A stretch of 64,000 bases of DNA from Methylomonas sp. LL1 (lineage in GTDB: Bacteria > Pseudomonadota > Gammaproteobacteria > Methylococcales > Methylomonadaceae). The position numbers and the translations under genes are program-made. A model generated the notes under the pieces. That model saw only the letters and a list, made by a program, of their open reading frames with translations. It searched no databases and was not told the DNA's origin. Shown piece after piece: positions 1-64,000 of this stretch (position 1 is its first letter; every line of letters begins with the position of its first letter). Where the stretch lies: assembly GCF_015711015.1 (NCBI RefSeq), contig NZ_CP064653.1, forward strand, positions 1,426,001-1,490,000. The letters run 5' to 3'.

Positions 1-702
1 CGTGGTACCCAACACCACCGCCACAAATTGGGCCAGACTCGCCAACACCGCCATGTTTTGGGTGGCCAGCAATTGAGCCAGCAGCGCCAAGATACCGAAC
101 GGCGCCAGCCGCATAATCCAGCCCACCATGCTCAACATCAGTTCCAAACCTTCCTGCATTAACCGCAAAACATTGCGGTAACGTTCCCCTCCCACCACCA
201 ACGCAATCCCTAGCAACAAGGCAAACATCACAATCGCCAACACATTGCCTTGGGCCAGGGCCGCGAACGGATTGACGAACAACCCATGCAAAAAACCGGC
301 AATGAACTCGGCAAAACTCATCTGTTTGGCGGCAATATTCTGATTGGCGCCCTGGAACAAATCCAGGTTCAGGCCTTGACCGGGGTGAAACCAATTACCG
401 GCCAGCAAGGCTAATAAAATCGCCAAGCCCATCGACAATATAAAAAACCCCAGGGTTGATAGCCATACCCGATGCAATTGACTATGTTGGCGCAAATTGG
501 CGACGCCGACCACAATAGAGGTAAACACCAGCGGCACCAAGACCATTTTCAACAAGTCGATGAACAACGTGCCGATTAGACCGCAGAGATACAGGCCTTG
601 CTTCACGCCGCCGGCTTCGATCCCCATCCGCGCGAACAACAGCCCTAGCGCTAAACCCGCTATGCTACCAACAAAGATTTGAATATTTAACGAAAGTCGC
701 AC
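1..702 (-). CDS. Dicarboxylate/amino acid:cation symporter, C-terminal part missing
   Basis: Inner-membrane secondary transporter of the DAACS (GltP/DctA) family, which couples uptake of glutamate, aspartate or C4-dicarboxylates to H+ or Na+. I translated the minus strand from a GTG at 702. The reading is open to the window edge and gives about 234 residues, roughly half of a usual 400-450 residue protein. The N-terminus is a hydrophobic helix, followed by the family stretch LIGTLFIDLLKMVLVPLVF and further membrane helices. The GTG start is chosen because a GGGGGA purine run lies just upstream and no other in-frame start is near. The substrate cannot be told from this half. The gene is divergent from the YchJ-like gene. 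Confidence 0.85.
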   Translation of the reverse strand, partial: MRLSLNIQIFVGSIAGLALGLLFARMGIEAGGVKQGLYLCGLIGTLFIDLLKMVLVPLVFTSIVVGVANLRQHSQLHRVWLSTLGFFILSMGLAILLALLAGNWFHPGQGLNLDLFQGANQNIAAKQMSFAEFIAGFLHGLFVNPFAALAQGNVLAIVMFALLLGIALVVGGERYRNVLRLMQEGLELMLSMVGWIMRLAPFGILALLAQLLATQNMAVLASLAQFVAVVLGTT

Positions 703-783
703 GGTTCCCCCAGATGGGTTATGAAACAGTAAGTGGTGGATTGATTAGCCTGGAACGGCAGTCTTTCGGTAAAATCAGCCTCT

Positions 784-1269
784 ATGACTACGACGACTGA
801 CGAAATACAGGCTTGCTTGTGCGGTTCCGGCCTTGCCTATCCGGATTGCTGCGGACTATATCACAGCGGTAAACGACTTCCAGATACGGCGGAAGCATTG
901 ATGCGCTCGCGTTTTACCGCCTATGCGCGGCGAGACGCCGCTTATCTGCTGGCCAGCTGGAATGCGGGCAAACGTCCGGCTAGCCTAGACTTTTCCGAGG
1001 AAACCGCCCTATGGCACTCGTTGCAAATCATCAATTGCAAAAAAGGCGGCGTTACCAACAGCAAAGGGATCGTGGAATTTAAAGCGTTTTACAACCAGGA
1101 CGGGATTGAATATTTCATGCACGAAATCAGCCGCTTTGTAAAAACCGGCCAACGCTGGTTTTATCTGGATGGTGTCATCAAAGCCGCCGGCAAAACCGAG
1201 GCCGGTTCAAATACCGACGGAAATGCCTTATGCACCCATGGCGGCTGCAAGAAATTCAAGTCGGTTTAA
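784..1269 (+). CDS. YchJ/UPF0225 family SEC-C motif protein
   Basis: Small cytoplasmic protein of 161 residues in the YchJ family. The N-terminus has the family motif CLCGSGLAYPDCCG, followed by the MRSRFTAYARRD stretch near residues 40-51 and a central domain of the NTF2-like type. The C-terminus has an extra CTHGGCKKF cysteine motif, so both ends could bind zinc. The biochemical role of the family is not established. The stop codon overlaps the end of the convergent bcp gene by four bases. The upstream ribosome site is weak, so the ATG start is taken from the conserved N-terminal motif. Confidence 0.85.
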   Translation: MTTTTDEIQACLCGSGLAYPDCCGLYHSGKRLPDTAEALMRSRFTAYARRDAAYLLASWNAGKRPASLDFSEETALWHSLQIINCKKGGVTNSKGIVEFKAFYNQDGIEYFMHEISRFVKTGQRWFYLDGVIKAAGKTEAGSNTDGNALCTHGGCKKFKSV

Positions 1270-1733
1270 TCTTTCCGCAAAACATCTAAAACCTCTTCGA
1301 CGTGGGTTTTGACTTTTACCTTGCGCCATTCGTGAACCAGCACGCCGTTTTCATCGATTAAAAACGTGCTGCGTTCAATGCCACGCACCTGCTTGCCGTA
1401 CATGTTTTTCATCTTGATCACATCGAACAACTGGCACAATTGTTCGTCTTGATCCGACAACAAATCGAACGGAAACGCCTGCTTGTACTTAAAGCCCTCG
1501 TGCATCTTCACGCTATCGCGCGAAACACCCAAAACCGTCGCATTCAAATCGTCAAATTGCGAGATATGATCACGAAAGGCTTGTCCTTCTTGAGTGCAAC
1601 CCGGTGTGTTGTCCTTGGGATAAAAATACAAAACCAGTTTCCTGCCCTTAAAGTCGGCAAGTGACAGATGTTTATCGCCGGTCGCCGGTAGTTGAAAATC
1701 CGGAACGGCTTGGCCAATGGCTACAGTAGTCAT
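1266..1733 (-). CDS. bcp: Thioredoxin-dependent peroxiredoxin (BCP/PrxQ)
   Basis: Cytoplasmic thiol peroxidase that reduces hydrogen peroxide and organic hydroperoxides. The start is set at 1733, giving 155 residues beginning MTTVAIGQ; a longer reading to 1766 would run into gcvR. The peroxidatic Cys lies in DNTPGCTQEGQ. The usual resolving Cys five residues later is absent (Gln there). A later Cys in EQLCQLFDV could resolve instead, as in the alpha-3 subtype of PrxQ. The gene lies one base after the gcvR stop, and gcvR-bcp is also the order in E. coli, so the two are very likely co-transcribed. Confidence 0.93.
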   Translation of the reverse strand: MTTVAIGQAVPDFQLPATGDKHLSLADFKGRKLVLYFYPKDNTPGCTQEGQAFRDHISQFDDLNATVLGVSRDSVKMHEGFKYKQAFPFDLLSDQDEQLCQLFDVIKMKNMYGKQVRGIERSTFLIDENGVLVHEWRKVKVKTHVEEVLDVLRKD

Positions 1734-1734
1734 A

Positions 1735-2268
1735 TTAACGTTTGATGGGTTCAAGGATGGCGTCAATGTTCAGGCTGTCGCAGAAATCCAAAAATTCCTC
1801 GCGTAGCGACAAAATACGTACATCGGGAGGCACCAGCAGTGTGAAACGGGTGGAAAATATCTGATTTTTGAACAGCATCGCCGGATGCAGACTGGCACTG
1901 ATCTCATCGATGATGATGCCGCGCGCCAATAAAAAAGAGGTCAATTCGAACAGCAAGTCTTTTTTATCCATCGAAATCGTTTCCAGAGTATAAGGCACCC
2001 CCTCCTCCACGGTAGGCGGCGGGTCAAACTCCTGTGGACGCAACAAACTGATCTGAACTTGAAACCGGTTGCGGATCGCATCCAGCAAGCCTTCCAGTTT
2101 GGCGACATAATTCCAGTTGCCATCGATCAAAATATAAGCCGAGGTAATCTCGGTCAGATTAGAAGTACGAAGTTCCACCACGCTGCACTGGCAGGTGCTG
2201 ATCGCCGAAAGAATTTCCGCGATAAAACCATCGGCTTTATTTCCCAAAATGCTGATTGCAAGCTGCAT
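1735..2268 (-). CDS. gcvR: Glycine cleavage system regulator GcvR (two ACT domains)
   Basis: 177-residue protein with two tandem ACT domains (about residues 2-80 and 90-175), as in GcvR, which represses the glycine cleavage operon by binding the activator GcvA when glycine is low. The first beta-alpha unit is MQLAISILGNKADGFIAEIL; the second begins near YTLETISMDKKDLLFELTS. No DNA-binding domain is seen, which fits GcvR. Adjacent bcp supports the call. A general ACT-domain protein of unknown ligand is the alternative. Confidence 0.85.
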   Translation of the reverse strand: MQLAISILGNKADGFIAEILSAISTCQCSVVELRTSNLTEITSAYILIDGNWNYVAKLEGLLDAIRNRFQVQISLLRPQEFDPPPTVEEGVPYTLETISMDKKDLLFELTSFLLARGIIIDEISASLHPAMLFKNQIFSTRFTLLVPPDVRILSLREEFLDFCDSLNIDAILEPIKR

Positions 2269-2423
2269 AAAATTTGCCCTTAAATTTGATCTGGAAGTTT
2301 AGCATCATTCTAATCGATAGTTCCAGGTAAAGCCTTTGCCCAAACACTGAATTGTCCGGACATTATCATGCATTGTCCCATCCCAGCCACCTCGGTTTTA
2401 TTCTACTGTGCCAACTCCATCTA

Positions 2424-3536
2424 TAGATACGGCCCCATGAAGTTTGAACTAAGGCGTTCATTGATTGTCTTGATGGCATGGATAAAGAAGACGCAAGATA
2501 TCAAACACTGGCGCAACTGCATGAAAGGCGAAAGCAGGTCGTGCGATTGCATAATAAAGGCATCAAGATCATGGCCATTGTCGGCTTGACGGGCCTGACC
2601 TATCCGACGGTCAGGCGAACGTTGGATTTGTATCAGCAAGGTGGTTGGCGAGCGATAAGTCCGACGAGCCGGGGCCGAGAAAAAGGCCAAGGTCGCATGC
2701 TAAACGCTGAGCAAGAACAGCAGATTCAGCGAGCCATCATCGACAAACGCCCGGAACAATTGAAAATGGATTTCTGTTTATGGAGCCGGGCCGCCGTGAT
2801 GCAACTCATTGAACAGGAATATGGGATAAAACTGCCGGTGAGAACCGTGGGCAAATATCTGGCCCGCTGGGGGTTTACGCCGCAAAAACCCATCAAAAAG
2901 GCTTACGAACAACGCCCTGAAGCGGTTCAGGCTTGGCTGAATGAACAGTATCCCGCCATTGCGGCCAAGGCAAAAGCCGAAGGCGGCGAAATTCACTGGG
3001 GCGATGAAACCGCATTGACCAACACCGATGTGCGAGGCAGAAGCTATGCGCCAGCAGGACAGACTCCGGTGACTTATGCGCCAGGCGGCAAACGCGAAAA
3101 ACTCTCCATGATTGCCACCGTCACCAATCAAGGAAAAACCCGTTGGATGATCATTGACGAAGCCTTCAACGCCGACAAACTCATCGAATTCCTTCAGGCG
3201 CTGATCAAGGATGCCGGCAAAAAAGTCTTTCTGATCGTCGATAACCTGCGCGTCCATCATGCCAAGCCGGTCAAGGCTTGGTTGGCAGAACACAGCCACC
3301 AAATCGAAATGTTTTATTTACCCAGCTATAGCCCGGAACTGAATCCAGAAGAACGCTTGAATGCCGATCTGAAGCAGGCGATGGGCAAAAAAGTCCCGGT
3401 CAGAACCAAAGCCAAATTGCGCGATGCCGCGAATGAACACATGGTGCGATTAGAACAATCCCCTGATAGGGTTCGGAGTTTCTTTCAGGATCAACCGGTG
3501 AAGTATGCCGCTTAAAACTTCATGGGGCCGGATCAA
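2424..3536 (+). mobile_element. IS630-family insertion sequence, apparently complete
   Basis: About 1.1 kb element with one transposase gene. The ends are imperfect inverted repeats: the left end contains CGGCCCCATGAAGTTT (2430-2445) and the right end its complement (3515-3530), with weaker similarity outward through a GAT. A TA dinucleotide lies directly outside each proposed end (2422-2423 and 3537-3538), fitting the TA target duplication of IS630/Tc1 elements. The exact outer boundary is uncertain by a few bases. It sits between gcvR and the TonB receptor, about 70 bp upstream of the first ModE-like operator. Confidence 0.85.
2478..3515 (+). CDS. IS630-family transposase
   Basis: 345 residues, full length for the family. 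The N-terminal third has helix-turn-helix character (LHNKGIKIMAIVGLTGLTYP). The DDE catalytic core is visible as the first Asp in IHWGDETALT, the second in FLIVDNLRVHHA, and the Glu in SPELNPEERLN. The frame is intact and no key residue is missing, so the enzyme could be active. It carries out cut-and-paste transposition into TA sites. Only transposase is encoded in the element. Confidence 0.95.
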   Translation: MDKEDARYQTLAQLHERRKQVVRLHNKGIKIMAIVGLTGLTYPTVRRTLDLYQQGGWRAISPTSRGREKGQGRMLNAEQEQQIQRAIIDKRPEQLKMDFCLWSRAAVMQLIEQEYGIKLPVRTVGKYLARWGFTPQKPIKKAYEQRPEAVQAWLNEQYPAIAAKAKAEGGEIHWGDETALTNTDVRGRSYAPAGQTPVTYAPGGKREKLSMIATVTNQGKTRWMIIDEAFNADKLIEFLQALIKDAGKKVFLIVDNLRVHHAKPVKAWLAEHSHQIEMFYLPSYSPELNPEERLNADLKQAMGKKVPVRTKAKLRDAANEHMVRLEQSPDRVRSFFQDQPVKYAA

Positions 3537-3606
3537 TAATTGAACTACTGATCGAAAAGACATCGAAAAAATATTATTTCTCATGGGGGAATAAGCTGTT
3601 TCCCAT

Positions 3607-3634
3607 ATCGTTATTTACTTGCATGCATAACGAT
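3607..3634. promoter_or_regulatory. ModE-box-like palindromic operator upstream of the TonB receptor
   Basis: Perfect inverted repeat ATCGTTAT (3607-3614) and ATAACGAT (3627-3634) separated by 12 bases. CGTTAT and ATAACG at a 12-base spacing is, from memory, the geometry of the E. coli modA operator bound by molybdate-loaded ModE. The 24-base core agrees at 19 positions with the site at 8604-8627. It lies about 155 bp before the receptor start. No modE gene is in the window, so the regulator is inferred. Confidence 0.55.
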
Positions 3635-3789
3635 TTAAACTAAGCCTGCCTTTTGCCAGACCTGTCCAGAACATGTCTGTTCACTTAACCCATAACCGGC
3701 AATGCGAAAACATCGGTTCATATCAAGACCAACCTGGTCAGGATAGTGAGCTTGTGATCCCGCATATCCGAACCAATAGCAGGTAAATC

Positions 3790-5784
3790 ATGCATACGCG
3801 CAGTCTATTTTTGACGATGGCTGTATTGTCGCGGTCGATATTCGCCGATGACGACGTTTTTGAACTCGGTGTCATCGAAATCGATGCCAAAATCGACCGA
3901 CAACAATTTTCCGATAAAGAAACACTTAGCGCCGAGGATATCGGCCGCAACAACCGTAACGACGTGGCGTCTGCCCTCAACCTGTTACCCGGCGTCTCGG
4001 TGCAAAATCTGGGGGCGCGCAACGAACGGCTGATCTATGTTCGCGGCTTCAACTCCCGGCAAGTGCCGCTGTTTATCGACGGCATTCCGGTCTATGTGCC
4101 TTACGACGGCAATGTCGATCTGAACCGCTTTACCACTTTCGACATCGGCCAGATCGATGTCAGCAAGGGCAACGCTTCGGTGTTGTATGGCCCCAACACC
4201 CTAGGCGGCAGCGTCAATCTGGTCAGCCGGCGTCCAAGCAAGCCGTTCGAAGCCAAGCTGACGACCGGCATGGGCATGGATTCCGAGTTTGATGCCAATT
4301 ACTATCAGACCGCGCTGAATTTCGGCGCCAATCAGGGCTCGTGGTATCTGCAGGGCGGCGCTTCGTATCTGGACCGGCAGTTCTGGCGCCTGTCCGACGA
4401 CTTCAAGCCGACGGCCAGCGAGGATGGCGGCATCCGCGAAAACTCCGGTAACACCGATTACAAAGGCAACATCAAACTAGGTTTGACCCCCAACGACAGC
4501 GACGAATACACGATCACTTACAGTAACCAGAGCGGCCGCAAGGATACGCCGCCCTATGCCGGCACGGATACCACCGTTACCCCGCGTTACTGGCGCTGGC
4601 CGTATTGGGACAAGGAGAGTGTGTACTTCCTGTCCCGAACCGAGTTTGGCGACGTGCATAGCGTCAAATTGCGCGCTTACCACGACAAGTTTCGCAACAG
4701 CCTTAAGTCTTACGACAACGCCGGTTACAGCAACATTACTCGGCCCTATGCCTTCGACAGCCATTATGACGATTACACCTTCGGCGGCGGCCTGGAATAT
4801 GGCAATACCTGGCTGGCCCGCAACGAATTCAAACTGACTTTGAGCTACAAGCAGGACGTGCATCGCGAAGTCAACAACACCAACCTGCCGCAGCAACGGT
4901 TCGCCGACGAACTGTTTTCCTATGCGATCGAAAACAGCTATACGCCGAGCGATACGCTGAAGTTTGTGGTCGGCACCAGTTACGAACAACAGCGTCAGTT
5001 GCAAGCGCAAAACTTAATCAACAACCAGCTGGTATCCTTCCCGCTCAGCGACACCAAAGATGCCTACAACATCCAGGGCAGCGCCTTTTACCGTATCGTC
5101 GACGATCTGCAACTGCACGCCAGCCTGGCCCGCAAGACCCGATTTCCGACCATCAAGGACCGCTATTCTTACCGCCTAGGAACGGCGCTTCCCAACCCGA
5201 GTTTGGCACCGGAAAGCGCGTTGAATTACGAGCTGGGCTTCGACGACAAAGCCTTCGGCCGCGTGGATTACGGCGCCAACCTGTTTTTCAGCCAGATCGA
5301 CGACACCATCGAAAGCGTCACCCTGCCCAACAGCAGTTGCAGCCGTCCGCCATGCTCGCAATTGCAGAATATCGGCCAGCAGGAAAATCTGGGCTTGGAG
5401 CTGTTCGCCACCGCGCAAATCAACGATCAATGGCGAGCTCATGCCAACTACACCTGGCTGGACCGCAACAACATCAGCAATCCTGGCATTTATCCGCTGG
5501 ACACGCCCAAACACAAGATCTTTACCTATCTGGAATATCAGCCTGTTCAATATCTGCGTCTGCTGGCCAGCACCGAATACAACGACAAACGCTACAGCAA
5601 CACCACCGGCACCCGGGTAGCAAAAAATTTTTTGATCGGCAACCTGAAGGCCACCTTCATCGCCAACAAACAACTGAACGCCGAATTCGGCGTCAACAAC
5701 GTCGCCGATCAGAACTTCGCCTACGAGGAAGGATTCCCCGAGCCAGGCCGCAACTACTTCGCCAACCTCAACCTTAGTTATTAA
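3790..5784 (+). CDS. TonB-dependent outer-membrane receptor, possibly for Mo/W or a metal chelate
   Basis: 664-residue outer-membrane receptor that takes up a scarce ligand using TonB-ExbBD energy. A short signal peptide (MHTRSLFLTMAVLSRSIFA) is followed by a TonB-box-like FELGVIEI, a plug domain (about 45-160, with LPGVSVQNLGARNERLIYVRGF and the YGPNTLGGSVNL motif) and a 22-strand-type barrel with the ESALNYELGF signature, ending in Tyr. Start: the ATG at 3790 follows AGCAGG, with an in-frame stop just upstream. It is the first gene of a unit with a solute-binding protein and a di-haem protein, and stands behind a ModE-like operator. The ligand is inferred from context; an iron siderophore remains possible. 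Confidence 0.93.
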   Translation: MHTRSLFLTMAVLSRSIFADDDVFELGVIEIDAKIDRQQFSDKETLSAEDIGRNNRNDVASALNLLPGVSVQNLGARNERLIYVRGFNSRQVPLFIDGIPVYVPYDGNVDLNRFTTFDIGQIDVSKGNASVLYGPNTLGGSVNLVSRRPSKPFEAKLTTGMGMDSEFDANYYQTALNFGANQGSWYLQGGASYLDRQFWRLSDDFKPTASEDGGIRENSGNTDYKGNIKLGLTPNDSDEYTITYSNQSGRKDTPPYAGTDTTVTPRYWRWPYWDKESVYFLSRTEFGDVHSVKLRAYHDKFRNSLKSYDNAGYSNITRPYAFDSHYDDYTFGGGLEYGNTWLARNEFKLTLSYKQDVHREVNNTNLPQQRFADELFSYAIENSYTPSDTLKFVVGTSYEQQRQLQAQNLINNQLVSFPLSDTKDAYNIQGSAFYRIVDDLQLHASLARKTRFPTIKDRYSYRLGTALPNPSLAPESALNYELGFDDKAFGRVDYGANLFFSQIDDTIESVTLPNSSCSRPPCSQLQNIGQQENLGLELFATAQINDQWRAHANYTWLDRNNISNPGIYPLDTPKHKIFTYLEYQPVQYLRLLASTEYNDKRYSNTTGTRVAKNFLIGNLKATFIANKQLNAEFGVNNVADQNFAYEEGFPEPGRNYFANLNLSY

Positions 5785-5801
5785 GCCGCTGGATACCAAC
5801 C

Positions 5802-7097
5802 ATGAAAAACTTGCAACTATTGATCGCCCTGATCCTGGGCCTGACTGCTTATCCTGCCCTTGCCAAGGAAAAATTGACGGTATTGACCGCGTTTCACGAA
5901 GAGGTGGTATCAAGATTCGAAACTGCCTTCGAGCAGCAAAATCCCGACATCGACCTGCAAATCCTGTGGCGCATGCCGCACGATGCGCAACCTTACCTTA
6001 GCCAGCCCCAACAAGGCGGCGTCGATGTCTATTGGTCGGCCGCGCAACAGAACTTCAATGTGTTAAAACAGCAGGGCGCCTGGCAAAAACTTGGCATAGA
6101 CCGTAGCGGATTGGCCGACCGTCTCGGCGCGATGCCTCTGTCCGATCCGGAAGGCACTTTTTGCGTCAGCGAGATGGCCGGCTACGGCTTCGCGGTGAAT
6201 CCGGCTTATCTGCAAAAACACGGCCTGCCGCTGCCCAAGACCTGGCTGGACTTGGCCGATGCCCGCTACCAAGGACATTTGGCCCTGCCGGTGCCGTCCA
6301 AGGTCGGCTTCGCGCCGATGATGATAGACAGCGTCTTGCGGCAATATGGTTGGGAGCAAGGCTGGGCGGTGTTGGCCGGCATCGCCGCAAACGCCCGCCT
6401 GGTGGAATCCGGCGCGACGTTCATCACCGACATCATCGGCTCCGGCGAGCGCGGTATCGGCCCGGCGATCGACTTTTTCACGGCTTCGGCCATCGCCAAC
6501 GGCGCGCCGCTGCAATTCGTCTATCCCGAGCCGACCGCTTATTCGCCGGCGCATGTCGCCATTACCGCCGCCAGCCAGCATACCGAAGCGGCCAGACGTT
6601 TCGTCAGCTTCGTGTTGTCGGATTCCGGCCAGAAAATACTGTTTCATCCGGATATCCGCAAATTGCCGGCGCGCCCCGGCGTTTATAAAGATAAGCCCGA
6701 CGGCTATTTCGACCCCTTCGCCGCCTCGGCCGAGCATCCGGTGGTTTACGACCCCAACGGCGCAATACAGCGCTTGGCCTTGAACAATGCTTTGTTCGAC
6801 CGGCTGTTCAGCGATCATCTGCAACGCCTGCAGAATCTCTGGCTCGGTTTGCGAAAGCAGGAACAACATGCCGATGCTGCTAAGGCGGCCCGGCTCTTGA
6901 AGCTTCGCCAATTGTTGACGGCGCCGCCCATCGCTGCGGCCAAGGCTCAAGAACCGGAACTGCAAAAGCTGTTCGCCCGCCGCGCCAACGACACCCAAGC
7001 CGAAGCAGAAGCCAAGTCTCTCGAACAAGCCTGGGCCAAGGACATCGAGCAGCGTTATGCCGAAGCCGAAAAGCTGCTGCTGGAGCTGGAACGATGA
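5802..7097 (+). CDS. Periplasmic iron-type solute-binding protein with helical C-terminal extension
   Basis: 431 residues. The signal peptide MKNLQLLIALILGLTAYPALA precedes a type 2 periplasmic binding fold (about 25-320) resembling Fe3+-type (FbpA/AfuA) or PgtC-like binding proteins: LTVLTAFHEEVVSRFETAFE at the start, then the GYGFAVNPAYLQ and PLPKTWLDLADARYQGHLALP landmarks. From about residue 325 an Ala/Glu/Lys-rich, coiled-coil-prone tail runs to the end, beyond the usual family length. No ABC permease or ATPase is adjacent. It lies 17 bp after the TonB receptor and overlaps the di-haem gene, so it may receive the receptor's ligand, or act as a PgtC-like sensor. That role is inference. 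Confidence 0.8.
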   Translation: MKNLQLLIALILGLTAYPALAKEKLTVLTAFHEEVVSRFETAFEQQNPDIDLQILWRMPHDAQPYLSQPQQGGVDVYWSAAQQNFNVLKQQGAWQKLGIDRSGLADRLGAMPLSDPEGTFCVSEMAGYGFAVNPAYLQKHGLPLPKTWLDLADARYQGHLALPVPSKVGFAPMMIDSVLRQYGWEQGWAVLAGIAANARLVESGATFITDIIGSGERGIGPAIDFFTASAIANGAPLQFVYPEPTAYSPAHVAITAASQHTEAARRFVSFVLSDSGQKILFHPDIRKLPARPGVYKDKPDGYFDPFAASAEHPVVYDPNGAIQRLALNNALFDRLFSDHLQRLQNLWLGLRKQEQHADAAKAARLLKLRQLLTAPPIAAAKAQEPELQKLFARRANDTQAEAEAKSLEQAWAKDIEQRYAEAEKLLLELER

Positions 7098-8449
7098 ACG
7101 CGCGACTGCCTCATCTGTTGTTGAGCTTGAGCTGTTGCCTGGCCGGCCCGCCGCTGGCTCAAGCCGAAACCGGTTTCGAAATCGCCGATGCCAGCCGGGA
7201 AGCCTACTCGCGAATTCATCCGGACCTACCCAAGGCAAAATCGGATGAAGTTTTTCGCGGACGCAGCCTGTTCCGGCAAAGCTGGGTGATTCCACCGGCC
7301 AAGGACATCGAGATCGCAGGGCTTGGCCCGCTGTATAACCAGATTTCCTGTCTGTCCTGTCATCCCAAAAACGGCCGAGGCCAGCCGCCGGAATCACCGC
7401 AACAAGCCATGCGTTCCATGCTGATACGTTTGAGCCTGCCCGGAGAGGATGAGCATGGCGGACCTTTGCCACATCCGGTGTATGGCGGCCAATTGAACGA
7501 ACAAGGCATACCCGGAGTGCCGGGCGAAGGGCGCGTCAGCGTCGATTATCGCGAGGAAACAATCAAGCTGGCGGACGGCGAATCGGTAAAGTTAAGGAAG
7601 CCTGTCTACGCCTTTGTCGATCCGCAATACGGCAAACTTCCCGCCGACATTCTTTATTCCCCGCGCGTCGGGCCTTCGGTTTTCGGTCTCGGTTTATTGG
7701 AAGCCATCGATGAACAAACCATCCGCCGATTGGCCGAAGACGGCAAACGCCAAGGTTTGCAAGGCCATCCCAATCTGGTCTGGGATGCCGAGCGGCAGCG
7801 CAGCATCATAGGCCGCTTCGGCCTGAAAGCCAACGTCGCCAGCCTCAAACAACAGATCGCCGGGGCATTCATCGGCGACATGGGCATCACCTCATCGCTG
7901 CACCGCCAAGAAAATTGCGGCGCCGCGCAAACCGCCTGCAAACAGGCGCCGTCGGCCCGGCAGCCGGAATTGAGCGATGCGCAGCTCGACGCGGTATTGC
8001 TGTATCTGCGTCTACTGCAAGTCCCGGCGCGGCGTAACAGTGATGAGTCCAACGTCAGCCAGGGTGAAAAGCTGTTTACAGAAATCGGCTGCGGGACCTG
8101 CCACACGCCGACACTGATCACCGGAGACTTTCCGGAACTACCGATACTGTCCAAACAAACCATACACCCCTACACCGATTTGTTGGTGCACGACATGGGC
8201 GAAGGCTTGGCCGATGGCCGGCCGGACTTTCAGGCCGGTGGCAAGGAATGGCGCACGCCGCCCTTGTGGGGCATAGGTCTGGTCGAGCGCATCAACGAAC
8301 ACAGCTATTTTCTGCACGACGGCCGCGCCCGCAATCTTGCCGAAGCGGTGCTGTGGCACGGCGGCGAAGCCTTGCCGAGTAAACAACGATTTGCGGATTT
8401 ACCCGCCGGCAAACGGCAATCGCTGATTCGCTTCTTGGAATCGTTATGA
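7094..8449 (+). CDS. Di-haem oxidoreductase of the DHOR (DUF1111) family
   Basis: 451 residues, exported by an N-terminal signal (cleavage probably after ...GPPLAQA). Two c-type haem sites are visible: CLSCH at residues 86-90 and CGTCH at 333-337. The family landmarks GLGPLYNQISC, VGPSVFGLGLLEAI and the C-terminal FLHDGRARNLAEAVLWHGGEA fit DHOR proteins, distant relatives of bacterial di-haem peroxidases and MauG. Its ATG overlaps the preceding stop by four bases, so translation is coupled with the solute-binding protein. It would act in the periplasm, perhaps changing the redox state of a metal or chelator, which is speculative. Confidence 0.88.
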   Translation: MNARLPHLLLSLSCCLAGPPLAQAETGFEIADASREAYSRIHPDLPKAKSDEVFRGRSLFRQSWVIPPAKDIEIAGLGPLYNQISCLSCHPKNGRGQPPESPQQAMRSMLIRLSLPGEDEHGGPLPHPVYGGQLNEQGIPGVPGEGRVSVDYREETIKLADGESVKLRKPVYAFVDPQYGKLPADILYSPRVGPSVFGLGLLEAIDEQTIRRLAEDGKRQGLQGHPNLVWDAERQRSIIGRFGLKANVASLKQQIAGAFIGDMGITSSLHRQENCGAAQTACKQAPSARQPELSDAQLDAVLLYLRLLQVPARRNSDESNVSQGEKLFTEIGCGTCHTPTLITGDFPELPILSKQTIHPYTDLLVHDMGEGLADGRPDFQAGGKEWRTPPLWGIGLVERINEHSYFLHDGRARNLAEAVLWHGGEALPSKQRFADLPAGKRQSLIRFLESL

Positions 8450-8603
8450 CGCACAGTCGCTATACCTACATAACATAACGAAATGTCCGAAACACAACAT
8501 TGTTTATGGCTTGGCATAACAACAATAAACAAAACAATTCAATAACATAACAGCACATCCGACAACTGGCGCGTCTATTGCTTAATAGCAATTACCATTG
8601 TCG

Positions 8604-8627
8604 CGTTATATACTTAAATGCGTAGCG
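8604..8627. promoter_or_regulatory. Second ModE-box-like operator, upstream of the outer-membrane barrel gene
   Basis: CGTTAT (8604-8609), 12-base spacer, GTAGCG (8622-8627). The left half is a full match to the ModE-type arm and continues TATAT; the right half is weaker. It agrees with 19 of 24 positions of the operator at 3609-3632, including shared spacer bases (ACTT and ATGC). That goes beyond simple dyad symmetry. It lies about 100 bp before the start at 8729, inside the 279-bp gap after the DHOR gene. Confidence 0.5.
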
Positions 8628-8728
8628 AATTAAACCGGAGTTATCTTTTTAATCTATCCGAATCAGTTCAGTACGCGTCGACGCGCCAATGCCGGTGACA
8701 ACTCCATACTTGCGATTATAGGTAATCG

Positions 8729-10228
8729 ATGATGCACAAAACAGCTCTTACCAGCGTTGCCAACCCTATCTTCGGCCTGCTTGTCGCCAGCGGTTTCTAC
8801 ATCGCCGGCAGCGAACCTATTCAGGCCGCGGAAAAGAAAAGCTACACCAAGCCGGCATTTGCGGCTTTCGAAAGCCAAATGTCTGATGCCTTGTTGGGCA
8901 GCGACAAGTACGAAAAACCGGTCTGGAATCTGCACGATGCGCTGAACTTGCCGAAATGGTTGGCTATGTCGTTGGAGCAGCGTACCCGCTACGAAACCCA
9001 GGACGGCCAATTCAAGGCCAACGGCAGGGGCGGCGACCAGCAAGTCGCGCTGCAAACCGACTTCTGGCTGCAAGCCAGTTTGGGTAAGTTCCGCGCCGGC
9101 GCCGAATTTCTGGATGCACGCGCACTGGGCGCCGACAGCGGTTCCGGCGTCAACAACACCCACGCCGACACGGCCGATTTCATCCAAGGTTATCTAGCCT
9201 GGGCCGATCAGAATATTTTTTACAGCGGCTACGGTGCCGAAGTCATCGCCGGCCGCCAAACCCTCAATTTCGGTAGCCGCCGGCTGGTCGCCAGAAATGC
9301 GATGCGCAACACCATCAACAGCTTTACCGGCGTCAGGCTCAGACTGGTCGATTACAATCACTGGCAATTCAACGGCTTCGTGACGATGCCGGTCAATCGC
9401 TATCCGACCGCAGCCGCCGATATTCTCGACGAAACCCACGAGTTCGACGAGGAAGATACCCACACCTGGTTTTCCGGCGGTATTCTGGAAGTCAGCGACC
9501 TGTTCTGGGGCATCAACAGCGATGTTTATCTGTATCATCTGGACGAAGGCGACAGCCAACGCAACCAGACCCGCAACCGCCGCTATTTCACGCCCGGCAT
9601 GCGTTTTTACCTGAAACCCAATAAGGGGCAATTCGACTTCCAAACCGAAACCATAGGCCAGTTCGGCACCGTGCGCTCCAGCACCGCCGCCAGCAATGGC
9701 AGGAATCAGGATCATGCCGCCTGGTATCAGCATTTGGATGTCGGTTATACCTTCGATATTCCGTGGTCGCCACGCCTGGCCGCCGAATACGATTATGCCA
9801 GTGGCGATCACGATCCCAACGACACCAAAGACCAGCGCTTCGATACCTTGTACGGGGCGCGACGTTTCGAGTTTGGCGCGACCGGCATTTACGGCGCTTT
9901 CGCCCGTAGCAATATCAACACGCCGGGTTACCGCATCACCGCCGCGCCCCGTTCCGACGTGCAACTCGGGCTCAGCCACCGCTTCTTCTGGCTGGCGGAA
10001 GACAAGGACAGTTGGACCACGGCCAATCTGCGCGATACTAGCGGCAAAACCGATAATTTTATCGGCCAGCAGCTCGAAATGACTGCGCGCTGGGATTTCA
10101 ACAGCAGCCTGAATTTCGAAACCGGTTGGGCGCATTTGTTCAAGGGAACCTTCGCCAAGGACACCGCCAATGCGCCGACCAAGGAAGACGTCGATTATTT
10201 CTACGTGCAAAGCCAACTGCGGTTTTGA
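8729..10228 (+). CDS. Alginate-export-family outer-membrane beta-barrel protein
   Basis: 499 residues. Signal peptide up to about residue 34 (IQAAEKK...). The mature part is rich in alternating aromatic strands and ends in Phe (YFYVQSQLRF), typical of an outer-membrane barrel. The stretch from ALNLPKWLAMSLEQRTRYE onward, with GRQTLNFGSRRLVAR, is characteristic of the alginate_exp (AlgE-like porin) family. Such barrels are common beside uptake systems for small anions, and here TSUP and modABC follow. An export role cannot be excluded. AGGTAA precedes the double ATG; either ATG could be used. A ModE-like operator lies upstream. Confidence 0.85.
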   Translation: MMHKTALTSVANPIFGLLVASGFYIAGSEPIQAAEKKSYTKPAFAAFESQMSDALLGSDKYEKPVWNLHDALNLPKWLAMSLEQRTRYETQDGQFKANGRGGDQQVALQTDFWLQASLGKFRAGAEFLDARALGADSGSGVNNTHADTADFIQGYLAWADQNIFYSGYGAEVIAGRQTLNFGSRRLVARNAMRNTINSFTGVRLRLVDYNHWQFNGFVTMPVNRYPTAAADILDETHEFDEEDTHTWFSGGILEVSDLFWGINSDVYLYHLDEGDSQRNQTRNRRYFTPGMRFYLKPNKGQFDFQTETIGQFGTVRSSTAASNGRNQDHAAWYQHLDVGYTFDIPWSPRLAAEYDYASGDHDPNDTKDQRFDTLYGARRFEFGATGIYGAFARSNINTPGYRITAAPRSDVQLGLSHRFFWLAEDKDSWTTANLRDTSGKTDNFIGQQLEMTARWDFNSSLNFETGWAHLFKGTFAKDTANAPTKEDVDYFYVQSQLRF

Positions 10229-10243
10229 TGGCTTGGTATCGGG

Positions 10244-11029
10244 ATGAAAACCAATAAGCCGGCTGTTTTCGGCAGCGGCGCACTCATAGGGATATTGGGC
10301 GGGCTGATAGGCTTGGGTGGGGCCGAGTTTCGGCTGCCGCTGTTGATCGGTCTGTTCGGATTCGCTTCACTAGAGGCGGTGATTCTGAACAAAACCATGA
10401 GCCTGATCGTCGTGGCCTCGGCCTTGCCGTTCAGGGCCGGCGCCGTCCCGTTCGCCGTTCTGATGGAACATTGGCCGGTGATCCTGAATCTGTTGGCCGG
10501 CAGCCTGTTGGGGGCTTGGTTCGGCGCCAGTTGGGCGCTTCGATTGAAAAGCGAAACCCTATATCGGGTGATTGCGGTGTTGCTGGTGTTGATCGCGATA
10601 CTGCTGCTATTCGCCCATAACCCGGCAAACAGTCATCAGCCGGCGTTATCCGGCAGTGCGTTGGTGCTGGCCGGAGTCGCGGCGGGTTTAGTCATCGGCC
10701 TGGTTGCCTCGCTGATGGGCGTAGCTGGCGGCGAATTGTTGATCCCGACCCTGGTTTTGTTGTTCGGCATTGACATCAAGCTGGCCGGCAGCCTGTCGCT
10801 GGCGATCAGCCTGCCGACGATGCTGACTGGCATCGCCCGTTACAGTGCGGATCAAAGCTTTGCGGTGGTCGGCCGCAGCCGGGACTTTGTGTTGGTGATG
10901 GCCATCGGATCGTTGTTCGGTGCGTTTATCGGCGGGCAATTGGTCGGCATGATACCCGCCGAAACCTTATTGCCGATTTTGGCGGCGATACTGTCAATCT
11001 CGGCGATCAAGGTTTGGCGGCATGCATAA
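10244..11029 (+). CDS. TSUP (TauE/SafE) family permease
   Basis: 261 residues with about eight hydrophobic helices arranged as two related halves, each with a glycine-rich start (GILGGLIGLGGAEFRLPLL and a second GLVASLMGVAGGELLIPTL), the signature of sulfite exporter TauE/SafE proteins. Family members move small organic or inorganic anions, mostly sulfur oxyanions, across the inner membrane. It begins 15 bp after the barrel gene and is probably in the same transcript. The spacing to modA (about 117 bp) contains a repeat. A role with molybdate, tungstate or sulfate is only suggested by position. Confidence 0.88.
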   Translation: MKTNKPAVFGSGALIGILGGLIGLGGAEFRLPLLIGLFGFASLEAVILNKTMSLIVVASALPFRAGAVPFAVLMEHWPVILNLLAGSLLGAWFGASWALRLKSETLYRVIAVLLVLIAILLLFAHNPANSHQPALSGSALVLAGVAAGLVIGLVASLMGVAGGELLIPTLVLLFGIDIKLAGSLSLAISLPTMLTGIARYSADQSFAVVGRSRDFVLVMAIGSLFGAFIGGQLVGMIPAETLLPILAAILSISAIKVWRHA

Positions 11030-11031
11030 AA

Positions 11032-11120
11032 ACGTAGGGTATGCATTTATGCCCTTTGGGTATCGCATACCATTTTCAAATGTTTAACCGTCACAAGGTA
11101 CGCAATGCGTGCCCTACACA
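11032..11120. repeat. Palindromic repeat cluster before modA
   Basis: The gap between the TSUP gene and modA is filled with GTAGGGTATGC, GGTATCGCATACC and GGTACGCAATGCGTGCCCTA units, i.e. related GGTAYGC/GCRTACC half-palindromes. The last unit resembles the perfect palindrome at 62177-62205, so this is a dispersed REP-like family. It may affect mRNA folding between TSUP and modA. No ModE-like site is seen here. Confidence 0.6.
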
Positions 11121-11146
11121 TTTTTTGTAACCTTTTGGAGAACCCT

Positions 11147-11917
11147 ATGCTAAATCATCGTTTTTTCCGCCTGGCTGTCGCCGCCTGGCTGCTGTCGGTC
11201 GCCCCATCGATTTTTGCCGAAACGGTGTTGGTCGCCGTGGCCGCCAACTTCACCAAGCCGATGACCGAGATCGCCGAGGCCTTTGAAAAATCCACCGGCC
11301 ACGGCGCCAAGCTGTCGTTCGGTTCCTCCGGCAAATTCGTCGCCCAAATCGAGAATGGCGCGCCGTTCGAAGTGTTCATGGCCGCCGATCAGGAAAACGC
11401 GGTCAAATTGCAAAGCGCCGGACTGGCAGTGGCCGACACCCGCTTTACTTACGCCCTAGGCAAGCTGGTGTTGTGGTCGGCGACTCCGGGTTTGGTCGAC
11501 GATCGAGGCGAAGTGCTTGCCAAAGGCGGTTTCAAACATCTGGCGCTGGCCGATCCCAAACTGGCGCCCTACGGCGCGGCAGCTGTTGAAGTCTTGAAAA
11601 ACTTGGGGCTATTGGAAAAACTGCAGCCTTTGCTAGTCCAGGGCGAAAACATCTCGCAAACCCATCAATTCATCAGCACCGGCAACGCCGAGCTAGGTTT
11701 CGTTGCCTTGTCCCAAGTCATCGAAAACGGCAAGATAGCCGGCGGCTCGGGCTGGATTGTACCGGATGCGCATTACGCTCCGATTCGGCAGGATGCGATT
11801 TTGCTGACTAAAGGCGCCGAAAATTCCGCCGCGCCGGCGCTGCTGCAATTTTTAAAATCGCCGGAGGCTCGGGCGATTATTCGTAAATACGGTTACAACC
11901 TGCCTAGTCAACCCTGA
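11147..11917 (+). CDS. modA: Molybdate ABC transporter, periplasmic binding protein
   Basis: 256 residues when started at the ATG at 11147, which has TTGGAG at good spacing; an ATG at 11105 would add an unlikely leader. Signal peptide MLNHRFFRLAVAAWLLSVAPSIFA. The mature protein has VLVAVAANFTKPMTEIAEAF and LSFGSSGKFVAQIENGAPFEVFMAAD, the oxyanion-binding Ser-rich loop regions of ModA. It binds molybdate (and tungstate) in the periplasm and delivers it to ModB. Two bases separate it from modB. Confidence 0.95.
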   Translation: MLNHRFFRLAVAAWLLSVAPSIFAETVLVAVAANFTKPMTEIAEAFEKSTGHGAKLSFGSSGKFVAQIENGAPFEVFMAADQENAVKLQSAGLAVADTRFTYALGKLVLWSATPGLVDDRGEVLAKGGFKHLALADPKLAPYGAAAVEVLKNLGLLEKLQPLLVQGENISQTHQFISTGNAELGFVALSQVIENGKIAGGSGWIVPDAHYAPIRQDAILLTKGAENSAAPALLQFLKSPEARAIIRKYGYNLPSQP

Positions 11918-11919
11918 AC

Positions 11920-12606
11920 ATGCTAAGTTCCGCCGATATTGTCACGCTGTGGCTGACCTTCAAGGTCGCCAGCTTGGCTACCTTGATCATGCTGATGTTG
12001 GGCACGCCGCTGGCCTGGTGGCTAGCCCGTACCAGCTCGCGCTTCAAAGGCATCTGCAATGCGCTGGTGGCCTTGCCGCTGGTGCTGCCGCCGACGGTGC
12101 TGGGATTCTATCTGCTGGTGATGCTTGGACCGAAAGGCCCCATCGGCCAGCTGACCAGCGAATTGGGCTGGGGCACCTTGCCGTTTACCTTTCCGGGTTT
12201 AGTGGTGGCCTCGGTGTTTTATTCCCTGCCGTTCGTGGTGCAGCCCTTGCAGACCTCGTTCGCGGCAATCGGCAGACAACCGCTGGAAGCCGCCGCAACA
12301 CTGCGAGCCGGGCCGCTGGATACTTTTTTCAGTGTGGTAATGCCCCTGGCGAAACCCGGCTTCATGACCGCCGCGATCCTGGGCTTTGCCCATACGGTCG
12401 GCGAATTCGGCGTGGTGTTGATGGTGGGCGGCAATATTCCCGACAAGACCCGCGTGGTGTCGGTGCAAATCTATAACCACGTCGAAGCGTTGGAATACCA
12501 ACAAGCCCACTGGCTGGCCGGCGGCCTGCTGCTGTTTTCCTTTACGGTGTTGCTGGTGCTGTACAGCGCGCTGAAGACTCACCCCGTTGCCCATCAACTC
12601 AAATGA
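11920..12606 (+). CDS. modB: Molybdate ABC transporter, membrane permease
   Basis: 228 residues with about five to six membrane helices. The ModB landmarks are present: ALVALPLVLPPTVLGFYLL near residues 46-64, and the EAA-type coupling loop in the AAATLRAGPLDTFFSVVMPLAKPG region, which contacts the ATPase. It forms the molybdate channel as a homodimer. The ATGA overlap with modC and the two-base gap from modA show a single operon. Confidence 0.95.
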   Translation: MLSSADIVTLWLTFKVASLATLIMLMLGTPLAWWLARTSSRFKGICNALVALPLVLPPTVLGFYLLVMLGPKGPIGQLTSELGWGTLPFTFPGLVVASVFYSLPFVVQPLQTSFAAIGRQPLEAAATLRAGPLDTFFSVVMPLAKPGFMTAAILGFAHTVGEFGVVLMVGGNIPDKTRVVSVQIYNHVEALEYQQAHWLAGGLLLFSFTVLLVLYSALKTHPVAHQLK

Positions 12607-13676
12607 CGACGCCAATCAACGCAAAATTCGATCTCGACTACGGCGAATTTCGGCTCAAAGTAGACCTGGTTTTGCCTGGCAGCGGCGTTACGGTGCTGTT
12701 CGGCCATTCCGGTTCCGGCAAGACCACGCTGCTGCGCTGCATAGCCGGTTTGCAGCAGGCACCGAATGGTTTTTTACAAATCAACGGCGAGGTCTGGCAG
12801 GACAGCGAACGTAACTTGTTTCTGCCTACCCATAAGCGTTCGTTGGGCTATGTGTTTCAGGAAGCCAATCTGTTTCCGCATCTGTCGGTCAAGGGCAATC
12901 TGCAATTCGGCTTGAAGCGCACCGGCTTGGCCGGTGCCGATTTGACACATATCCTGGAACTCTTGGGCATCGCTCATCTATTGGAACGCATGCCGGACGG
13001 GCTGTCCGGCGGCGAACGCCAGCGGGTGGCCATCGCCAGGGCGCTGGCGCTGAATCCGCAAATTCTGTTAATGGACGAGCCGCTGGCGGCCCTGGATTTC
13101 AAGCGCAAGCAGGAAATCCTGCCCTATCTGGGTCGCTTGCATCGGGAATTGAACATACCTGTGCTGTATGTCACCCATTCCCAGCAGGAAGTCGCGCAAC
13201 TGGCGGATCATCTGGTGATCATGGACGAAGGCAAAGCGCTGGCTTCCGGCCCGCTGTCGGAAACCTTGAGCCGGCTGGATGTGCCGCTGGCCCACGATAG
13301 GGAAGCGGCGACGGTTTGGCAAGTGACGGTTGCCGGCCATGAAGCGCTATACCATTTAATACATATCGAATTTGATGGTGGTAAACTCTACCTGCCAAGC
13401 TTTGCTGCCGAAATCGGCGCGCCGCTCAGGATACAGATTCACGCCCGCGACGTCAGCATCACGCTGCAAGAACCCACCGCCACCAGCATTCTCAATGTTT
13501 TGCCGGCCGTGGTTACCGACATTGCCGATGATGACAGCGGCCAGAGCGTGGTGCGTTTACTCGTCGGCAGTCTACCGTTGTTGGCCCATATCACCCGCAA
13601 GTCCGCCGTATTGTTGGACTTACGGGCCGGTATGCGGGTATTCGTGCAAATCAAGGGCACATCGATACTAAATTAA
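12603..13676 (+). CDS. modC: Molybdate ABC transporter, ATPase with C-terminal Mop domain
   Basis: 357 residues. The ATPase domain (1-230) is complete: Walker A GHSGSGKTT, Q-loop VFQEANLFPH, signature LSGGERQRVAIARAL, Walker B ILLMDEPLAALD and switch His in YVTHSQQE. The last 70 residues (from about 285, RIQIHARDVSITLQEPTATSI) form a Mop/TOBE domain that binds oxyanion and can give trans-inhibition. It overlaps modB by four bases. It is the active partner for comparison with the degraded paralog at 14249. Confidence 0.95.
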   Translation: MTTPINAKFDLDYGEFRLKVDLVLPGSGVTVLFGHSGSGKTTLLRCIAGLQQAPNGFLQINGEVWQDSERNLFLPTHKRSLGYVFQEANLFPHLSVKGNLQFGLKRTGLAGADLTHILELLGIAHLLERMPDGLSGGERQRVAIARALALNPQILLMDEPLAALDFKRKQEILPYLGRLHRELNIPVLYVTHSQQEVAQLADHLVIMDEGKALASGPLSETLSRLDVPLAHDREAATVWQVTVAGHEALYHLIHIEFDGGKLYLPSFAAEIGAPLRIQIHARDVSITLQEPTATSILNVLPAVVTDIADDDSGQSVVRLLVGSLPLLAHITRKSAVLLDLRAGMRVFVQIKGTSILN

Positions 13677-13698
13677 TTCACCCATAAGGAGATTCATC

Positions 13699-14127
13699 AT
13701 GAAAGCAAGTGCACGTAATCAATTCACCGGTACAGTTCGCGACGTGATCGTCGGCGCGGTCAATGCCGAAGTTCATGTCGGTCTGAAAGGTGGCGAGATC
13801 ATCGCCGCCACGGTAACCAAGGAATCGGTCGACGAACTCGGCATCAAATCCGGCATGGATGTCATTGCGATGGTCAAGGCACCGCAAGTCATTATCGTTA
13901 CCGATTTCGGCGGTTATAAACTGTCGGCTCGTAACCAATTGCCGGGTACGGTGACTGCCGTCAAGCACGGCGCGGTTAATTCCGAGATCGATATCGAACT
14001 CAAGGGCGGCGATAAACTTGCCGCTACCATCACCAATGATAGCGTCGAAACATTGGGCTTGGCTAAGGGACAAGCGGCTACGGCGGTATTCAAGGCCGGC
14101 GCGGTGATTTTGGCGGTCGCCGGTTAA
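13699..14127 (+). CDS. Di-Mop molybdate-binding protein (molbindin, ModG type)
   Basis: 142 residues made of two Mop domains in tandem (about 2-70 and 73-140). Both begin with the same pattern, SARNQFTGTV and SARNQLPGTV, and have the xGAVNxE motif (VGAVNAEVHV, HGAVNSEIDI). Such proteins form trimers that hold about eight molybdate ions and buffer the cell's Mo. AAGGAG lies before the ATG, so strong translation is expected. It follows modC by 22 bp. A Mo store would suit an organism making Mo-nitrogenase. Confidence 0.93.
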   Translation: MKASARNQFTGTVRDVIVGAVNAEVHVGLKGGEIIAATVTKESVDELGIKSGMDVIAMVKAPQVIIVTDFGGYKLSARNQLPGTVTAVKHGAVNSEIDIELKGGDKLAATITNDSVETLGLAKGQAATAVFKAGAVILAVAG

Positions 14128-14171
14128 GCCGCTAGCGGTTTGAAAATAACTTCCCGTTGACCCGGACAGTT

Positions 14172-14223
14172 CTCACCGGTGCGGGAGGGGCTTAGGCCGC
14201 GACCATAATATTGCGTCGCGGCC
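14172..14223. repeat. REP-like repeat with GGCCGCGAC dyad
   Basis: The 121-bp gap between the Mop gene and the second ATPase holds GCGGGAGGGGCTTA followed by GGCCGCGAC (14195-14203) and GTCGCGGCC (14215-14223), a nine-base perfect stem. The same family recurs at 55376-55432, where both GGGAGG flanks are present. The stem could cut transcription or stabilise upstream mRNA. Confidence 0.7.
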
Positions 14224-14248
14224 GAGCCATCTTTACGATGGAGGCAGC

Positions 14249-15394
14249 ATGTTGCTGGAAATGAATGTAAAACTACGCCGGGGCCATTTTGACCTTAGCA
14301 CGCAATTATCGGTCGGCGATACCAACATCGGCCTATTCGGTCAATCCGGTGCCGGCAAAAGTACGTTGCTGAGCTTGATCGCCGGCACCCTGCAGCCTCA
14401 AAGCGGACAAATCGTGCTGGACGGAAAAATTTTATTCGATAGCCGCAAGGGCATCGTGATGCCGCGCGAGCAACGTCCCGTGGGCGCGGTATTACAAGAC
14501 GACTGCGCCGATTCGACCGAAACCGTGCGCGATAACTTGACCGCCGCCTATCAACGCACGCTGAAACAACGGCGTTTGTTCAAACTGGATTATTTGGTCG
14601 GGCTGTTGGAACTAGGCCCCCTGCTCGATCATGCGATCGAATTGCTGTCCGCCGGCGAACGCCAACGCGTGGCCTTGGCACGCTCGCTACTGAAATCGCC
14701 AAAACTGTTGTTATTGGACGATACCTTCGCTGCCATCGGCAACGCTTACCGCCAGCAATTACTGCCGATATTGAAACGGCTGCAAGATGAATTCGGCCTA
14801 CCGGTGCTGTATGCCAGCCAATCGCTGGGCGAAATTCTGGATTTGACCGACAGTCTGATCGTGCTGGAACATGGTCAAATACTGCGTAGCGGCCCCTTAC
14901 GCGAAGTCGCCAAGCAACAAGGCATCTTGCGTTATCTGGGCATCCGCCAAATCGACAATATCCTGCCCGTCGGCATCCGCGATCACGACTATCAAGCCGG
15001 TTGCAGCCTGGCCGACAGTTTCGGCCTACCGCTGGCCCTGCCGTTACGTCCGCATTTAATGCTAGGCAGCCAAACCCAGGTATCGATACGCGCCAACGAC
15101 ATCGCCTTATCGCGCGGCTTTATCGAGGGCATATCAATCCAGAATCAGATCAAGGGACGAATCTGCGCGTTGATTCCCAGCGGCGACAGCCTGATCGTGC
15201 AGGTCGATTGCGGCGGCACGCTACTGGCCGAAATCACGCCGGGCGCCTGCCGGGACATGGACCTGCGGGAAGGCGACTGGGTCTACTGCCTAATTAAAAC
15301 CCATGCCATCGTCTATTTGGCTGAATTGGACACCCTACCCTATCAACGCGTGGTCAATCATCGGGATGGTTACTATTATTTGAGTGCCGGCTAA
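14249..15394 (+). CDS. ModC-like ABC ATPase with degraded catalytic motifs
   Basis: 381 residues, laid out like ModC: an ABC ATPase domain (1-235) and a C-terminal Mop/TOBE region (about 290-360). Walker A (GQSGAGKST) and the signature (LSAGERQRVALARSLL) are kept. The Walker B Glu is Asp (LLLLDDTFAAI), the D-loop Asp is lost (AIG instead of ALD), and the switch His is Gln (YASQSLGE, where ModC has YVTHSQQE). It may therefore bind ATP and Mo but hydrolyse ATP poorly. No second permease gene is near. Possible roles are a regulatory partner of ModB or a Mo sensor, both inferred. GGAGG precedes the ATG. Confidence 0.8.
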   Translation: MLLEMNVKLRRGHFDLSTQLSVGDTNIGLFGQSGAGKSTLLSLIAGTLQPQSGQIVLDGKILFDSRKGIVMPREQRPVGAVLQDDCADSTETVRDNLTAAYQRTLKQRRLFKLDYLVGLLELGPLLDHAIELLSAGERQRVALARSLLKSPKLLLLDDTFAAIGNAYRQQLLPILKRLQDEFGLPVLYASQSLGEILDLTDSLIVLEHGQILRSGPLREVAKQQGILRYLGIRQIDNILPVGIRDHDYQAGCSLADSFGLPLALPLRPHLMLGSQTQVSIRANDIALSRGFIEGISIQNQIKGRICALIPSGDSLIVQVDCGGTLLAEITPGACRDMDLREGDWVYCLIKTHAIVYLAELDTLPYQRVVNHRDGYYYLSAG

Positions 15395-15586
15395 CTGGGT
15401 TGAGGCGTTACCGGATTCAAAAATCCGACAACACCATCGATCCGCCCGGAATTGGACAAACCCGCTTTATTCCATCTTAAGGCCATCGGCACGGTGAGGT
15501 TAATACAGTCCGGGCCACGCTTGGCGCCCACTCACAGAGGAAACCATGATAAATTAGCACTATACGTTTCCATCCACTCTTCCAAC

Positions 15587-16210
15587 ATGAATATTCAACA
15601 TAAAGCTCATCCTTGGCACGGCATTCAACCCGGCGAAAACGCCCCCGATATCGTCACCGCTTTCATTGAAATTGTCCCTTCCGACACCGTCAAATACGAA
15701 GTTGATAAAGCCACCGGCTATTTAAAAATCGATAGACCACAAAAATTCTCCAGCATGATTCCAACCTTGTACGGCTTTATTCCGCAAACCTACTGCGCGG
15801 AAAAAACAGCGGAGTATGCGGAAATCATGTCCGGCAAAACCGTCAGTAAGGGCGACGGCGACCCTTTGGATATTTGCGTATTGAGCGAACGTAGCGTGAC
15901 CCACGGTGACATACTCGTGCAGGCGATTCCGATTGGCGGCTTTCGCTTACTGGATGGCGGCGAGGCCGACGATAAGATCATTGCCGTGATGAAAGGCGAC
16001 GAGTTTTACCGGCAATGGCGCAATGTTTCGGATTGCCCGGAATCTTATATCAATCGTTTGAAACATTATTTTCTGACTTATAAACACCTTCCTCATGAGA
16101 AAAGCATTTGCGAAATCACCCACGTCTACGGCCGGGAAGAGGCGCATGAAGTAATTAAGCGCTCAATGGCCGATTACGAGTATCATTTCGGCAATCGGGA
16201 TGATGAGTAG
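15587..16210 (+). CDS. ppa: Inorganic pyrophosphatase (family I)
   Basis: Cytoplasmic Mg-dependent enzyme that hydrolyses pyrophosphate and drives biosynthesis forward. The start at 15587 gives 207 residues beginning MNIQHKAHPW; an in-frame start at 15452 would add 45 residues without family character. Active-site landmarks are VKYEVDKATGYLKIDR, YGFIPQTYC, the metal-binding GDGDPLDICVLSE and DDKIIAV. The family I call rests on this set. The ribosome site before 15587 is poor, while a good one (GAGGAAACC) precedes a three-codon ORF at 15546, so the start is less sure than the function. Confidence 0.9.
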   Translation: MNIQHKAHPWHGIQPGENAPDIVTAFIEIVPSDTVKYEVDKATGYLKIDRPQKFSSMIPTLYGFIPQTYCAEKTAEYAEIMSGKTVSKGDGDPLDICVLSERSVTHGDILVQAIPIGGFRLLDGGEADDKIIAVMKGDEFYRQWRNVSDCPESYINRLKHYFLTYKHLPHEKSICEITHVYGREEAHEVIKRSMADYEYHFGNRDDE

Positions 16211-16372
16211 ATTGGCTTGCTGTGCTATTGAACTGGAAGTCTGACGACCATAAGAGGCTCTACACAAGCTTCTCCAAACAAGAAGACTGGGATGAGGAAG
16301 ATGTATTTTCATTCTCCCTCCCCCAACCCCCTCCAACAGGAGGATTCAAACGATCATCCCCCGGGCACTGAT

Positions 16373-18187
16373 TTAAAACGGAATTCTGGCGCCTAATTCA
16401 ACGGTATGATCGGTAATTTGGGATTGCCCCAAGCGGTATTCATAGCGCAGAAATCCTGCCCGGCCTTCGGGCAAGTTCAACGCTACCGAGCTGCCGATGT
16501 TGAAATAATCGCGGTCCGGATTATCGGTCAGAACGGTGAATGTTCCCGCGCCAGCGGCGGCTTCACTGAAACGAGCCCGAATCAATCGGCTATCATCCAG
16601 ATATTGATGCACCCACTCAAAACGCACGCTGGGCGATAAAATTCCCCATGACATACTGATGGCTTTGGAAGCCTGTCCGCCGAGTGTCGATGCCGCCGAT
16701 TCGATCTCCTGACTATCGAATTCCAAGGCTAAACCGGCGCCACCGGTTTCTTTATAGCTATCGACCTGGGTGTTGATGTATTCCATGCGCATATAAGGAT
16801 TGATAATAATATCCTGTATCGCTATATCCTTTCCAAACCCGAGGCTTATGCCATATTGATCGCCATTGGGCGAACTTTCGGCCGTCGTATCAAAACTGCT
16901 TAATTGAATGCGTCTTTTGGTGTCAAATGAATGCAAGGCATAACTCATGACCCAATCGACATAAAAATCGCTGGGAAGAAAATAACTGCCATAGGTAGAA
17001 AACTCGAACGCATCGGTTTCCATGCGGCCGTTGTTATTGAAGTAATTATTTTCGGTACCTCCATAACCAAATGCAGCACCCAGCACCAAATCATCGGTAA
17101 AGCTGTAATCAAGGCCGAAGGTGACGGCCTTGCGGTCCACATCAAAGCCCTGCTCGTTCTGGGTTCTTTTTTTATCCCCCACATTGAATTGACCTTTTAG
17201 GAAAAAGCCCAGCGGACTATCCCGAAACGGTTCCTCGGTCGGATCGTCACCAGCCGCCCCGCCCCGCGCGGGTCCCAGGGCCGTCATTAGGGCCTTACCG
17301 ACCGGTATGGTTTCGCCATTAACATTGATGGTGGAGTATCCCAACATCATGGAATTCTGTTGCTGGCTGTTACGTAAACTGACGATACGGCCGTGTATGA
17401 TGGAAAACTGCTTAAAGCCGAAATCGACCGCCGAACTACCCTGGGCGGCCACCTCGTCCGGGATGATGTTATCGAGATCGGCATTGCTGACTTGATTGCA
17501 TCGTTCCAGTAATTCACCCGTGGCATTAGCGCAGGCGCTGACCAGACCGTCGTAAATCGAACGTTGATTAGGGGTGAAATCAGGATTGTTGGTCAAGTTG
17601 GGGGTTGTGGGGGGTGTATCGTTATCGTTGATAGAGACATTTGCGGTACCGGCACTACCAATTGACGCAGGATCAAAACAACCAGTAATAACCGGATTTT
17701 GCAAGGCCAAACTGATGTTTTCGGCCCCCTCAACCAGCGTATCCTCCGAAATGGAGATACTGACAGTAGTAGTATTGGTATACTGCCCACCTGAGTATCC
17801 TAGCCCACCCGAGGACGGTGCAATAAAGGAAACCGCTCCAGCGGAAATATTATAGTCACTACCTGAAGTGGCCGAACCACCCGTGGCAACAACAGTGCCA
17901 CTCACTGTACAACCACCGTAATCCGCCTGTGAAGAGGCAATTCTAACGTTAACAGAAACTGCGCCATCCGCCTCATTAGCAGAATAGGATGTCGGAGAAA
18001 AATCAAGAGTCCAAGCTTCAGCCGCAAACGGGGTCATCGACAGTACACTTACCGCTGCCAACATCAACCGCCTAGAGCCGTGTAGACGTGGCTCGATAAG
18101 ATCAGTTCCACGACCCACTTTACAAAATGGGGACATGGCAGGCAGGTCGACCAAAACAGAATGCCTGATCGGATTTGTTATTAGCAT
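16373..18187 (-). CDS. Autotransporter with Calx-beta-like passenger region
   Basis: 604 residues. The N-terminus carries a signal-like stretch late (MLAAVSVLSMTPFAAEAW from about residue 42), so translation may really start at an inner Met (for example near 18136). A Calx-beta-like module follows (about 65-195: SYSANEADGAVSVNVRIA ... ISISEDTLVEGAENISLAL ... VSINDNDTPP). The last 290 residues are an autotransporter barrel with strand-rich, aromatic repeats ending GARIPF. It is expected at the cell surface, perhaps in adhesion. No partner gene is near. The function of the passenger is unknown. Confidence 0.82.
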   Translation of the reverse strand: MLITNPIRHSVLVDLPAMSPFCKVGRGTDLIEPRLHGSRRLMLAAVSVLSMTPFAAEAWTLDFSPTSYSANEADGAVSVNVRIASSQADYGGCTVSGTVVATGGSATSGSDYNISAGAVSFIAPSSGGLGYSGGQYTNTTTVSISISEDTLVEGAENISLALQNPVITGCFDPASIGSAGTANVSINDNDTPPTTPNLTNNPDFTPNQRSIYDGLVSACANATGELLERCNQVSNADLDNIIPDEVAAQGSSAVDFGFKQFSIIHGRIVSLRNSQQQNSMMLGYSTINVNGETIPVGKALMTALGPARGGAAGDDPTEEPFRDSPLGFFLKGQFNVGDKKRTQNEQGFDVDRKAVTFGLDYSFTDDLVLGAAFGYGGTENNYFNNNGRMETDAFEFSTYGSYFLPSDFYVDWVMSYALHSFDTKRRIQLSSFDTTAESSPNGDQYGISLGFGKDIAIQDIIINPYMRMEYINTQVDSYKETGGAGLALEFDSQEIESAASTLGGQASKAISMSWGILSPSVRFEWVHQYLDDSRLIRARFSEAAAGAGTFTVLTDNPDRDYFNIGSSVALNLPEGRAGFLRYEYRLGQSQITDHTVELGARIPF

Positions 18188-18370
18188 AGGATTTCGCTGA
18201 GCAAGTAATAAACGATTTATCGGCAGCGAATCAATATGACCACTGGATTACCGACAACTGAAGTATAGTGAGAACCAGCTAACAGTTCAAACTCAAAGGC
18301 CTATAATCTCAAACATTTTGCAAACATGAGTTTTTCAAACTCACTCTTTAGCCGGACGAACACTACAGAA

Positions 18371-19591
18371 ATGAGCAAAATACTATATGCCTGGGAATTG
18401 GGCGCGGGTTACGGCCACATAGCCCGTTTTCTTACTATTGCACAACAATTGAAACAGCGTGGTCACCAAATAATATTCGCACTCAAAAATCTTGAGCATG
18501 CCGATATACTGCTGGGTAAAAACCAGTTTCATTATTTACAGTCTCCCATACGTTGGCCCACGTCCAACACAATGCCGGCAGCATACAGTTACCCCGGAAT
18601 CTTAAAAAATGCCGGATTTGACAATCTTAGCGGCTTGATTGGCCGGGTACATGCCTGGCAATCCTTATATCGATACACTAAGCCCGATTTGATTTTGTTC
18701 GATCACGCCCCAACCGCATTACTGGCGGCACGCCCTCTGGACATACCTAAAGCCCTGTTCGGCGCAGGTTTTTTTGCACCGCCTGTTGTTACTCCCATGC
18801 CCTGTATAAGACCTTTGTTAAAAATTAGCGAAAAAGAACTATTAAGAATGGAATTGGAAGTCTTGGACTCGACTAATTCGGCTTTGCAAATGCTCGATTA
18901 CGATCCTCTTACCCGTTTGGCCGATTTGTTCAACGTGAACGAAAATTTTCTCTGCACATTTGAGGAACTAGACCATTATCAAAATCGCAAAAAAGACTCC
19001 TATTGGGGACCCTCGCTTTATCAATCAGGTGGAATCAAGCCGCAATGGCCATCTATCGGCGGCAATAAAATCTTTGCCTATCTAAACCTAAGCCACCCTG
19101 GACTGGAAACCCTATTACAACAACTAAAAAATTCAGCCTATTCGGTCTTGGTCCATATAGCCGGCATCACGCCTGCCTTCATTCAAAAACATAGCGGCGC
19201 CAACCTACATATTTCGCCTCACCCGTACCAGCTATCGGAGGTTTGCGAACAATGCGACATGGCAATTTGTCACGGCGGCATCGCGACAATTTCAAGCTTT
19301 CTATTATCAGGCAAACCACTACTTATTTTGCCTTTTCATCTGGAACAATGGTTGTGCGCGCTTAACCTTGAATCTTTAGGCGCCGGGAAACACATAACCA
19401 CCGAAACCAAAAAGCCCAATTACCGCAACACTATCTCTGAAATACTGACAAACCCAAAATATAAGCTAGCCGCTGCCGCATTTGCCAACAAATACGCCAA
19501 CTTTTCCACGGAGCAACAAGCGAGCAAAATCAGCTTACGTTGCGAGGAATTGATAAATTTATCTAAAAAAACCGCAAATAGTGATTCATAG
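18371..19591 (+). CDS. Glycosyltransferase of the UGT/MurG-like (GT-B) fold
   Basis: 406 residues from the ATG at 18371 (MSKILYAWELGAGYGHIARF); an upstream ATG at 18326 would add 15 residues with no gain. The N-terminal loop with GAGYGH matches the acceptor-side loop of GT1 enzymes. The C-terminal half has the nucleotide-sugar binding pattern CDMAICHGGIATISSFLLSGKPLLILPFHLEQ. It probably transfers a sugar from a nucleotide donor to a lipid or small molecule. Neighbours give no clue to the substrate. The DNA around it is more AT-rich than nearby genes, which may hint at transfer. Confidence 0.85.
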   Translation: MSKILYAWELGAGYGHIARFLTIAQQLKQRGHQIIFALKNLEHADILLGKNQFHYLQSPIRWPTSNTMPAAYSYPGILKNAGFDNLSGLIGRVHAWQSLYRYTKPDLILFDHAPTALLAARPLDIPKALFGAGFFAPPVVTPMPCIRPLLKISEKELLRMELEVLDSTNSALQMLDYDPLTRLADLFNVNENFLCTFEELDHYQNRKKDSYWGPSLYQSGGIKPQWPSIGGNKIFAYLNLSHPGLETLLQQLKNSAYSVLVHIAGITPAFIQKHSGANLHISPHPYQLSEVCEQCDMAICHGGIATISSFLLSGKPLLILPFHLEQWLCALNLESLGAGKHITTETKKPNYRNTISEILTNPKYKLAAAAFANKYANFSTEQQASKISLRCEELINLSKKTANSDS

Positions 19592-19604
19592 CGAATCAAT
19601 AGCA

Positions 19605-20012
19605 TTAATCGATAACTTTTTCGGCCACTGTAACCAAGCTCAACCCTCGCCTACGCCGGTCGGCAATCCGGCGATTTGACTGAGTGGTCGGCATGGCGGG
19701 GATATTCGATGCATTATGCCGTCTATCGTTACTCCAAAGCCTGATGACGTATTCATCAACGGAAAAATGCAACCCTGAAATCGAACGCTTTTTAAGCGCC
19801 TTGATGACACGCTCCTTAATATCGTCGGGATCGACTCGAAGCAGCCCATACCTTTCAACCGGCTTGCGCTTCCGATTGATTATTTCAATGATTTTTACGG
19901 CTTTTAGCTGGCCGTCAATTTGCCAAAATCGTCCCTTCAAAGCCGAAAGCACATATTGTTCCAGCTGATCCACGGCAATTGTGGGCGATATATTTTTGAC
20001 AATAATCAACAC
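19605..20012 (-). CDS. Unknown protein with RRM-like N-terminal half
   Basis: 135 residues read from a GTG at 20012 with GGGGG upstream. Residues 1-95 have a beta-alpha-beta-beta-alpha-beta pattern (MLIIVKNISPTIAVDQLEQYVLSAL ... YGLLRVDPDDIKERVIKAL ... FSVDEYVIRLW) that suggests an RNA-recognition-motif-like fold. The C-terminal 40 residues are basic (RRIADRRRRG). RNA binding is a guess from fold and charge; no typical RNP motif is clear. It is convergent with the glycosyltransferase gene, 13 bp apart. Confidence 0.6.
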   Translation of the reverse strand: MLIIVKNISPTIAVDQLEQYVLSALKGRFWQIDGQLKAVKIIEIINRKRKPVERYGLLRVDPDDIKERVIKALKKRSISGLHFSVDEYVIRLWSNDRRHNASNIPAMPTTQSNRRIADRRRRGLSLVTVAEKVID

Positions 20013-20149
20013 GGATAACCCCCAATCTCTTGGCCTGCGCTATTAAAGCAGCAAAGTTAGTCGCGTACTCTATCAAAAAAGCGATGGAAGCCGAGGCAAA
20101 CCTTCAAAAAAGATAACGAGTCTAGCGCCCAAAGCTTGCGAGAGATTGT

Positions 20150-21403
20150 TTAATCCGAGAACCCATGGATAGGTAATTGCCGAGCGAGCAGCGACAAGGG
20201 ATGCGCGACCGGTGCCGCATCCGTTGCCAAAAAGACCGCGCAACCGAAATTACTGCTGACCACACTATCCGCTTCGGCCTCTTTAATAGCTCGATATTTC
20301 AGACCGCGCAATTGTACGGCATTCTCCGGGTGAGTCAGCATGTAGCTGCCGCCGGCGCCGCAGCAAACCTGATTATCCGCCAACGGAACCACATTTAATC
20401 CCGGAATTTTCTCCAGCAAGGCATAAACGGTTTGCGGGTTTTTCAACACATTGCGCTGGCTGCAAGGCTCGTGTACGGCGATTTTTAAATCAAGCGGCAA
20501 AAGCTGTAAGTCATCTGGCCAATGTTTCAACAAAAAGTCATTAATGTCGGCCAAGCGTTGGCGAAAATCGCCGGCGGCGGCTATATCATGACTTTGATAT
20601 TCACCCAGCATCGCCCCGCAACCGCTGGCGCAATGCAATACCGCATCGACATCCAGCGTATTGAAAACCGCGATATTTTGATCGATCATACCGGCGGCGG
20701 ACTGGCCATTGTGCTGCTGAATCGCGCCGCAGCAACCTTGATCCGGCGGCACCAAGACTTCATAACCGATGGCATTCAGAAGTTTAATCGCCGACGACAA
20801 GGTATCGCGGTCGAAGGCTTCGGCGATACAACCGGTGAATAACGCGACGCATCCGCGCCGGGCCACCCGAGTTGGATAACGGCTTGCCATGGCTTGCAAA
20901 GCGGGTTGTTTCAAAACCGCCTCGGCATCCGCCAGCCCCAGCCATTTCAGAAAACCGGTTTTAGCTAATGGCTTTCGCATGCCCGACTTCAGATACAACG
21001 CCAGCAACGGCATGATGCGTTTGCGCCAGCGTTTGTTTTCAATCAAGCGCAATGCCGGCTTTGCCAAGCCCTTGGGTTTAATCCCTAATTGGGCTTGAGC
21101 TTGGTCGAATAGCTGCCCGTAAGCCATCTTGCTGGGACAAACCGTTTCACAAGCCCGGCATTGCAAGCAGTTATCCAGATGCAAGCGTTCGTCGGCGCTA
21201 ATGGCCAGATTTTCGACCAGAATCTTGCTTATGGTGCGTATCCGGCGGCGCGGGGTTTCTTCCTCGATAGCGAACAAACGAAAAGTCGGACAGCCGGCGA
21301 CGCACATGCCGCAACGCATGCAATCGCCGACCGCCGGAATATAGGGACCCGACGTAGTCACCTCATCTGACGAATTGAAATCCATGTCCATAAAATCAAA
21401 CAT
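20150..21403 (-). CDS. GlcF/HdrD-like iron-sulfur protein, last gene of a nif-linked operon
   Basis: 417 residues. Two 4Fe-4S sites lie near the N-terminus (CMRCGMCVAGCP at about 28-39 and CLQCRACETVCP at about 79-90). Two CCG domains follow (GCIAEAF ... PDQGCCGAIQQHNG and HEPCSQRN ... NQVCCGAGGSYMLTHP). This matches the glycolate oxidase GlcF and heterodisulfide-reductase-like family, which pass electrons between flavoproteins and carriers. The usual GlcD and GlcE partners are missing. It follows the previous gene by one base, in a run of six genes downstream of nifENX, so an electron-transfer role in nitrogen fixation is plausible. Confidence 0.85.
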   Translation of the reverse strand: MFDFMDMDFNSSDEVTTSGPYIPAVGDCMRCGMCVAGCPTFRLFAIEEETPRRRIRTISKILVENLAISADERLHLDNCLQCRACETVCPSKMAYGQLFDQAQAQLGIKPKGLAKPALRLIENKRWRKRIMPLLALYLKSGMRKPLAKTGFLKWLGLADAEAVLKQPALQAMASRYPTRVARRGCVALFTGCIAEAFDRDTLSSAIKLLNAIGYEVLVPPDQGCCGAIQQHNGQSAAGMIDQNIAVFNTLDVDAVLHCASGCGAMLGEYQSHDIAAAGDFRQRLADINDFLLKHWPDDLQLLPLDLKIAVHEPCSQRNVLKNPQTVYALLEKIPGLNVVPLADNQVCCGAGGSYMLTHPENAVQLRGLKYRAIKEAEADSVVSSNFGCAVFLATDAAPVAHPLSLLARQLPIHGFSD

Positions 21404-21404
21404 C

Positions 21405-21848
21405 CTAGCCCTCCATCAGTTTGACATAGGCACGCCGCAATAACTCCATCTCCGCCGGCGGCCTGCCGCGCAGTTCCGGTAGAGTGCGCATCCTGCAGTC
21501 CAGGTTTTGCATCAGCTTATGCGGCGGATCCAGCAATATAAAGCGGGCCATATGTACCGTGATAATACCGCCCGGCGCATCGATTTGTTCATGAAAGCCC
21601 GGTTCCGCCCGCAATAAATCGCTATCCAATTGCATTAATTGGTTGATCCGATTAACCAACATGGATGGGTGCGCGCTGACCTTGGTTTCAGCGAACTCAT
21701 CCGGCTCCAAGGCGCTGGATAATGCCGGCAAGGATTCCGGAAAACAGACGCTACCGTTGGCCTGCTGAGCAAATAGCACAAGCGCGCTAATGTCGCCCTT
21801 ATAGTAGAGCAATAGCCGATCCCGGCTGAATATCCGATTTTGAGGCAT
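21405..21848 (-). CDS. Unknown protein in nif-linked operon
   Basis: 147 residues (MPQNRIFSRDRLLLYYKGD...). I do not recognise a domain. It has no signal peptide or membrane helix, only three Cys-free N-terminal beta-like stretches, and a middle section AHPSMLVNRINQLMQLDSDLL of helical look. One Cys is present (NLDCRMRTL). It lies three bases after the DUF364 gene and one base before the GlcF-like gene, so all three are surely co-transcribed. A partner role to one of them is likely. Confidence 0.75.
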   Translation of the reverse strand: MPQNRIFSRDRLLLYYKGDISALVLFAQQANGSVCFPESLPALSSALEPDEFAETKVSAHPSMLVNRINQLMQLDSDLLRAEPGFHEQIDAPGGIITVHMARFILLDPPHKLMQNLDCRMRTLPELRGRPPAEMELLRRAYVKLMEG

Positions 21849-21851
21849 GGC

Positions 21852-22829
21852 TTAATTGATGCGATCGGGCTGCTCGCCGTAACAGTCCCACAACACTTTG
21901 TAACTGCTATCCATGCGCGACAAACGGTTAGTGACCCGCTCCAAATGTTGATATTCCGGAAATCGGCTGCTGTTGCCGGCCGCATACCAACTTTCCATCC
22001 GCTGATTAAGCTGGTTTTTTTCACCGGCGCAATCGGCGATTTGTTGTTTCAACCAATTCAGGTTAGTGGATGGCGTCAATTCGGCAATACGATAGCGCAA
22101 GCCGTGATTAAAAACTTTCACACCCCCACCTTGAGCTGCGGTGTGATACAAGGCATCGGTATCGGTGACTTCGACGCCGGCCAAATAATCGATGCCGAAC
22201 TCATGCAATTGCGGCAACCAAGGCACGGTCGGCCCCATCAACACGGTCTTGGCATTGCCGGCCAACTCGGCCAAACGCGGAAAGGTTTTGTTGGGAATGG
22301 AGCTGGCGGTCAAAAATACCCAATCGGCATTCGGCAATAAAAATTCGCAGGCCGAGTCGGGTAAATCGTCGGCGGAAGGTTGTTTTTCCAGCACAGTCAG
22401 CTGCATCCGCTCCCGATAGCGTTCGATGCCAGGATAATGGCCGATCACCACGACTTTCTGATTTAACAGCCGAGGCAGGAAGTAATCGAATACCGCCAGA
22501 TTGGCATGTTCGCCGTTGTGTTCCAGCACCACTGAATCGGGTAATGGCCGGCTATTGATGCAACTGTTGATCGCGGCCATCGCCACCGTGGCCTGATAGG
22601 GGTTCCAGTCCAAAATCCAGGCGGCCAGATCGGTAATCGGCTTACCGGTCAGATTGCCCGACCAGCTCAGCGTCCGTGTCGCAAACCCTGGGCTCATCGC
22701 CAAACCGACACCGGACTTTTCATTAGTCTGGCACAGGGTCCAGACCAAACCTATCATCAGATGATCGACCACCGCATCGCTAGTACAGTGATCCAGCAAC
22801 AATTCGTACAAGTGCTTGGGATTGGCCAT
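21852..22829 (-). CDS. DUF364 (putative metal-chelation) protein
   Basis: 325 residues from the ATG at 22829 (MANPKHLYELLLDHC); a start at 22895 would overlap the upstream gene and has no family sequence. The C-terminal two thirds carry the DUF364 pattern: VVVIGHYPGIERYRER (a Rossmann-like first strand), DWVFLTASSIPNKTFPRL and GPTVPWLPQLHEFGIDYLAGVEVTD. DUF364 proteins are annotated as putative heavy-metal chelators from structure, with no proven function. The place in a nif-linked operon suggests metal handling or cofactor support, which is inference. Confidence 0.82.
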   Translation of the reverse strand: MANPKHLYELLLDHCTSDAVVDHLMIGLVWTLCQTNEKSGVGLAMSPGFATRTLSWSGNLTGKPITDLAAWILDWNPYQATVAMAAINSCINSRPLPDSVVLEHNGEHANLAVFDYFLPRLLNQKVVVIGHYPGIERYRERMQLTVLEKQPSADDLPDSACEFLLPNADWVFLTASSIPNKTFPRLAELAGNAKTVLMGPTVPWLPQLHEFGIDYLAGVEVTDTDALYHTAAQGGGVKVFNHGLRYRIAELTPSTNLNWLKQQIADCAGEKNQLNQRMESWYAAGNSSRFPEYQHLERVTNRLSRMDSSYKVLWDCYGEQPDRIN

Positions 22830-22837
22830 CACGCTAC

Positions 22838-23215
22838 CTATTGAGGAATGTCGAGCAATTTGGCTTCCGTTTTGATGTTGTCTTGCTGGCCCCAAGCATT
22901 AATCGCTTCGACGAAAAACTGTTTCTTGCTGGGGTGAGGTTGAACCACATCGTATTCGGCGTAAAAACTACCGTCGCCGTGAAACTTGATCTGTCCAATG
23001 CGCTGCTTGCCGGTGTTATACCAATAACCGACCAGATCCTGGCTTTGGCTATAAGGATCGGTCACCAGACTAAACTCGGCCGCTTCGAAATCCGGTAAGG
23101 TAATTCCGGTTTGCACGGAAAATCCCAACTTGGCGATGTTTTCGCTGATGCGCTGACAAACCGTCTTACCGAAAGCCCGCTTGGCTTCGACAGCCTGCTC
23201 GATAGCATTGGTCAT
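22838..23215 (-). CDS. Unknown small protein in nif-linked operon
   Basis: 125 residues from the ATG at 23215, which overlaps the TPR gene stop as ATGA; the longer reading to 23269 is unlikely. The N-terminal 45 residues are helical (MTNAIEQAVEAKRAFGKTV...). The rest is beta-rich with aromatic residues (LVGYWYNTGKQRIGQIKFHGDGSFYAEYDV), suggesting a small barrel or sandwich. I do not recognise a family. Similar genes occur near nif clusters as far as I recall, but I cannot confirm that here. Confidence 0.72.
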   Translation of the reverse strand: MTNAIEQAVEAKRAFGKTVCQRISENIAKLGFSVQTGITLPDFEAAEFSLVTDPYSQSQDLVGYWYNTGKQRIGQIKFHGDGSFYAEYDVVQPHPSKKQFFVEAINAWGQQDNIKTEAKLLDIPQ

Positions 23216-23718
23216 GCCGCATCCTCCAGCAAGGCATCGGCCAGACTCATGATCACCGAGGCACCGCAACGGTCTTCGGGATCCAACTCCTGCATCAGCG
23301 ATAGAATCACGCGGGCTTCAACCTCTTGTTCCCGCCGCAGCTTAATAAACGCCAGCGCTTTCAAGCTGTACAAGTAAAACAAGGGGATGTCGCCGGCATA
23401 CATGTCCCATTGATCCAGTTCTCGTACCAGTCGCCGGTAATCGCTCGGGAATCCACCTTGATGCGCGGATTGCTCCAGAGCGGCAATCACCTCGCGTTCG
23501 GCTTCCAGCAAACGGCCCTGATAAAAATAGAATTTATATAAGGCAAAATAGGTCTGCAAACAGGCGCGATCGGATTCCTGCGCCTGCTTGAACAGTTTTT
23601 CCGCCAGTGGCTTGTCGGCATGACTGGCGGCAACCGCGGCTTGCAGCAGCTTATTGACCGCTTCCGGCAGGTTGGGGCTAAACAGCACCCTTTCTTCAAA
23701 AATTGCCGCCCGTGCCAT
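23212..23718 (-). CDS. TPR-like protein in nif-linked operon
   Basis: 168 residues, almost wholly helical, with tetratricopeptide-like units: AEKLFKQAQESDRACLQTYFALYKFYFYQGRLLEAEREVIAAL is one clear TPR pair (about 38-82), and LKALAFIKLRREQEVEARVILSLMQELDPEDRCG another (about 120-152). It probably acts as a scaffold for partner proteins. It begins three bases after the 2Fe-2S ferredoxin stop and overlaps the next gene by four bases. Confidence 0.78.
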   Translation of the reverse strand: MARAAIFEERVLFSPNLPEAVNKLLQAAVAASHADKPLAEKLFKQAQESDRACLQTYFALYKFYFYQGRLLEAEREVIAALEQSAHQGGFPSDYRRLVRELDQWDMYAGDIPLFYLYSLKALAFIKLRREQEVEARVILSLMQELDPEDRCGASVIMSLADALLEDAA

Positions 23719-23721
23719 ACC

Positions 23722-24045
23722 CTACCAGACCTCGGCCGGCACTTTCAGCGCTTCAACCGGTTGGCCGCCCAACAGATGTTGGTCGATGATGGTTTTAACA
23801 TCCTCTTTGCCAACCTTGCCGTACATCACTCCTTCCGGATATACCAGTACGCTCGGCCCCATCATGCAGGGTCCCATGCAACCGGTATTGGTCAGGGCAA
23901 TTTTCTCGAACAGGTTACGGGCTTGAATTTCGTTCATGAACTCGTTCATCACCTCGGCGCAACCGCTGGCGGCGCAGGAACCGCGCGGATGGCCCTCGGG
24001 ACGGTTTTGGGTACAGACGAAGACGTGTTTATCGGGACGGGGCAT
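23722..24045 (-). CDS. Thioredoxin-like 2Fe-2S ferredoxin, nif-linked (FeSI/C. pasteurianum type)
   Basis: 107 residues from the ATG at 24045, preceded by AAGGAG at good spacing; the longer reading to 24072 is not needed. The four cluster cysteines fit the thioredoxin-like 2Fe-2S ferredoxin pattern: VCTQNRPEGHPRGSCAASG at the N-terminus and NTGCMGPCMMGP later. Homologues are found with nif genes in Azotobacter and Clostridium and are thought to give electrons or act in cluster assembly. It opens a six-gene operon and is parted from the 8Fe ferredoxin gene by a 376-bp repeat region. Confidence 0.88.
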   Translation of the reverse strand: MPRPDKHVFVCTQNRPEGHPRGSCAASGCAEVMNEFMNEIQARNLFEKIALTNTGCMGPCMMGPSVLVYPEGVMYGKVGKEDVKTIIDQHLLGGQPVEALKVPAEVW

Positions 24046-24119
24046 GGTTTCGACTCCTTGGTTCAATAACATTCAATGGTGGGCTAAGCCCACCCTACAT
24101 ATTTTTTATGCCGGTTTAG

Positions 24120-24420
24120 GTTTAAACCCGATCCGCATAGTTTCTAAACGGAGATAGGGTTGTTTCCCGTTTGCCGCGCCGAGCACCGCAGCTTTTGACG
24201 AGAATAGCCCGCAGGGGTGCGGCATGGATGCCGTACGCCGACGGAGGGGCAGGAGCCCCTTCCGTCGGTCCTCGACAAAAGCGAGGAGCGCAGGGTCAAA
24301 GCGGCATCCGGGTCGCCTTTTCTTTGGTGACTTTCTTTTGGCGAAACAAAAGAAAGTCACTCGCCGGCCGGTGCGAGAACCGGCTTCAATCATCGTCGCG
24401 ATAGCGACACAACATAAAAA
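24120..24420. repeat. Dispersed intergenic repeat between two nif ferredoxin genes
   Basis: Non-coding 376-bp gap. It holds GACGGAGGGGCAGGAGCCCC with TTCCGTCGGTC (a stem near 24239-24271) and the inverted repeat GTGACTTTCTTTTG / CAAAAGAAAGTCAC (24330-24343 and 24347-24360), then CGCCGGCCGGTGCGAGAACCGG. The AAAGAAAGTCAC block is a repeat I recall from many proteobacterial genomes. No sigma-54 promoter is seen. The stems may weaken read-through from nif into the six-gene operon. Confidence 0.7.
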
Positions 24421-24421
24421 G

Positions 24422-24739
24422 CTATGCCGCTGCCTTATGCTGATGCGTAAAACAATCCTTGGGACAAACCTTGGAACACGCCTCGCAGCCGATGCAGTCC
24501 GCCGCATTTTTAAGACTCATCACCATGCTGTTGTCGTCATCGTCCTCGAAGTCGCCGTAGTCGTCGCCGAAATCCTCGGCCGACAGCACCTCGTCCTTCT
24601 CGACCAAGTCGAACACATCGCGCGGACAAACCTTGAAGCAGCGGCCACAGCCTATGCAATTGCGCTGATTAATATCGGACACATAGGACGGTGTCCAAAC
24701 TGTTCCGCCAAAAGTGGTTCCGGTTACAAATTCGCTCAT
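24422..24739 (-). CDS. Nif-specific ferredoxin III (2x[4Fe-4S])
   Basis: 105 residues with two CxxCxxCxxxCP-type cluster motifs: NCIGCGRCFKVCPRD near residues 27-41 and DCIGCEACSKVCPKD near 81-95. This is the layout of the nif-associated ferredoxin that follows nifX and the DUF683 gene in many diazotrophs. Between the clusters lies an acidic stretch (EDFGDDYGDFEDDDD) of about 15 residues, typical in part of this family and likely to suit docking. It may give electrons for FeMo-cofactor assembly or to nitrogenase reductase. It is ten bases after the DUF683 gene. Confidence 0.93.
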   Translation of the reverse strand: MSEFVTGTTFGGTVWTPSYVSDINQRNCIGCGRCFKVCPRDVFDLVEKDEVLSAEDFGDDYGDFEDDDDNSMVMSLKNAADCIGCEACSKVCPKDCFTHQHKAAA

Positions 24740-24748
24740 CTTCTTTCC

Positions 24749-24964
24749 TCAGGCAGTTGCTTCGCTTGCGGCCAAAAATTTCTTATTGGCTTCGTCCCAG
24801 GCTTTGCAAGCGTCATAGGTATTCTGGGCGACAGCCATCAGTTCGCCATAGGCATCGGGCAGCCTATCCTCGATCAAGTCGTGTAACTCCATCGCCGCTT
24901 CACCGGCCAGGCGTTTGGTTTTCTTGACCTCTTTTTCCAGTTTTTTCAGTTCTTCGTCGCTCAT
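24749..24964 (-). CDS. NifX-associated small helical protein (DUF683/CCE_0567)
   Basis: 71 residues from the ATG at 24964, with GAGGTG upstream. It is a two-helix protein (MSDEELKKLEKEVKKTKRL ... AAMELHDLIEDRLPDAYGELM) and belongs to the CCE_0567 family always found between the DUF269 gene and the ferredoxin in nif clusters. Function is unknown; family structures form helical bundles. Its start lies nine bases after the DUF269 stop, so it is in the nifENX operon. Confidence 0.9.
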   Translation of the reverse strand: MSDEELKKLEKEVKKTKRLAGEAAMELHDLIEDRLPDAYGELMAVAQNTYDACKAWDEANKKFLAASEATA

Positions 24965-24972
24965 ATCGCACC

Positions 24973-25446
24973 TCAATATTCGGCAACTTCTCGGAATTTT
25001 TCGATCAACTCAAGCGCGTTACCGATGGCCGACTCTGATTTCTCGCTCAGGTCTTCCAGGCTGGGGAAACCGAAACGATGCACATCGCGCAAGGTTTTAT
25101 CGACCACGATCAACTTGCCGACCAGAATAAATGCCCGGCCAAAACCTTCGTGCGTGATATTGATAACGGGCACGGCCATCAAGCCGCCTTTTTTCTCGAT
25201 CAATGATGCCAAGCTGTTGTAATACGCTTTAACACGCGCCAAGGTGATTTCGTCGGGGTCGCCGATAATCGGAATTTCACGTTTGCGTTCCTTGGTCAAC
25301 ACTAATGGGTCGATGATTTTTTCATCGGACCAACCTTCATAGGTATCGTAAGTATCCAATGCGCGAAGTTGCTTGATCATTTCGACGACGATTTCCGAAG
25401 TCATGTAAGGGTCGTTGGTTTCAACGGCTAATGCGGGTTGGGACAT
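24973..25446 (-). CDS. NifX-associated nitrogen fixation protein (DUF269)
   Basis: 157 residues from the ATG at 25446, which has AGGAG at good spacing; longer readings run into the upstream repeat. The family pattern is seen in YMTSEIVVEMIKQLRALDTYDTYEGWSDEKIIDPLVLTKE and, at the C-terminus, GRAFILVGKLIVVDKTLRDVHRFGFPS. The protein is a standard member of nifENX operons, with no proven activity. A 98-bp repeat separates it from nifX, so it may have its own message level. Confidence 0.93.
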   Translation of the reverse strand: MSQPALAVETNDPYMTSEIVVEMIKQLRALDTYDTYEGWSDEKIIDPLVLTKERKREIPIIGDPDEITLARVKAYYNSLASLIEKKGGLMAVPVINITHEGFGRAFILVGKLIVVDKTLRDVHRFGFPSLEDLSEKSESAIGNALELIEKFREVAEY

Positions 25447-25475
25447 GGTGGTTCTCCTGTGTGTTAAATTCGTTA

Positions 25476-25573
25476 TCGTTCCCATGCTCTGCGTGGAAAC
25501 GCATTTTGAACCGCTCTGCGGTTCGGGGCGCTGGAGCGTCCCTACCTGGGTTCCCACGCAAAACGTGGGAACC
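25476..25573. repeat. Hairpin repeat inserted between nifX and the DUF269 gene
   Basis: Contains GAACCGC/GCGGTTC (25508-25524) and a perfect ten-base dyad GGTTCCCACG (25549-25558) / CGTGGGAACC (25564-25573), with a partner GTTCCCATG...GCGTGGAAAC at 25478-25500. I recall this GTTCCCAC family from several gammaproteobacterial genomes. It interrupts an otherwise tightly packed operon. Confidence 0.8.
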
Positions 25574-25585
25574 ATTGATTTTCGA

Positions 25586-26017
25586 TCACTCTTCCCAGCC
25601 CTCATCCTCCATTGCATCAAACCTCTCGGCATTCGGGCCTTTATGCTGATTAATGGCCTTGGCCAACCAGCTTGATGGGCCGGATTTCATTTCGGCCTGC
25701 AAATCGGCCAGTAAATCCTTGATGGTGCTGCCTTCGTGAACCTTGATCGGCTGTATGCCCTGGGCGATGATCTGTTTGATCGCCGACGCGCCGACCGCCT
25801 GGCAATAAACGGCGGCGCAACCATCCAGCAATTGCAGCTTGACCGACAACTTGTCTTCGTTGCCGTCCTGGGCCAGATCGCCGAATTGGGCGGCCTCCAA
25901 TATTTCAACTTGTTCCGGATCGACCGCATAGACGGCAAACGACCGGGCCGAACCGAAATGTTGGTTGACGTGAACCATGTCGGTGGTGGCAAAAGCGACT
26001 TTAATGGCGGTTTCCAT
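25586..26017 (-). CDS. nifX: FeMo-cofactor carrier/assembly protein NifX
   Basis: 143 residues from the ATG at 26017 (METAIKVAFATTDMVHVNQHFG); AGAGG at the right spacing supports it, while ATGs at 26023 and 26053 are alternatives. It is a single NifX/NifB-C-terminal-type domain with the HFGSARSFAVYAV pattern that binds the NifB-co and VK clusters on their way to NifEN. The C-terminus has an added tail (SWLAKAINQHKGPNAERF). It follows nifN by about 45 bases. Confidence 0.93.
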   Translation of the reverse strand: METAIKVAFATTDMVHVNQHFGSARSFAVYAVDPEQVEILEAAQFGDLAQDGNEDKLSVKLQLLDGCAAVYCQAVGASAIKQIIAQGIQPIKVHEGSTIKDLLADLQAEMKSGPSSWLAKAINQHKGPNAERFDAMEDEGWEE

Positions 26018-26061
26018 GGGCATCCTCTGTTCGTTGGTATGCACTACGTGCATGCGGCGAG

Positions 26062-27459
26062 TTAATGACATGACGGCGAGCAAGCTTGTCGTTCGGATTC
26101 GGGTTTTTGCGCATAAGGAGAGTGATAGACCTCAATTTCTTCGTGGGCGAAATTTATCACCAGATTGGCCAGGTCGAACAAGGCTTGCCTTGTACCGCGA
26201 TAGCCGATCCAGGTTTTTTGATAGCCGCCAATGATGTCGTACAACGGAAAACCCGCACGCAGGATCGGAATTCCCAAACGCTCAGCACTGCCGACCGCGT
26301 GCGAATTACCGATCAGCAATTGCGCCCTATTTTCCTTGGCCATCAGCTCCAAATCTTCCAGGTCACCGATCTTGATACTGTCGACCGGCGCTTTCGCCAA
26401 TAACGGCGTATTGCCGGCGCTGATCGCCGCCACCACTTGCGCGCCCATGCCTTTCACCAAATGAATGAAGGCATTGAGCTGATCCGGGTCGGCGGCGATG
26501 GCGACTCGTAACTGGCCGAGCATGAAATGGGTGTCGAGCATGGCGTCCTGCAATTGTGAACGCTGGCGTTCTATCTTTTGCGGCACCGGTTGTTCGCTGA
26601 TTTCGGCCAAGGCCATGATCAGGGCGTCGTTGGCTTCCAGACCATACAGATGATCGAAATAATGGCTGGGCACGCCGGTTTTTTGCTGCAACAGCTCGCC
26701 GGCTTTTTGCAGCGAGGCGCCGATTACCAAGGTCGCCCTGGCTTCGCCCAGGGTCGCCATTTCCGACACCAAGGTGCCGCCGATGGTGACCGGCGAAAAC
26801 TCGTCTTCGGTCAAGCTGCCGTCCAGCGATTCGGATACGTCGGGTATCAGCACCGGCCGCAAATTGAATTGCTCGATCAAATCCCGCAAGGATTCCAGGT
26901 CGCCCGGCGTCAACATCGGACTGACCAGCACGTTGACTTGGCGTTGGCGATTGCCCGGCTTGGTGCCGGAGCTGGCCGCATCCGGTACCAGGACCTTGAC
27001 GATTTCGTAGATGGTGGCGGCGAAACCAGTTTCCACGCAGCCGGTAAAATCCGGGGTGTTAACCGCCACCACAGCCACATGCGCGTATTCCGGATACTTT
27101 TCCCGAAACTCGCGGACGTTGCGGTGCACATCGCAGCCCTGGGTTTCGGCCAGGCCGGTGGTCAACACCGTGATCAGGGCCGGGTTGGACTTTTCGGCAA
27201 TAGCCTTGATGCCTTCGATGACGTTTTCATCGGCGCCCAGCACCGAGCTGGCCTGATCCATTGCCGTGGTTTGCAACGGGATAGGCTCGCGGAAATGGCG
27301 GACGAAAAATACCTTGGCGAACGCGGTGCAACCTTGCGAACCGTGCAGCATCGGAATCGCCCGGTCGAAACCCAGACAGGCCAGCGATCCGCCCATCGGT
27401 TGGCTGGCTTTCAGCGGGTTGACCGACAGGGCTTTGTTGCGTTTGATGATTTCAGCCAT
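26062..27459 (-). CDS. nifN: Nitrogenase FeMo-cofactor scaffold, NifN
   Basis: 465 residues from the ATG at 27459, two bases after the nifE stop; the longer reading to 27594 overlaps nifE. NifN is the beta-type subunit of the NifEN scaffold, on which the Fe-S precursor receives Mo and homocitrate. Visible landmarks: [53 protein letters not shown] and the C-terminal [27 protein letters not shown]. Cysteines for the shared 4Fe-4S cluster are in place. Length is usual. Confidence 0.96.
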
Positions 27460-27461
27460 GA

Positions 27462-28934
27462 CTACGCACCAACCGCTTGAGCAGAGTGAATGGCATCGTT
27501 CGCGGCCGATGCGCCTCCTTCGTCGGCACATCCTATCGTGGTGTTCAACGATTTTGCCGTCTTCCACGGCGCCGTCGCCCTGACCGACGACCAAACCGGA
27601 CTTTCCAGCGTCAACGCCAGTTGCCGCACCAACTCCAGCATGCCTTGATAGCCTTCATAACCGAATTCCCGCTCCTGATTGATGTCCAGGAACGGAATCT
27701 TCGCCTTCAAGGCGGTGTACATATTCCGGCCACCGGCGATCAGAATGTCGGCTTTGTAATCGTGGACGATCTGGATCAGTTGTTTCGGACTACCATCTTC
27801 TATCATCAAAGTGTCTTCGCCCATCAATTCGCGTATCCGCGCCTTGTCTTCCTCGGTGGATTTCTTGGTACCGGTGGCGACCACCACCATCCCTAAATCC
27901 TGCAAGGCCGAAATCACCGACCAGCTTTTCACGCCGCCGGTAAACAGCAGCACCCGCTTGCCTTTCAAGCGTTCTTTCCACGGCGCCAGTAACTCGCGGA
28001 TACGCGCTTCTTCGCGGGCGATAATGGCTTCGGTACGTTCGATTAAGTCGGGATCGTTAATCACCCGAGCAAAGTCGCGCAAGGCCTGGCTGGTATCGGT
28101 AATGCCGTAGAAGCTGCCTTCGAACCAGGGTGTGCCGTAGCTTTGTTGCAGCTTGCGGGCCACATTGACCATGGCCTTGGAGCACACCATCATGTTGACT
28201 TCGGCCTTGTGCATGGTCTGCACTTCGCGGAAGCGGGCGTCGCCGGATAGGGTGCAAAGAACCCGCAGGCCCATCTCATCCAGCAACGGCAACACATGCC
28301 AGAATTCGCCGGCGATGTTGTATTCGCCGACCAGATTGACGTCGTGAACCTTGATGCCGGGCCGTTCGGTGCCGGGTGGCAGAGGATCGGGATCGCGGGT
28401 GCCGATCACATGCTTGACCATGGCGTCGCCGGCAATGCGGTTGCCCAGATTCTTGGTGCCGTAAAAACCGGCACAATCGATAGGAATTACCGGCACGCCC
28501 CAACGTTCGGCGGCGGATTTGCAGGTGGCGTTGATGTCGTCGCCGACCAGGGCCGGCACGCAGGTGTTATAAATGAAGACCGCCGGCGGATTGTAGCTGT
28601 CGATGGCTTGCTTGATGGAATGGAACAGCCGTTTCTCGCTACGGCCCATCACCACGTCCTGTTCGGTCAAATCAGTGGTCATGCCGATCCGGTACAACTC
28701 GGAGCCGGAAGAGCGGGTGCCGCGGTTATCCCAGGAACTGCCGGCGCAGGCTATCGGCCCATGGACGATATGGGCGACATCGGCGATCGGCAACAGCGCA
28801 ATCTGCGCGCCGTCGAAGGCGCAACCGCCCGCCGCCGAACCGGGTTTCGGTTTGGCGCAGCCGGACTTTTCCTTCTTGTTATGCTCGCAGGCTGGCTCGT
28901 CTAACAGTTCCGCAATGTCTTTGCTCGATTTCAT
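27462..28934 (-). CDS. nifE: Nitrogenase FeMo-cofactor scaffold, NifE
   Basis: 490 residues. Alpha-type subunit of NifEN. Landmarks: the N-terminal Cys-rich [11 protein letters not shown] stretch, [33 protein letters not shown], and the cofactor pocket region [17 protein letters not shown]; the C-terminal half has [26 protein letters not shown] precedes the ATG. It is the first gene of the nif operon here. nifHDK are not in the window, so they must be elsewhere. A perfect sigma-54 promoter is 30 bases upstream. Confidence 0.97.
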
Positions 28935-28963
28935 GGCTACACCTCAGGTTTTGTAAGGGATAA

Positions 28964-28979
28964 TGCAACCGCTGTGCCA
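28964..28979 (-). promoter_or_regulatory. Sigma-54 promoter of nifENX
   Basis: On the minus strand the sequence is TGGCACAGCGGTTGCA, an exact match to the -24/-12 consensus TGGCAC-N5-TTGCA. It ends 30 bases before the nifE start, leaving a short leader. With the NifA site at 29024-29039 it shows control by RpoN and NifA. Confidence 0.95.
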
Positions 28980-29023
28980 TTTGTTAAGACATTGACTTTA
29001 TTGGAGTTGATGGATTTAGTGTT

Positions 29024-29039
29024 TGTAGCAAAGACGACA
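29024..29039. promoter_or_regulatory. NifA upstream activator site for nifENX
   Basis: TGT-AGCAAAGACG-ACA, an exact TGT-N10-ACA site. It lies about 50 bp upstream of the -24 element of the nifE promoter, closer than the more common 80-150 bp. It also lies 180 bp from the divergent aldo/keto reductase start, but no sigma-54 site faces that gene. Confidence 0.85.
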
Positions 29040-29220
29040 AAAGCAGTGGATTACGAAACGATGATTACAATTGGAGCGCATCCATCGCTTACTTTATCTT
29101 CAGTAATTCGATACATCCCGCCGGCGGTTAAATCCCCGGTTTTCAGAACAGCGCAAAAACAGCTTGGTAATTTGATAAGCTCGGTTAACATGCCAGGCAA
29201 AATTATCATCCGGAGGCCCC

Positions 29221-30066
29221 ATGACTGACACTAACTTTATACTCTCGGCTAATGGCGTGCGGGTGCCCGGCATTATTTACGGCACGGCCTGGAAGAAAGA
29301 ACACACCGCTCGCTTAGTGGAACAGGCATTGGAAGCCGGCTTTCGCGGTATCGATACGGCCTGCCAACCCAAGCATTACCATGAAGCCGGCGTCGGTGAC
29401 GCGCTATCGGCCTGCGTCCGGCGTGGATTGAGCCGCGATCGGATTTATCTACAAACCAAATTCACGCCGTTGAACGGCCACGATCCCCTGCAAATCCCGT
29501 ACGACCCCGATGCGGTATTGGCCGAGCAAGTGTCGCAATCTTTTCAAGCCTCGCTGCGCAATCTGCAAACCGATTATCTGGATTGTCTGGTACTGCATTC
29601 GCCGCTGGCCGATCGTCAACAATTGCTGGAAGTCTGGCGGGCCATGGAAGGTATTTTTCAGGCGGGCGGGGCCAAGCAATTGGGCATCAGTAATTGCTAC
29701 GAGCCCGAAGTGTTCAAGTTTTTATATCAGGCCGCCACGGTCAAACCGGCCGTGATCCAAAACCGGTTTTACGCCGACACTGATCACGACCGCGACATTC
29801 GCCAATTTTGCCGCCAGCAAGGGGTTATTTATCAAAGTTTCTGGACTTTGACCGCCAATCCCAAAATCCTGGCCGACACTGTAATCCAAGACCTGGCCAC
29901 CACATACCAACGCAGCTCGGCGCAAATCTTTTTCCGTTATTTGACTCAAATCGGCATCGTGCCGTTGACCGGCACCAGCTCGGTGGATCACATGCGGGCG
30001 GATTTAGCGATTTTCGAATTTAAGCTGACCGAGGATGAATGCGCCGAGATTCAGCGTTTGCTTTAA
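29221..30066 (+). CDS. Aldo/keto reductase
   Basis: 281-residue NADPH-type aldo/keto reductase (TIM barrel). The catalytic set is visible: Asp in FRGIDTACQP, Tyr in HYHEAG, Lys in LQTKFTP and His in CLVLHSPLA, plus LGISNCYEPEV. GGAGG precedes the ATG. It is divergent from nifE across a 286-bp region. The substrate is unknown. Similar genes are found near nif clusters in some gammaproteobacteria, but I see no NifA-dependent promoter for it here. Confidence 0.93.
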   Translation: MTDTNFILSANGVRVPGIIYGTAWKKEHTARLVEQALEAGFRGIDTACQPKHYHEAGVGDALSACVRRGLSRDRIYLQTKFTPLNGHDPLQIPYDPDAVLAEQVSQSFQASLRNLQTDYLDCLVLHSPLADRQQLLEVWRAMEGIFQAGGAKQLGISNCYEPEVFKFLYQAATVKPAVIQNRFYADTDHDRDIRQFCRQQGVIYQSFWTLTANPKILADTVIQDLATTYQRSSAQIFFRYLTQIGIVPLTGTSSVDHMRADLAIFEFKLTEDECAEIQRLL

Positions 30067-30088
30067 CTATGGCGCGGAGCAAACATGG

Positions 30089-30853
30089 CTAGGACAGTGT
30101 GACCGCCGCCTTATTCACCTGAAATATTGCAACCGGGTTTGCCGGAATTTTCATTCTGAACGTCACACCCTTGCCATTCAGCCCATCAAGCACCTCGATA
30201 CAACCCTGATGCATCGCAATCGTTTGATAGGCGTTAAACAGGCCAAAGCCGCTGGACTGGAAGCCGCGCGGCAGGTTGGAGGCCGAGACATATTTGCAGA
30301 AAATACTGGCACGCTCATTCATGGGTATGCCTGGACCATCATCCATTACCGAGATCTGGACATTATTGTTTCCGTCTTGTTCGATCAGGACCTTGACGAT
30401 GCCGCCCTTGTCACCGATGAACTTCAGCGCATTGGAAATTAAGTTGTTGATGGCAAACAGGCGAATTTTCAGCATGTCCCAATAGACGTAATCCGGCAGT
30501 TCGCCGACCGAAACCGAAAAATCCACCTTTTTACATCGCGCTTCGTTGCGAAAGGTATTCTCGATGATTCGGGCTTTCTCGGTCAATTGGGCTCGGCTGA
30601 TCAGTTTAGGCGCGATTTGCTCCTGACCGGCTTGCATTCTGGAAGTGGTGAGCATGTTTTGCACCAGCTCCAACATGTCGGCGCCGGCCTGTTGGGCGTT
30701 GGATAAATCGCTCAATAATTGCTCTATATCCACTCTACCCGATTTGACATCCTGCTGGATCAATTCCAGCGTGCCCAAAATGACGTTCAGTGGCGATTTC
30801 AAATCGTGCGTGACGGTAGCAATAAAATCGATTTCTTTGATGCGGGTATCCAT
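30089..30853 (-). CDS. Soluble histidine kinase without sensor domain
   Basis: 254 residues made only of the kinase core. HisKA is at the N-terminus with the phospho-acceptor His at residue 16 (THDLKSPLNVILG). The ATP-binding domain has the N-box NLISNALKF, the G1 box DDGPGIP and a G2-like SSGFGLFN. There is no transmembrane segment, PAS or GAF domain and no receiver gene nearby, so signal input must come from another protein. It ends close to the aldo/keto reductase (convergent) and lies between the nif and rnf operons. A link to nitrogen fixation is only positional. Confidence 0.88.
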   Translation of the reverse strand: MDTRIKEIDFIATVTHDLKSPLNVILGTLELIQQDVKSGRVDIEQLLSDLSNAQQAGADMLELVQNMLTTSRMQAGQEQIAPKLISRAQLTEKARIIENTFRNEARCKKVDFSVSVGELPDYVYWDMLKIRLFAINNLISNALKFIGDKGGIVKVLIEQDGNNNVQISVMDDGPGIPMNERASIFCKYVSASNLPRGFQSSGFGLFNAYQTIAMHQGCIEVLDGLNGKGVTFRMKIPANPVAIFQVNKAAVTLS

Positions 30854-31097
30854 TAAAAATGGCCTGTAAGGTGAAGGGAATTATCATCTATAGGAGCAAT
30901 AAATATACCAACTCATTATGTCGGTTTTATTACAAATAAGGCGGCATGCCTGCACTGTTATAGTGCTTATTTCCCGCTATCGGCACATGAGGCGCACCAA
31001 GATAAACCCATTCCAGCCAGTCTACTTGGGTGGCGAATGATGGGCTTGCTGCTCGGCCCATCCCTCTCCCGGTTGGATGCGTTTGTTACGCAATGGC

Positions 31098-31805
31098 TTA
31101 CTCGTGCGCCGCAAAGCGTTTTCTTTCCTCGGGACCGCGGCCCAAGGCTTTCGCCATCCACGGTGGTGGCGCATCGAAAACTTGTTGAAATTCACGCAGT
31201 TTTTCAACCGCGCCGATCACATCCGGCACCTTGATCGGGTAAATATCGGCGCGGATGACTTTGGCCGCCGCCGGACCACCGATCGATTGCACGAACAGCA
31301 CATGGCAGTCCTGGATCATGCTGGCGCGGAACAAGTTGCGGTCATCGGCGCTGTCGGCTTCCACGGTTGAGCGAATATCGATCAAGCGGTAATCGTCGCG
31401 GGATAATTGATACACCAGAAAACGGATGCAGGAACCGAAATGGCCGTTCAACAACGATCCGCTGTTGGAAGCCACGGCCACGCGAATCGATTCCGGCATA
31501 TCGCCCTCTTTATAAGGCATGGCTTGCGGCAAATCCTCATCGCCCTCCTCCTCGCCCCACAAATAACGAACCGCCAGCTTGATGTTTTCCAGACCGATAC
31601 CGATGTCTTCACCATCTTCTTCGCCATCCAGACTGCCGATGCCGGTCTTCAAATTGGTGACGGTAATCGCCTTCAATTTTTCATCATCCAGCGGCGATCC
31701 AACCTTCTCGTGCAGCACACTGATCAATTTGGGTACATCGACGCCGGGCAGGACGCGCGAAGCCAACGCGACGCGTAAAGCCAGTTCTCGTGATAATTGA
31801 CTCAT
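31098..31805 (-). CDS. NafY/NifX-like FeMo-cofactor binding protein
   Basis: 235 residues from the ATG at 31805, after AAAGGTG. The N-terminal domain (about 1-105) is helical and has an acidic part (GEEDGEDIGIG). The C-terminal half (about 110-215) is a NifX-type domain with SGSLLNGHFGSCIRF, whose His corresponds to the cofactor ligand known in NafY. In Azotobacter nafY stands next to rnf, as here. Family members hold FeMo-co and help insert it into apo-nitrogenase. Last gene of the rnf operon; naming it NafY rather than NifY is a judgement. Confidence 0.88.
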   Translation of the reverse strand: MSQLSRELALRVALASRVLPGVDVPKLISVLHEKVGSPLDDEKLKAITVTNLKTGIGSLDGEEDGEDIGIGLENIKLAVRYLWGEEEGDEDLPQAMPYKEGDMPESIRVAVASNSGSLLNGHFGSCIRFLVYQLSRDDYRLIDIRSTVEADSADDRNLFRASMIQDCHVLFVQSIGGPAAAKVIRADIYPIKVPDVIGAVEKLREFQQVFDAPPPWMAKALGRGPEERKRFAAHE

Positions 31806-31830
31806 AATTTCACCTTTATGGAATGTGGTG

Positions 31831-32142
31831 TTATTGACCCGGATGGGCTTCGCGCCAGCCGGCATAACCGCCCGCCAGACTGTAGACTTGCTTGAAGCCG
31901 AAATCGCAAAACATCTCCGCCAAATGCTCGCTGGCATGGCCAAAGTAGCAATAAATCAGCATATCGCGCGCTTTATCGCCCTTCTTCAGCAGACTATCGC
32001 GCAATTGCTCATGCACATGCATGGCGTTATCAATGTGGCCGGCGCGGTAATCCTTTAAATCCCGACAATCCAGGATTAAGGGATTGGCGTCGGCTATCAA
32101 TTTTTCCGCTTCAACGGCGGAGACTGTTTTGAACGGCTTCAT
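31831..32142 (-). CDS. Single-domain rhodanese
   Basis: 103 residues forming one rhodanese domain: ILDCRDLKDYRAGHI near the N-terminus and active-site Cys in LIYCYFGHAS. It transfers sulfane sulfur to a thiophilic acceptor. The active loop YCYFGHAS is of the six-residue type. It lies between the rnf-linked unknown and the NafY-like gene, 25 bases before the latter. Sulfur donation for nitrogenase cluster building is a reasonable inference. Confidence 0.9.
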   Translation of the reverse strand: MKPFKTVSAVEAEKLIADANPLILDCRDLKDYRAGHIDNAMHVHEQLRDSLLKKGDKARDMLIYCYFGHASEHLAEMFCDFGFKQVYSLAGGYAGWREAHPGQ

Positions 32143-32173
32143 TATGATTGACCTTTATGTGACGACGGATTGT

Positions 32174-32743
32174 TTAAACCGGACCGACAGCCGCATCCTT
32201 TTTGACCACGATGGTTTTGCTCAGGCCCTCGTCAAAACTGATAGGATCGGTTTTGATTTTGAAACTTTTTGCGGCTTCGTAGACTGTCACGACCTTGTCT
32301 TCGGCGGATTGGCCTTTCAGATCGGCTTTTTCGATATACAGCAGTTCCAAGGTTTCATTCCAGACCATGCCTTCTTTATACGGCACAAACTTGAATGTGA
32401 TTCCTTCCAGCACCATTTGCATCGGCGTAGCGATGTTTTCGACGTAAAACAGGGTCAGCGTGTCCGGGTTCAAGAAGCTTTTGTATTTTTCAATAAAAAC
32501 CGGCACGTGTTGTAATTCATCGAACAAACCATTCACAAAAATCAATTTTTCGCTATCAGCCAAAATAGCAGTCTGGTGCAGCAGCAATTCCGGCGGTTTG
32601 CGATCGGTGGTCGAGCCTTCGCGGAACGAGCCCTCGACCAACACCAAATCGCCGCGATAAGCGGAAATGCCTTTTTCGCTGGTAGCACCCAACACGTTGG
32701 TGATAAAAGTCAGACCTTGTTTGTCAAAGCTTTCGAGTAGCAT
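32174..32743 (-). CDS. Unknown protein in rnf operon
   Basis: 189 residues (MLLESFDKQGLTFITNVLG...). I do not recognise the family. No signal peptide or membrane helix is seen and it has no Cys. It is rich in alternating hydrophobic beta-like stretches (LVLVEGSFREGS, KLIFVNGLFDELQ, TLTLFYVENI, MVLEGITFKFVPY). It lies between rnfH and the rhodanese gene with AGGAG upstream, and is probably regulated by NifA with rnf. A cytosolic accessory to Rnf or NafY would fit. Confidence 0.75.
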   Translation of the reverse strand: MLLESFDKQGLTFITNVLGATSEKGISAYRGDLVLVEGSFREGSTTDRKPPELLLHQTAILADSEKLIFVNGLFDELQHVPVFIEKYKSFLNPDTLTLFYVENIATPMQMVLEGITFKFVPYKEGMVWNETLELLYIEKADLKGQSAEDKVVTVYEAAKSFKIKTDPISFDEGLSKTIVVKKDAAVGPV

Positions 32744-32821
32744 GGAATTTCTCCTGATTAAAAATTCTGGTGTTCCCGTTCGCCGCTTTTCGAAAAAAAG
32801 CGCCAGCCGGGCAATAATCTG

Positions 32822-33091
32822 TTAGTCAACTTCAACTCGGCGCCGTTGCACTTGCTGCGGATCGGCGGTGATCTTGCGGTAAATTTCCACCCGGTCGCCT
32901 TCCTTGACCGGGGCATCCAACTTGGAAAGCTTGCCGAAAATACCGACTTTTTGCGTAGTCAGATCGATATGCGGATATTGGCTTAATACCCCGGACAACT
33001 CGATAGCCTGTTGCACGGTGCTGCCTTCCGGCACTTCCAGGCGCAACCACAATTGTCTCTCGGATTCCGCGTAACACACCCCTACGTTCAT
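32822..33091 (-). CDS. rnfH: RnfH family protein (ubiquitin-like fold)
   Basis: 89 residues. The RnfH pattern is seen in VGVCYAESERQLWLRLEVPEGSTVQQAIELSGVL, VGIFGKLSKLDAPVKEGDRVEIYR and the basic end QVQRRRVE. It is a beta-grasp protein of unknown precise role, found with rnf genes. It starts 11 bases after rnfE. Confidence 0.92.
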   Translation of the reverse strand: MNVGVCYAESERQLWLRLEVPEGSTVQQAIELSGVLSQYPHIDLTTQKVGIFGKLSKLDAPVKEGDRVEIYRKITADPQQVQRRRVEVD

Positions 33092-33102
33092 GGTTTTACT
33101 CC

Positions 33103-33816
33103 TTAACTGTCTTGTTCGGCCAATTGCAGACTTTCGATTTCCAGGCTGGGTGATTGTTTTGCGACAGCCCTTTTATCCAGCAGGCGCTTGGCCGCCACCA
33201 TAAACCCCAGCATAATGAAGCCACCCGGTGGCAAGGCCATCAGCAGGAAGCCCTTGTACTCGGGAATCACGGTCAGTTCCATGAAGCGAAAGCTATCCCC
33301 CAGCAATACCGAGGCATTGGCGAACAAGGTGCCGGCACCGCTGATTTCCCGCGCCGCGCCCAAAACCACCATCGCCAGGGTAAATCCGACCCCCATCATC
33401 AAACCGTCCCAGATCGACGGCATCACCGGCTGTTTGGAAGCGAAGGCTTCCGCCCGGCCCAGAATCACGCAATTGGTCACGATCAACGGAATAAAAAGGC
33501 CCAGCACTTTATGTAATTCGTGCATCCAGGCATTCAAAAAAATATCCACCAGCGTCACCAGCGCGGCGATCAGCAATACAAAGATCGGAATCCGAATTTC
33601 CGATGGAATCAATTGCCGGCTGACCGAAACCAATCCGTTGGAAGCCAGCATCACCACCATGGTTGCCAAGCCCATCCCCAGACCGTTGGTAGCGGTGCCG
33701 GTTACCGCCAGCAACGGACACAGGGCCAGATTTTGAGTCAGTACCACGTTGTTATCCCACAAACCGTCTTTGGCGATTTTTCGGTAGGGTTGGGAAAAGA
33801 ATAGGGCTAGTTTCAT
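33103..33816 (-). CDS. rnfE: Rnf electron transport complex subunit E
   Basis: 237-residue inner-membrane protein with six helices, paired in fold with RnfA. Landmarks: NLALCPLLAVTGTATNGLGMGLAT at the N-terminus and LIVTNCVILGRAEAFASKQPV, whose Cys residues hold the membrane 2Fe-2S cluster together with RnfA. It is part of the ion-coupled complex that gives low-potential electrons to ferredoxin for nitrogenase. Confidence 0.95.
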   Translation of the reverse strand: MKLALFFSQPYRKIAKDGLWDNNVVLTQNLALCPLLAVTGTATNGLGMGLATMVVMLASNGLVSVSRQLIPSEIRIPIFVLLIAALVTLVDIFLNAWMHELHKVLGLFIPLIVTNCVILGRAEAFASKQPVMPSIWDGLMMGVGFTLAMVVLGAAREISGAGTLFANASVLLGDSFRFMELTVIPEYKGFLLMALPPGGFIMLGFMVAAKRLLDKRAVAKQSPSLEIESLQLAEQDS

Positions 33817-33873
33817 GTGAGTTCTCCTAGTTGGAGCCTGCTGTTAACCGGTTGCCACTTGCGCGGCCTGCCT

Positions 33874-34617
33874 TCATTCCGCTTCGGTATTTGCGGAGCC
33901 CACCAATTGGGTTTGGTGGGTTCGATACAATTCCAAGCCACGCTTGATTGCCTGTACCACCTTGCGCGGGGTAATGGTCGCGCCGGCAAACTGATCGAAC
34001 ACCCCACCGTCCTTTTTCACGGCCCATTGCGCCACGCTCAGGTTGTCCAGCGATTTGCCGTTAAAGTCCAAAACCCATTTGGATTTGCTGATTTCAATTT
34101 TGTCTCCCAGCCCAGGGGTTTCAACATGGGCGATAACCCGTACCCCCAGAATTTCGCCGTTTTTATCCACCCCCATTACCAGGCTGATAGGGCCGGCATA
34201 ACCGTCCGGAGCGATCAATTTAAAGCACACCGCATTGACCTTACCCTCCTTCTTGGCCAAATAAAACACCGTTTCGGCCGCCCCCAGATTGGCCTCGGCC
34301 GACGGCAGCGCAAGGGTATCGGCCAGCAAGTTGTTGTCGTACAAGTCCGCCGGCACTACCGCTTCCAAACTGGCTTTTAAATCTTCCGCCAGCCGCTGTT
34401 GAATCACGTCCCTGGTGGCCAAGTCGGCAAAACCCAACAGGATACTGGCTGCCAGGGCGAATACCGCCAACACACCGGTTTGATAAGACAAGGTGGGGCG
34501 TAATTGCTCCAAATTGGACGGTTCCAGGAATGCCGCCAGTTTTTGCTTGATACGTTGCAAGGCGTCGACCGTATTTGGTTCGACGGCGGGTTTATCGTGT
34601 GCGGGATCGGAATTCAT
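33874..34617 (-). CDS. rnfG: Rnf electron transport complex subunit G (covalent FMN)
   Basis: 247 residues from the ATG at 34617; a TTG at 34629 would overlap rnfD. One membrane helix (about 45-65, TGVLAVFALAASILLGF) anchors a periplasmic FMN-binding domain. The flavin attachment motif is DQFAGATIT, with Thr as the acceptor. The N-terminal 40 residues are longer than usual and cytosolic. It lies eight bases after rnfD. Confidence 0.94.
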   Translation of the reverse strand: MNSDPAHDKPAVEPNTVDALQRIKQKLAAFLEPSNLEQLRPTLSYQTGVLAVFALAASILLGFADLATRDVIQQRLAEDLKASLEAVVPADLYDNNLLADTLALPSAEANLGAAETVFYLAKKEGKVNAVCFKLIAPDGYAGPISLVMGVDKNGEILGVRVIAHVETPGLGDKIEISKSKWVLDFNGKSLDNLSVAQWAVKKDGGVFDQFAGATITPRKVVQAIKRGLELYRTHQTQLVGSANTEAE

Positions 34618-34625
34618 GGCTGTTC

Positions 34626-35687
34626 TCAAGATTCGCTGATGTCGATGGGCTTGCCGTTACGGTAACGCCCGTAGATGCGTGGACGAATGTAATGATCAAT
34701 CAACGGCGTGACGGCATTCATCAACAAGATCGCAAAACCGGTGCCTTCCGGATAACCGCCCCAGCTGCGGATAATAAAAATCAGCGCGCCGCAGCCGGCT
34801 CCAAAAATCATCTGTCCCAGCGGCGTATTGGGCGAGGTGACGTAATCGGTGGCGATAAAAAACGCAACCAGCATCACCGCGCCGGAATTCAAATGCACCC
34901 ATGGCCCCAGATAATGCTGCGCATCAATCATATGAAACAGGGTCGACAGCACGCCAATCGTCAATAGCAAGGACAACGGAATCTGCCATTGAATGACGCC
35001 TTCCCGCATCAGCCATAGCCCGCCCAACAGAATCAGCAAGGTGGAGGTTTCGCCCAGACTGCCGCGTTCCCAGCCGATAAAGGCCAGGATACCGGAATAG
35101 TCGTACAGCAAGCCAGGCAGGGTTTGATTCAGGGAAAATCCGGTCTTGACCGCGCCCAAGGTGGTGGCGCCGGTGACGCCATCCGGATTGGCCAGGCCGG
35201 AAAAGGTAATACTCAGACTATCCAAAACCCCGGGCCCGAACAGCAAGGGTTTTACCTCGACCCAGGTCGTCATCTCGATCGGAAACGAAATCAGCAAGGC
35301 CACCCGCGCCAGCATGGCCGGATTGAACGGATTTTGTCCCAAGCCGCCGTAAACCTGCTTACCCAGGATGATCGCTATCGCGGAACCGACCACGCCTATC
35401 CACCAAGGCGCCCACGGCGGCAGAGTCATCGCCACCAACAGACCGGTCAGAATGGCGGAACCATCCCGCAGGTAAGGCGCGGCGGTCACCCCTTTTAATT
35501 TCAGGCAAAAGGCTTCGAACAGCAGCGCGGAAAAAACCGTAACCGCGCACAAATACAAGGCTGGCCATCCAAACATCAACACACCCCAGGCCGTCGCCGG
35601 CAATAGGGCAAGAATCACTTTGCGCATGATGTCGTCGACTCGGCGGACGGCGGCGACATGCGGGCCGCTGATAGGTTTGATAATCAT
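34626..35687 (-). CDS. rnfD: Rnf electron transport complex subunit D (covalent FMN)
   Basis: 353-residue inner-membrane protein with about nine helices. The flavinylation motif is in DGVTGATTLGAVKTG, with Thr as FMN acceptor. The stretch GKQVYGGLGQNPFNPAMLARV is typical of RnfD/NqrB. It overlaps rnfC by four bases and carries electrons across the membrane with RnfG. Confidence 0.96.
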   Translation of the reverse strand: MIIKPISGPHVAAVRRVDDIMRKVILALLPATAWGVLMFGWPALYLCAVTVFSALLFEAFCLKLKGVTAAPYLRDGSAILTGLLVAMTLPPWAPWWIGVVGSAIAIILGKQVYGGLGQNPFNPAMLARVALLISFPIEMTTWVEVKPLLFGPGVLDSLSITFSGLANPDGVTGATTLGAVKTGFSLNQTLPGLLYDYSGILAFIGWERGSLGETSTLLILLGGLWLMREGVIQWQIPLSLLLTIGVLSTLFHMIDAQHYLGPWVHLNSGAVMLVAFFIATDYVTSPNTPLGQMIFGAGCGALIFIIRSWGGYPEGTGFAILLMNAVTPLIDHYIRPRIYGRYRNGKPIDISES

Positions 35688-37222
35688 GCTTGTTCCCCGG
35701 CGGTGGCTTTAGCACCGGCCTGATCGAGTGCTTGTTGAGCTTGTTGTTTGGCCAACTCCTGTTCACGGGCTCTCGCCGCGCGCGCTTCCATCACCCGTCG
35801 CGCTTCTTCTTCCTGTTCCAGGCGTATGCGTTCCATGCGTTGATTACGATCATCGACCAGACGTTTGGTCTGCTCGGACTTATGTTCCATTTGCTGGCGT
35901 TTGTATAACTCGCCCGAGGCGAATTTGAAGTAATGCACCAATGGAATATTCGACGGGCAAACATAGGAGCAACTGCCGCAATTGATGCAGTCCTTCAAGC
36001 CCAGATCGACGGCGGCATCAAGCTGATTGGCGCGTATCCGGCTGGCCATTTCCAACGGCAGCAATCCGACCGGACAAGCGGTCACGCAAGTAGAGCAACG
36101 AATACAGGGTTTGACTTCCGGCGACTCGATGTCCTGCCTAGCCAAGGCCAAGATACCGTTGCAGGCTTTGACCACCGGCACTTCACTGATAGGCAGCGCA
36201 TCGCCCATCATCGGCCCACCCATGATCAAACGAGAGACTTTGGTTTTATCGGTCGCGCAAAAACTCAATACTTCCGACATCAATGTGCCGATTAACACTT
36301 CCACGTTTTGCGGTTTACCGACCGCGCTGCCGGACACCGTCACCACCCGGCTGATCAAGGGTTGCCCCAGGCAAACCGCGCGATATACCGCGTGGGCGGT
36401 GGCGACGTTGTGTATCACTACACCGATGTCGGTGGCGCGGCCGTCGGCCGGAATTTCCCGGCCGGTCAAATAGCGCAGCATTTGCCGGTCCCATCCCATC
36501 GGGTAGCGCGTCGGCACTTGCACGACATGAATATTGGCAAAATCGGCGCAAGCCTGGCGCATGGCTTCATAAGCTTGGGGTTTATTGTCCTCGATGCCAA
36601 TAGTCGCTTCCGGCGCATCCATGCCGCGCAGCATCAAGCGGATACCGGCGACGATTTCAGCCGACCGCTCCCGCATCAGACGATCATCACAAGTCAAATA
36701 AGGTTCGCATTCGCCGGCGTTAATCAATAAGGTGTGTATCTTGTTTTTACGGCCTAATTCGAGTTTGACCACGGAAGGAAACACCGCGCCGCCCAGACCG
36801 ACCACGCCGGCCGCCCCTACTCTGGCGCAAATCTCGGCCGGCTCCAGTTGAAACGGATCCGCCACACTATCGGCCTTGATCCATTGATCCAAGCCGTCGG
36901 TTTCAATGATGATGGTGCGTATCGGTAATGCGGAAGGATGCGGCGCCGGATAGTCCATGACGTCGACAATGGTGCCGGAACTCGGCGCATGCACCGGTGC
37001 CGAAATCGTACCCTGGCTATGGGCCAACAATTGGCCCTTCAGGACTTTTTCACCGACTTTGACCAACGGCTCGGCCGGCTTACCGACATGCTGTTGTACC
37101 GGGATATAAAGCTTTTTCGGCAACGGCATATCCAGTGCGATCGGCACGCCGGACGTTTCGTCCTTATGCTCTTCGGCGTGAACACCACCGCGAAGTCTGG
37201 GATTTTCGAATAATGCCAACAT
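35684..37222 (-). CDS. rnfC: Rnf electron transport complex subunit C (Fe-S, NADH-side)
   Basis: 512 residues. The N-terminal barrel-sandwich part is followed by the FMN/NADH-binding SLBB-containing region (GVVGLGGAVFPSVVKL and NAGECEPYLTCDDRLM), then two 4Fe-4S motifs, CIRCSTCVTACPVG (about 372) and CINCGSCSYVCPSN (about 411). The last 75 residues are a charged, Ala/Gln-rich helix, common in RnfC of gammaproteobacteria. It takes electrons from or gives them to NAD(H) on the cytoplasmic face. Confidence 0.96.
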   Translation of the reverse strand: MLALFENPRLRGGVHAEEHKDETSGVPIALDMPLPKKLYIPVQQHVGKPAEPLVKVGEKVLKGQLLAHSQGTISAPVHAPSSGTIVDVMDYPAPHPSALPIRTIIIETDGLDQWIKADSVADPFQLEPAEICARVGAAGVVGLGGAVFPSVVKLELGRKNKIHTLLINAGECEPYLTCDDRLMRERSAEIVAGIRLMLRGMDAPEATIGIEDNKPQAYEAMRQACADFANIHVVQVPTRYPMGWDRQMLRYLTGREIPADGRATDIGVVIHNVATAHAVYRAVCLGQPLISRVVTVSGSAVGKPQNVEVLIGTLMSEVLSFCATDKTKVSRLIMGGPMMGDALPISEVPVVKACNGILALARQDIESPEVKPCIRCSTCVTACPVGLLPLEMASRIRANQLDAAVDLGLKDCINCGSCSYVCPSNIPLVHYFKFASGELYKRQQMEHKSEQTKRLVDDRNQRMERIRLEQEEEARRVMEARAARAREQELAKQQAQQALDQAGAKATAGEQA

Positions 37223-37235
37223 GCGCGATCTCCGT

Positions 37236-37772
37236 TCAGGCCGCAGCCAATGGTTTAGGCCAGCGCCATTCCCGCAATGTCACCTCAACCGGGTACATTT
37301 GCAGGCATTCGGTAGGACAGACATTGACGCATTTTTCACAGCCGATACAGGCATCGGCCACTACCGCGTGGATCTGTTTGGGGGCGCCGACGATGGCATC
37401 GGTTGGGCAGACCTTGAAGCAACGGGTACAACCGGTGCAGGTATCTTCGCTGACACGCGCCACCATGGGCTCGGCATCCTGGGTTTGGCTCAAGTCGACA
37501 TCCACGCCCAACAGTTTCGCCAGTTGTTCCACCAATGAAGTGCCGCCGGGCGGACACAAAGTCACCGGCGCCGCGCCCGACACCACGGCTTCCGCCGCCG
37601 GCCGGCAACCCGGAAAGCCGCATTGACCGCACTGAGAGCCCGGCATCAGGGCCTCGACCCGCTCGATCAAGGGATCGGATTCGACCTTTAGATATTTGGC
37701 TGCAATGCCCAGGCTCAGACCCAGAAACAAGCCCAAGGCTGTCAGAATAATGATGGCTGAAAGAATGTACAT
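37236..37772 (-). CDS. rnfB: Rnf electron transport complex subunit B (ferredoxin-like)
   Basis: 178 residues. An N-terminal membrane helix (1-25) is followed by the CGQCGFPGCRPAAEA cluster motif and two ferredoxin-type 4Fe-4S motifs (CTGCTRCFKVCPTDAI and CIGCEKCVNVCPTEC). RnfB is the docking site for soluble ferredoxin. It lies between rnfA and rnfC in the standard order. Confidence 0.96.
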   Translation of the reverse strand: MYILSAIIILTALGLFLGLSLGIAAKYLKVESDPLIERVEALMPGSQCGQCGFPGCRPAAEAVVSGAAPVTLCPPGGTSLVEQLAKLLGVDVDLSQTQDAEPMVARVSEDTCTGCTRCFKVCPTDAIVGAPKQIHAVVADACIGCEKCVNVCPTECLQMYPVEVTLREWRWPKPLAAA

Positions 37773-37814
37773 GGTCTGCCTTTTACAAGAGGTTAACTGA
37801 TGTCATGCACGCTG

Positions 37815-38396
37815 CTATTTTGTATAAAGCCCGGCAAATCCCATGAATGCCAGAGACAGAATGCCGGCCGTAATAAAGGCGATGGGCGTGCCGGAAAAAA
37901 GTGCCGGTACAGCCATCAACGCCAAGCGTTCACGGAGACCGGCAAAGAGCACCATCACCAGGGTAAAACCCAATGCCGCACCAAAACCGAACATCAGGCT
38001 TTGCACGAAGTTATAGTGTTCCTGGATGTTCAACAACGCCACACCCAGAACCGCACAATTAGTAGTAATCAAAGGCAGGAAAATCCCCAGCACCTGATAC
38101 AACACCGGACTGGTTTTATGAATCACCATTTCGGTGAATTGCACCACGGCGGCAATCACCAAAATGAATCCCAGCACTCGCAAGAAGCCGATATCGAAAG
38201 GAATCAACAAGCGGTGTTCCAGCACCCAGCTGGCGGCGGAAGCCAGTGTCAGTACGAAGGTAGTCGCCAGCCCCATGCCCAGCGCGGTATCGAGTTTATT
38301 GGATACGCCCATGAACGGACATAAACCCAAAAACTTAACCAACACTACGTTATTGACTAACGCCGTACCCAAAATTAACAGGAAGTATTCACCCAT
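37815..38396 (-). CDS. rnfA: Rnf electron transport complex subunit A
   Basis: 193-residue six-helix membrane protein; [21 protein letters not shown] and [18 protein letters not shown] bring the Cys residues of the membrane-embedded 2Fe-2S cluster. First gene of rnfABCDGEH and the following accessory genes. It is 33 bases downstream of a sigma-54 promoter. Confidence 0.96.
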
Positions 38397-38428
38397 TGCC
38401 TTAATACCAAGTCGTTTGACATAAATAG

Positions 38429-38444
38429 TGCATCATCCATGCCA
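38429..38444 (-). promoter_or_regulatory. Sigma-54 promoter of the rnf operon
   Basis: On the minus strand it reads TGGCATGGATGATGCA, with the invariant GG and GC ten bases apart and two mismatches to TGGCAC-N5-TTGCA. It ends 33 bases before rnfA. Two NifA sites lie upstream. Confidence 0.8.
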
Positions 38445-38509
38445 ACACAGTTAATAAGGTTAATTGGGCTGATTTAGTGCATTTGCGACTCTTAACGGTG
38501 CATTTTGTC

Positions 38510-38566
38510 TGTATTAAAAAGGACACAATCGGCGGCACGCCATTTCCAATTGTCGCAAACCCTACA
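38510..38566. promoter_or_regulatory. Two NifA upstream activator sites for rnf
   Basis: TGT-ATTAAAAAGG-ACA at 38510-38525 and TGT-CGCAAACCCT-ACA at 38551-38566, both exact TGT-N10-ACA sites, 41 bp apart. They lie 66-122 bp upstream of the rnf sigma-54 promoter. They also lie 122-178 bp before nifL, so an effect on nifLA is possible, though no sigma-54 site faces that way. Confidence 0.8.
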
Positions 38567-38687
38567 AAAACCCTGCTATCACGCTGGGTTTTCTATCTTC
38601 ATGTTAGATGCAGCGAGGGGATTTAATATTTTGGCGCTGTATTTGCTTATTACTTTAATAAGCACATAAACAACGAGATTGCCCCCA

Positions 38688-40325
38688 ATGAGCAAAAAAA
38701 CACCGGAATATCTACCAAGCCAGATAGTCGCCGGAGCGGCCGAGGTGTTGGCGGCCGACACTCCGCCGGCAAACCCGAAATCGAATAGCCGCCATAAAAG
38801 CAAAAGCGTACCCCTGTCATTATTTGTGGCCGCGGTGGATCAATCGCCGGTCGCCATTTCGATAACCGATAAAAAAGCCAACATTCTGTATATAAACCAG
38901 GCCTTTACCCAGGTGACCGGCTATCAGGCCGCCGAAATACTGGGGGAGAATGAATCGAAGTTATCCGATAAATCGACCCCACGTCAGGTGTATTACGACC
39001 TGTGGCATACCATCTCCCGTAAGCAAGTCTGGCATGGCCGCTTGGTCAATCGGCGTAAACAGGGCCAACGTTATCTGGCCGACCTGACAATTTCTCCGAT
39101 GCTGGATGAACACGGCTCGGTCAGCCACTACATCGGCATGCACCGCGACGTCACCGAGACTCACCACGCCGAACAACAAGTCAACAATCAAAAGCAGTTA
39201 ATCGAATCGGTGATCAATGCTTCGCCGGTAGCGATGGTAGTGTTGGACAAGGACAATCGCATTGTTCTGGATAACCAGATGTACAAAATGTTGATCAGCG
39301 AACTGGGGCATGCCGAACCGGCGCTATTTTTTCTGGATGCCTTGCGCCAGGAACTTGGTGACTTGTGGTCATCGGAAATGGACTTGCATAACGGTTTCAA
39401 TAATCGCGAAATCCGGGTTGAAGGCATCGGCCGTCGCGGTACCCGCTGGTTTTCCTGCTCGGGCAACTGGTTCAGCGAAAACGACACCCAGGCGGACAGT
39501 TTCTTTTCCAAACAATCCAGAGATTATTTGCTGCTGTCGATCAACGACATCAGCCTGCAGCGCCGCCAGCAAGAAAAACTGCAATTGGAAACCCTACGCA
39601 GCCTAATGGCCGAGGAAGAGCACATGCGCAGCATCCGGGAAACCTTGCTGGGCGCAATGCACCAAATCCGCCAACCGTTGAACCAAATCCATGCGGCCAT
39701 CCAAATCATGGCCCAACGCAACGACACCCATAACCAGCCATTGAAGGAATTGCTGAATCAAGTGCAGAGCATGGGAGAGGAAACCTTATCCACATTACAG
39801 CGATGCGTGCCGGAAATACCTGAGACGGCAATGATGTCGGTCAATATCAATCAATTACTGCATGAAGTGATGCTGCTCTATAGCTACAAATTTTTAGCCA
39901 ACGGCGTGGTGATCGACTGGCAGCCCAATCCGGTATTGCCTTCGATTTTGGGGTCGGAGAACAAATTACGCATGCTATTCAAACAACTGATCGATAACGC
40001 CGTGAACGCGATGAACCGGGTCGGCAGCAAGGAACGCTCGATTCATATCAGCACGGCCCTGGAAAACGACTGGGTACGGGTGGCACTGGCCGATAGCGGC
40101 CCTGGCATTCCGGTCAATCAGCGCAACAAAGTGTTCGAGCCGTTTTTTACCACTCAGCATAACGTGGGGAGCGCGCAATCAGGCATGGGCCTGGTCATGG
40201 CACGGGAAATCGTCAATCAACACAGCGGCATCATCGAAATCGATCCGGATTACAGCCCCGGTTGCTGTTTTAACATCAGCTTTCCTTGTCAACATAATGC
40301 CTCCAGGGTGAACACCCATGAATGA
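38688..40325 (+). CDS. nifL: Nitrogen fixation regulator NifL (anti-activator)
   Basis: 545 residues from the ATG at 38688 (a TTG at 38679 is the alternative). PAS1 (about 45-145) with DQSPVAISITDKKANILYINQAFTQVTGYQ should bind FAD and sense redox; PAS2 is at about 165-290. A helical region with His near 325 (GAMHQIRQPLNQIHAAI) and a GHKL ATP-binding domain (NQLLDNAVN-like LIDNAVNAMNR, DSGPGIP, SGMGLVMAR) follow. NifL binds and inhibits NifA in O2 or when nitrogen is plenty. The N-terminal 40 residues are a low-complexity extension. It overlaps nifA by eight bases. Confidence 0.95.
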   Translation: MSKKTPEYLPSQIVAGAAEVLAADTPPANPKSNSRHKSKSVPLSLFVAAVDQSPVAISITDKKANILYINQAFTQVTGYQAAEILGENESKLSDKSTPRQVYYDLWHTISRKQVWHGRLVNRRKQGQRYLADLTISPMLDEHGSVSHYIGMHRDVTETHHAEQQVNNQKQLIESVINASPVAMVVLDKDNRIVLDNQMYKMLISELGHAEPALFFLDALRQELGDLWSSEMDLHNGFNNREIRVEGIGRRGTRWFSCSGNWFSENDTQADSFFSKQSRDYLLLSINDISLQRRQQEKLQLETLRSLMAEEEHMRSIRETLLGAMHQIRQPLNQIHAAIQIMAQRNDTHNQPLKELLNQVQSMGEETLSTLQRCVPEIPETAMMSVNINQLLHEVMLLYSYKFLANGVVIDWQPNPVLPSILGSENKLRMLFKQLIDNAVNAMNRVGSKERSIHISTALENDWVRVALADSGPGIPVNQRNKVFEPFFTTQHNVGSAQSGMGLVMAREIVNQHSGIIEIDPDYSPGCCFNISFPCQHNASRVNTHE

Positions 40326-41850
40326 GCGTTCGATATTGGTCGAATCGGAGCTGGATACACTGTTTTTGGTTAGCCAGCTACTGAACAGCACGCATGACTT
40401 GCGTACCAAACTGAAAGGCATACTGGAGATTTTGCATAAGCGTTCCGGCCTGCATTTCGGCATGATTACCCTGCGCGATGTCGACGACGACAGCATGAGC
40501 ATCTGCGAATTTTACGGCGACGACATCGACCGTTCGATACGTTATCAGCCCGGCGAAGGCTTGGTGGGCGCCATTCTGGACGAAGGCAGCACCATCGTGG
40601 TCGAGCGGATTGCCGACGAACCGCGCTTCCTGAGCCGGCTCGGCGTTTACAATCCGGACCTGCCTTTCATCGGTTCGCCGTTGGCGGTCGAACAAGGCGA
40701 AGTGGTCGGCATTCTGGCCGCGCAACCCTTCGAGGCTTCATTTCTGGGTGAACGCGCCCGTTTTCTGGAAATGGTCGCCAACCTGATTGCCCAAAGCGTC
40801 AACACTCTGCGGGTATTGGAGCGCAAGCAATCCGAACTGGTCAACGAGCGCGATTACCTGAAACAGGCCTTGGTTAAAAACTATCGCTTCGAGAACATCA
40901 TCGGCCACTCCGAACCGATGCTGAAAGTGTTCGACATCATCCGCCAAGTAGCCAAGTGGCATACCACGGTGTTGATACGCGGCGAGTCCGGTACCGGTAA
41001 GGAAGTCGTGGCCAACGCGATCCACTTTAACTCGGCCTGCGCCAGCGGCCCGTTTCTGAAACTGAACTGCGCCGCCCTGCCGGATACCCTGCTGGAATCC
41101 GAATTGTTCGGCCATGAAAAAGGTGCATTCAGCGGCGCGATCGGCCAACGCAAGGGCCGTTTCGAACTGGCCGACAACGGCACCCTGTTTTTGGATGAAG
41201 TCGGAGAAATCTCCGCATCTTTTCAGGCCAAGTTGTTGCGGGTGTTGCAGGAAGGCGAATTTGAACGGGTCGGCGGCGTCAGGACTATCAAAGTCAATGT
41301 GCGCATCATCGCCGCCACCAACCGCAATCTGGAAAAAGACGTGGCCGACGGCACCTTTCGCGAGGACTTGTATTACCGCCTGAACGTGATGCCGATTAAC
41401 ATGCCGCCATTGCGCGACCGGATCGAAGACGTGCCGGAACTGGCCGCATTCTTGATCAAGCGCATCTCCAAGCAACAGGGCGGCAGGCCGCTGGAAATCA
41501 AGGAAAGCGCGCTACGCATCCTGATGAAACATAACTGGTCCGGCAACGTGCGGGAACTGGAAAACCGTCTGGAACGCGCGGCGATCATGAGCGCGGACGG
41601 TATTATCGATAGGGACGTGATTATCAGCACCGGCCTGGAAGACGAAATCGGCATCAGCCGCCCGCAAATATCGACCAATACGCGCACGCTGGATCTGCAC
41701 GACGAAGACCTTGACGAACGCGAACGCGTCATCGCCGCGCTGGAACAATGCGGCTGGGTACAAGCCAAGGCCGCCAGATTGCTGGATATGACCCCAAGAC
41801 AAATTGCCTACCGGATCCAGACCTTGAATATCAGCGTCAAGCAGATCTAG
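40318..41850 (+). CDS. nifA: Nif-specific sigma-54 activator NifA
   Basis: 510 residues. GAF domain (about 20-165), AAA+ domain (about 195-430) with Walker A GESGTGKE at 222 and Walker B GTLFLDEVGE, and a Fis-type helix-turn-helix at the end (AKAARLLDMTPRQIAYRIQTL). The linker has no Cys-X4-Cys motif, as expected for NifA proteins that work with NifL. The sigma-54 contact loop reads GAFSGA (269-274) instead of the usual GAFTGA. It activates the nifE and rnf promoters seen here. Confidence 0.96.
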   Translation: MNERSILVESELDTLFLVSQLLNSTHDLRTKLKGILEILHKRSGLHFGMITLRDVDDDSMSICEFYGDDIDRSIRYQPGEGLVGAILDEGSTIVVERIADEPRFLSRLGVYNPDLPFIGSPLAVEQGEVVGILAAQPFEASFLGERARFLEMVANLIAQSVNTLRVLERKQSELVNERDYLKQALVKNYRFENIIGHSEPMLKVFDIIRQVAKWHTTVLIRGESGTGKEVVANAIHFNSACASGPFLKLNCAALPDTLLESELFGHEKGAFSGAIGQRKGRFELADNGTLFLDEVGEISASFQAKLLRVLQEGEFERVGGVRTIKVNVRIIAATNRNLEKDVADGTFREDLYYRLNVMPINMPPLRDRIEDVPELAAFLIKRISKQQGGRPLEIKESALRILMKHNWSGNVRELENRLERAAIMSADGIIDRDVIISTGLEDEIGISRPQISTNTRTLDLHDEDLDERERVIAALEQCGWVQAKAARLLDMTPRQIAYRIQTLNISVKQI

Positions 41851-41910
41851 TGTTAGGAATAGGTGAGAAACAAGTTCGGCAACGATAAATGATCATTCCG
41901 AAGCATTCAG

Positions 41911-41986
41911 TCCCCCTCTTTGAAAAAGAGGGGTTAGGGGGAGATATTTTTAAATAATAAATCCCCCCTTTTTCCGAAAGGAGGGA
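41911..41986. repeat. CCCCCTCTTT / AAAGAGGGG repeat after nifA
   Basis: CCCCCTCTTTGAAAAAGAGGGG forms a hairpin (about 41912-41933), followed by TTAGGGGGAG, then ATCCCCCCTTTTTCCG and AAAGGAGGGAT. This is a dispersed intergenic repeat form I recall in other bacteria. It sits between convergent nifA and hflC and may serve as a two-way terminator. The whole gap is 195 bp with no gene. Confidence 0.65.
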
Positions 41987-42045
41987 TATCTAGCGGCTAC
42001 CGGCTTTAAACCAAATACCGCCGGATTTCAGCCGGTTACGCAGTG

Positions 42046-43008
42046 TTATTCTTTCTGATCCGCCCGCTTCAGTAAGTTGAATAACTCGCTGTTGGTGGAC
42101 AACACGATGCTGGCGTCGCCATTGATGACTTTGCGGTAGGTTTCCATGCTCTTGGTGAATTTATAAAACTTGGCCGCTTCCGGTTTCTGGGCATAGGCCT
42201 TGGCATAAATCTCGGTGGCCCTGGCATCGGCCTCGCCTTGAATCTCCTGCACCCGCTTATAGGCGGTAGACTGGATTTCGTTGATGTCGCGTTCCTTGTT
42301 GCCGTTGATGCGGGCCGCCTCGCCCTCGCCTTCGGAGCGGAAGCGTTGGGCAATCTGCAGGCGTTCGCTGATCATGCGTTGATAAATCCGCTCCAATACC
42401 TGATGGTTGTAATTGATACGTTTGAAGCGCACATCCAGCAGTTCAATGCCGAATTCGGCCAGCTTCGGCGCGGCAGCATCGAATACGTTTTTCTCGATAG
42501 CCACCCGGCCAAACCGGATCGGCCGCAACACGCCCAAGGTTCCTTCGCCCGCTAAAACGCCTAGACTCTCATCCACAAAGGGTTTACGGTCCTTGTCGGT
42601 GCGCACCACTTCGATCAGTTCATGCCGGGCGATCGCGGTGCGCGTTTCGCTCCCCAAAATATCTTCCAATCGGGACTGCGCGCTGCGCTCGTCCCTCAAA
42701 CGCAGGTAATACTGCATCGGATCGGTAATGCGCCAGCGGGCGAAGGTATCGACCTGCACATAGGTTTTGTCCTTGGTCGACATCTCCACCATCGGCCCGT
42801 CCCAGGCCAGATAGCGCTTGTCGAAACTGTTGACCTGCTGCACGAATGGCAATTTAAAATGCAAGCCCGGACTAGTGACCGGTTCCCCGATTGGCCTGCC
42901 GAATTGGGTGATAATCACTTGCTCGGCCTGATTGACGGTATAAGCCGACAAAAACAAGCCGATCGCCAACAGCGCAAATAATACTCCCGCTTTTCCGAAA
43001 AGACTCAT
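42046..43008 (-). CDS. hflC: HflC, FtsH protease modulator
   Basis: 320 residues: one N-terminal membrane helix (5-25), an SPFH/prohibitin domain (about 26-200; ITQFGRPIGEPVTSPGLHFKLPF) and a long helical region (RFRSEGEGEAARINGNKERDI). With HflK it forms a large periplasmic cage around FtsH and tunes membrane protein turnover. A 4-base overlap joins it to hflK. Confidence 0.95.
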   Translation of the reverse strand: MSLFGKAGVLFALLAIGLFLSAYTVNQAEQVIITQFGRPIGEPVTSPGLHFKLPFVQQVNSFDKRYLAWDGPMVEMSTKDKTYVQVDTFARWRITDPMQYYLRLRDERSAQSRLEDILGSETRTAIARHELIEVVRTDKDRKPFVDESLGVLAGEGTLGVLRPIRFGRVAIEKNVFDAAAPKLAEFGIELLDVRFKRINYNHQVLERIYQRMISERLQIAQRFRSEGEGEAARINGNKERDINEIQSTAYKRVQEIQGEADARATEIYAKAYAQKPEAAKFYKFTKSMETYRKVINGDASIVLSTNSELFNLLKRADQKE

Positions 43009-43982
43009 GGCGCTTGCTCCAACATTTTGGACGGAAACGGCAGCATCGGTAATATTTGCTGCACCGTGTCATCGACGATGATTTGCTGTCTGGCCTGCGG
43101 CAGGACATCGCCCAGGGTTTCCAGATAGATACGGGCGCGGGTCACTTCCGGCGCTTTGAGATATTGTTCCAGCACCTGATTGAAGGCTGCGGCATCCCCC
43201 TCGGCTTCGTTGATGCGTTTAAAGCGGTAACCTTCGGCGGCGCGAATGGTTTGATCGGCTTCGCCACGGGCTCGGGGCACGGCTTTGTTGTATTCGCCAT
43301 TGGCGATATTGATGGCGTTTTCCCTATCCTGTTGGGCCCGGTTGACTTCGTTGAATGAGGATTGCACCGGTATCGGTGGATTGACGTTTTTCAGCTGCAC
43401 CTGATTGATGGATACGCCCAGGTTATAGTGCTGGGCCAGTTCCCGCGTCCGGCTCAATACCGTTTCTTCGATCTCTTGCCGGCCGATGGTGATGATTTCA
43501 TCGACTGTGCGGTCGCCGACGACTTCGCGCATCACTGCTTCCGACATATCCCGAAGAGTTTGTCCCGGATCGCGCACATCGAACAAATATTTCTCCGGAT
43601 CGGTAATCCGATACTGGACGATCCATTCCACCAAGGCCGAATTCAAATCGCCGGTGACCATGGACTTTTCCAGCTCGGGATCGCTCCCGACTTGATCGGG
43701 ATTGGAAAAACCGGGGGTGGCGAAACCGAACTCCAGTTTCTGCTGGCGCTGAGTCGGCACCTCGATCACATCGTCGATACCGAACGGTAGTTTGGCATGT
43801 AACCCGGAGGGGACTTTATCGATATATTCGCCAAAGCGTAGCACGATACCTTCCGACTCGGCCGGTATGGTATAGAAACACATATTGATGCCGGTCAGCA
43901 GCACAATGGCCGCCAATAGGGTCAGCGGCGAAACCGGCAGCGAAATCGAAAACCGCTCGAAGAAAGGGTTGGGATCATTCAT
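43005..43982 (-). CDS. hflK: HflK, FtsH protease modulator
   Basis: 325 residues from the ATG at 43982, with GGAGG upstream; a longer reading to 44027 is unlikely. One membrane helix (about 17-38) and an SPFH domain (ESEGIVLRFGEYIDKVPSGLHAKLPF). HflK in E. coli has a Gly-rich N-terminal tail, which is nearly absent here. Partner of HflC. Confidence 0.94.
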   Translation of the reverse strand: MNDPNPFFERFSISLPVSPLTLLAAIVLLTGINMCFYTIPAESEGIVLRFGEYIDKVPSGLHAKLPFGIDDVIEVPTQRQQKLEFGFATPGFSNPDQVGSDPELEKSMVTGDLNSALVEWIVQYRITDPEKYLFDVRDPGQTLRDMSEAVMREVVGDRTVDEIITIGRQEIEETVLSRTRELAQHYNLGVSINQVQLKNVNPPIPVQSSFNEVNRAQQDRENAINIANGEYNKAVPRARGEADQTIRAAEGYRFKRINEAEGDAAAFNQVLEQYLKAPEVTRARIYLETLGDVLPQARQQIIVDDTVQQILPMLPFPSKMLEQAP

Positions 43983-44070
43983 GAACAGCCTCCAGTTCTT
44001 ACAATAGTCGAGGGTAGTGTTTCCCATGCGTCGATACCATGGTGCCGGGATTTCAATCCCTGTATCGCTT

Positions 44071-44104
44071 TCAGTTCAGAGTAGTCTGGGCTACTCTGAA
44101 CTGA
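44071..44104. repeat. Perfect 14-bp inverted repeat
   Basis: TCAGTTCAGAGTAG (44071-44084), six-base loop, CTACTCTGAACTGA (44091-44104). It lies in the 128-bp gap between hflK and the SlyD-like gene, right after that gene's stop on the minus strand. No U-tract follows, so it is not a standard terminator. Confidence 0.7.
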
Positions 44105-44110
44105 GCCGTA

Positions 44111-44587
44111 TTAGTGCTGGCAACCGGCGCCGTGAACATGGCCGTGGGCCAATTCATCGGCACTCGCCGGTCTAACGTCCATCACTTCGACATCGAAAAT
44201 CAAGGTTTCACCGGCCAACGGATGGTTACCGTCCACCGTCACATCATCGCCGTTGATTTCGGTAATCGTGATAATGCCTGAGCCGTGACTGACATCGGCA
44301 TGAAATTGCATACCGATTTCCAGATCCATGCCGTCGAACATACGTTTGGATACCACTTGCACCATGTCGGGCGATAATTCGCCGTATGCCTGATCCGGAG
44401 CGATCGTAACGTTGAATTTGTCGCCCACCGACTTTCCGGTCAATGCATGTTCCAGACCGGGGATAATGTTGCCGGCACCATGCAAATACAATAACGGTTC
44501 TTCGCCGCGCGAGCTGTCCAGTTGCTCGCCGCTATCGTTGGTTAAGGTATAATGAATTGAAACAGCTGTTTTATCAGTGATTTGCAT
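44111..44587 (-). CDS. SlyD-like FKBP peptidyl-prolyl isomerase
   Basis: 158 residues. FKBP halves flank an inserted chaperone (IF) domain: AVSIHYTLTNDSGEQLDSS, GNIIPGLEHALTGKSVGDK, AYGELSPDMVQVVSKRMF and GNHPLAGETLIFDVEV. The C-terminus is short and His-rich (HGHVHGAGCQH), a weak form of the metal-binding tail of SlyD. It assists folding and perhaps nickel supply. Divergent from greB. Confidence 0.92.
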   Translation of the reverse strand: MQITDKTAVSIHYTLTNDSGEQLDSSRGEEPLLYLHGAGNIIPGLEHALTGKSVGDKFNVTIAPDQAYGELSPDMVQVVSKRMFDGMDLEIGMQFHADVSHGSGIITITEINGDDVTVDGNHPLAGETLIFDVEVMDVRPASADELAHGHVHGAGCQH

Positions 44588-44641
44588 AATTGCCTTGTTA
44601 CTTGGATTAAATTGCCATTATAACCTTTTCCCAGAAAACAC

Positions 44642-45133
44642 ATGTCACGTTGGAGACCTCCCCGCCCCAAATCGTCGCCGTATATCACGGCGGAGGGCTA
44701 TAAAACCCTGGAACTGGAGTTGAAGCAACTCTGGGACAGACGAAAACACGTCACCGTCGCCCTGTCCGCCGCGGCGGCGGAAGGCGATCGCTCGGAAAAC
44801 GCCGAGTATATTTACCGGAAAAAAGAACTGCGCGAAATCGACCGCCGTATCCATTATCTGCAAAAACGCCTGCCGTCGTTAACCGTGGTATCCGAAAAGC
44901 CCGGCAACCGAAAGCAAGTGTTTTTCGGCGCCTGGGTCACTCTGGAAACCATGGACGGCGAAGAAGTGACCTATCGCATCGTCGGCGCCGACGAAATCGA
45001 CACCAGCGGCGGCCTGATCAGTCTGGATTCACCCTTGGCCGCAGCCTTGCTGAAAAAGAACCTGGATGACGAAGTCGTCTTCCATCAAGGCGAGCAGCAA
45101 AACCGCTACACTATCGTGGCGATAAAATACTGA
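44642..45133 (+). CDS. greB: Transcript cleavage factor GreB
   Basis: 163 residues: N-terminal coiled coil (about 15-80) with the acidic tip SAAAAEGDRSENAEY that enters the RNA polymerase secondary channel, and a C-terminal FKBP-like domain. The GRPPRPKSSPYIT-like start fits GreB rather than GreA. Helps restart backtracked polymerase. The stop overlaps the start of the next small gene. Confidence 0.93.
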   Translation: MSRWRPPRPKSSPYITAEGYKTLELELKQLWDRRKHVTVALSAAAAEGDRSENAEYIYRKKELREIDRRIHYLQKRLPSLTVVSEKPGNRKQVFFGAWVTLETMDGEEVTYRIVGADEIDTSGGLISLDSPLAAALLKKNLDDEVVFHQGEQQNRYTIVAIKY

Positions 45134-45303
45134 TGCGCCAACCTTCTTTATTTTGGCGCCTGAAATGGCTTTTGGTCCTGCTGACCTTGATGGTACTGGA
45201 TTTCACGCCCATCCCCTTTTCGGCCGGCGTCTGCCTTTATGTGTTTCTGTTTCGCCCGCTCTGGTTCAAAACCTTTATCGAGCGGCTCTATGCATCGAAA
45301 TAG
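45133..45303 (+). CDS. Small membrane protein
   Basis: 56 residues by my translation: MRQPSLFWRLKWLLVLLTL at the start, then TPIPFSAGVCLYVFLFRPLWF. Two hydrophobic helices are joined by a DFTPIPFS turn. Its ATG overlaps the greB stop (TGATG), so translational coupling is likely. No family is recognised. The next gene starts eight bases later. Confidence 0.6.
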   Translation: MRQPSLFWRLKWLLVLLTLMVLDFTPIPFSAGVCLYVFLFRPLWFKTFIERLYASK

Positions 45304-45310
45304 ATGAGCC

Positions 45311-45727
45311 ATGCTCCGGTACCTGTTCGTTTATGGCACCCTGCGTAAAACCCAAGATGGCCGGCTACATCCTTATTTAAAAAAGCGCGCGGTCTTCATC
45401 GATCATGCCAGCCTGCCGGGCAAACTGTATCAAATAGGCTGCTATCCCGGCGCGGTGCCGGAACCCGCGGCCAGCGGTTTCCGGGTTCATGGCGAAGTCT
45501 ACCGTCTGCTTGATCCGGCGCGGCTCTTGCCCATCTTGGATGAATATGAAGAATGCACCGGCCATTTCCCGCAACCTCACGAATACCGGCGCGTCTCGGC
45601 AAGCGTAACCTTGGCCGATGGTTGGCCGCTCAAAGCCTGGGTTTACTGGTTCCGTCACTCGACTGCCGGGCTTCGACAAATCAGCTCGGGCGATTATCTC
45701 GATTACCGAAACAGGAATGAATCATGA
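45311..45727 (+). CDS. Gamma-glutamylcyclotransferase-like (AIG2/GGCT) protein
   Basis: 138 residues with the GGCT fold signature LFVYGTLRK at the N-terminus and the acidic catalytic position in LDEYEECTGHFP. RVHGEVYRLLD is the usual following strand. Family members cyclise gamma-glutamyl amines; the substrate here is unknown. Confidence 0.88.
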   Translation: MLRYLFVYGTLRKTQDGRLHPYLKKRAVFIDHASLPGKLYQIGCYPGAVPEPAASGFRVHGEVYRLLDPARLLPILDEYEECTGHFPQPHEYRRVSASVTLADGWPLKAWVYWFRHSTAGLRQISSGDYLDYRNRNES

Positions 45728-45755
45728 TCGTTTTTTTATCGTACAGCCAGTCACG

Positions 45756-48700
45756 CTAGGTCGTAATATTGCGGATAAACAAATCCTCGAACTGCTCGGC
45801 TGCAATCGGTTTGGAAAACAAATAGCCCTGACCGAAATCGCATCCGGCCAGTTGCAACAATTGTTGCTGAGCCTGGTCTTCCACCCCTTCGGCGATTACT
45901 TGCAAATTTAGCTTATGGGCCATCACCACGATGCCTTCAACCAACGCGCGATGGGTTTCGCTGGAGGTTATTTCGTTGACGAAGGATTTGTCAATTTTCA
46001 GAAAACTAATCGGAAACTTGTTCAGGTAAGACAGCGACGAGTAACCTGTGCCAAAGTCGTCGATCGACACCCGCATCCCGGCCCGGTGTAGGCTCAGCAA
46101 TTTTTCATTCACCTCCGGGTCATTATTTAACAAAATACCCTCGGTAATTTCCAACACCAACCCCTCCTGGCCCAAACCGGATGCCTCGAAATGCCGCAGC
46201 CAGCTGTCAAAATTTTTGCCTCGCATCAGTTGAACCGGCGATAAATTGACTGAATTCACAAAAATCTCGCCGGTTAAATCGCTCCAGCGCCGGCTCCACT
46301 TCAAAGCCTCCATAAATACCCAATTGCCCAATTCATGGATAAAACCGTTGCCCTCGGCAATCGGGATGAAACGGTCGGGACCGATAAATCCAAACAATGG
46401 GTGTTTCCACCTCAGCAAGGCTTCGGCCTTTTTGACCTGCCCGCCGGCTAAATCGAAGATGGGTTGGAAATACACGCCGAATTCGCCCGCCTCCAAACTA
46501 AAGCGCATATCGGCCGCCAAGCGCATATGCAGCATCGCCGCTTCCTGCATCTCGGGTTTGAAATAATGAAAACAACTGCGTCCAGCATGTTTGGCCGCAT
46601 ACATGGCTTGATCGGCTTTTTTCAATAACTCCTCGACACTGTGTCCATCCGCCGGATAAAAAGCAATACCGATACTCGCCGACACATAAGCCTGTTCCTT
46701 GTCCAACTGGAAGGGTTGTTTGATTTGCCCGAGAATGCTATTGGATATCCGTTCGATATGCTCCAATTCGGTATTGGGAACAATGATGGCGAATTCATCG
46801 CCACCCAAACGGGCCAGCGTGTCGGTTTCGCGGACGCAACGGCGCATGCGCGCGGCCGCTTCCAGCAACAACACATCTCCCATTTGATGACCCAGGGTGT
46901 CGTTGACGTCCTTGAAATGATCCAAATCCAGAAACAGTAAAGCCAACTTATAGCTCTGCCGCTGAGCCCGTTTCAGTTCCTGTTCCATATGTTCGGCCAA
47001 CATGCGCCGATTGGGTAAATTAGTCAGCTCGTCGAAATTGGCTTGATGCCAGATCATTTCCTCGGCCTGTTTCTTTTCGCTAATGTCCGCGCCCTGCGAC
47101 ACATGCCGAAAGATCGAACCATCGGCGCGGCGCACGACACTGATGCTGAGCCGTTGCGGAAATACTTCACCATTCTTGCGTCGCGCCCAGGTTTCGCCCT
47201 CCCAAAAACCCTGCTCGCGGATGCTTTGCCAGATCGCCGGGTAAATCCGCTCGTCCTGCCGGTTCGCGCGCAATAAACTGGGATTTTTCCCTATGATTTC
47301 TTCGCTTCGATAACCGGTCAGCCGCGTAAACGCAGGATTGACGGCCAATATCTTATTATTTTCATCGCTGATGATGATGGACTCGCGGCTGTGTTCAAAC
47401 ACCAATCCGGATAATTGTTGCATTTCCTTGAGGTGCTTACGTTCGGCCACATCCTCGTAAATCCCCAAAACCCCCAATAATTCGTTATGCGTATTGAGTA
47501 ACGGCACCTTGGACGCGCGAATCGACAGGAATTCGCCCCCCGGCAACGGCAATCGCTCGTCCACGCCCAATTTAGCGGTTAATGTACTCATCACTTGCTG
47601 GTCGTCATTAACCATGTTACCGGCCTGGTTGGCCCAGGCCAGCTGATCATCATTACGGCCCTTGACCTGCTCCGGTTCCGTCAATCCTGCATCCAACGCA
47701 AACAAGGTGTTACACCCCAGATAGCGGGATTGCCTGTCCTTCCAAAAAATCCGTAACGGCAGGGTTTCCACCACCTGTTGCAATAGATTACGCGACTCTT
47801 CCACCGCCGCCATGGCGTCTTTCTGCTCGCTAATATCAATACCGATACCCATCAGGTAAGTCACGCCGTTAAAAACAATCGGTTTGAACGAAAAGCTATA
47901 TACGGTCAACTGCTGATCGGGCAGGCATAAGGGCTGCTCGAAGGACGCTTCCCCGATTGACAGTGCTTGCTGCAAGTGATTATCGAATTGCTGTCTAAAC
48001 AACAAGGGTATCGCGCAATGGATATGCGAATGTCCCGCGCCTCCCTCATGCTGGTCGATGAACTTTTTCATCCGCGAATTCCGTTTCAGAATCCAGCCTT
48101 GCTCATCCAGCATCACAAAAGCGCCAGGCAAACTATCGACTATCGCATTCAACAGTTGTCGTTCCTGTCCCAAGGCCGTTTCCGTCAGTATTAATTTGTC
48201 GTATTCAGCCAACATCTCATGCTGCCTGATTGTCGCCAGCACAATAACCACCACCGCACTTATCCAGGCTGTTTGAATAACTACTTGAGGCAAGGATTCC
48301 AGGACTTGAGCGGCGATAACGGCAAGGGCGGCCACCACGACAGCGATCAAAGGTAACAAGCGCAGGGCGGCCTCGCAGCGGCGTTCCCAAACAGGGTTTT
48401 TCCAGGGATGGGTATCCAAATGCCCGACAGCAACCCCCAACAGCAAAATACCGACGGAAAACCAGCTATTAAACCAGGCGCCGTCGAAAGTCAGGCCGTC
48501 CAACGCCAGACTGTTCCAGGTCATCCAACACCAACTGGTCGTCATCAAAGCCGCAATAAACGCCAGCATGGGGATGGTGAGGCGCAGACGTAAACTGGGT
48601 ATGGCGATCAGCAGCATCGCTAATGCGCTCAACAAACTGACGGGATAAGCTATCAGCACCAACATCGGCCAAAAGGGCGTATCTCCCAGCCTGGGAAGAT

Positions 48701-49199
48701 AGAGTACCAACACCAATGCCACAACGGCGGAGATTAATAAGGCGCAATTCAGCAAAAATAAGTGTAGCTGTCTTGCCGGCATCTGCTGAGCGACGAGCCG
48801 AAGCAAGCCGATAGCCAGACACGGCCCCAGCCACAAATAGAACATATCCGACAGCGACGGAAAGCGGTCATACCCTAGCAGTTGTTGAATATCCCAAATA
48901 ATCTGTCCAATGGCATAAGCACTGATACCAATGGCGAACCACCAGCGACTCGATTCATGGGCCCGCGCCTCGCGCTCGAAACCTAACCAAGACAAGATCG
49001 CCCCCGCAACCGTGGCGAATGTCCAGTGCAGGTTATCGAAAAACCTCAACCAGATTTCCGAATTGGCCCAACGCGTACCGATGACGCCCAAAATAACGCC
49101 GAGGCAGCCAATCCAAAAGACACTGTTGATTTTTTTGGCGTAACTGAACATCCAGTCTTTGATCTCCTTCCCATGCGCCGGCAGCAACATCACCAGCAA
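45756..49199 (-). CDS. Membrane PAS-GGDEF-EAL c-di-GMP protein
   Basis: 1147 residues. An N-terminal region with about eight to ten helices (1-330) may be a sensor. Three PAS domains follow (about 350-470, 480-600, 615-735; the third with DENNKILAVNPAFTRLTGY). The GGDEF domain is intact (RLGGDEFAII) and so is the EAL domain (AEALLRWKHP, DDFGTGYSSLSYL, then DQAQQQLLQLAGCDFGQGYLFSKP), so both cyclase and phosphodiesterase are possible. Translation may start at the inner Met 17. It likely controls surface or motility behaviour. Convergent with the GGCT gene. Confidence 0.93.
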   Translation of the reverse strand: MLVMLLPAHGKEIKDWMFSYAKKINSVFWIGCLGVILGVIGTRWANSEIWLRFFDNLHWTFATVAGAILSWLGFEREARAHESSRWWFAIGISAYAIGQIIWDIQQLLGYDRFPSLSDMFYLWLGPCLAIGLLRLVAQQMPARQLHLFLLNCALLISAVVALVLVLYLPRLGDTPFWPMLVLIAYPVSLLSALAMLLIAIPSLRLRLTIPMLAFIAALMTTSWCWMTWNSLALDGLTFDGAWFNSWFSVGILLLGVAVGHLDTHPWKNPVWERRCEAALRLLPLIAVVVAALAVIAAQVLESLPQVVIQTAWISAVVVIVLATIRQHEMLAEYDKLILTETALGQERQLLNAIVDSLPGAFVMLDEQGWILKRNSRMKKFIDQHEGGAGHSHIHCAIPLLFRQQFDNHLQQALSIGEASFEQPLCLPDQQLTVYSFSFKPIVFNGVTYLMGIGIDISEQKDAMAAVEESRNLLQQVVETLPLRIFWKDRQSRYLGCNTLFALDAGLTEPEQVKGRNDDQLAWANQAGNMVNDDQQVMSTLTAKLGVDERLPLPGGEFLSIRASKVPLLNTHNELLGVLGIYEDVAERKHLKEMQQLSGLVFEHSRESIIISDENNKILAVNPAFTRLTGYRSEEIIGKNPSLLRANRQDERIYPAIWQSIREQGFWEGETWARRKNGEVFPQRLSISVVRRADGSIFRHVSQGADISEKKQAEEMIWHQANFDELTNLPNRRMLAEHMEQELKRAQRQSYKLALLFLDLDHFKDVNDTLGHQMGDVLLLEAAARMRRCVRETDTLARLGGDEFAIIVPNTELEHIERISNSILGQIKQPFQLDKEQAYVSASIGIAFYPADGHSVEELLKKADQAMYAAKHAGRSCFHYFKPEMQEAAMLHMRLAADMRFSLEAGEFGVYFQPIFDLAGGQVKKAEALLRWKHPLFGFIGPDRFIPIAEGNGFIHELGNWVFMEALKWSRRWSDLTGEIFVNSVNLSPVQLMRGKNFDSWLRHFEASGLGQEGLVLEITEGILLNNDPEVNEKLLSLHRAGMRVSIDDFGTGYSSLSYLNKFPISFLKIDKSFVNEITSSETHRALVEGIVVMAHKLNLQVIAEGVEDQAQQQLLQLAGCDFGQGYLFSKPIAAEQFEDLFIRNITT

Positions 49200-49330
49200 A
49201 ACGACAGCATTTAAGCAAACGACAAAATTCTGGTCCGATTCGGCCGGTTAGGTTTATTGCAAGCGCTGAATAAAGCTCAGCCAGTTTACAAATCGATTGC
49301 CACCCCAACAAAAATAGCTTAAAAATCGGT

Positions 49331-50578
49331 TTAGGTTGGCAAACTAGCCTCAACCAGCTTTACCCAATAGCTTGCGCCCAATGCCAAAATGTCATCGTTA
49401 AAGTCGTAACTGCCATTATGTAAAGTAAAGGGGCCCGCTCCGTGCCCGCTATTTCGGTGCTCTTCGGCACCATTACCGATGAAGCAATAACTGCCCGGCA
49501 ACTTTTGCAGCATAAAGGCAAAATCTTCCGCGCCCATGACCGGCGCTTGTTCCAATACATTAGCCTCGCCTACGATGGCCGCCATCACTTGGCGCGACAA
49601 AGCCACCGGTTGATTATGATTGACGGTGGCCGGATAGCCTTGGGTAAATTCGATATCACAGTCCATTCCATGGGCCAAACAGGTATGTTGGGCAATCTGC
49701 CGCATGCGTTGTTGAATCAACCGCATCAGATCGGCGGAAAAAGTGCGCAGAGTACCCGTCAATTCGCAGTTATCGGCGATGACGTTCTTGGCCTCGCCCA
49801 CATGCACCGTCGTGACCGATAACACGCCCGCGTCCAGCGGATCGGCGCTTCGAGTCAGAATGGTTTGAAACGCCAGGATCATTTGCGCCGCCACCGGCAC
49901 CGGGTCCAAGCCCAAATGAGGTAAAGCCGCATGGCAACCTTTTCCGCGTATCACGATCCGAAACGTATCAAAAGCCGCCATCACCGGCCCCGGACTGACG
50001 GCAAATTTACCCACGTCCAAGCCCGGCCAATTATGCATGCCATAGACCGCCTGCATCGGAAATAACTCAAACAACCCGTCCTTGATCATGGCATCGGCCC
50101 CGCCACCACCCTCTTCGGCCGGCTGGAAAATCAAATACACCGTACCGTCAAACTGCCGATGCTTGGCCAGATATTCGGCCGCCGCCAACAACATGGCGAT
50201 GTGTCCGTCATGACCGCAGGCATGCATTTTTCCAGGGTAGGCCGATGCGTGGGAAAAGCGGTTTTGCTCCTGCATCGGTAATGCATCCATGTCCGCGCGC
50301 AAACCTATCGCCCGACGAGACTGACCGGCATTGATAATGCCCACCACCCCGGTTTTGCCCAATCCGCGATGCACGGTTATACCCCACTCGGCCAACTGTT
50401 GCGCAACTCTTTCGGCGGTCCTGACTTCTTCAAAACATAATTCCGGATGGGCGTGAATATCGCGCCGTAGCGCTCGAATACCCTCTATCCCCGACACGAT
50501 CTCGGCCAATAAATCAGCTTGTTGTAAATCCTGCGCTGTTGAAACTACGGTTTCTTTGTCGACTTTTTCCACTTTCAA
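49331..50578 (-). CDS. M20-family amidohydrolase (hippurate hydrolase-like)
   Basis: 415 residues. Metal-dependent hydrolase of N-acyl amino acids or similar. Metal site residues are seen in MHACGHDGH (about 125) and PAEEGGGGADAM (about 163), plus GRGKGCHAALPH-type dimer-domain His in GKGCHAALPHLG. The C-terminal MGAEDFAFMLQ completes the site. The first 25 residues are a non-family extension, so an inner start is possible. Substrate unknown. Confidence 0.92.
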   Translation of the reverse strand: MKVEKVDKETVVSTAQDLQQADLLAEIVSGIEGIRALRRDIHAHPELCFEEVRTAERVAQQLAEWGITVHRGLGKTGVVGIINAGQSRRAIGLRADMDALPMQEQNRFSHASAYPGKMHACGHDGHIAMLLAAAEYLAKHRQFDGTVYLIFQPAEEGGGGADAMIKDGLFELFPMQAVYGMHNWPGLDVGKFAVSPGPVMAAFDTFRIVIRGKGCHAALPHLGLDPVPVAAQMILAFQTILTRSADPLDAGVLSVTTVHVGEAKNVIADNCELTGTLRTFSADLMRLIQQRMRQIAQHTCLAHGMDCDIEFTQGYPATVNHNQPVALSRQVMAAIVGEANVLEQAPVMGAEDFAFMLQKLPGSYCFIGNGAEEHRNSGHGAGPFTLHNGSYDFNDDILALGASYWVKLVEASLPT

Positions 50579-50770
50579 AGCCCTCTATTCAGAAGTCGAT
50601 AATTTACCATCGATTGCCATCCGTTGTGCGTAAGTCAAAGTATCGGTTGTAGTTTTTGGCGTTTAACCTGCCTGCCCCGAATAGACTCAAAGGCCTTCGG
50701 TGCTTAAAATTGCCTAACAAGATTGCAATAAACGACGATTTGGTTGATAATGAACAGATAATTGCTTGCA

Positions 50771-50858
50771 GGAGAGATGGCCGAGCGGTCGAAGGCGCAC
50801 GCCTGGAAAGTGTGTATACGGCAACGTATCGAGGGTTCGAATCCCTCTTTCTCCGCCA
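50771..50858 (+). tRNA. tRNA-Ser (anticodon GGA)
   Basis: 88-base gene including the encoded CCA. Acceptor stem GGAGAGA pairs with TCTCTCC-type end (...TTTCTCCGCCA). The anticodon loop CTGGAAA has GGA. A long variable arm (GTGTATACGGCAACGTAT) marks class II tRNA-Ser, and the T-arm is GAGGGTTCGAATCCCTC. A terminator follows. Confidence 0.97.
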
Positions 50859-50877
50859 CAAGCATACAAAAAAATTA

Positions 50878-50910
50878 AAACCCGCAAGTCACTGACTTAG
50901 CGGGTTTTTT
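50878..50910 (+). terminator. Rho-independent terminator after tRNA-Ser
   Basis: AAACCCGC (50878-50885) pairs with GCGGGTTT (50900-50907), with the inner AAGT/ACTT extending the stem, and is followed by a T-run. It lies 20 bases after the tRNA. Confidence 0.9.
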
Positions 50911-50919
50911 ATGCATTTT

Positions 50920-51255
50920 TCATGCGCTGATCTGCAATTTGTTGCAATACCGCAAGCCCCGCCTCAATCCGAACCATTCCTGCCGCGCAAGGCCGGTCAA
51001 AGCTTTTACATCACCTAGCCGCTGGACACGAAGAAGCTGATGGGAAATCAGGGCCACATCAAACAAAATCTGTTTGCCTATTTTCAAGGTTTTTCGCCGG
51101 CGGGATGCACTTAGGTGATTTTTGAGAAAGTTTGTACCCATTGCCAATATCAAATATGTGTCGTTCGCTGAACGGCGATCACCCTGCTGTCGTTGGCCAA
51201 TAGCGTCGGCTTGTAACTGCCGCGTAAGTCTTTTGAGTTCTTGCGGCCGCAACAC
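50920..51255 (-). CDS. Doubtful small ORF
   Basis: 111-codon open frame, MLRPQELKRLTRQLQADAIGQ..., basic, no motif, no signal peptide and no clear ribosome site. It lies between a tRNA gene and a terminator, a place where remnants of integrated elements are common. It may be a remnant or not coding. The 450-bp stretch 50911-51363 otherwise holds only the terminator at 51297-51331. Confidence 0.3.
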   Translation of the reverse strand: MLRPQELKRLTRQLQADAIGQRQQGDRRSANDTYLILAMGTNFLKNHLSASRRRKTLKIGKQILFDVALISHQLLRVQRLGDVKALTGLARQEWFGLRRGLRYCNKLQISA

Positions 51256-51296
51256 AGCCTCGGAGAGAGAGGGGATTTTTAACGATTCGCTTTAAT

Positions 51297-51331
51297 ATAA
51301 AAAAGCCGGATCATCCTTCGATGCTCCGGCT
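51297..51331 (-). terminator. Rho-independent terminator of the 51364-52215 gene
   Basis: On the minus strand AGCCGGA (51331-51325), an inner GATG-loop-CATC stem, TCCGGCT (51310-51304) and a T-run. It lies 33 bases after the stop codon. Confidence 0.9.
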
Positions 51332-51363
51332 AGGGTCAGCCAACAAACTGCCATTGGGGCGTA

Positions 51364-52215
51364 TCAAGCCGCCAACGGTTTTTTTCTATTGAACGCCAAT
51401 AAACCCATCATGCCACTCAAGAACAACCAGGCCGAGGTCGGAACCGGAACCGCGGTTAGCTGCAATTTACCGTCCAACTCGAACAATTGACCATTGACAG
51501 CTGAATTACCCATCACGCTATTGTCGCCGCCGATAACCTGGCTGATCACGGGCGTGCTGGTAAATGGGCCTAAAGCGGTGATGGAAAACAACGCGGTACC
51601 GCCATCGATAGTGCTCGGACTGTACACATTAGGATCAACCACGGCCAAAGCGCCGGTAAAACCCAACGACACGGCTTCGAAACCGTAGCCGACATTCATG
51701 TTGACAAACCCAGAACCGCCGGTGATGCCGCCAGTCAAGATGGCATTGCCATCGCTAAAGCCGGTATCGTTGGCGAAACTGAAGTTAGGATTGGAATCGA
51801 ACATCATGCTGGCCGTACCGCTATCGATGGTAAAACCCAACAAACCTCCGATCAACGAGGTGTATGTACCGCTAAACTGGGAAATCACGGTCAATTCAAA
51901 CCCACCGCCAGTACCGGTGGTATTCAACTGCGGCACGCTGATGCCGGTACCGCCCAAAATATGGCTGTTGACCATGGTTTGAATCCAGCCGCTAAAAGTA
52001 TTTCCTACCGCAACACTGCTATCGGGTACGATCAAACCTATGCCGGCGCCGAAATCGTAGGTATCGAACGGTCCGACCAGTGCTTCGTCATTTTGCGCAC
52101 CGGGCGCGGCCAGATAATCGGCGCTACCGATCCAGGGTAGACTGGCAAAAGCGCTTGACGCGGAGGAAAACGTAATGGCGGCCGCGATCAATGTCTGTTT
52201 ATAGAGGCTATTCAT
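51364..52215 (-). CDS. VPLPA-CTERM-type exported protein
   Basis: 283 residues. Signal peptide (MNSLYKQTLIAAAITFSSASSAFA), a beta-rich Gly/Ser/Thr-rich middle and a C-terminal sorting signal: AVPVPTSAWLFL, hydrophobic helix, then NRKKPLAA. This tripartite tail is of the PEP-CTERM/VPLPA class cut by an exosortase, so the mature protein should be surface bound or released into exopolysaccharide. The function of the middle is unknown. Confidence 0.85.
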   Translation of the reverse strand: MNSLYKQTLIAAAITFSSASSAFASLPWIGSADYLAAPGAQNDEALVGPFDTYDFGAGIGLIVPDSSVAVGNTFSGWIQTMVNSHILGGTGISVPQLNTTGTGGGFELTVISQFSGTYTSLIGGLLGFTIDSGTASMMFDSNPNFSFANDTGFSDGNAILTGGITGGSGFVNMNVGYGFEAVSLGFTGALAVVDPNVYSPSTIDGGTALFSITALGPFTSTPVISQVIGGDNSVMGNSAVNGQLFELDGKLQLTAVPVPTSAWLFLSGMMGLLAFNRKKPLAA

Positions 52216-52352
52216 GCTTTTCCTTCTCCATTTTGATCTGTTTCCCTGGCTCGGCCCTGTAAATCGTTGCCTACACTATGTGGAAACAGCGGGTTGATCA
52301 TAGGGGTTGCGGCCGTCCCTGGCCGCGATGATTTCACAATCAGCGATTGCGA

Positions 52353-53981
52353 TTATTTCAGCTGCACACCGGCGCCGGCTGGTGATCCCAGGTTGTAAAC
52401 GGTCGGAACCCGGCAGTTGTTAACACCTTCAGCTGAGGTAGCGTGGCTGTAGGGGTTGATAGGACCCGCCAGGTTAACCAAGCCATTGGCATCCGGCGTG
52501 TAGTTTCTTGGTGAAGCCAAATAACCGGCCGCGCCGAACGGATGCGAGAAGTTGGCATTCAGTGCCGCCAAAACCGCTGGGTTGCCTGCGGCCTTGATGA
52601 ACTCGTCAACGATGGCTTTTTCGCCGGCCTCGAAGGCATGGTTTTTCGCGTATTGGAAGGTCAGCTCAACCCAGTCCAGATAGGTGCCGTTAGCCGCGTT
52701 TTGCAGCGTCGGTGCTACGCCGTTGATTTTGACGAAACGCCAGCTTTCGGTTTGCTTGGCGTTTTTCTCGGTACCGTGAATACCGATCGCCCAGCGGCCG
52801 TTGCCGCTAGTAAAGGTATTGTTAAATGCGCTACCGACGCTGTTGACCATGGTATCCAACTCGGTCAAGCACTCGGACACGCCACCTGAAGTGGACATGG
52901 CATGAATCTTGGTAGCCGCGACCAGTTCAGGAGTACTAGGGTTGCCAGGAGCAGGCGCGGTTGCGGAAGGCAAGGCGCAAGGGTAGTTCAAGTACTTGAC
53001 GGTGAACTGAGCCTTGGTACCGGAACCATTGACGCGAGTACAAAAGTGAACGCGTTGATTGCCGGCTTTATAGGCCGCGGGAGCGGTATCGAACAACTTG
53101 TTGGCGCCAAAACGCACATCATTCCAGCTATCCAACTCACCCAGACCAATACTGGCGACCAAGTCGCGCGACAGGCTAGGCATACAGGCTTCGGATTCGG
53201 CGGTGCCGTTCAAACCGGTGGTATAGCCGGCATTGGCGGGGTTACAAACGCTGCTAGCGGGAAATTGCGCTGCTTGCAAAGCGTTACGCAGTTTCAGCGT
53301 GGCGCCGATACCGAACACTTGGCCGGCGGCGGACTCGATTTGCAGCAAACTGGTGTCGCTGGTAGCAACAGGCGAGAAACCCGCAGGGGTATTGACACCG
53401 CGGAATTGTTCAGGGTCGACGTCGGAGATACCGAAGTCGGGAACATGCATTTGATGCTGGCCGACCACCGCGCTGTTATAGGTACAGGTAGCGGTGCGCA
53501 AAACCGGGCTAGGCGCGGACGGTACGCCACACACGCTAGGATCGACGTTCAAAAACGAAATTGTCGCACTGGCGGCATTGCCCTTGGCATCGTCGATCAG
53601 CGGATTGACGCCTTGCGCCGAACCGCCTTCGCTGCGTTTGTAGATCAACAGATTGGTTTTATTGCCGGCCAGGCCGACCAATTGCGGATTGCTGGGGTTC
53701 AGCGAGCAATAATAGGCATCTTGTTCCTTACCGGTGATCTGGTCCTTGAACTTATAAATCGGCTTGCTGGAATCGCACATGCGCTCGGCCAGCGGCACGT
53801 TGACGTTGGTGGCCAAGCCTTCGATATAATCCAGCGCGGCGGAAGCGCCTGACAAATAGACTTCATAGGTATCGGTCTGCGTAACGACGACCTTGCCTTG
53901 GCCATCCACTGTGATGTCGGCGAAAGCCGCACCGCTGATCATCGCCGAGGATACGGCCATGCTTAGAACTAACTTTTTCAT
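52353..53981 (-). CDS. Exported cysteine-rich protein, PstS-like fold possible
   Basis: 542 residues with a signal peptide (MKKLVLSMAVSSAMISGAAFA). Near the N-terminus YEVYLSGASAALDYIEGLATN recalls the first binding loop of phosphate-binding (type 2 PBP) proteins, but the rest is too different for a firm call. At least ten Cys are spread over the mature protein and suggest disulfides. There is no VPLPA tail, in contrast to both neighbours. It starts about 20 bases after a terminator hairpin of the upstream gene. It may be a secreted substrate of the nearby type II system; that is speculation. Confidence 0.7.
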   Translation of the reverse strand: MKKLVLSMAVSSAMISGAAFADITVDGQGKVVVTQTDTYEVYLSGASAALDYIEGLATNVNVPLAERMCDSSKPIYKFKDQITGKEQDAYYCSLNPSNPQLVGLAGNKTNLLIYKRSEGGSAQGVNPLIDDAKGNAASATISFLNVDPSVCGVPSAPSPVLRTATCTYNSAVVGQHQMHVPDFGISDVDPEQFRGVNTPAGFSPVATSDTSLLQIESAAGQVFGIGATLKLRNALQAAQFPASSVCNPANAGYTTGLNGTAESEACMPSLSRDLVASIGLGELDSWNDVRFGANKLFDTAPAAYKAGNQRVHFCTRVNGSGTKAQFTVKYLNYPCALPSATAPAPGNPSTPELVAATKIHAMSTSGGVSECLTELDTMVNSVGSAFNNTFTSGNGRWAIGIHGTEKNAKQTESWRFVKINGVAPTLQNAANGTYLDWVELTFQYAKNHAFEAGEKAIVDEFIKAAGNPAVLAALNANFSHPFGAAGYLASPRNYTPDANGLVNLAGPINPYSHATSAEGVNNCRVPTVYNLGSPAGAGVQLK

Positions 53982-54000
53982 GTGATTGTCTCGCTAAGTT

Positions 54001-54033
54001 TAAAAAGACGCTTCCGGATAAGCACCGGAAGCG
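54001..54033 (-). terminator. Terminator/attenuator between two exported-protein genes
   Basis: On the minus strand CGCTTCCGG (54033-54025), loop, CCGGAAGCG (54017-54009), then TCTTTTTA. It follows the 54043-54822 gene by ten bases and precedes the next start by 20, so the downstream gene would depend on read-through or on a promoter inside this gap. Confidence 0.85.
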
Positions 54034-54042
54034 AAGCGCGGC

Positions 54043-54822
54043 TTATGCCGCGGTTTTACGGCGATTGAGGCCCAACAAACCCATCAGACCGGCGCCGAAC
54101 ATCCAGACCGCGCCCGGAACGGGTACCGCAGCGGGAGCGGCAGCGTAGGTCAGGCTGTTGCCGGCCAGAGTCCATTTGCCGGCGAAAGTAGTCGGAATGG
54201 TTTGACCAAGGCCAAAGTTAGGACTGTTTTCATCCAGATTCATCATGCCCAACTGGAAGCCGATGGACTGGCCGTAGTCGGCTTGCGGGTCTTGGTTATG
54301 ACCACCCCAAACGCTGGCTGCGTTGGCGTGTTGACCCAGGCCTGCACCTTCACTATCCAAAGCGATTGTGCTCAGATTTTGCGTATTGTTGACCACAACC
54401 TTGGAATTGATTTCGATGGCATGTGCTTGAATGGTGGCACCAGCTTGAAGGGTAAAGAAAGTACCAGCTGGATCGATATCAACAACAGCATTGTTCTGAG
54501 TAATCATGGCGCCTAGATCATCTAAACTCCCTACGGCAACAGCCCACTTGATTTTGTCGGTAGCGGCACCGGTGATGAAGTTCAGCCAGTTGCTATCGTT
54601 GGAAAAATCAAAAGACAAGCTGTAGGCCGCATTGGCGACGTTGGACAACAATTGGCCGAAACTAACACCGGTATCGAAGGTAAAGGTTTTACCGGTGGTA
54701 AAGTCGTAGGCCGACATATAGGCTTCGTTATTGCTGCCTTGGTCGTATGCGATACTCGCGTTAGCCGCACCGGCTCCCGCCATCAAAACCGCGGCCACGG
54801 CCACTTTTGCAAAATGTTTCAT
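54043..54822 (-). CDS. VPLPA-CTERM-type exported protein
   Basis: 259 residues. Signal peptide MKHFAKVAVAAVLMAGAGAANA; the C-terminus has AVPVPGAVWMFG, a hydrophobic helix and LNRRKTAA, a clear exosortase sorting tail. The mature part is rich in Asn/Ala/Gly with Trp (FTFDTGVSFGQLLSN). I do not recognise an enzymatic domain. Likely an extracellular structural protein. Confidence 0.87.
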   Translation of the reverse strand: MKHFAKVAVAAVLMAGAGAANASIAYDQGSNNEAYMSAYDFTTGKTFTFDTGVSFGQLLSNVANAAYSLSFDFSNDSNWLNFITGAATDKIKWAVAVGSLDDLGAMITQNNAVVDIDPAGTFFTLQAGATIQAHAIEINSKVVVNNTQNLSTIALDSEGAGLGQHANAASVWGGHNQDPQADYGQSIGFQLGMMNLDENSPNFGLGQTIPTTFAGKWTLAGNSLTYAAAPAAVPVPGAVWMFGAGLMGLLGLNRRKTAA

Positions 54823-55603
54823 GGTTTATCCTCATGTTTAAAAAATTTGAATACATAAGGTGACAGCCCGGCCGTCTTTTATCGTTTTCCCTGTCATTGC
54901 CGCTCCGGGGGGAGCGGCAAGCTCTTAACTCCAGCTACTCGCAAGCAAGCATGACTAACAATTCAAGACCCGTGACTTTCCGTCCCCGCCTCGCGACGGG
55001 TTTGGCTTTTACACACTTTCCTGTCTAACACTCAAAGAGTGGCGCATCCCCGCTACCATCCTTCATTTTCCCCTGACCTACTCCCTACCCTCTTCCCTTA
55101 CCCACTCCCTATTCGTGCCGTCCCTGTTCCCTAGTCAATCCCGATTCGGCCATGACCGATCCAGCCGGTCATCTGTTGCCGCGCATTATCCCTGTGCAAT
55201 CACTGCATTACCGTTACAGAACGGTTACATTCTTCGGAAACGTAATACATTCGTATTGCATCGATAGACTGTGGATTAGTGGAATAACCGAGGGAGGGTT
55301 TTATCGGCGGCTGGGTCGAGCCGAAGGGATTTGGATTTAGTCGGAAGTATCTTTTTGCGATCGGATGCCGGCTGCGTGGGAGGTGCCTTAACCGCGACCT
55401 AAGTATTATCGTCGCGGCTAAAGCCCCTCCCACACAACCTCTGCTTGGAAGTCCCGTAGGAGCGAATTCGCTACGCGCTCTTACGGGTCATTCGCCCAGG
55501 ACGATTAAAATCGCCCCATTATGGAAATTATTTCCAACCCAATCCTTAATGCCTAAACCTTTAGTTGGCTTTAATGGGGTCGCGGCTATATGGCAAAAAT
55601 GGC
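54823..55603. other. 781-bp region without a gene
   Basis: Between a VPLPA gene and gspM. The first 330 bases include CTCCGGGGGGAG and a run of TCCCT-rich DNA (about 55060-55140). Short open frames here (for example 55152-55340) have no coding character. REP-like units lie at 55376-55487. The upstream gene's promoter should lie near 54830-54900. Confidence 0.6.
55376..55487. repeat. REP-like repeats downstream of gspM
   Basis: GTGGGAGGTGCCTTAACCGCGAC (part at 55376-55398) and the opposing GTCGCGGCTAAAGCCCCTCCCAC form one long imperfect hairpin to 55432. A second unit, CCCGTAGGAGCG ... CGCTCTTACGGG, lies at 55453-55487. The first is the same family as 14172-14223. Confidence 0.8.
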
Positions 55604-56116
55604 CTAGCCACGGCCGATCATCAGCTTGACGCTGACCAAACCGTTCGCCTCGGACTGATCGGCCATGTCCATCCTCAGCACCCGCAGGCCATGCTTGGTT
55701 TCCAAAATAGCCAGCCAGTAGACCAGCTTATCGAAGGAGACTTGCTCCAGCGATACAGCGACTTGATCGTCGCCTTCTTGTTGCAAACTTTTAATGGCGG
55801 GTTTAATTTGTAGTTGCTGACTACTGGCGTCTATCAGCGCCAGCGGCGGTTGACTCGCGCTTTCCGCTTCGGTTTGCACCACGCCGCTTTGGCGTAAAAC
55901 CTCCACTTCGGCGCCGACTTGTTGTAAATGCCGGTATATTTGGCGCTGGGATTGAATTTGCTGTTGCAGCAAACTGCTTTGCTCCAGCAATGGCCGGTAA
56001 GCCAACTGGTATAAAGCATACAGGCAAAGCCCTCCAACCCCGGCCATCAGCATTAATCGCTCTCTGCCCGATAAGGCCCGCCAGCGCTTGAGTATTTCAG
56101 TGTTCTCGAATTTCAA
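55604..56116 (-). CDS. gspM: Type II secretion protein GspM
   Basis: 170 residues from a TTG at 56116 with GGAGG six bases upstream. No ATG fits: the open frame to 56254 lies inside gspL and looks like its shadow. One membrane helix (LMLMAGVGGLCLYALYQLAY) follows a short cytosolic end with the usual LSGRER motif. A periplasmic ferredoxin-like part follows a coiled coil (QQQIQSQRQIYRHLQQ). It pairs with GspL in the inner-membrane platform. It overlaps gspL by 20 bases. Confidence 0.88.
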   Translation of the reverse strand: MKFENTEILKRWRALSGRERLMLMAGVGGLCLYALYQLAYRPLLEQSSLLQQQIQSQRQIYRHLQQVGAEVEVLRQSGVVQTEAESASQPPLALIDASSQQLQIKPAIKSLQQEGDDQVAVSLEQVSFDKLVYWLAILETKHGLRVLRMDMADQSEANGLVSVKLMIGRG

Positions 56117-57287
56117 GCCGTGCCTCCGCTCCGTTTGAACTGCCGTCGACTGTCTTGCTGTTGACCCGGAATCGGCTTTGCAGCCGTTGTTTGAATGATT
56201 CCAGCCGGCCGCTATCGGCGGTTTTAAGCCGCAGCAGCACTGCACCGTCAGCAAAACTCAGTTGTTGGTATCGCGCTTCGGGGAATTCTTTCAGAATTTC
56301 ACCGCTGCCATATAAAACCCGCATGAATGCGCCGGCTCCTTCGCCGCTTTGCTTTTTCAAGGCCATCAATTGCTGATCGGCCTGAGCTTTGACATTGACT
56401 ATGCGTTTGATGTCCGGAAAAGTCTGTTTGAATAGTTCCAGGGTTTGCGTCTCCAAGCTTTGCAATTCAGCCTGTTGTTGCCGGTTCTGATTCAGCTGGC
56501 CACCGAGTTGGATAGCCATCGCCAATAGCAGAATACCCGTCGCCGGCAGCCAGCGGCGCCAGTCGCCTTCATCATTGGCCCTGGGCGCGTAAGGCCCGCT
56601 CAGCAAATTCAGCTCGCTTGCGCTTTTATAAGATTGGCCGAACAGTTGCCAGGCCGTGTCCAGCGACTGTTCCAGGGTGTCCGGCGGCAGCAGTTGGCGC
56701 AACGCGCCGGCGGGTTGGCTCGACCATAAGCGCCACTGTCGACATTCCGGCCCCGCTTGTTGCAATACGTCTAGCAGCCGAGGAAAAAAACCGGCATCGA
56801 TACCCATGCCTTGCAGCGGACCGGTCCGTAAGGTGACGCAATCGCTTTCGACCAGCATCGAGCAACTGCCGGGCTGATACGGCAGACACAGGCTTTCGGG
56901 ATAAATGGCGTCGAGCTCGATGCCGGCCCGCTGAAAATAGGCGATGCTGTCTATCATTTTCCGATGGGACACCACCGCCACCGCCAGTTTGCCCGCTGCC
57001 TGCCGAAACCAGACCAGATGATAATTATCGACATCGTCGGCCAACTGCTCCTCCAGGGCGAAAGGCAGGGCTTTTTTGATTTGGGCATTGCTTTTGACCG
57101 GCAGCTCAATCTCCAGCAGCAACACAGTAGTAGCCGGCAACAAACCGATGGTTTGCCGGCCATTGGCCGCATCGGCCAACTCCCGCCAACTACCGGTTTG
57201 CGGCTGGCTTGGGGTCTCGGTTAGCGCCAGCCATTCCGGATGCCGCCCGGCATCATGACCCAATCTGACCAACAGGGTTTCAGCCAT
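56097..57287 (-). CDS. gspL: Type II secretion protein GspL
   Basis: 396 residues. The cytosolic actin-like domain (1-240) has QTIGLLPATTVLLLEIELP and IKKALPFALEEQLADDVDNYHLV, typical of GspL, which binds the ATPase GspE. One membrane helix (about 250-270) and a periplasmic domain follow. It overlaps gspK by eight bases. Confidence 0.92.
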   Translation of the reverse strand: MAETLLVRLGHDAGRHPEWLALTETPSQPQTGSWRELADAANGRQTIGLLPATTVLLLEIELPVKSNAQIKKALPFALEEQLADDVDNYHLVWFRQAAGKLAVAVVSHRKMIDSIAYFQRAGIELDAIYPESLCLPYQPGSCSMLVESDCVTLRTGPLQGMGIDAGFFPRLLDVLQQAGPECRQWRLWSSQPAGALRQLLPPDTLEQSLDTAWQLFGQSYKSASELNLLSGPYAPRANDEGDWRRWLPATGILLLAMAIQLGGQLNQNRQQQAELQSLETQTLELFKQTFPDIKRIVNVKAQADQQLMALKKQSGEGAGAFMRVLYGSGEILKEFPEARYQQLSFADGAVLLRLKTADSGRLESFKQRLQSRFRVNSKTVDGSSNGAEARLEIREH

Positions 57288-58215
57288 GCGCGGGACTCCG
57301 GCGTTGCCTTTTCTGTAGTGTAACTAGCCCTTGCCGGCTACGCTGCAGCTGCGATTCGAACATAAACCGGGTTTGACCCATCTCGATTTGCCCCGTGAGT
57401 AAAAAATACTGGCTCGTCACAGCCAATCCATATTTGCCGATTATGGTAGCGCTAACCGCTTCGTCCTTTAGAAAATCAGCGATGTCGGTAAAAGGTTTGC
57501 CGCCGGCTCTGAATATCGATTCGGCCTGGTCGGCGCTGATGTCGTCGGCCAAGCAACGCAACACCGTGGCGCCGGCGGTATTGACATTCAATGGTGCATA
57601 GCCAAATGTCACGTAAATATAGGGCAGCAATTTACGATACTGCTCCAGGCTCATGCCCTGGACCAGCAGCAATTCGCTGACGTCGGCAAACGAACGGTTG
57701 GCTGCCCGGTACGGCGGCTTTCGCCGGGTATAGGCTTCATCCTCGGCCCCATGCGGATAACGGATTTCCATGTCGCCATCGATCCAATCCAGCATGGCGT
57801 CCACCAGTTCCGGCTTCAGCTCCAGACTATGCAAAAGCCGCCGCAGACGTTTGACGTCCTCCTGGCTGACCTCGCCATCGACTACTAAATTGTTCAGATT
57901 AATACGCCCTTGTAAATCGACGATTTCGGCTTGTAGCGAGCCTTGCGCCACCGCCGTTTTCGGTAACGGCTTGGCCCAGCTCTCGTTCAAGGCATCGCGT
58001 TCGTTATCCTTGCCATCAGTCCGCAGGACGTTGGTTGCCCAACTCTCCAAGCCGTAAACATATTCCCAGGCCTGCATCGCGCGCAGCTGATTTTCGGTCC
58101 TGCGTATATCCATCTGGCGCGCGGTCGACATGGAGACTACCGCCAGCGTGGCAATACTCAGCACCAACATCACCGTTATCAGCGCAATGCCTCGTTCGGC
58201 GGGCAGTTTTGCCAT
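57280..58215 (-). CDS. gspK: Type II secretion minor pseudopilin GspK
   Basis: 311 residues. The prepilin N-terminus is RGIALITVMLVLSIATLAVV; the residue five after the cleavage is not Glu, as usual for GspK. The large globular head contains LQGRINLNNLV, MLDWIDGD and the helix-hairpin region APLNVNTAGATVLRCL. GspK caps the pseudopilus tip with I and J. One-base overlap with gspJ (TAATG). Confidence 0.93.
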   Translation of the reverse strand: MAKLPAERGIALITVMLVLSIATLAVVSMSTARQMDIRRTENQLRAMQAWEYVYGLESWATNVLRTDGKDNERDALNESWAKPLPKTAVAQGSLQAEIVDLQGRINLNNLVVDGEVSQEDVKRLRRLLHSLELKPELVDAMLDWIDGDMEIRYPHGAEDEAYTRRKPPYRAANRSFADVSELLLVQGMSLEQYRKLLPYIYVTFGYAPLNVNTAGATVLRCLADDISADQAESIFRAGGKPFTDIADFLKDEAVSATIIGKYGLAVTSQYFLLTGQIEMGQTRFMFESQLQRSRQGLVTLQKRQRRSPAHG

Positions 58216-58799
58216 TATGGATACACCAGAAACAGCCGCCTGACTTCGCCCAAACCGGCCTGGCCAAGCTTTACTTCAACTGCTTTCGGTATCACACCGC
58301 CCACGGCCGGCCAGTTATTGGACCATTCCTTGCCATAAAACCGCAGCTCGACAGAGTCCGAATCGAGTATTTTGCGGCGGCGAGATTGAGTTTGCTGAGT
58401 GCGGTCGAGTATGTTCCATACTTGCCGGTATATAGCGCCGTTTTCATGGCGATAACTAACCCGTTGCAAATGGCTGCGGTTGGGCGAATCCAGCCAGTCG
58501 GGCAGACTACGGGTGAACGTCAGCAATTCCTCGCCATTACCGCCCGAAAAAGCCGGTTGCTCGGTTCCTAATTCGTCGCGGACCGGCCGCTGCACGGCCT
58601 GGCTTAAATCCTCATTCAGTAGATACAGCAACTGTTGCAGCTGCGAGAGACTGCCTGAGCGGGTTTCGGTTGCTTGCCGGGTATCCAGCACCGCAGTCAA
58701 ACCGGCATAGGCCATGGCCGCCATGATGGCGAAAACGGCCAGCGCAATCAAAATCTCCAGCAGCGTAAAGCCGCGATTCGCCAGCGGCCCGCTAATCAT
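58215..58799 (-). CDS. gspJ: Type II secretion minor pseudopilin GspJ
   Basis: 194 residues from the ATG at 58799 (MISGPLANRGFTLLEILIALAVF). The cleavage motif is NRG/FTLLE. Part of the tip complex. The ribosome site is weak, and the 169-bp gap to gspI holds a repeat, in contrast to the tight packing of the other gsp genes. Confidence 0.92.
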   Translation of the reverse strand: MISGPLANRGFTLLEILIALAVFAIMAAMAYAGLTAVLDTRQATETRSGSLSQLQQLLYLLNEDLSQAVQRPVRDELGTEQPAFSGGNGEELLTFTRSLPDWLDSPNRSHLQRVSYRHENGAIYRQVWNILDRTQQTQSRRRKILDSDSVELRFYGKEWSNNWPAVGGVIPKAVEVKLGQAGLGEVRRLFLVYP

Positions 58800-58845
58800 A
58801 AACACCGATAGCTTGAAATAAGCCAATGTCCGCGAAGCGGCCGCG

Positions 58846-58910
58846 GGCTGAGCGGACTTGTGCTGAGCGAAGCCGAAGTAGCCGAACTTCGACTCCGCTC
58901 AGTCAACGGC
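58846..58910. repeat. CTGAGCGGACTTGTGCTGAGCG repeat between gspI and gspJ
   Basis: GCTGAGCGGACTTGTGCTGA (from 58847) and GAAGCCGAAGTAGC face ACTTCGACTCCGCTCAG (58886-58902); GCTGAGCGGA and TCCGCTCAG form the stem. This dispersed type is known to me from other genomes. It separates gspI and gspJ. Confidence 0.65.
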
Positions 58911-58968
58911 AAATTGCTTGGATTGGGTACATTTATTGCCATAAATCGCCTTAATTCAAGCGGATGAT

Positions 58969-59352
58969 TCATGAACCCGCCGCAACGAAACTTATCAAGC
59001 CGGCATAAGGCGCCTGATCGCCTTCCAGAAACACCTCGATCCGGTAACGGCGCACACCCGAGTCGAGCGTGCCGGCAACATCGCGCCGAGCTTGCCAATA
59101 CCAGCGCCGTCCGGCCATGCTGTCCCAGCCGTCAGACTTTTCCGGCGCTTCCCGATCGAGCCGCAGTTGAACCGCATGATTGGCCGCCACCTGCGCGGCA
59201 ATGGTTTTGTTTTCCAGATACCAGAGGTTTTGCGTGTTATCCGCGCTGATCTTGATCAAGCCGGCCATCAGAATCGCCAGCAGCGCCAATGCAATCAAGA
59301 CTTCCAATAATGTAAAACCAGCGCTTTTGCCGGCCTTGCCCGTGGCTGTCAT
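58969..59352 (-). CDS. gspI: Type II secretion minor pseudopilin GspI
   Basis: 127 residues. Cleavage motif SAG/FTLLEVLIALALLAIL near residue 12. The pseudopilin head has WYLENKTIAAQVAANHAV, typical of GspI. It overlaps gspH by four bases. Confidence 0.93.
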   Translation of the reverse strand: MTATGKAGKSAGFTLLEVLIALALLAILMAGLIKISADNTQNLWYLENKTIAAQVAANHAVQLRLDREAPEKSDGWDSMAGRRWYWQARRDVAGTLDSGVRRYRIEVFLEGDQAPYAGLISFVAAGS

Positions 59353-59867
59353 GGCCTGGACTCAAGGTTTGCGACTCGCCAGCCTTCCTGATCGCTATTG
59401 GCAACGAGGTAGCGGGTTTCGCTATTTTTAGCCTGGATACCGATCTGCAAGTCCTCTATCCCACCATCCGGAGCCAGCACAATCTGGGGCCGTGGCTGCT
59501 GGGTCATGCCGGCTCGAGGGTTTAAATAGACCGATTCCCGTTCCAGCTGAAAGCTTAGTTGGATTCCGGCATCCAGATTGCGCGGTTTGAACAGCGAATC
59601 CAGCGTTTCCGGTTGCCATTGGCCTTGGCGCCAGCTTAAAAACCGGTAGCCCTCCTGAAACAACTCAATCGCCATGCCCTCGCCGCGTATCATCGCTTCC
59701 TGTTCCGCCAACAGCAGTAATTTGGATAAACGTTGCGCTTCCAATTGCAATGGTTTGCTTCGATCGGCATTGCCCATGGACAACATTGCCATGCCGGTCA
59801 TCAAGCCGATCAATACCATTACGATCAACAATTCGATCAGCGTGAATCCCTGTGTTTTCAATGCCAA
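59349..59867 (-). CDS. gspH: Type II secretion minor pseudopilin GspH
   Basis: 172 residues read from a TTG at 59867; a second TTG at 59861, better placed after GTGGA, is an alternative. Cleavage motif TQG/FTLIELLIVMVLIGLM. The head contains the PRPQIVLAPDGGI stretch common to GspH. It lies ten bases after gspG. Confidence 0.9.
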   Translation of the reverse strand: MALKTQGFTLIELLIVMVLIGLMTGMAMLSMGNADRSKPLQLEAQRLSKLLLLAEQEAMIRGEGMAIELFQEGYRFLSWRQGQWQPETLDSLFKPRNLDAGIQLSFQLERESVYLNPRAGMTQQPRPQIVLAPDGGIEDLQIGIQAKNSETRYLVANSDQEGWRVANLESRP

Positions 59868-59877
59868 TCCACAGTGC

Positions 59878-60309
59878 TTATTTTATGTCCCAGTTGACAA
59901 TGTCGGCGTTGGCTTCGTTGCCGCCTTCCACGCCGTCAGCACCGAAGGAATACAAATCGAACTCGCCATGCAAGCCGGGTTGCAGGTAATAATACGGTTT
60001 ACCCCAGGCATCGACCGGCAATTTATCCAGATAACCGCCCTGCTTCCAATGAGCGCCTTGCGCCAGATTGGCCGGTTTTTGCACCAACGCCTCCAGACCT
60101 TGCTCGGTGGTCGGATAACTGAAGTTATCCAGCCGGTACAGGTCCAATGCGGCGGTGATGGCGCGTATATCCTGCAAGGTACGCGTGGCGCGAGCTTCGT
60201 CCGGTCTGCCCATGATTTTGGGCACCACGATGGACGCCAGAATGCCGAGAATAACGACGACGATCATCACTTCGATCAGGGTAAAACCTTGCTGTATTTT
60301 GTTGTTCAT
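59878..60309 (-). CDS. gspG: Type II secretion major pseudopilin GspG
   Basis: 143 residues from the ATG at 60309 (MNNKIQQGFTLIEVMIVVVILGIL). Cleavage after QQG. The family signature DNFSYPTTEQGLEALVQKP and the C-terminal LYSFGADGVEGG (Ca-binding loop region) are clear. GspG forms the pseudopilus shaft. First gene of gspG-M, with regulatory sites upstream. Confidence 0.96.
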   Translation of the reverse strand: MNNKIQQGFTLIEVMIVVVILGILASIVVPKIMGRPDEARATRTLQDIRAITAALDLYRLDNFSYPTTEQGLEALVQKPANLAQGAHWKQGGYLDKLPVDAWGKPYYYLQPGLHGEFDLYSFGADGVEGGNEANADIVNWDIK

Positions 60310-60381
60310 GCCATTAAAAAAAGGTTGTGCAAACGGATAGCCGGCATTCGGCCGTTGTGGGATCAATCTTAAAAGACCAAC

Positions 60382-60399
60382 GTGACAGGCATGTGACAA
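60382..60399 (-). promoter_or_regulatory. Pho-box-like direct repeat upstream of gspG
   Basis: On the minus strand it reads TTGTCACATGCCTGTCAC: two 7-base units, TTGTCAC and CTGTCAC, with a four-base spacer, i.e. the 11-bp period of PhoB sites (CTGTCAT-N4-CTGTCAT). It is 73 bases before the gspG start and faces it. A lone CTGTCAT at 60441-60447 faces the opposite gene. Confidence 0.5.
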
Positions 60400-60470
60400 A
60401 ACCTGTCGGCATTCGCATCTCGGCCCCGGCATTCATCGTGCTGTCATAAAGCCCTCTTACCATGCCCTTG

Positions 60471-60486
60471 TGTGAAGCAGTTCACA
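60471..60486. promoter_or_regulatory. CRP-like palindrome
   Basis: TGTGA-AGCAGT-TCACA is a perfect match to the CRP core TGTGA-N6-TCACA, extended by one base on each side to GTGTGAA/TTCACAC. It lies 72 bases before the choice-of-anchor-I gene and between the two divergent units. Confidence 0.55.
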
Positions 60487-60557
60487 CGAAAGCGTTGCCG
60501 TCGAAGCACGCTTCGGATCGCCAATTCATTGATTAAGTTAACAAGGGGTATTACCGT

Positions 60558-62171
60558 ATGAAACGCAGACGTATCGTTGTTGCCATCGCCGCCGCGCTGG
60601 CTTCGACCACCGCTGGAGCGGCCAGCAACTTTGACTGGAACCTGGAATGGACTTTCGACCACTCGGTTACCAACGCCAAGGGTTCCGAAATCGTGGCCTA
60701 TGATGCCGATAACCTGCATTTATGGGTGATAGGCACCGATGCCAACCAGGCTAATTTGGGTTTTGGTGGTATTGATGTCCTGGATTTGTCCGGCAACCTG
60801 TTGCAAAGCATCGATACCCGTTCACTAGGCGGTATCAACAGTGTGGCGGTCAAAAACGGCCAAGCCGCTGTCGCCATTACCGCGCCGGTTAAAACCGATG
60901 CCGGTTTGGTGCGTTTCTACGACACCGGTACTTATAACGTGCTGCAAGACGTGACTGTCGGCGCCAATCCGGACGCGGTCACCTTCACCCCGAATGGCGG
61001 TAAGTTATTGGTGGCGAACGAGGGCGAACCCGGCAGTTATTTGACCGGCCCGAGCGGCGACCCGCTAGGCTCGGTCAGCATTATCGACAGCACCGGTTAT
61101 AACCTGCAAACCGCCGGCTTCGAAGCCTTTAATAGCCAGGCCGCCGCGCTGAAAGCCGCAGGCGTGCGTTTGACCGGACCCAATGCCAGCGTGGCGCAAG
61201 ATCTGGAGCCTGAATACATTGCCGTCAGCCGGGATGGCAGTAGCGCCATGGTCACCTTGCAGGAAGCCAACTCGGTCGCCATCGTCGACATCGCCAGCGC
61301 CACCGTGACCGGCATCAAGGCTCTGGGTATGAAAGACCACAGCCTGCCCGGCAACGGTTTGGATGTATCCGATCGCGACGGAGCCGGCAGCAATCCGTTG
61401 AACGGCAACATCCAAAACTGGAACATCAAGGGTCTGTATATGCCGGATGGCATCGCCAGCTTCGACAACAACGGCAACCAGTTTTATGTCATCGCCAACG
61501 AAGGCGACTCACGCGCCGATTGGCCGGGTGGTAACGATGAAGTCCGCCTCGGCTCGGCCAATATCGATCCGGCCCTGGCCGCCGACTTGGCCGCGGAGTT
61601 CGGCCCGGACTGGAAAACCAACAACGACAAACTCAACCGCCTAAACATTTCCAGTACCAGCGGCGATCTGGATGGCGATGGCGACTTGGACGAAATCCAA
61701 GTATTCGGTGCCCGTTCGTTCTCGATTCTGGATGTTGCCGGCAATATCGTATTTGACTCTGGCGATCAGCTGGAGCAAATCATCAGCGCGCAATTTCCAT
61801 CGCTTTGGGATGACGGCCGTAGCGACAATAAAGGCCCTGAACCGGAAAGCGCGGTGGTTGGCAAGGTCAATGGCCGCGACTTACTGTTTTTAGGCCTGGA
61901 GCGCGCCAATGCCGTGATGGTATGGGATTTGACCGACCTGGCTAACATTGCGTTTTTGGATATGATCTTCACCACGGGTGACGTCAGTCCGGAAGGCTTG
62001 AGTTTCTTCGGCAATGCCCAAGGCAGCTTCCTGGCGGTAGCCAACGAAGTCAGCGGCACCACATCGCTGTTTAAAGTCTCGGCGGTGCCGGTGCCGGGCG
62101 CGGTGTGGTTGTTCGGCTCGGCCTTATTGGGCTTGGTTGGCGCGTCTCGCCGTCGCGCCGTTTCGGTTTAA
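60558..62171 (+). CDS. Choice-of-anchor-I beta-propeller protein with VPLPA-CTERM tail
   Basis: 537 residues. Signal peptide (MKRRRIVVAIAAALASTTAGA). The body has propeller-type repeats: DAVTFTPNGGKLLVANEGEPG, PEYIAVSRDGSSAMVTLQEANSVAIVDI, FYVIANEGDSRAD and DGRSDNKGPEPESAVVG, the pattern of choice-of-anchor-I proteins, some of which are tied to phosphatase-like proteins. The tail AVPVPGAVWLFGSALLGLVGASRRRA is an exosortase sorting signal. It splits the gsp genes and may be their secretion substrate; that is inference. Start ATG follows AGGGGT. Confidence 0.85.
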   Translation: MKRRRIVVAIAAALASTTAGAASNFDWNLEWTFDHSVTNAKGSEIVAYDADNLHLWVIGTDANQANLGFGGIDVLDLSGNLLQSIDTRSLGGINSVAVKNGQAAVAITAPVKTDAGLVRFYDTGTYNVLQDVTVGANPDAVTFTPNGGKLLVANEGEPGSYLTGPSGDPLGSVSIIDSTGYNLQTAGFEAFNSQAAALKAAGVRLTGPNASVAQDLEPEYIAVSRDGSSAMVTLQEANSVAIVDIASATVTGIKALGMKDHSLPGNGLDVSDRDGAGSNPLNGNIQNWNIKGLYMPDGIASFDNNGNQFYVIANEGDSRADWPGGNDEVRLGSANIDPALAADLAAEFGPDWKTNNDKLNRLNISSTSGDLDGDGDLDEIQVFGARSFSILDVAGNIVFDSGDQLEQIISAQFPSLWDDGRSDNKGPEPESAVVGKVNGRDLLFLGLERANAVMVWDLTDLANIAFLDMIFTTGDVSPEGLSFFGNAQGSFLAVANEVSGTTSLFKVSAVPVPGAVWLFGSALLGLVGASRRRAVSV

Positions 62172-62176
62172 CCCAA

Positions 62177-62205
62177 CGCTAGGGCACGCATTGCGTGCCC
62201 TAGCG
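62177..62205. repeat. Perfect palindrome between convergent genes
   Basis: CGCTAGGGCACGCA (62177-62190), one-base centre, TGCGTGCCCTAGCG (62192-62205). It is the same family as the last unit of 11032-11120. It may end both convergent transcripts. Confidence 0.8.
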
Positions 62206-62217
62206 CTTAGCGTTCGA

Positions 62218-62940
62218 TTATGCATTATTTTTACGCATCAGCCCGGGAAGCATAAAAGCCACAAGTCCCATCAACAATTGAAAGGCCGTGCCGGGTATTG
62301 GAACGACGGTAGCATTCAACGCAATATTGCCACCTGAAGAAAGAGAAACTCCGTCCATGAGAAGCAATTCCAAGCGTTTTCTATCCGGGACAACGATTTC
62401 CCTAGCGGCAACCACGAACAAATTGCCCTCCCGCGCCCGCAACAATTCACCATCGCGGCTAATCTCAAGCGAAATATCGCCGCCAGCGGAAAGGGAAACC
62501 CTGTCCATCGGAAGCAATTCCAAGACTTCCCTATCCGGAACAACGATTTCCCTACCGGCAACCACGGACAGATTGCCTCCTCGGGCCGGCAACAATTCGC
62601 CATTGCGGCTAATCCCGTTGGTGGCGGAGACGATAATCGATTCCCCCGTCAGCGTGACATCGGAAAAAAATTGCATGGTATTGGCTGACAACTCGATTAA
62701 GGGCGCGAACAGACTAAGACCTCTCAGGCTAAGATCGCCTGTTGCCCTTAAAAAGATACCGGTATCCGAGGAGACGACACCGTCAGTCAAGGACAAATCG
62801 CCGCTACAGCTTAAGGTTATACCGTTGCTGTCATCGAAAGTTAAGCTGTCGGAACAAGCCACGCTACCGAACTCTATCGAAGCTTGTGCCCCGTAAGGCA
62901 ACAGACTCGACAAACACAACAAAACGTAACCGAATCGCAT
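62218..62940 (-). CDS. Exported protein with 50-residue tandem repeat and VPLPA-like tail
   Basis: 240 residues. Signal peptide MRFGYVLLCLSSLLPYGAQA, then short beta repeats (SLRGLSLFAPLIELSANTMQF). Residues 111-160 and 161-210 are tandem copies (SRNGELLPARGGNLSVVAGR and SRDGELLRAREGNLFVVAAR). The tail VVPIPGTAFQLLMG, hydrophobic stretch and MRKNNA resembles an exosortase sorting signal, somewhat degraded. A right-handed beta-helix surface protein is likely. No function is known. Confidence 0.75.
   Translation of the reverse strand: MRFGYVLLCLSSLLPYGAQASIEFGSVACSDSLTFDDSNGITLSCSGDLSLTDGVVSSDTGIFLRATGDLSLRGLSLFAPLIELSANTMQFFSDVTLTGESIIVSATNGISRNGELLPARGGNLSVVAGREIVVPDREVLELLPMDRVSLSAGGDISLEISRDGELLRAREGNLFVVAAREIVVPDRKRLELLLMDGVSLSSGGNIALNATVVPIPGTAFQLLMGLVAFMLPGLMRKNNA
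62311..62610 (-). repeat. Two 150-bp tandem copies inside an exported-protein gene
   Basis: Copy 1 at 62461-62610 and copy 2 at 62311-62460 encode matching 50-residue blocks and keep the frame. Blocks such as GAAATCGTTGTTCC (minus strand) are almost the same in both, which suggests a fairly recent duplication. Confidence 0.85.
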
Positions 62941-63033
62941 ATTGTCTCCATATCTAGTAAAAAAGCTCAGCGTAGCATGGCAACATGTCGATTTCGTTAC
63001 AGCCTTGCCGCGCGCGGTGGCTGAAGCAATTTG

Positions 63034-64000
63034 TTAGCGAATCAACTGGTTCATCTCGAAAATCGGCAAAAGAATCGCCAGCACGATGGTCAGCACCACC
63101 AGGCCCATGAACAAGATCAAGGCCGGCTCGAACAAACCCATGGTCAATTCGGTGAGCGCCTGAATATCGCGTTCCTGATCGTCGGCGGCGCTTTCCAGCA
63201 TGCGCGGCAACTGGCCGCTGGCCTCGCCGCTGGCGACCAGATGTATGGTTACCGGCGGAAACAGGCCGCTGGCTTCCAGCGCCTTGTTCAGGCTCTGGCC
63301 TTCGCGAACCCTGACGGCGGTGTTGGCCACCGCTTGCTGCATGGCATTGTTGGATAACACTTGGGCGGAAATTTTCAAGGCTTCCAGCAATTCCACGCCG
63401 CTATTGGTCAGGATCGCCAGGGTGCGGGTAAAACGGGCGGTATTCATGCCCTTGGAAAAGGGCGCGGTTATCGGCATGGTCAACAAGAAACGGTGAAAGA
63501 CCATCCGCGGTTCCGGTTTGCGCAGCACCAGTTTGGCTGCAACCGACAAGGCGATCGCCATCAGCAGCAGAATCAAACCGTTGTTCTTCAGAAAATCACT
63601 GCAAGCGATCAGGGCCTGGGTGATGGCCGGCAACTCATGCCCCATCTTGTCGAACACGCCGGTGATTTCCGGCACCACGTAGGCCAACAGTCCGATCACT
63701 ACCAGCAAGGATACCGACGACAGCAGCACCGGATAGATCATCGCCATCTGCAATTTGCGGTAGAGCTGGCCCTTATCGCTTAAATAATCGGCCAGTTTTT
63801 CCAGCACCTGATCGAGTTTACCGGACGATTCGCCGGCTTCGATGGTGGCGCGGTACAGCGGCGGAAAGGTGCTGGGAAAGGCTTGACAGGCTATCGCCAG
63901 ACTCTGGCCTTCCAGAATCCGGCTCCTGACCGCCAACAAGATGCGCCGGGCTTTAGCCGACTCCAGCTGCCTGGCGATGATGCCCAGCGCCTCGTCTATC
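63034..64000 (-). CDS. gspF: Type II secretion platform protein GspF (N-terminus outside window)
   Basis: At least 322 residues, open to the window edge, so the start lies beyond 64000. Two GspF domains are visible: the first with FPPLYRATIEAGESSGKLDQVLEKLADYL, the second with ARFTRTLAILTNSGVELLEALKISAQVLSN and LVASGEASGQLPRMLESAA. Three membrane helices are present, the last at the end (ALILFMGLVVLTIVLAILLPIF). It is parted from gspG by the two VPLPA-type genes. gspE and others probably lie upstream. Confidence 0.95.
   Translation of the reverse strand, partial: IDEALGIIARQLESAKARRILLAVRSRILEGQSLAIACQAFPSTFPPLYRATIEAGESSGKLDQVLEKLADYLSDKGQLYRKLQMAMIYPVLLSSVSLLVVIGLLAYVVPEITGVFDKMGHELPAITQALIACSDFLKNNGLILLLMAIALSVAAKLVLRKPEPRMVFHRFLLTMPITAPFSKGMNTARFTRTLAILTNSGVELLEALKISAQVLSNNAMQQAVANTAVRVREGQSLNKALEASGLFPPVTIHLVASGEASGQLPRMLESAADDQERDIQALTELTMGLFEPALILFMGLVVLTIVLAILLPIFEMNQLIR

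Follow-up and report, generated by a model that had tools for sequence, protein, structure and literature searches.

How does a methanotroph bring molybdenum across its outer membrane? Molybdate is generally held to cross it via porins. The window, meaning the whole 64,000-nucleotide stretch of Methylomonas sp. LL1 analysed here, sets a TonB-dependent receptor beside molybdate transport genes and raises the question of whether this receptor admits molybdenum. We consider it probable, at roughly 70%, that the island is a ModE-regulated high-affinity uptake system for molybdenum, and possibly also tungsten, that reaches the outer membrane. Profile matches confirmed the gene content proposed by the sequence-only reading (receptor, SBP, DHOR, barrel, TSUP, modABC and molbindin):

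3609..3632, no strand: operator 1, a ModE-type box 181 bp before the receptor start; boxes are similarly placed in relatives
3790..5784, + strand: TonB-dependent receptor, 664 aa, plug and barrel (PF07715 and PF00593; family clade)
5802..7097, + strand: periplasmic solute-binding protein (SBP) with a C-terminal helical extension (PF13343; structure model; Foldseek)
7094..8449, + strand: di-haem oxidoreductase (DHOR; PF06537; CxxCH motifs)
8604..8627, no strand: operator 2, a ModE-type box 125 bp before the barrel gene
8729..10228, + strand: outer-membrane barrel, Alginate_exp family (PF13372)
10244..11029, + strand: TSUP (TauE/SafE) permease (PF01925)
11105..11917, + strand: modA (TIGR01256 above cut-off; solved ModA relatives)
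11920..12606, + strand: modB (TIGR02141 above cut-off)
12603..13676, + strand: modC (TIGR02142 above cut-off)
13699..14127, + strand: molbindin with two Mop domains (TIGR00638, two stretches)
14249..15394, + strand: second ModC-like ATPase with a TOBE domain (TIGR02142, 262 bits, below the cut-off of 285)

Both CxxCH motifs of the DHOR were invariant in seven aligned sequences. A module of the MolBCA type was looked for as a FecCD permease or a Peripla_BP_2 SBP, and neither was matched among the ten island proteins scanned. The idea that the second ModC has lost its catalytic Glu was dropped, as two of the six orthologues read (L049 and L051) have DE and four have DD.

The two operators described from the sequence alone are real, with 19 of 24 positions common to both. 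Against CGTTAT-N12-ATAACG, operator 1 (CGTTATTTACTTGCATGCATAACG) has no mismatch and operator 2 has two; just one other place in the 4.92 Mb genome matches as perfectly as operator 1. A fuller pattern, partly circular since it was built from both operators and the boxes of relatives, gave 99 matches in the genome, with operator 1 ranked first (0 mismatches) and operator 2 second (1 mismatch); the remaining matches, at 2 or more mismatches, were not commoner than with the reversed control (52/47 vs 61/58). With the independent E. coli ModE box consensus, as given in the accessible part of its source (PMC545781), both operators were among 16 places in the genome at 3 mismatches, compared to 23, i.e. 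more, for the control. Allowing up to 3 mismatches, the hexamers alone matched at chance level in the window (25 matches vs 21.2 expected). The weight for the operators therefore rests on their conservation in other genomes. Weaker box-like places, among them 13345-13368 within modC and 40141-40164 within nifL, were left out of the count, as matches to the bare hexamer pattern with 2-3 mismatches are at chance. In the window, modABC has no separate box at a distance of 300 bp or less from modA. A wider regulon was looked for at modE, on the left flank and at three further box-like places in the genome; inspected by eye, these three showed nothing linked to molybdenum.

In E. coli, ModE with molybdate is a repressor. 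A search for modE in the host genome located it at G000:C2:1538562-1539374, ~49 kb past the window end and about 97 kb from the island. The protein has 270 aa with an HTH and two Mop/TOBE domains, the HTH scoring 93-95 bits, slightly below the curated cut-off of 98.5. Whether the gene order is kept in other methanotrophs had also been asked, and the receptor unit lay near mod genes in all 8 fetched relatives, with a ModE-length Mop protein in 7 of the 8 stretches and modABC in 6. ModE-type boxes with 0-2 mismatches were conserved in these relatives, 461 bp upstream in one, and in several the box sits between divergent modE and receptor genes. None of the 11 genomes sampled from the window's own genus has the receptor or the SBP.

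The linkage recurs well outside this group. A scan with two peptide patterns gathered 80 family loci, which include near-duplicates and are not independent rows, and 17 of the genomes that carry them also supplied 39 further TonB receptors as controls (40 before L187, on a family contig, was removed). The family receptors form one clade apart from the 39 controls. modE or modA lay within 9 kb at 38/80 family loci vs 0/39 controls, and boxes with at most one mismatch preceded the receptor at 25/80 vs 0/39, while each of ten scrambled palindromes, at 0-1 mismatch, was found at no more than 1/80 family loci. No box at 2 mismatches or better was present at 42 of the 80. Oxidored_molyb genes (20/80) and FmdE genes (6/80) were each found at 0/39 controls. 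At some loci SBP-DHOR is replaced by a FecBCD-type ABC module, and 15/80 lack all of the SBP-DHOR, FecB/FecC, Oxmo and FmdE modules. modE was present in 9/9 strong family genomes vs about 135/398 overall in a 398-genome sample. A ModE-domain protein, scoring below cut-off, stands directly before the receptor at both Bacteroidota loci (2/2), and acidobacterial members were linked in 1/7. The receptor occurs in 23 plasmid records; of five inspected, one from Azospirillum encodes SBP-DHOR-receptor-tonB, one from Paracoccus an annotated iron ABC set with a box at one mismatch and one from E. coli modD, with no molybdenum gene seen in those from Methylorubrum and Sphingomonas. One receptor (G390, 282 bits) grouped with the controls and was removed from the family.

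The E. coli receptor is the last gene of a FecBCD-modD operon, before which the ModE consensus was found with 0-1 mismatch in 6 sequences read. It is present in 2102 of 5426 complete genomes (about 39%), annotated in databases as iron uptake. This operon is probably the same as the cluster prrA-modD-yc73-fepC, which is regarded as an iron or siderophore system. The FecB-type SBPs of E. coli and of the family locus L083 have HI_1472, which we take to be MolA, as their best characterised solved relative.

An iron route would make the receptor a ferric siderophore receptor and the SBP a ferric-binding protein, with the molybdenum genes adjoining since molybdenum enzymes and nitrogenase need iron. 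The database annotation agrees with this, the solved structures nearest to the receptor belong to receptors for iron, colicin I and B12, and Foldseek places FbpA-type proteins among the neighbours of the SBP fold. Weak Fur-like matches also lie upstream of the receptor at L052 and L053 (5/19 mismatches, a level attained in 0 and 2 of 100 shuffles). However, no good Fur match was found before the window receptor, the best having 8/19 mismatches, and against the ferric siderophore receptor model TIGR01783 (cut-off 223.5) the window receptor scored 137 bits and the E. coli receptor 125 bits, both below. In FbpA-type ferric-binding proteins a Tyr-Tyr pair provides metal ligands; the SBPs have Phe-Phe at that position in 23/24 sequences and Phe-Pro in 1/24, unlike the FbpA type. 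With the 39 control receptors free of both ModE-type boxes and modE/modA linkage, we regard the iron route as unlikely. The proposed ModE control and molybdenum role of the receptor unit are, on sequence grounds, supported by the conserved operators, a context that extends beyond methanotrophs and this poor Fur match.

The receptor might also be regulated by molybdenum while carrying a non-metal cargo, such as an organic cofactor or a phosphorylated compound. The SBP, for which 24 sequences gave a structure model with mean pLDDT 93.0 (one from 7 sequences, at 46.7, was useless), has closest solved relatives that bind PLP and sugar phosphates. Linkage to metal-uptake modABC and FecBCD-type ABC modules, and not to cofactor-use genes alone, argues against such a cargo, which we consider slightly less likely than iron. 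In the wider SBP superfamily, 8 of 11 stretches hold SBP-permease-ATPase sets, L231 gave no transporter match, and the receptor is absent from all 11. By eye, L232 and L233 show an apparent sensor kinase and response regulator. A system mainly for tungstate, or for molybdenum and tungsten without preference, would suit ModE and Mop domains, which bind both oxyanions, several low-scoring modA/modB neighbours that could be other oxyanion types, and the desulfo-bacterial members of the receptor family. The window ModA, ModB and ModC all exceed their molybdate cut-offs, whereas tungstate models fall far below theirs, and nifEN is nearby, making this a shade less probable again. Coincidence, or hitch-hiking of boxes and neighbours in a metal island, would account for sites that do not exceed background with the E. 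coli consensus in the host genome alone, but the pattern recurs in several phyla and no matched control shows it, which makes this the most improbable of these explanations.

Under the molybdenum reading, low cell molybdate would cause ModE to leave both operators. One transcript would then supply the receptor, periplasmic SBP and DHOR, and another the barrel, TSUP permease, ModABC, molbindin and second ModC. Powered by TonB, the receptor would import molybdenum in some form, an organic chelate being most likely; in the periplasm, DHOR and SBP may free the metal or retain it, and ModABC would carry molybdate inward. The barrel is a candidate molybdenum route by virtue of its operator and operon. 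The sequence-only reading had also assigned the system to the nearby nitrogenase. nifE, nifN, nifX, nifL and nifA at 25.6-41.8 kb of the window are neighbours only, and the family also occurs in Comamonas, Delftia, Stenotrophomonas, Alcaligenes and E. coli. These bacteria are mostly not nitrogen fixers, and a service to nitrogenase is therefore unsupported as worded.

Compared to the E. coli ModE-ModABC system, the Methylomonas system has the same box layout, ModA/B/C and a ModE that combines an HTH with two Mop domains; it adds the receptor, SBP, DHOR and barrel, with modE outside the island. The receptor shares plug and barrel domains with its nearest solved relatives, of the CirA, BtuB and FepA siderophore/B12 type, yet its family is a separate clade with ModE-type boxes and molybdenum neighbours. 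The FecBCD-type module of L083 and E. coli resembles H. influenzae HI_1470-1472, which we take to be MolBCA, a module that the window island lacks; to our knowledge no receptor accompanies MolBCA. We also know of no receptor for molybdenum-siderophore complexes such as those of Azotobacter. The T6SS-ModA-IcmP route of P. aeruginosa likewise has an outer-membrane step for molybdate, but in the accessible part of its source relies on ModA that is secreted and on an outer-membrane protein resembling a peptidase, with no TonB receptor of this family (PMC8602904). Among the papers listed in searches of an open-access library, none was on a TonB receptor for molybdenum or under ModE.

It is likely, though a little less so than for the island itself, that a dedicated ModE-regulated class of TonB receptors imports molybdenum (or tungsten) chelates through the outer membrane in Pseudomonadota, Bacteroidota and Thermodesulfobacteriota, among them those E. 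coli strains in which it passes as iron uptake. The boxes of the family should be readable by the well-studied E. coli ModE, which makes the question directly testable. If true, iron annotations would be corrected in thousands of genomes, the family would serve to mark molybdenum stress among methanotrophs, nitrogen fixers and bacteria of the gut, and the receptor class would fill in the outer-membrane half still missing from chelate-based molybdenum capture.

The TonB receptor encoded at 3790-5784 appears to belong to a ModE-regulated receptor family for molybdenum or tungsten, the cargo probably being chelated. In the window (G000:C2:1426001-1490000 of a two-contig genome of 4.92 Mb), the island at 3.6-15.4 kb looks from its sequence like two transcripts, ordered as follows:

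First putative transcript, from operator 1 (3609-3632): operator, TonB receptor, periplasmic solute-binding protein (SBP), di-haem oxidoreductase (DHOR)
Second putative transcript, from operator 2 (8604-8627): operator, Alginate_exp outer-membrane barrel, TauE/SafE permease (TSUP), modA, modB, modC, molbindin, second modC

The sequence-only reading had counted 19 of 24 positions common to both operators, which proved exact on recount, and the modE gene it suggested looking for is present in the same genome, ~97 kb beyond the island, with a 270 aa product containing an HTH and two Mop domains. Immediately before operator 1 lies a transposase gene (2422-3538), which has inverted repeats of 23-24 bp and, judged by eye, resembles IS630; a divergent modE occupies this place in four relatives (L048, L049, L051 and L064), and the transposase may be a trace of modE loss or relocation. 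An imperfect box-like stretch, CGCTATACCTACATAACATAACG, with a spacing of 11, was also observed at 8455-8477, upstream of operator 2.

A survey of 151 genomes of the bacterial family detected the receptor in 9, belonging to 5 of 29 genera, and the SBP in exactly these 9. The island's distribution is patchy, since the 11 genomes sampled from the genus of the window have neither gene. The gene linkage and operators anticipated from the window alone were conserved in other methanotrophs: all eight fetched relatives carry mod genes in the stretch, including a ModE-length Mop protein in seven and modABC in six (L048, an 11.3 kb contig, carries mop and modC2; L050 has modC2 only), and boxes of the ModE type (CGTTAT-N12-ATAACG) precede the receptor with no mismatch in two of the eight, one in three and two in two. 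The closest box in L050 is a perfect match 461 bp upstream of the receptor, ahead of the divergent modC2. The barrel has its own box in the window, L049 and L051, which was not clear in L054 (3 mismatches) or L055. In these last two loci (L054 10772-11495; L055 6498-10572) the receptor unit is decaying, because SBP and DHOR are internally truncated and the L055 receptor gene is interrupted.

Searches of an open-access library gave no description of a TonB receptor of this kind. A scan of named species genomes by receptor alignment confirmed 111 loci, of which 80 were kept, including near-duplicates (three Alcaligenes, four Pandoraea, and L064 and L071 of one MAG); the scan used two peptide patterns and gives no estimate of prevalence. 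As controls, other PF00593 receptors were taken from 17 of these genomes; of 40 such regions, hand-picked among the matches listed, one was dropped. The receptor profile scored at least 378 bits in the family and at most 94 in the controls, and in a FastTree phylogeny a branch supported at 100 separated 83 family receptors from the 39 controls; the nearest relatives of the window receptor are those of Methylococcaceae, the sole basis for taking the host to be a methanotroph. Within 5 kb, family loci carried modE/Mop (29/80, a few modE matches being weak, e.g. L079 at 30 bits), modA (18/80), modE or modA (34/80), Oxidored_molyb (20/80), FmdE (6/80), SBP (22/80) and DHOR (25/80), both including methanotrophs, and FecB-type SBPs (29/80), each versus 0/39 controls, as well as FecC-type permeases (24/80 versus 1/39). 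Within 9 kb, modE or modA was linked in 38/80 versus 0/39 (Fisher 8e-9, the rows not being independent): 18/24 in Gammaproteobacteria, 11/33 in Betaproteobacteria, 2/6 in Thermodesulfobacteriota, 2/2 in Bacteroidota, 1/7 in Acidobacteriota, 0/1 each in Alphaproteobacteria and Bdellovibrionota, and 4/6 in unplaced Pseudomonadota. The small Oxidored_molyb-domain protein lies after or beside the receptor (e.g. L104, L105, L112, L124), and FmdE-type genes lie in the receptor operons of all six Thermodesulfobacteriota loci (e.g. L083 12176-12808; L079 14874-15452). In Nevskia the receptor gene (L080 3018-5066), immediately after modE, is broken into two frames.

Boxes of the ModE type extend beyond methanotrophs. 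From -450 to +150 relative to the receptor start, the best match to CGTTAT-N12-ATAACG had no mismatch in 9 of the 80 loci, one in 16, two in 13 and at least three in 42, while each of ten scrambled palindromes reached one mismatch or better in at most one locus, and no control receptor (0/39) had a box at two mismatches or better. Boxes with 0-1 mismatches occur in 19/71 non-methanotroph loci, where positions not fixed by the pattern tend to resemble the inner arms of the ModE consensus from E. coli, as given in PMC545781.

The tree places the E. coli receptor within the family, and its broad-profile score is 566 bits, versus at most 174 for controls. It is the last gene of the operon FecB-FecC-ATPase-methyltransferase-modD-receptor, in which modD matches TIGR01334 at 504 bits. 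This is presumably the cluster known as prrA-modD-yc73-fepC. The receptor's neighbours are annotated as iron transport. The sequence CGATATATA-TGTAAA-TATATAGCG, located at -48 relative to the first gene, agrees with the E. coli consensus without mismatch; over six sequences the box had no mismatch in three and one in three, and in 2000 shuffles the best was never under three. In the same region the closest Fur match differs at 5-6 of 19 positions. Of 5426 complete genomes, 2102 carry the receptor and 2098 the promoter stretch.

In 398 genomes spread across the phylum, with only three candidates per genome scored, a broader receptor profile matched 10 at 1e-80. One, G390, was rejected as a weak match that groups with controls. 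The remaining nine, the window's included, all carry modE at 2e-20 or better, against a background of ~135/398 down to 1e-16 by hand count of the matches listed (p 5e-5). Among the eight non-window members, three of which lie on contigs equal in length to those of named loci and hence are not new, modE or modA was in the stretch in three, and a box at one mismatch or better in four and at two in one; no box was found in L215, L220 or L221.

Two modules recur as alternatives beside the family receptors, SBP-DHOR and a FecBCD-type ABC set. For the FecB-type SBPs of L083 and E. coli, the best characterised solved relative is HI_1472. The predicted structure of the window SBP (mean pLDDT 93) has PLP and sugar phosphate binders and FbpA-type proteins as its nearest folds; the residue pair aligned to the ferric tyrosines is Phe-Phe in 23/24 SBPs and Phe-Pro in one, and DHOR retains both haem motifs. 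Distant SBP relatives in L232 and L233 adjoin an apparent sensor kinase, response regulator and MFS transporter (judged by eye), and this fold family may additionally act in sensing.

The earlier proposal that the receptor unit serves the nearby nitrogenase was not supported: nifE, nifN, nifX, nifL and nifA are only close by, and the family's host range probably far exceeds nitrogen-fixing bacteria. The receptor would carry its cargo into the periplasm; since the window's SBP-DHOR module comes without a dedicated permease, hand-over to ModABC would be the simplest assumption. DHOR might oxidise an organic ligand, freeing molybdate, and the barrel is possibly a passive channel.
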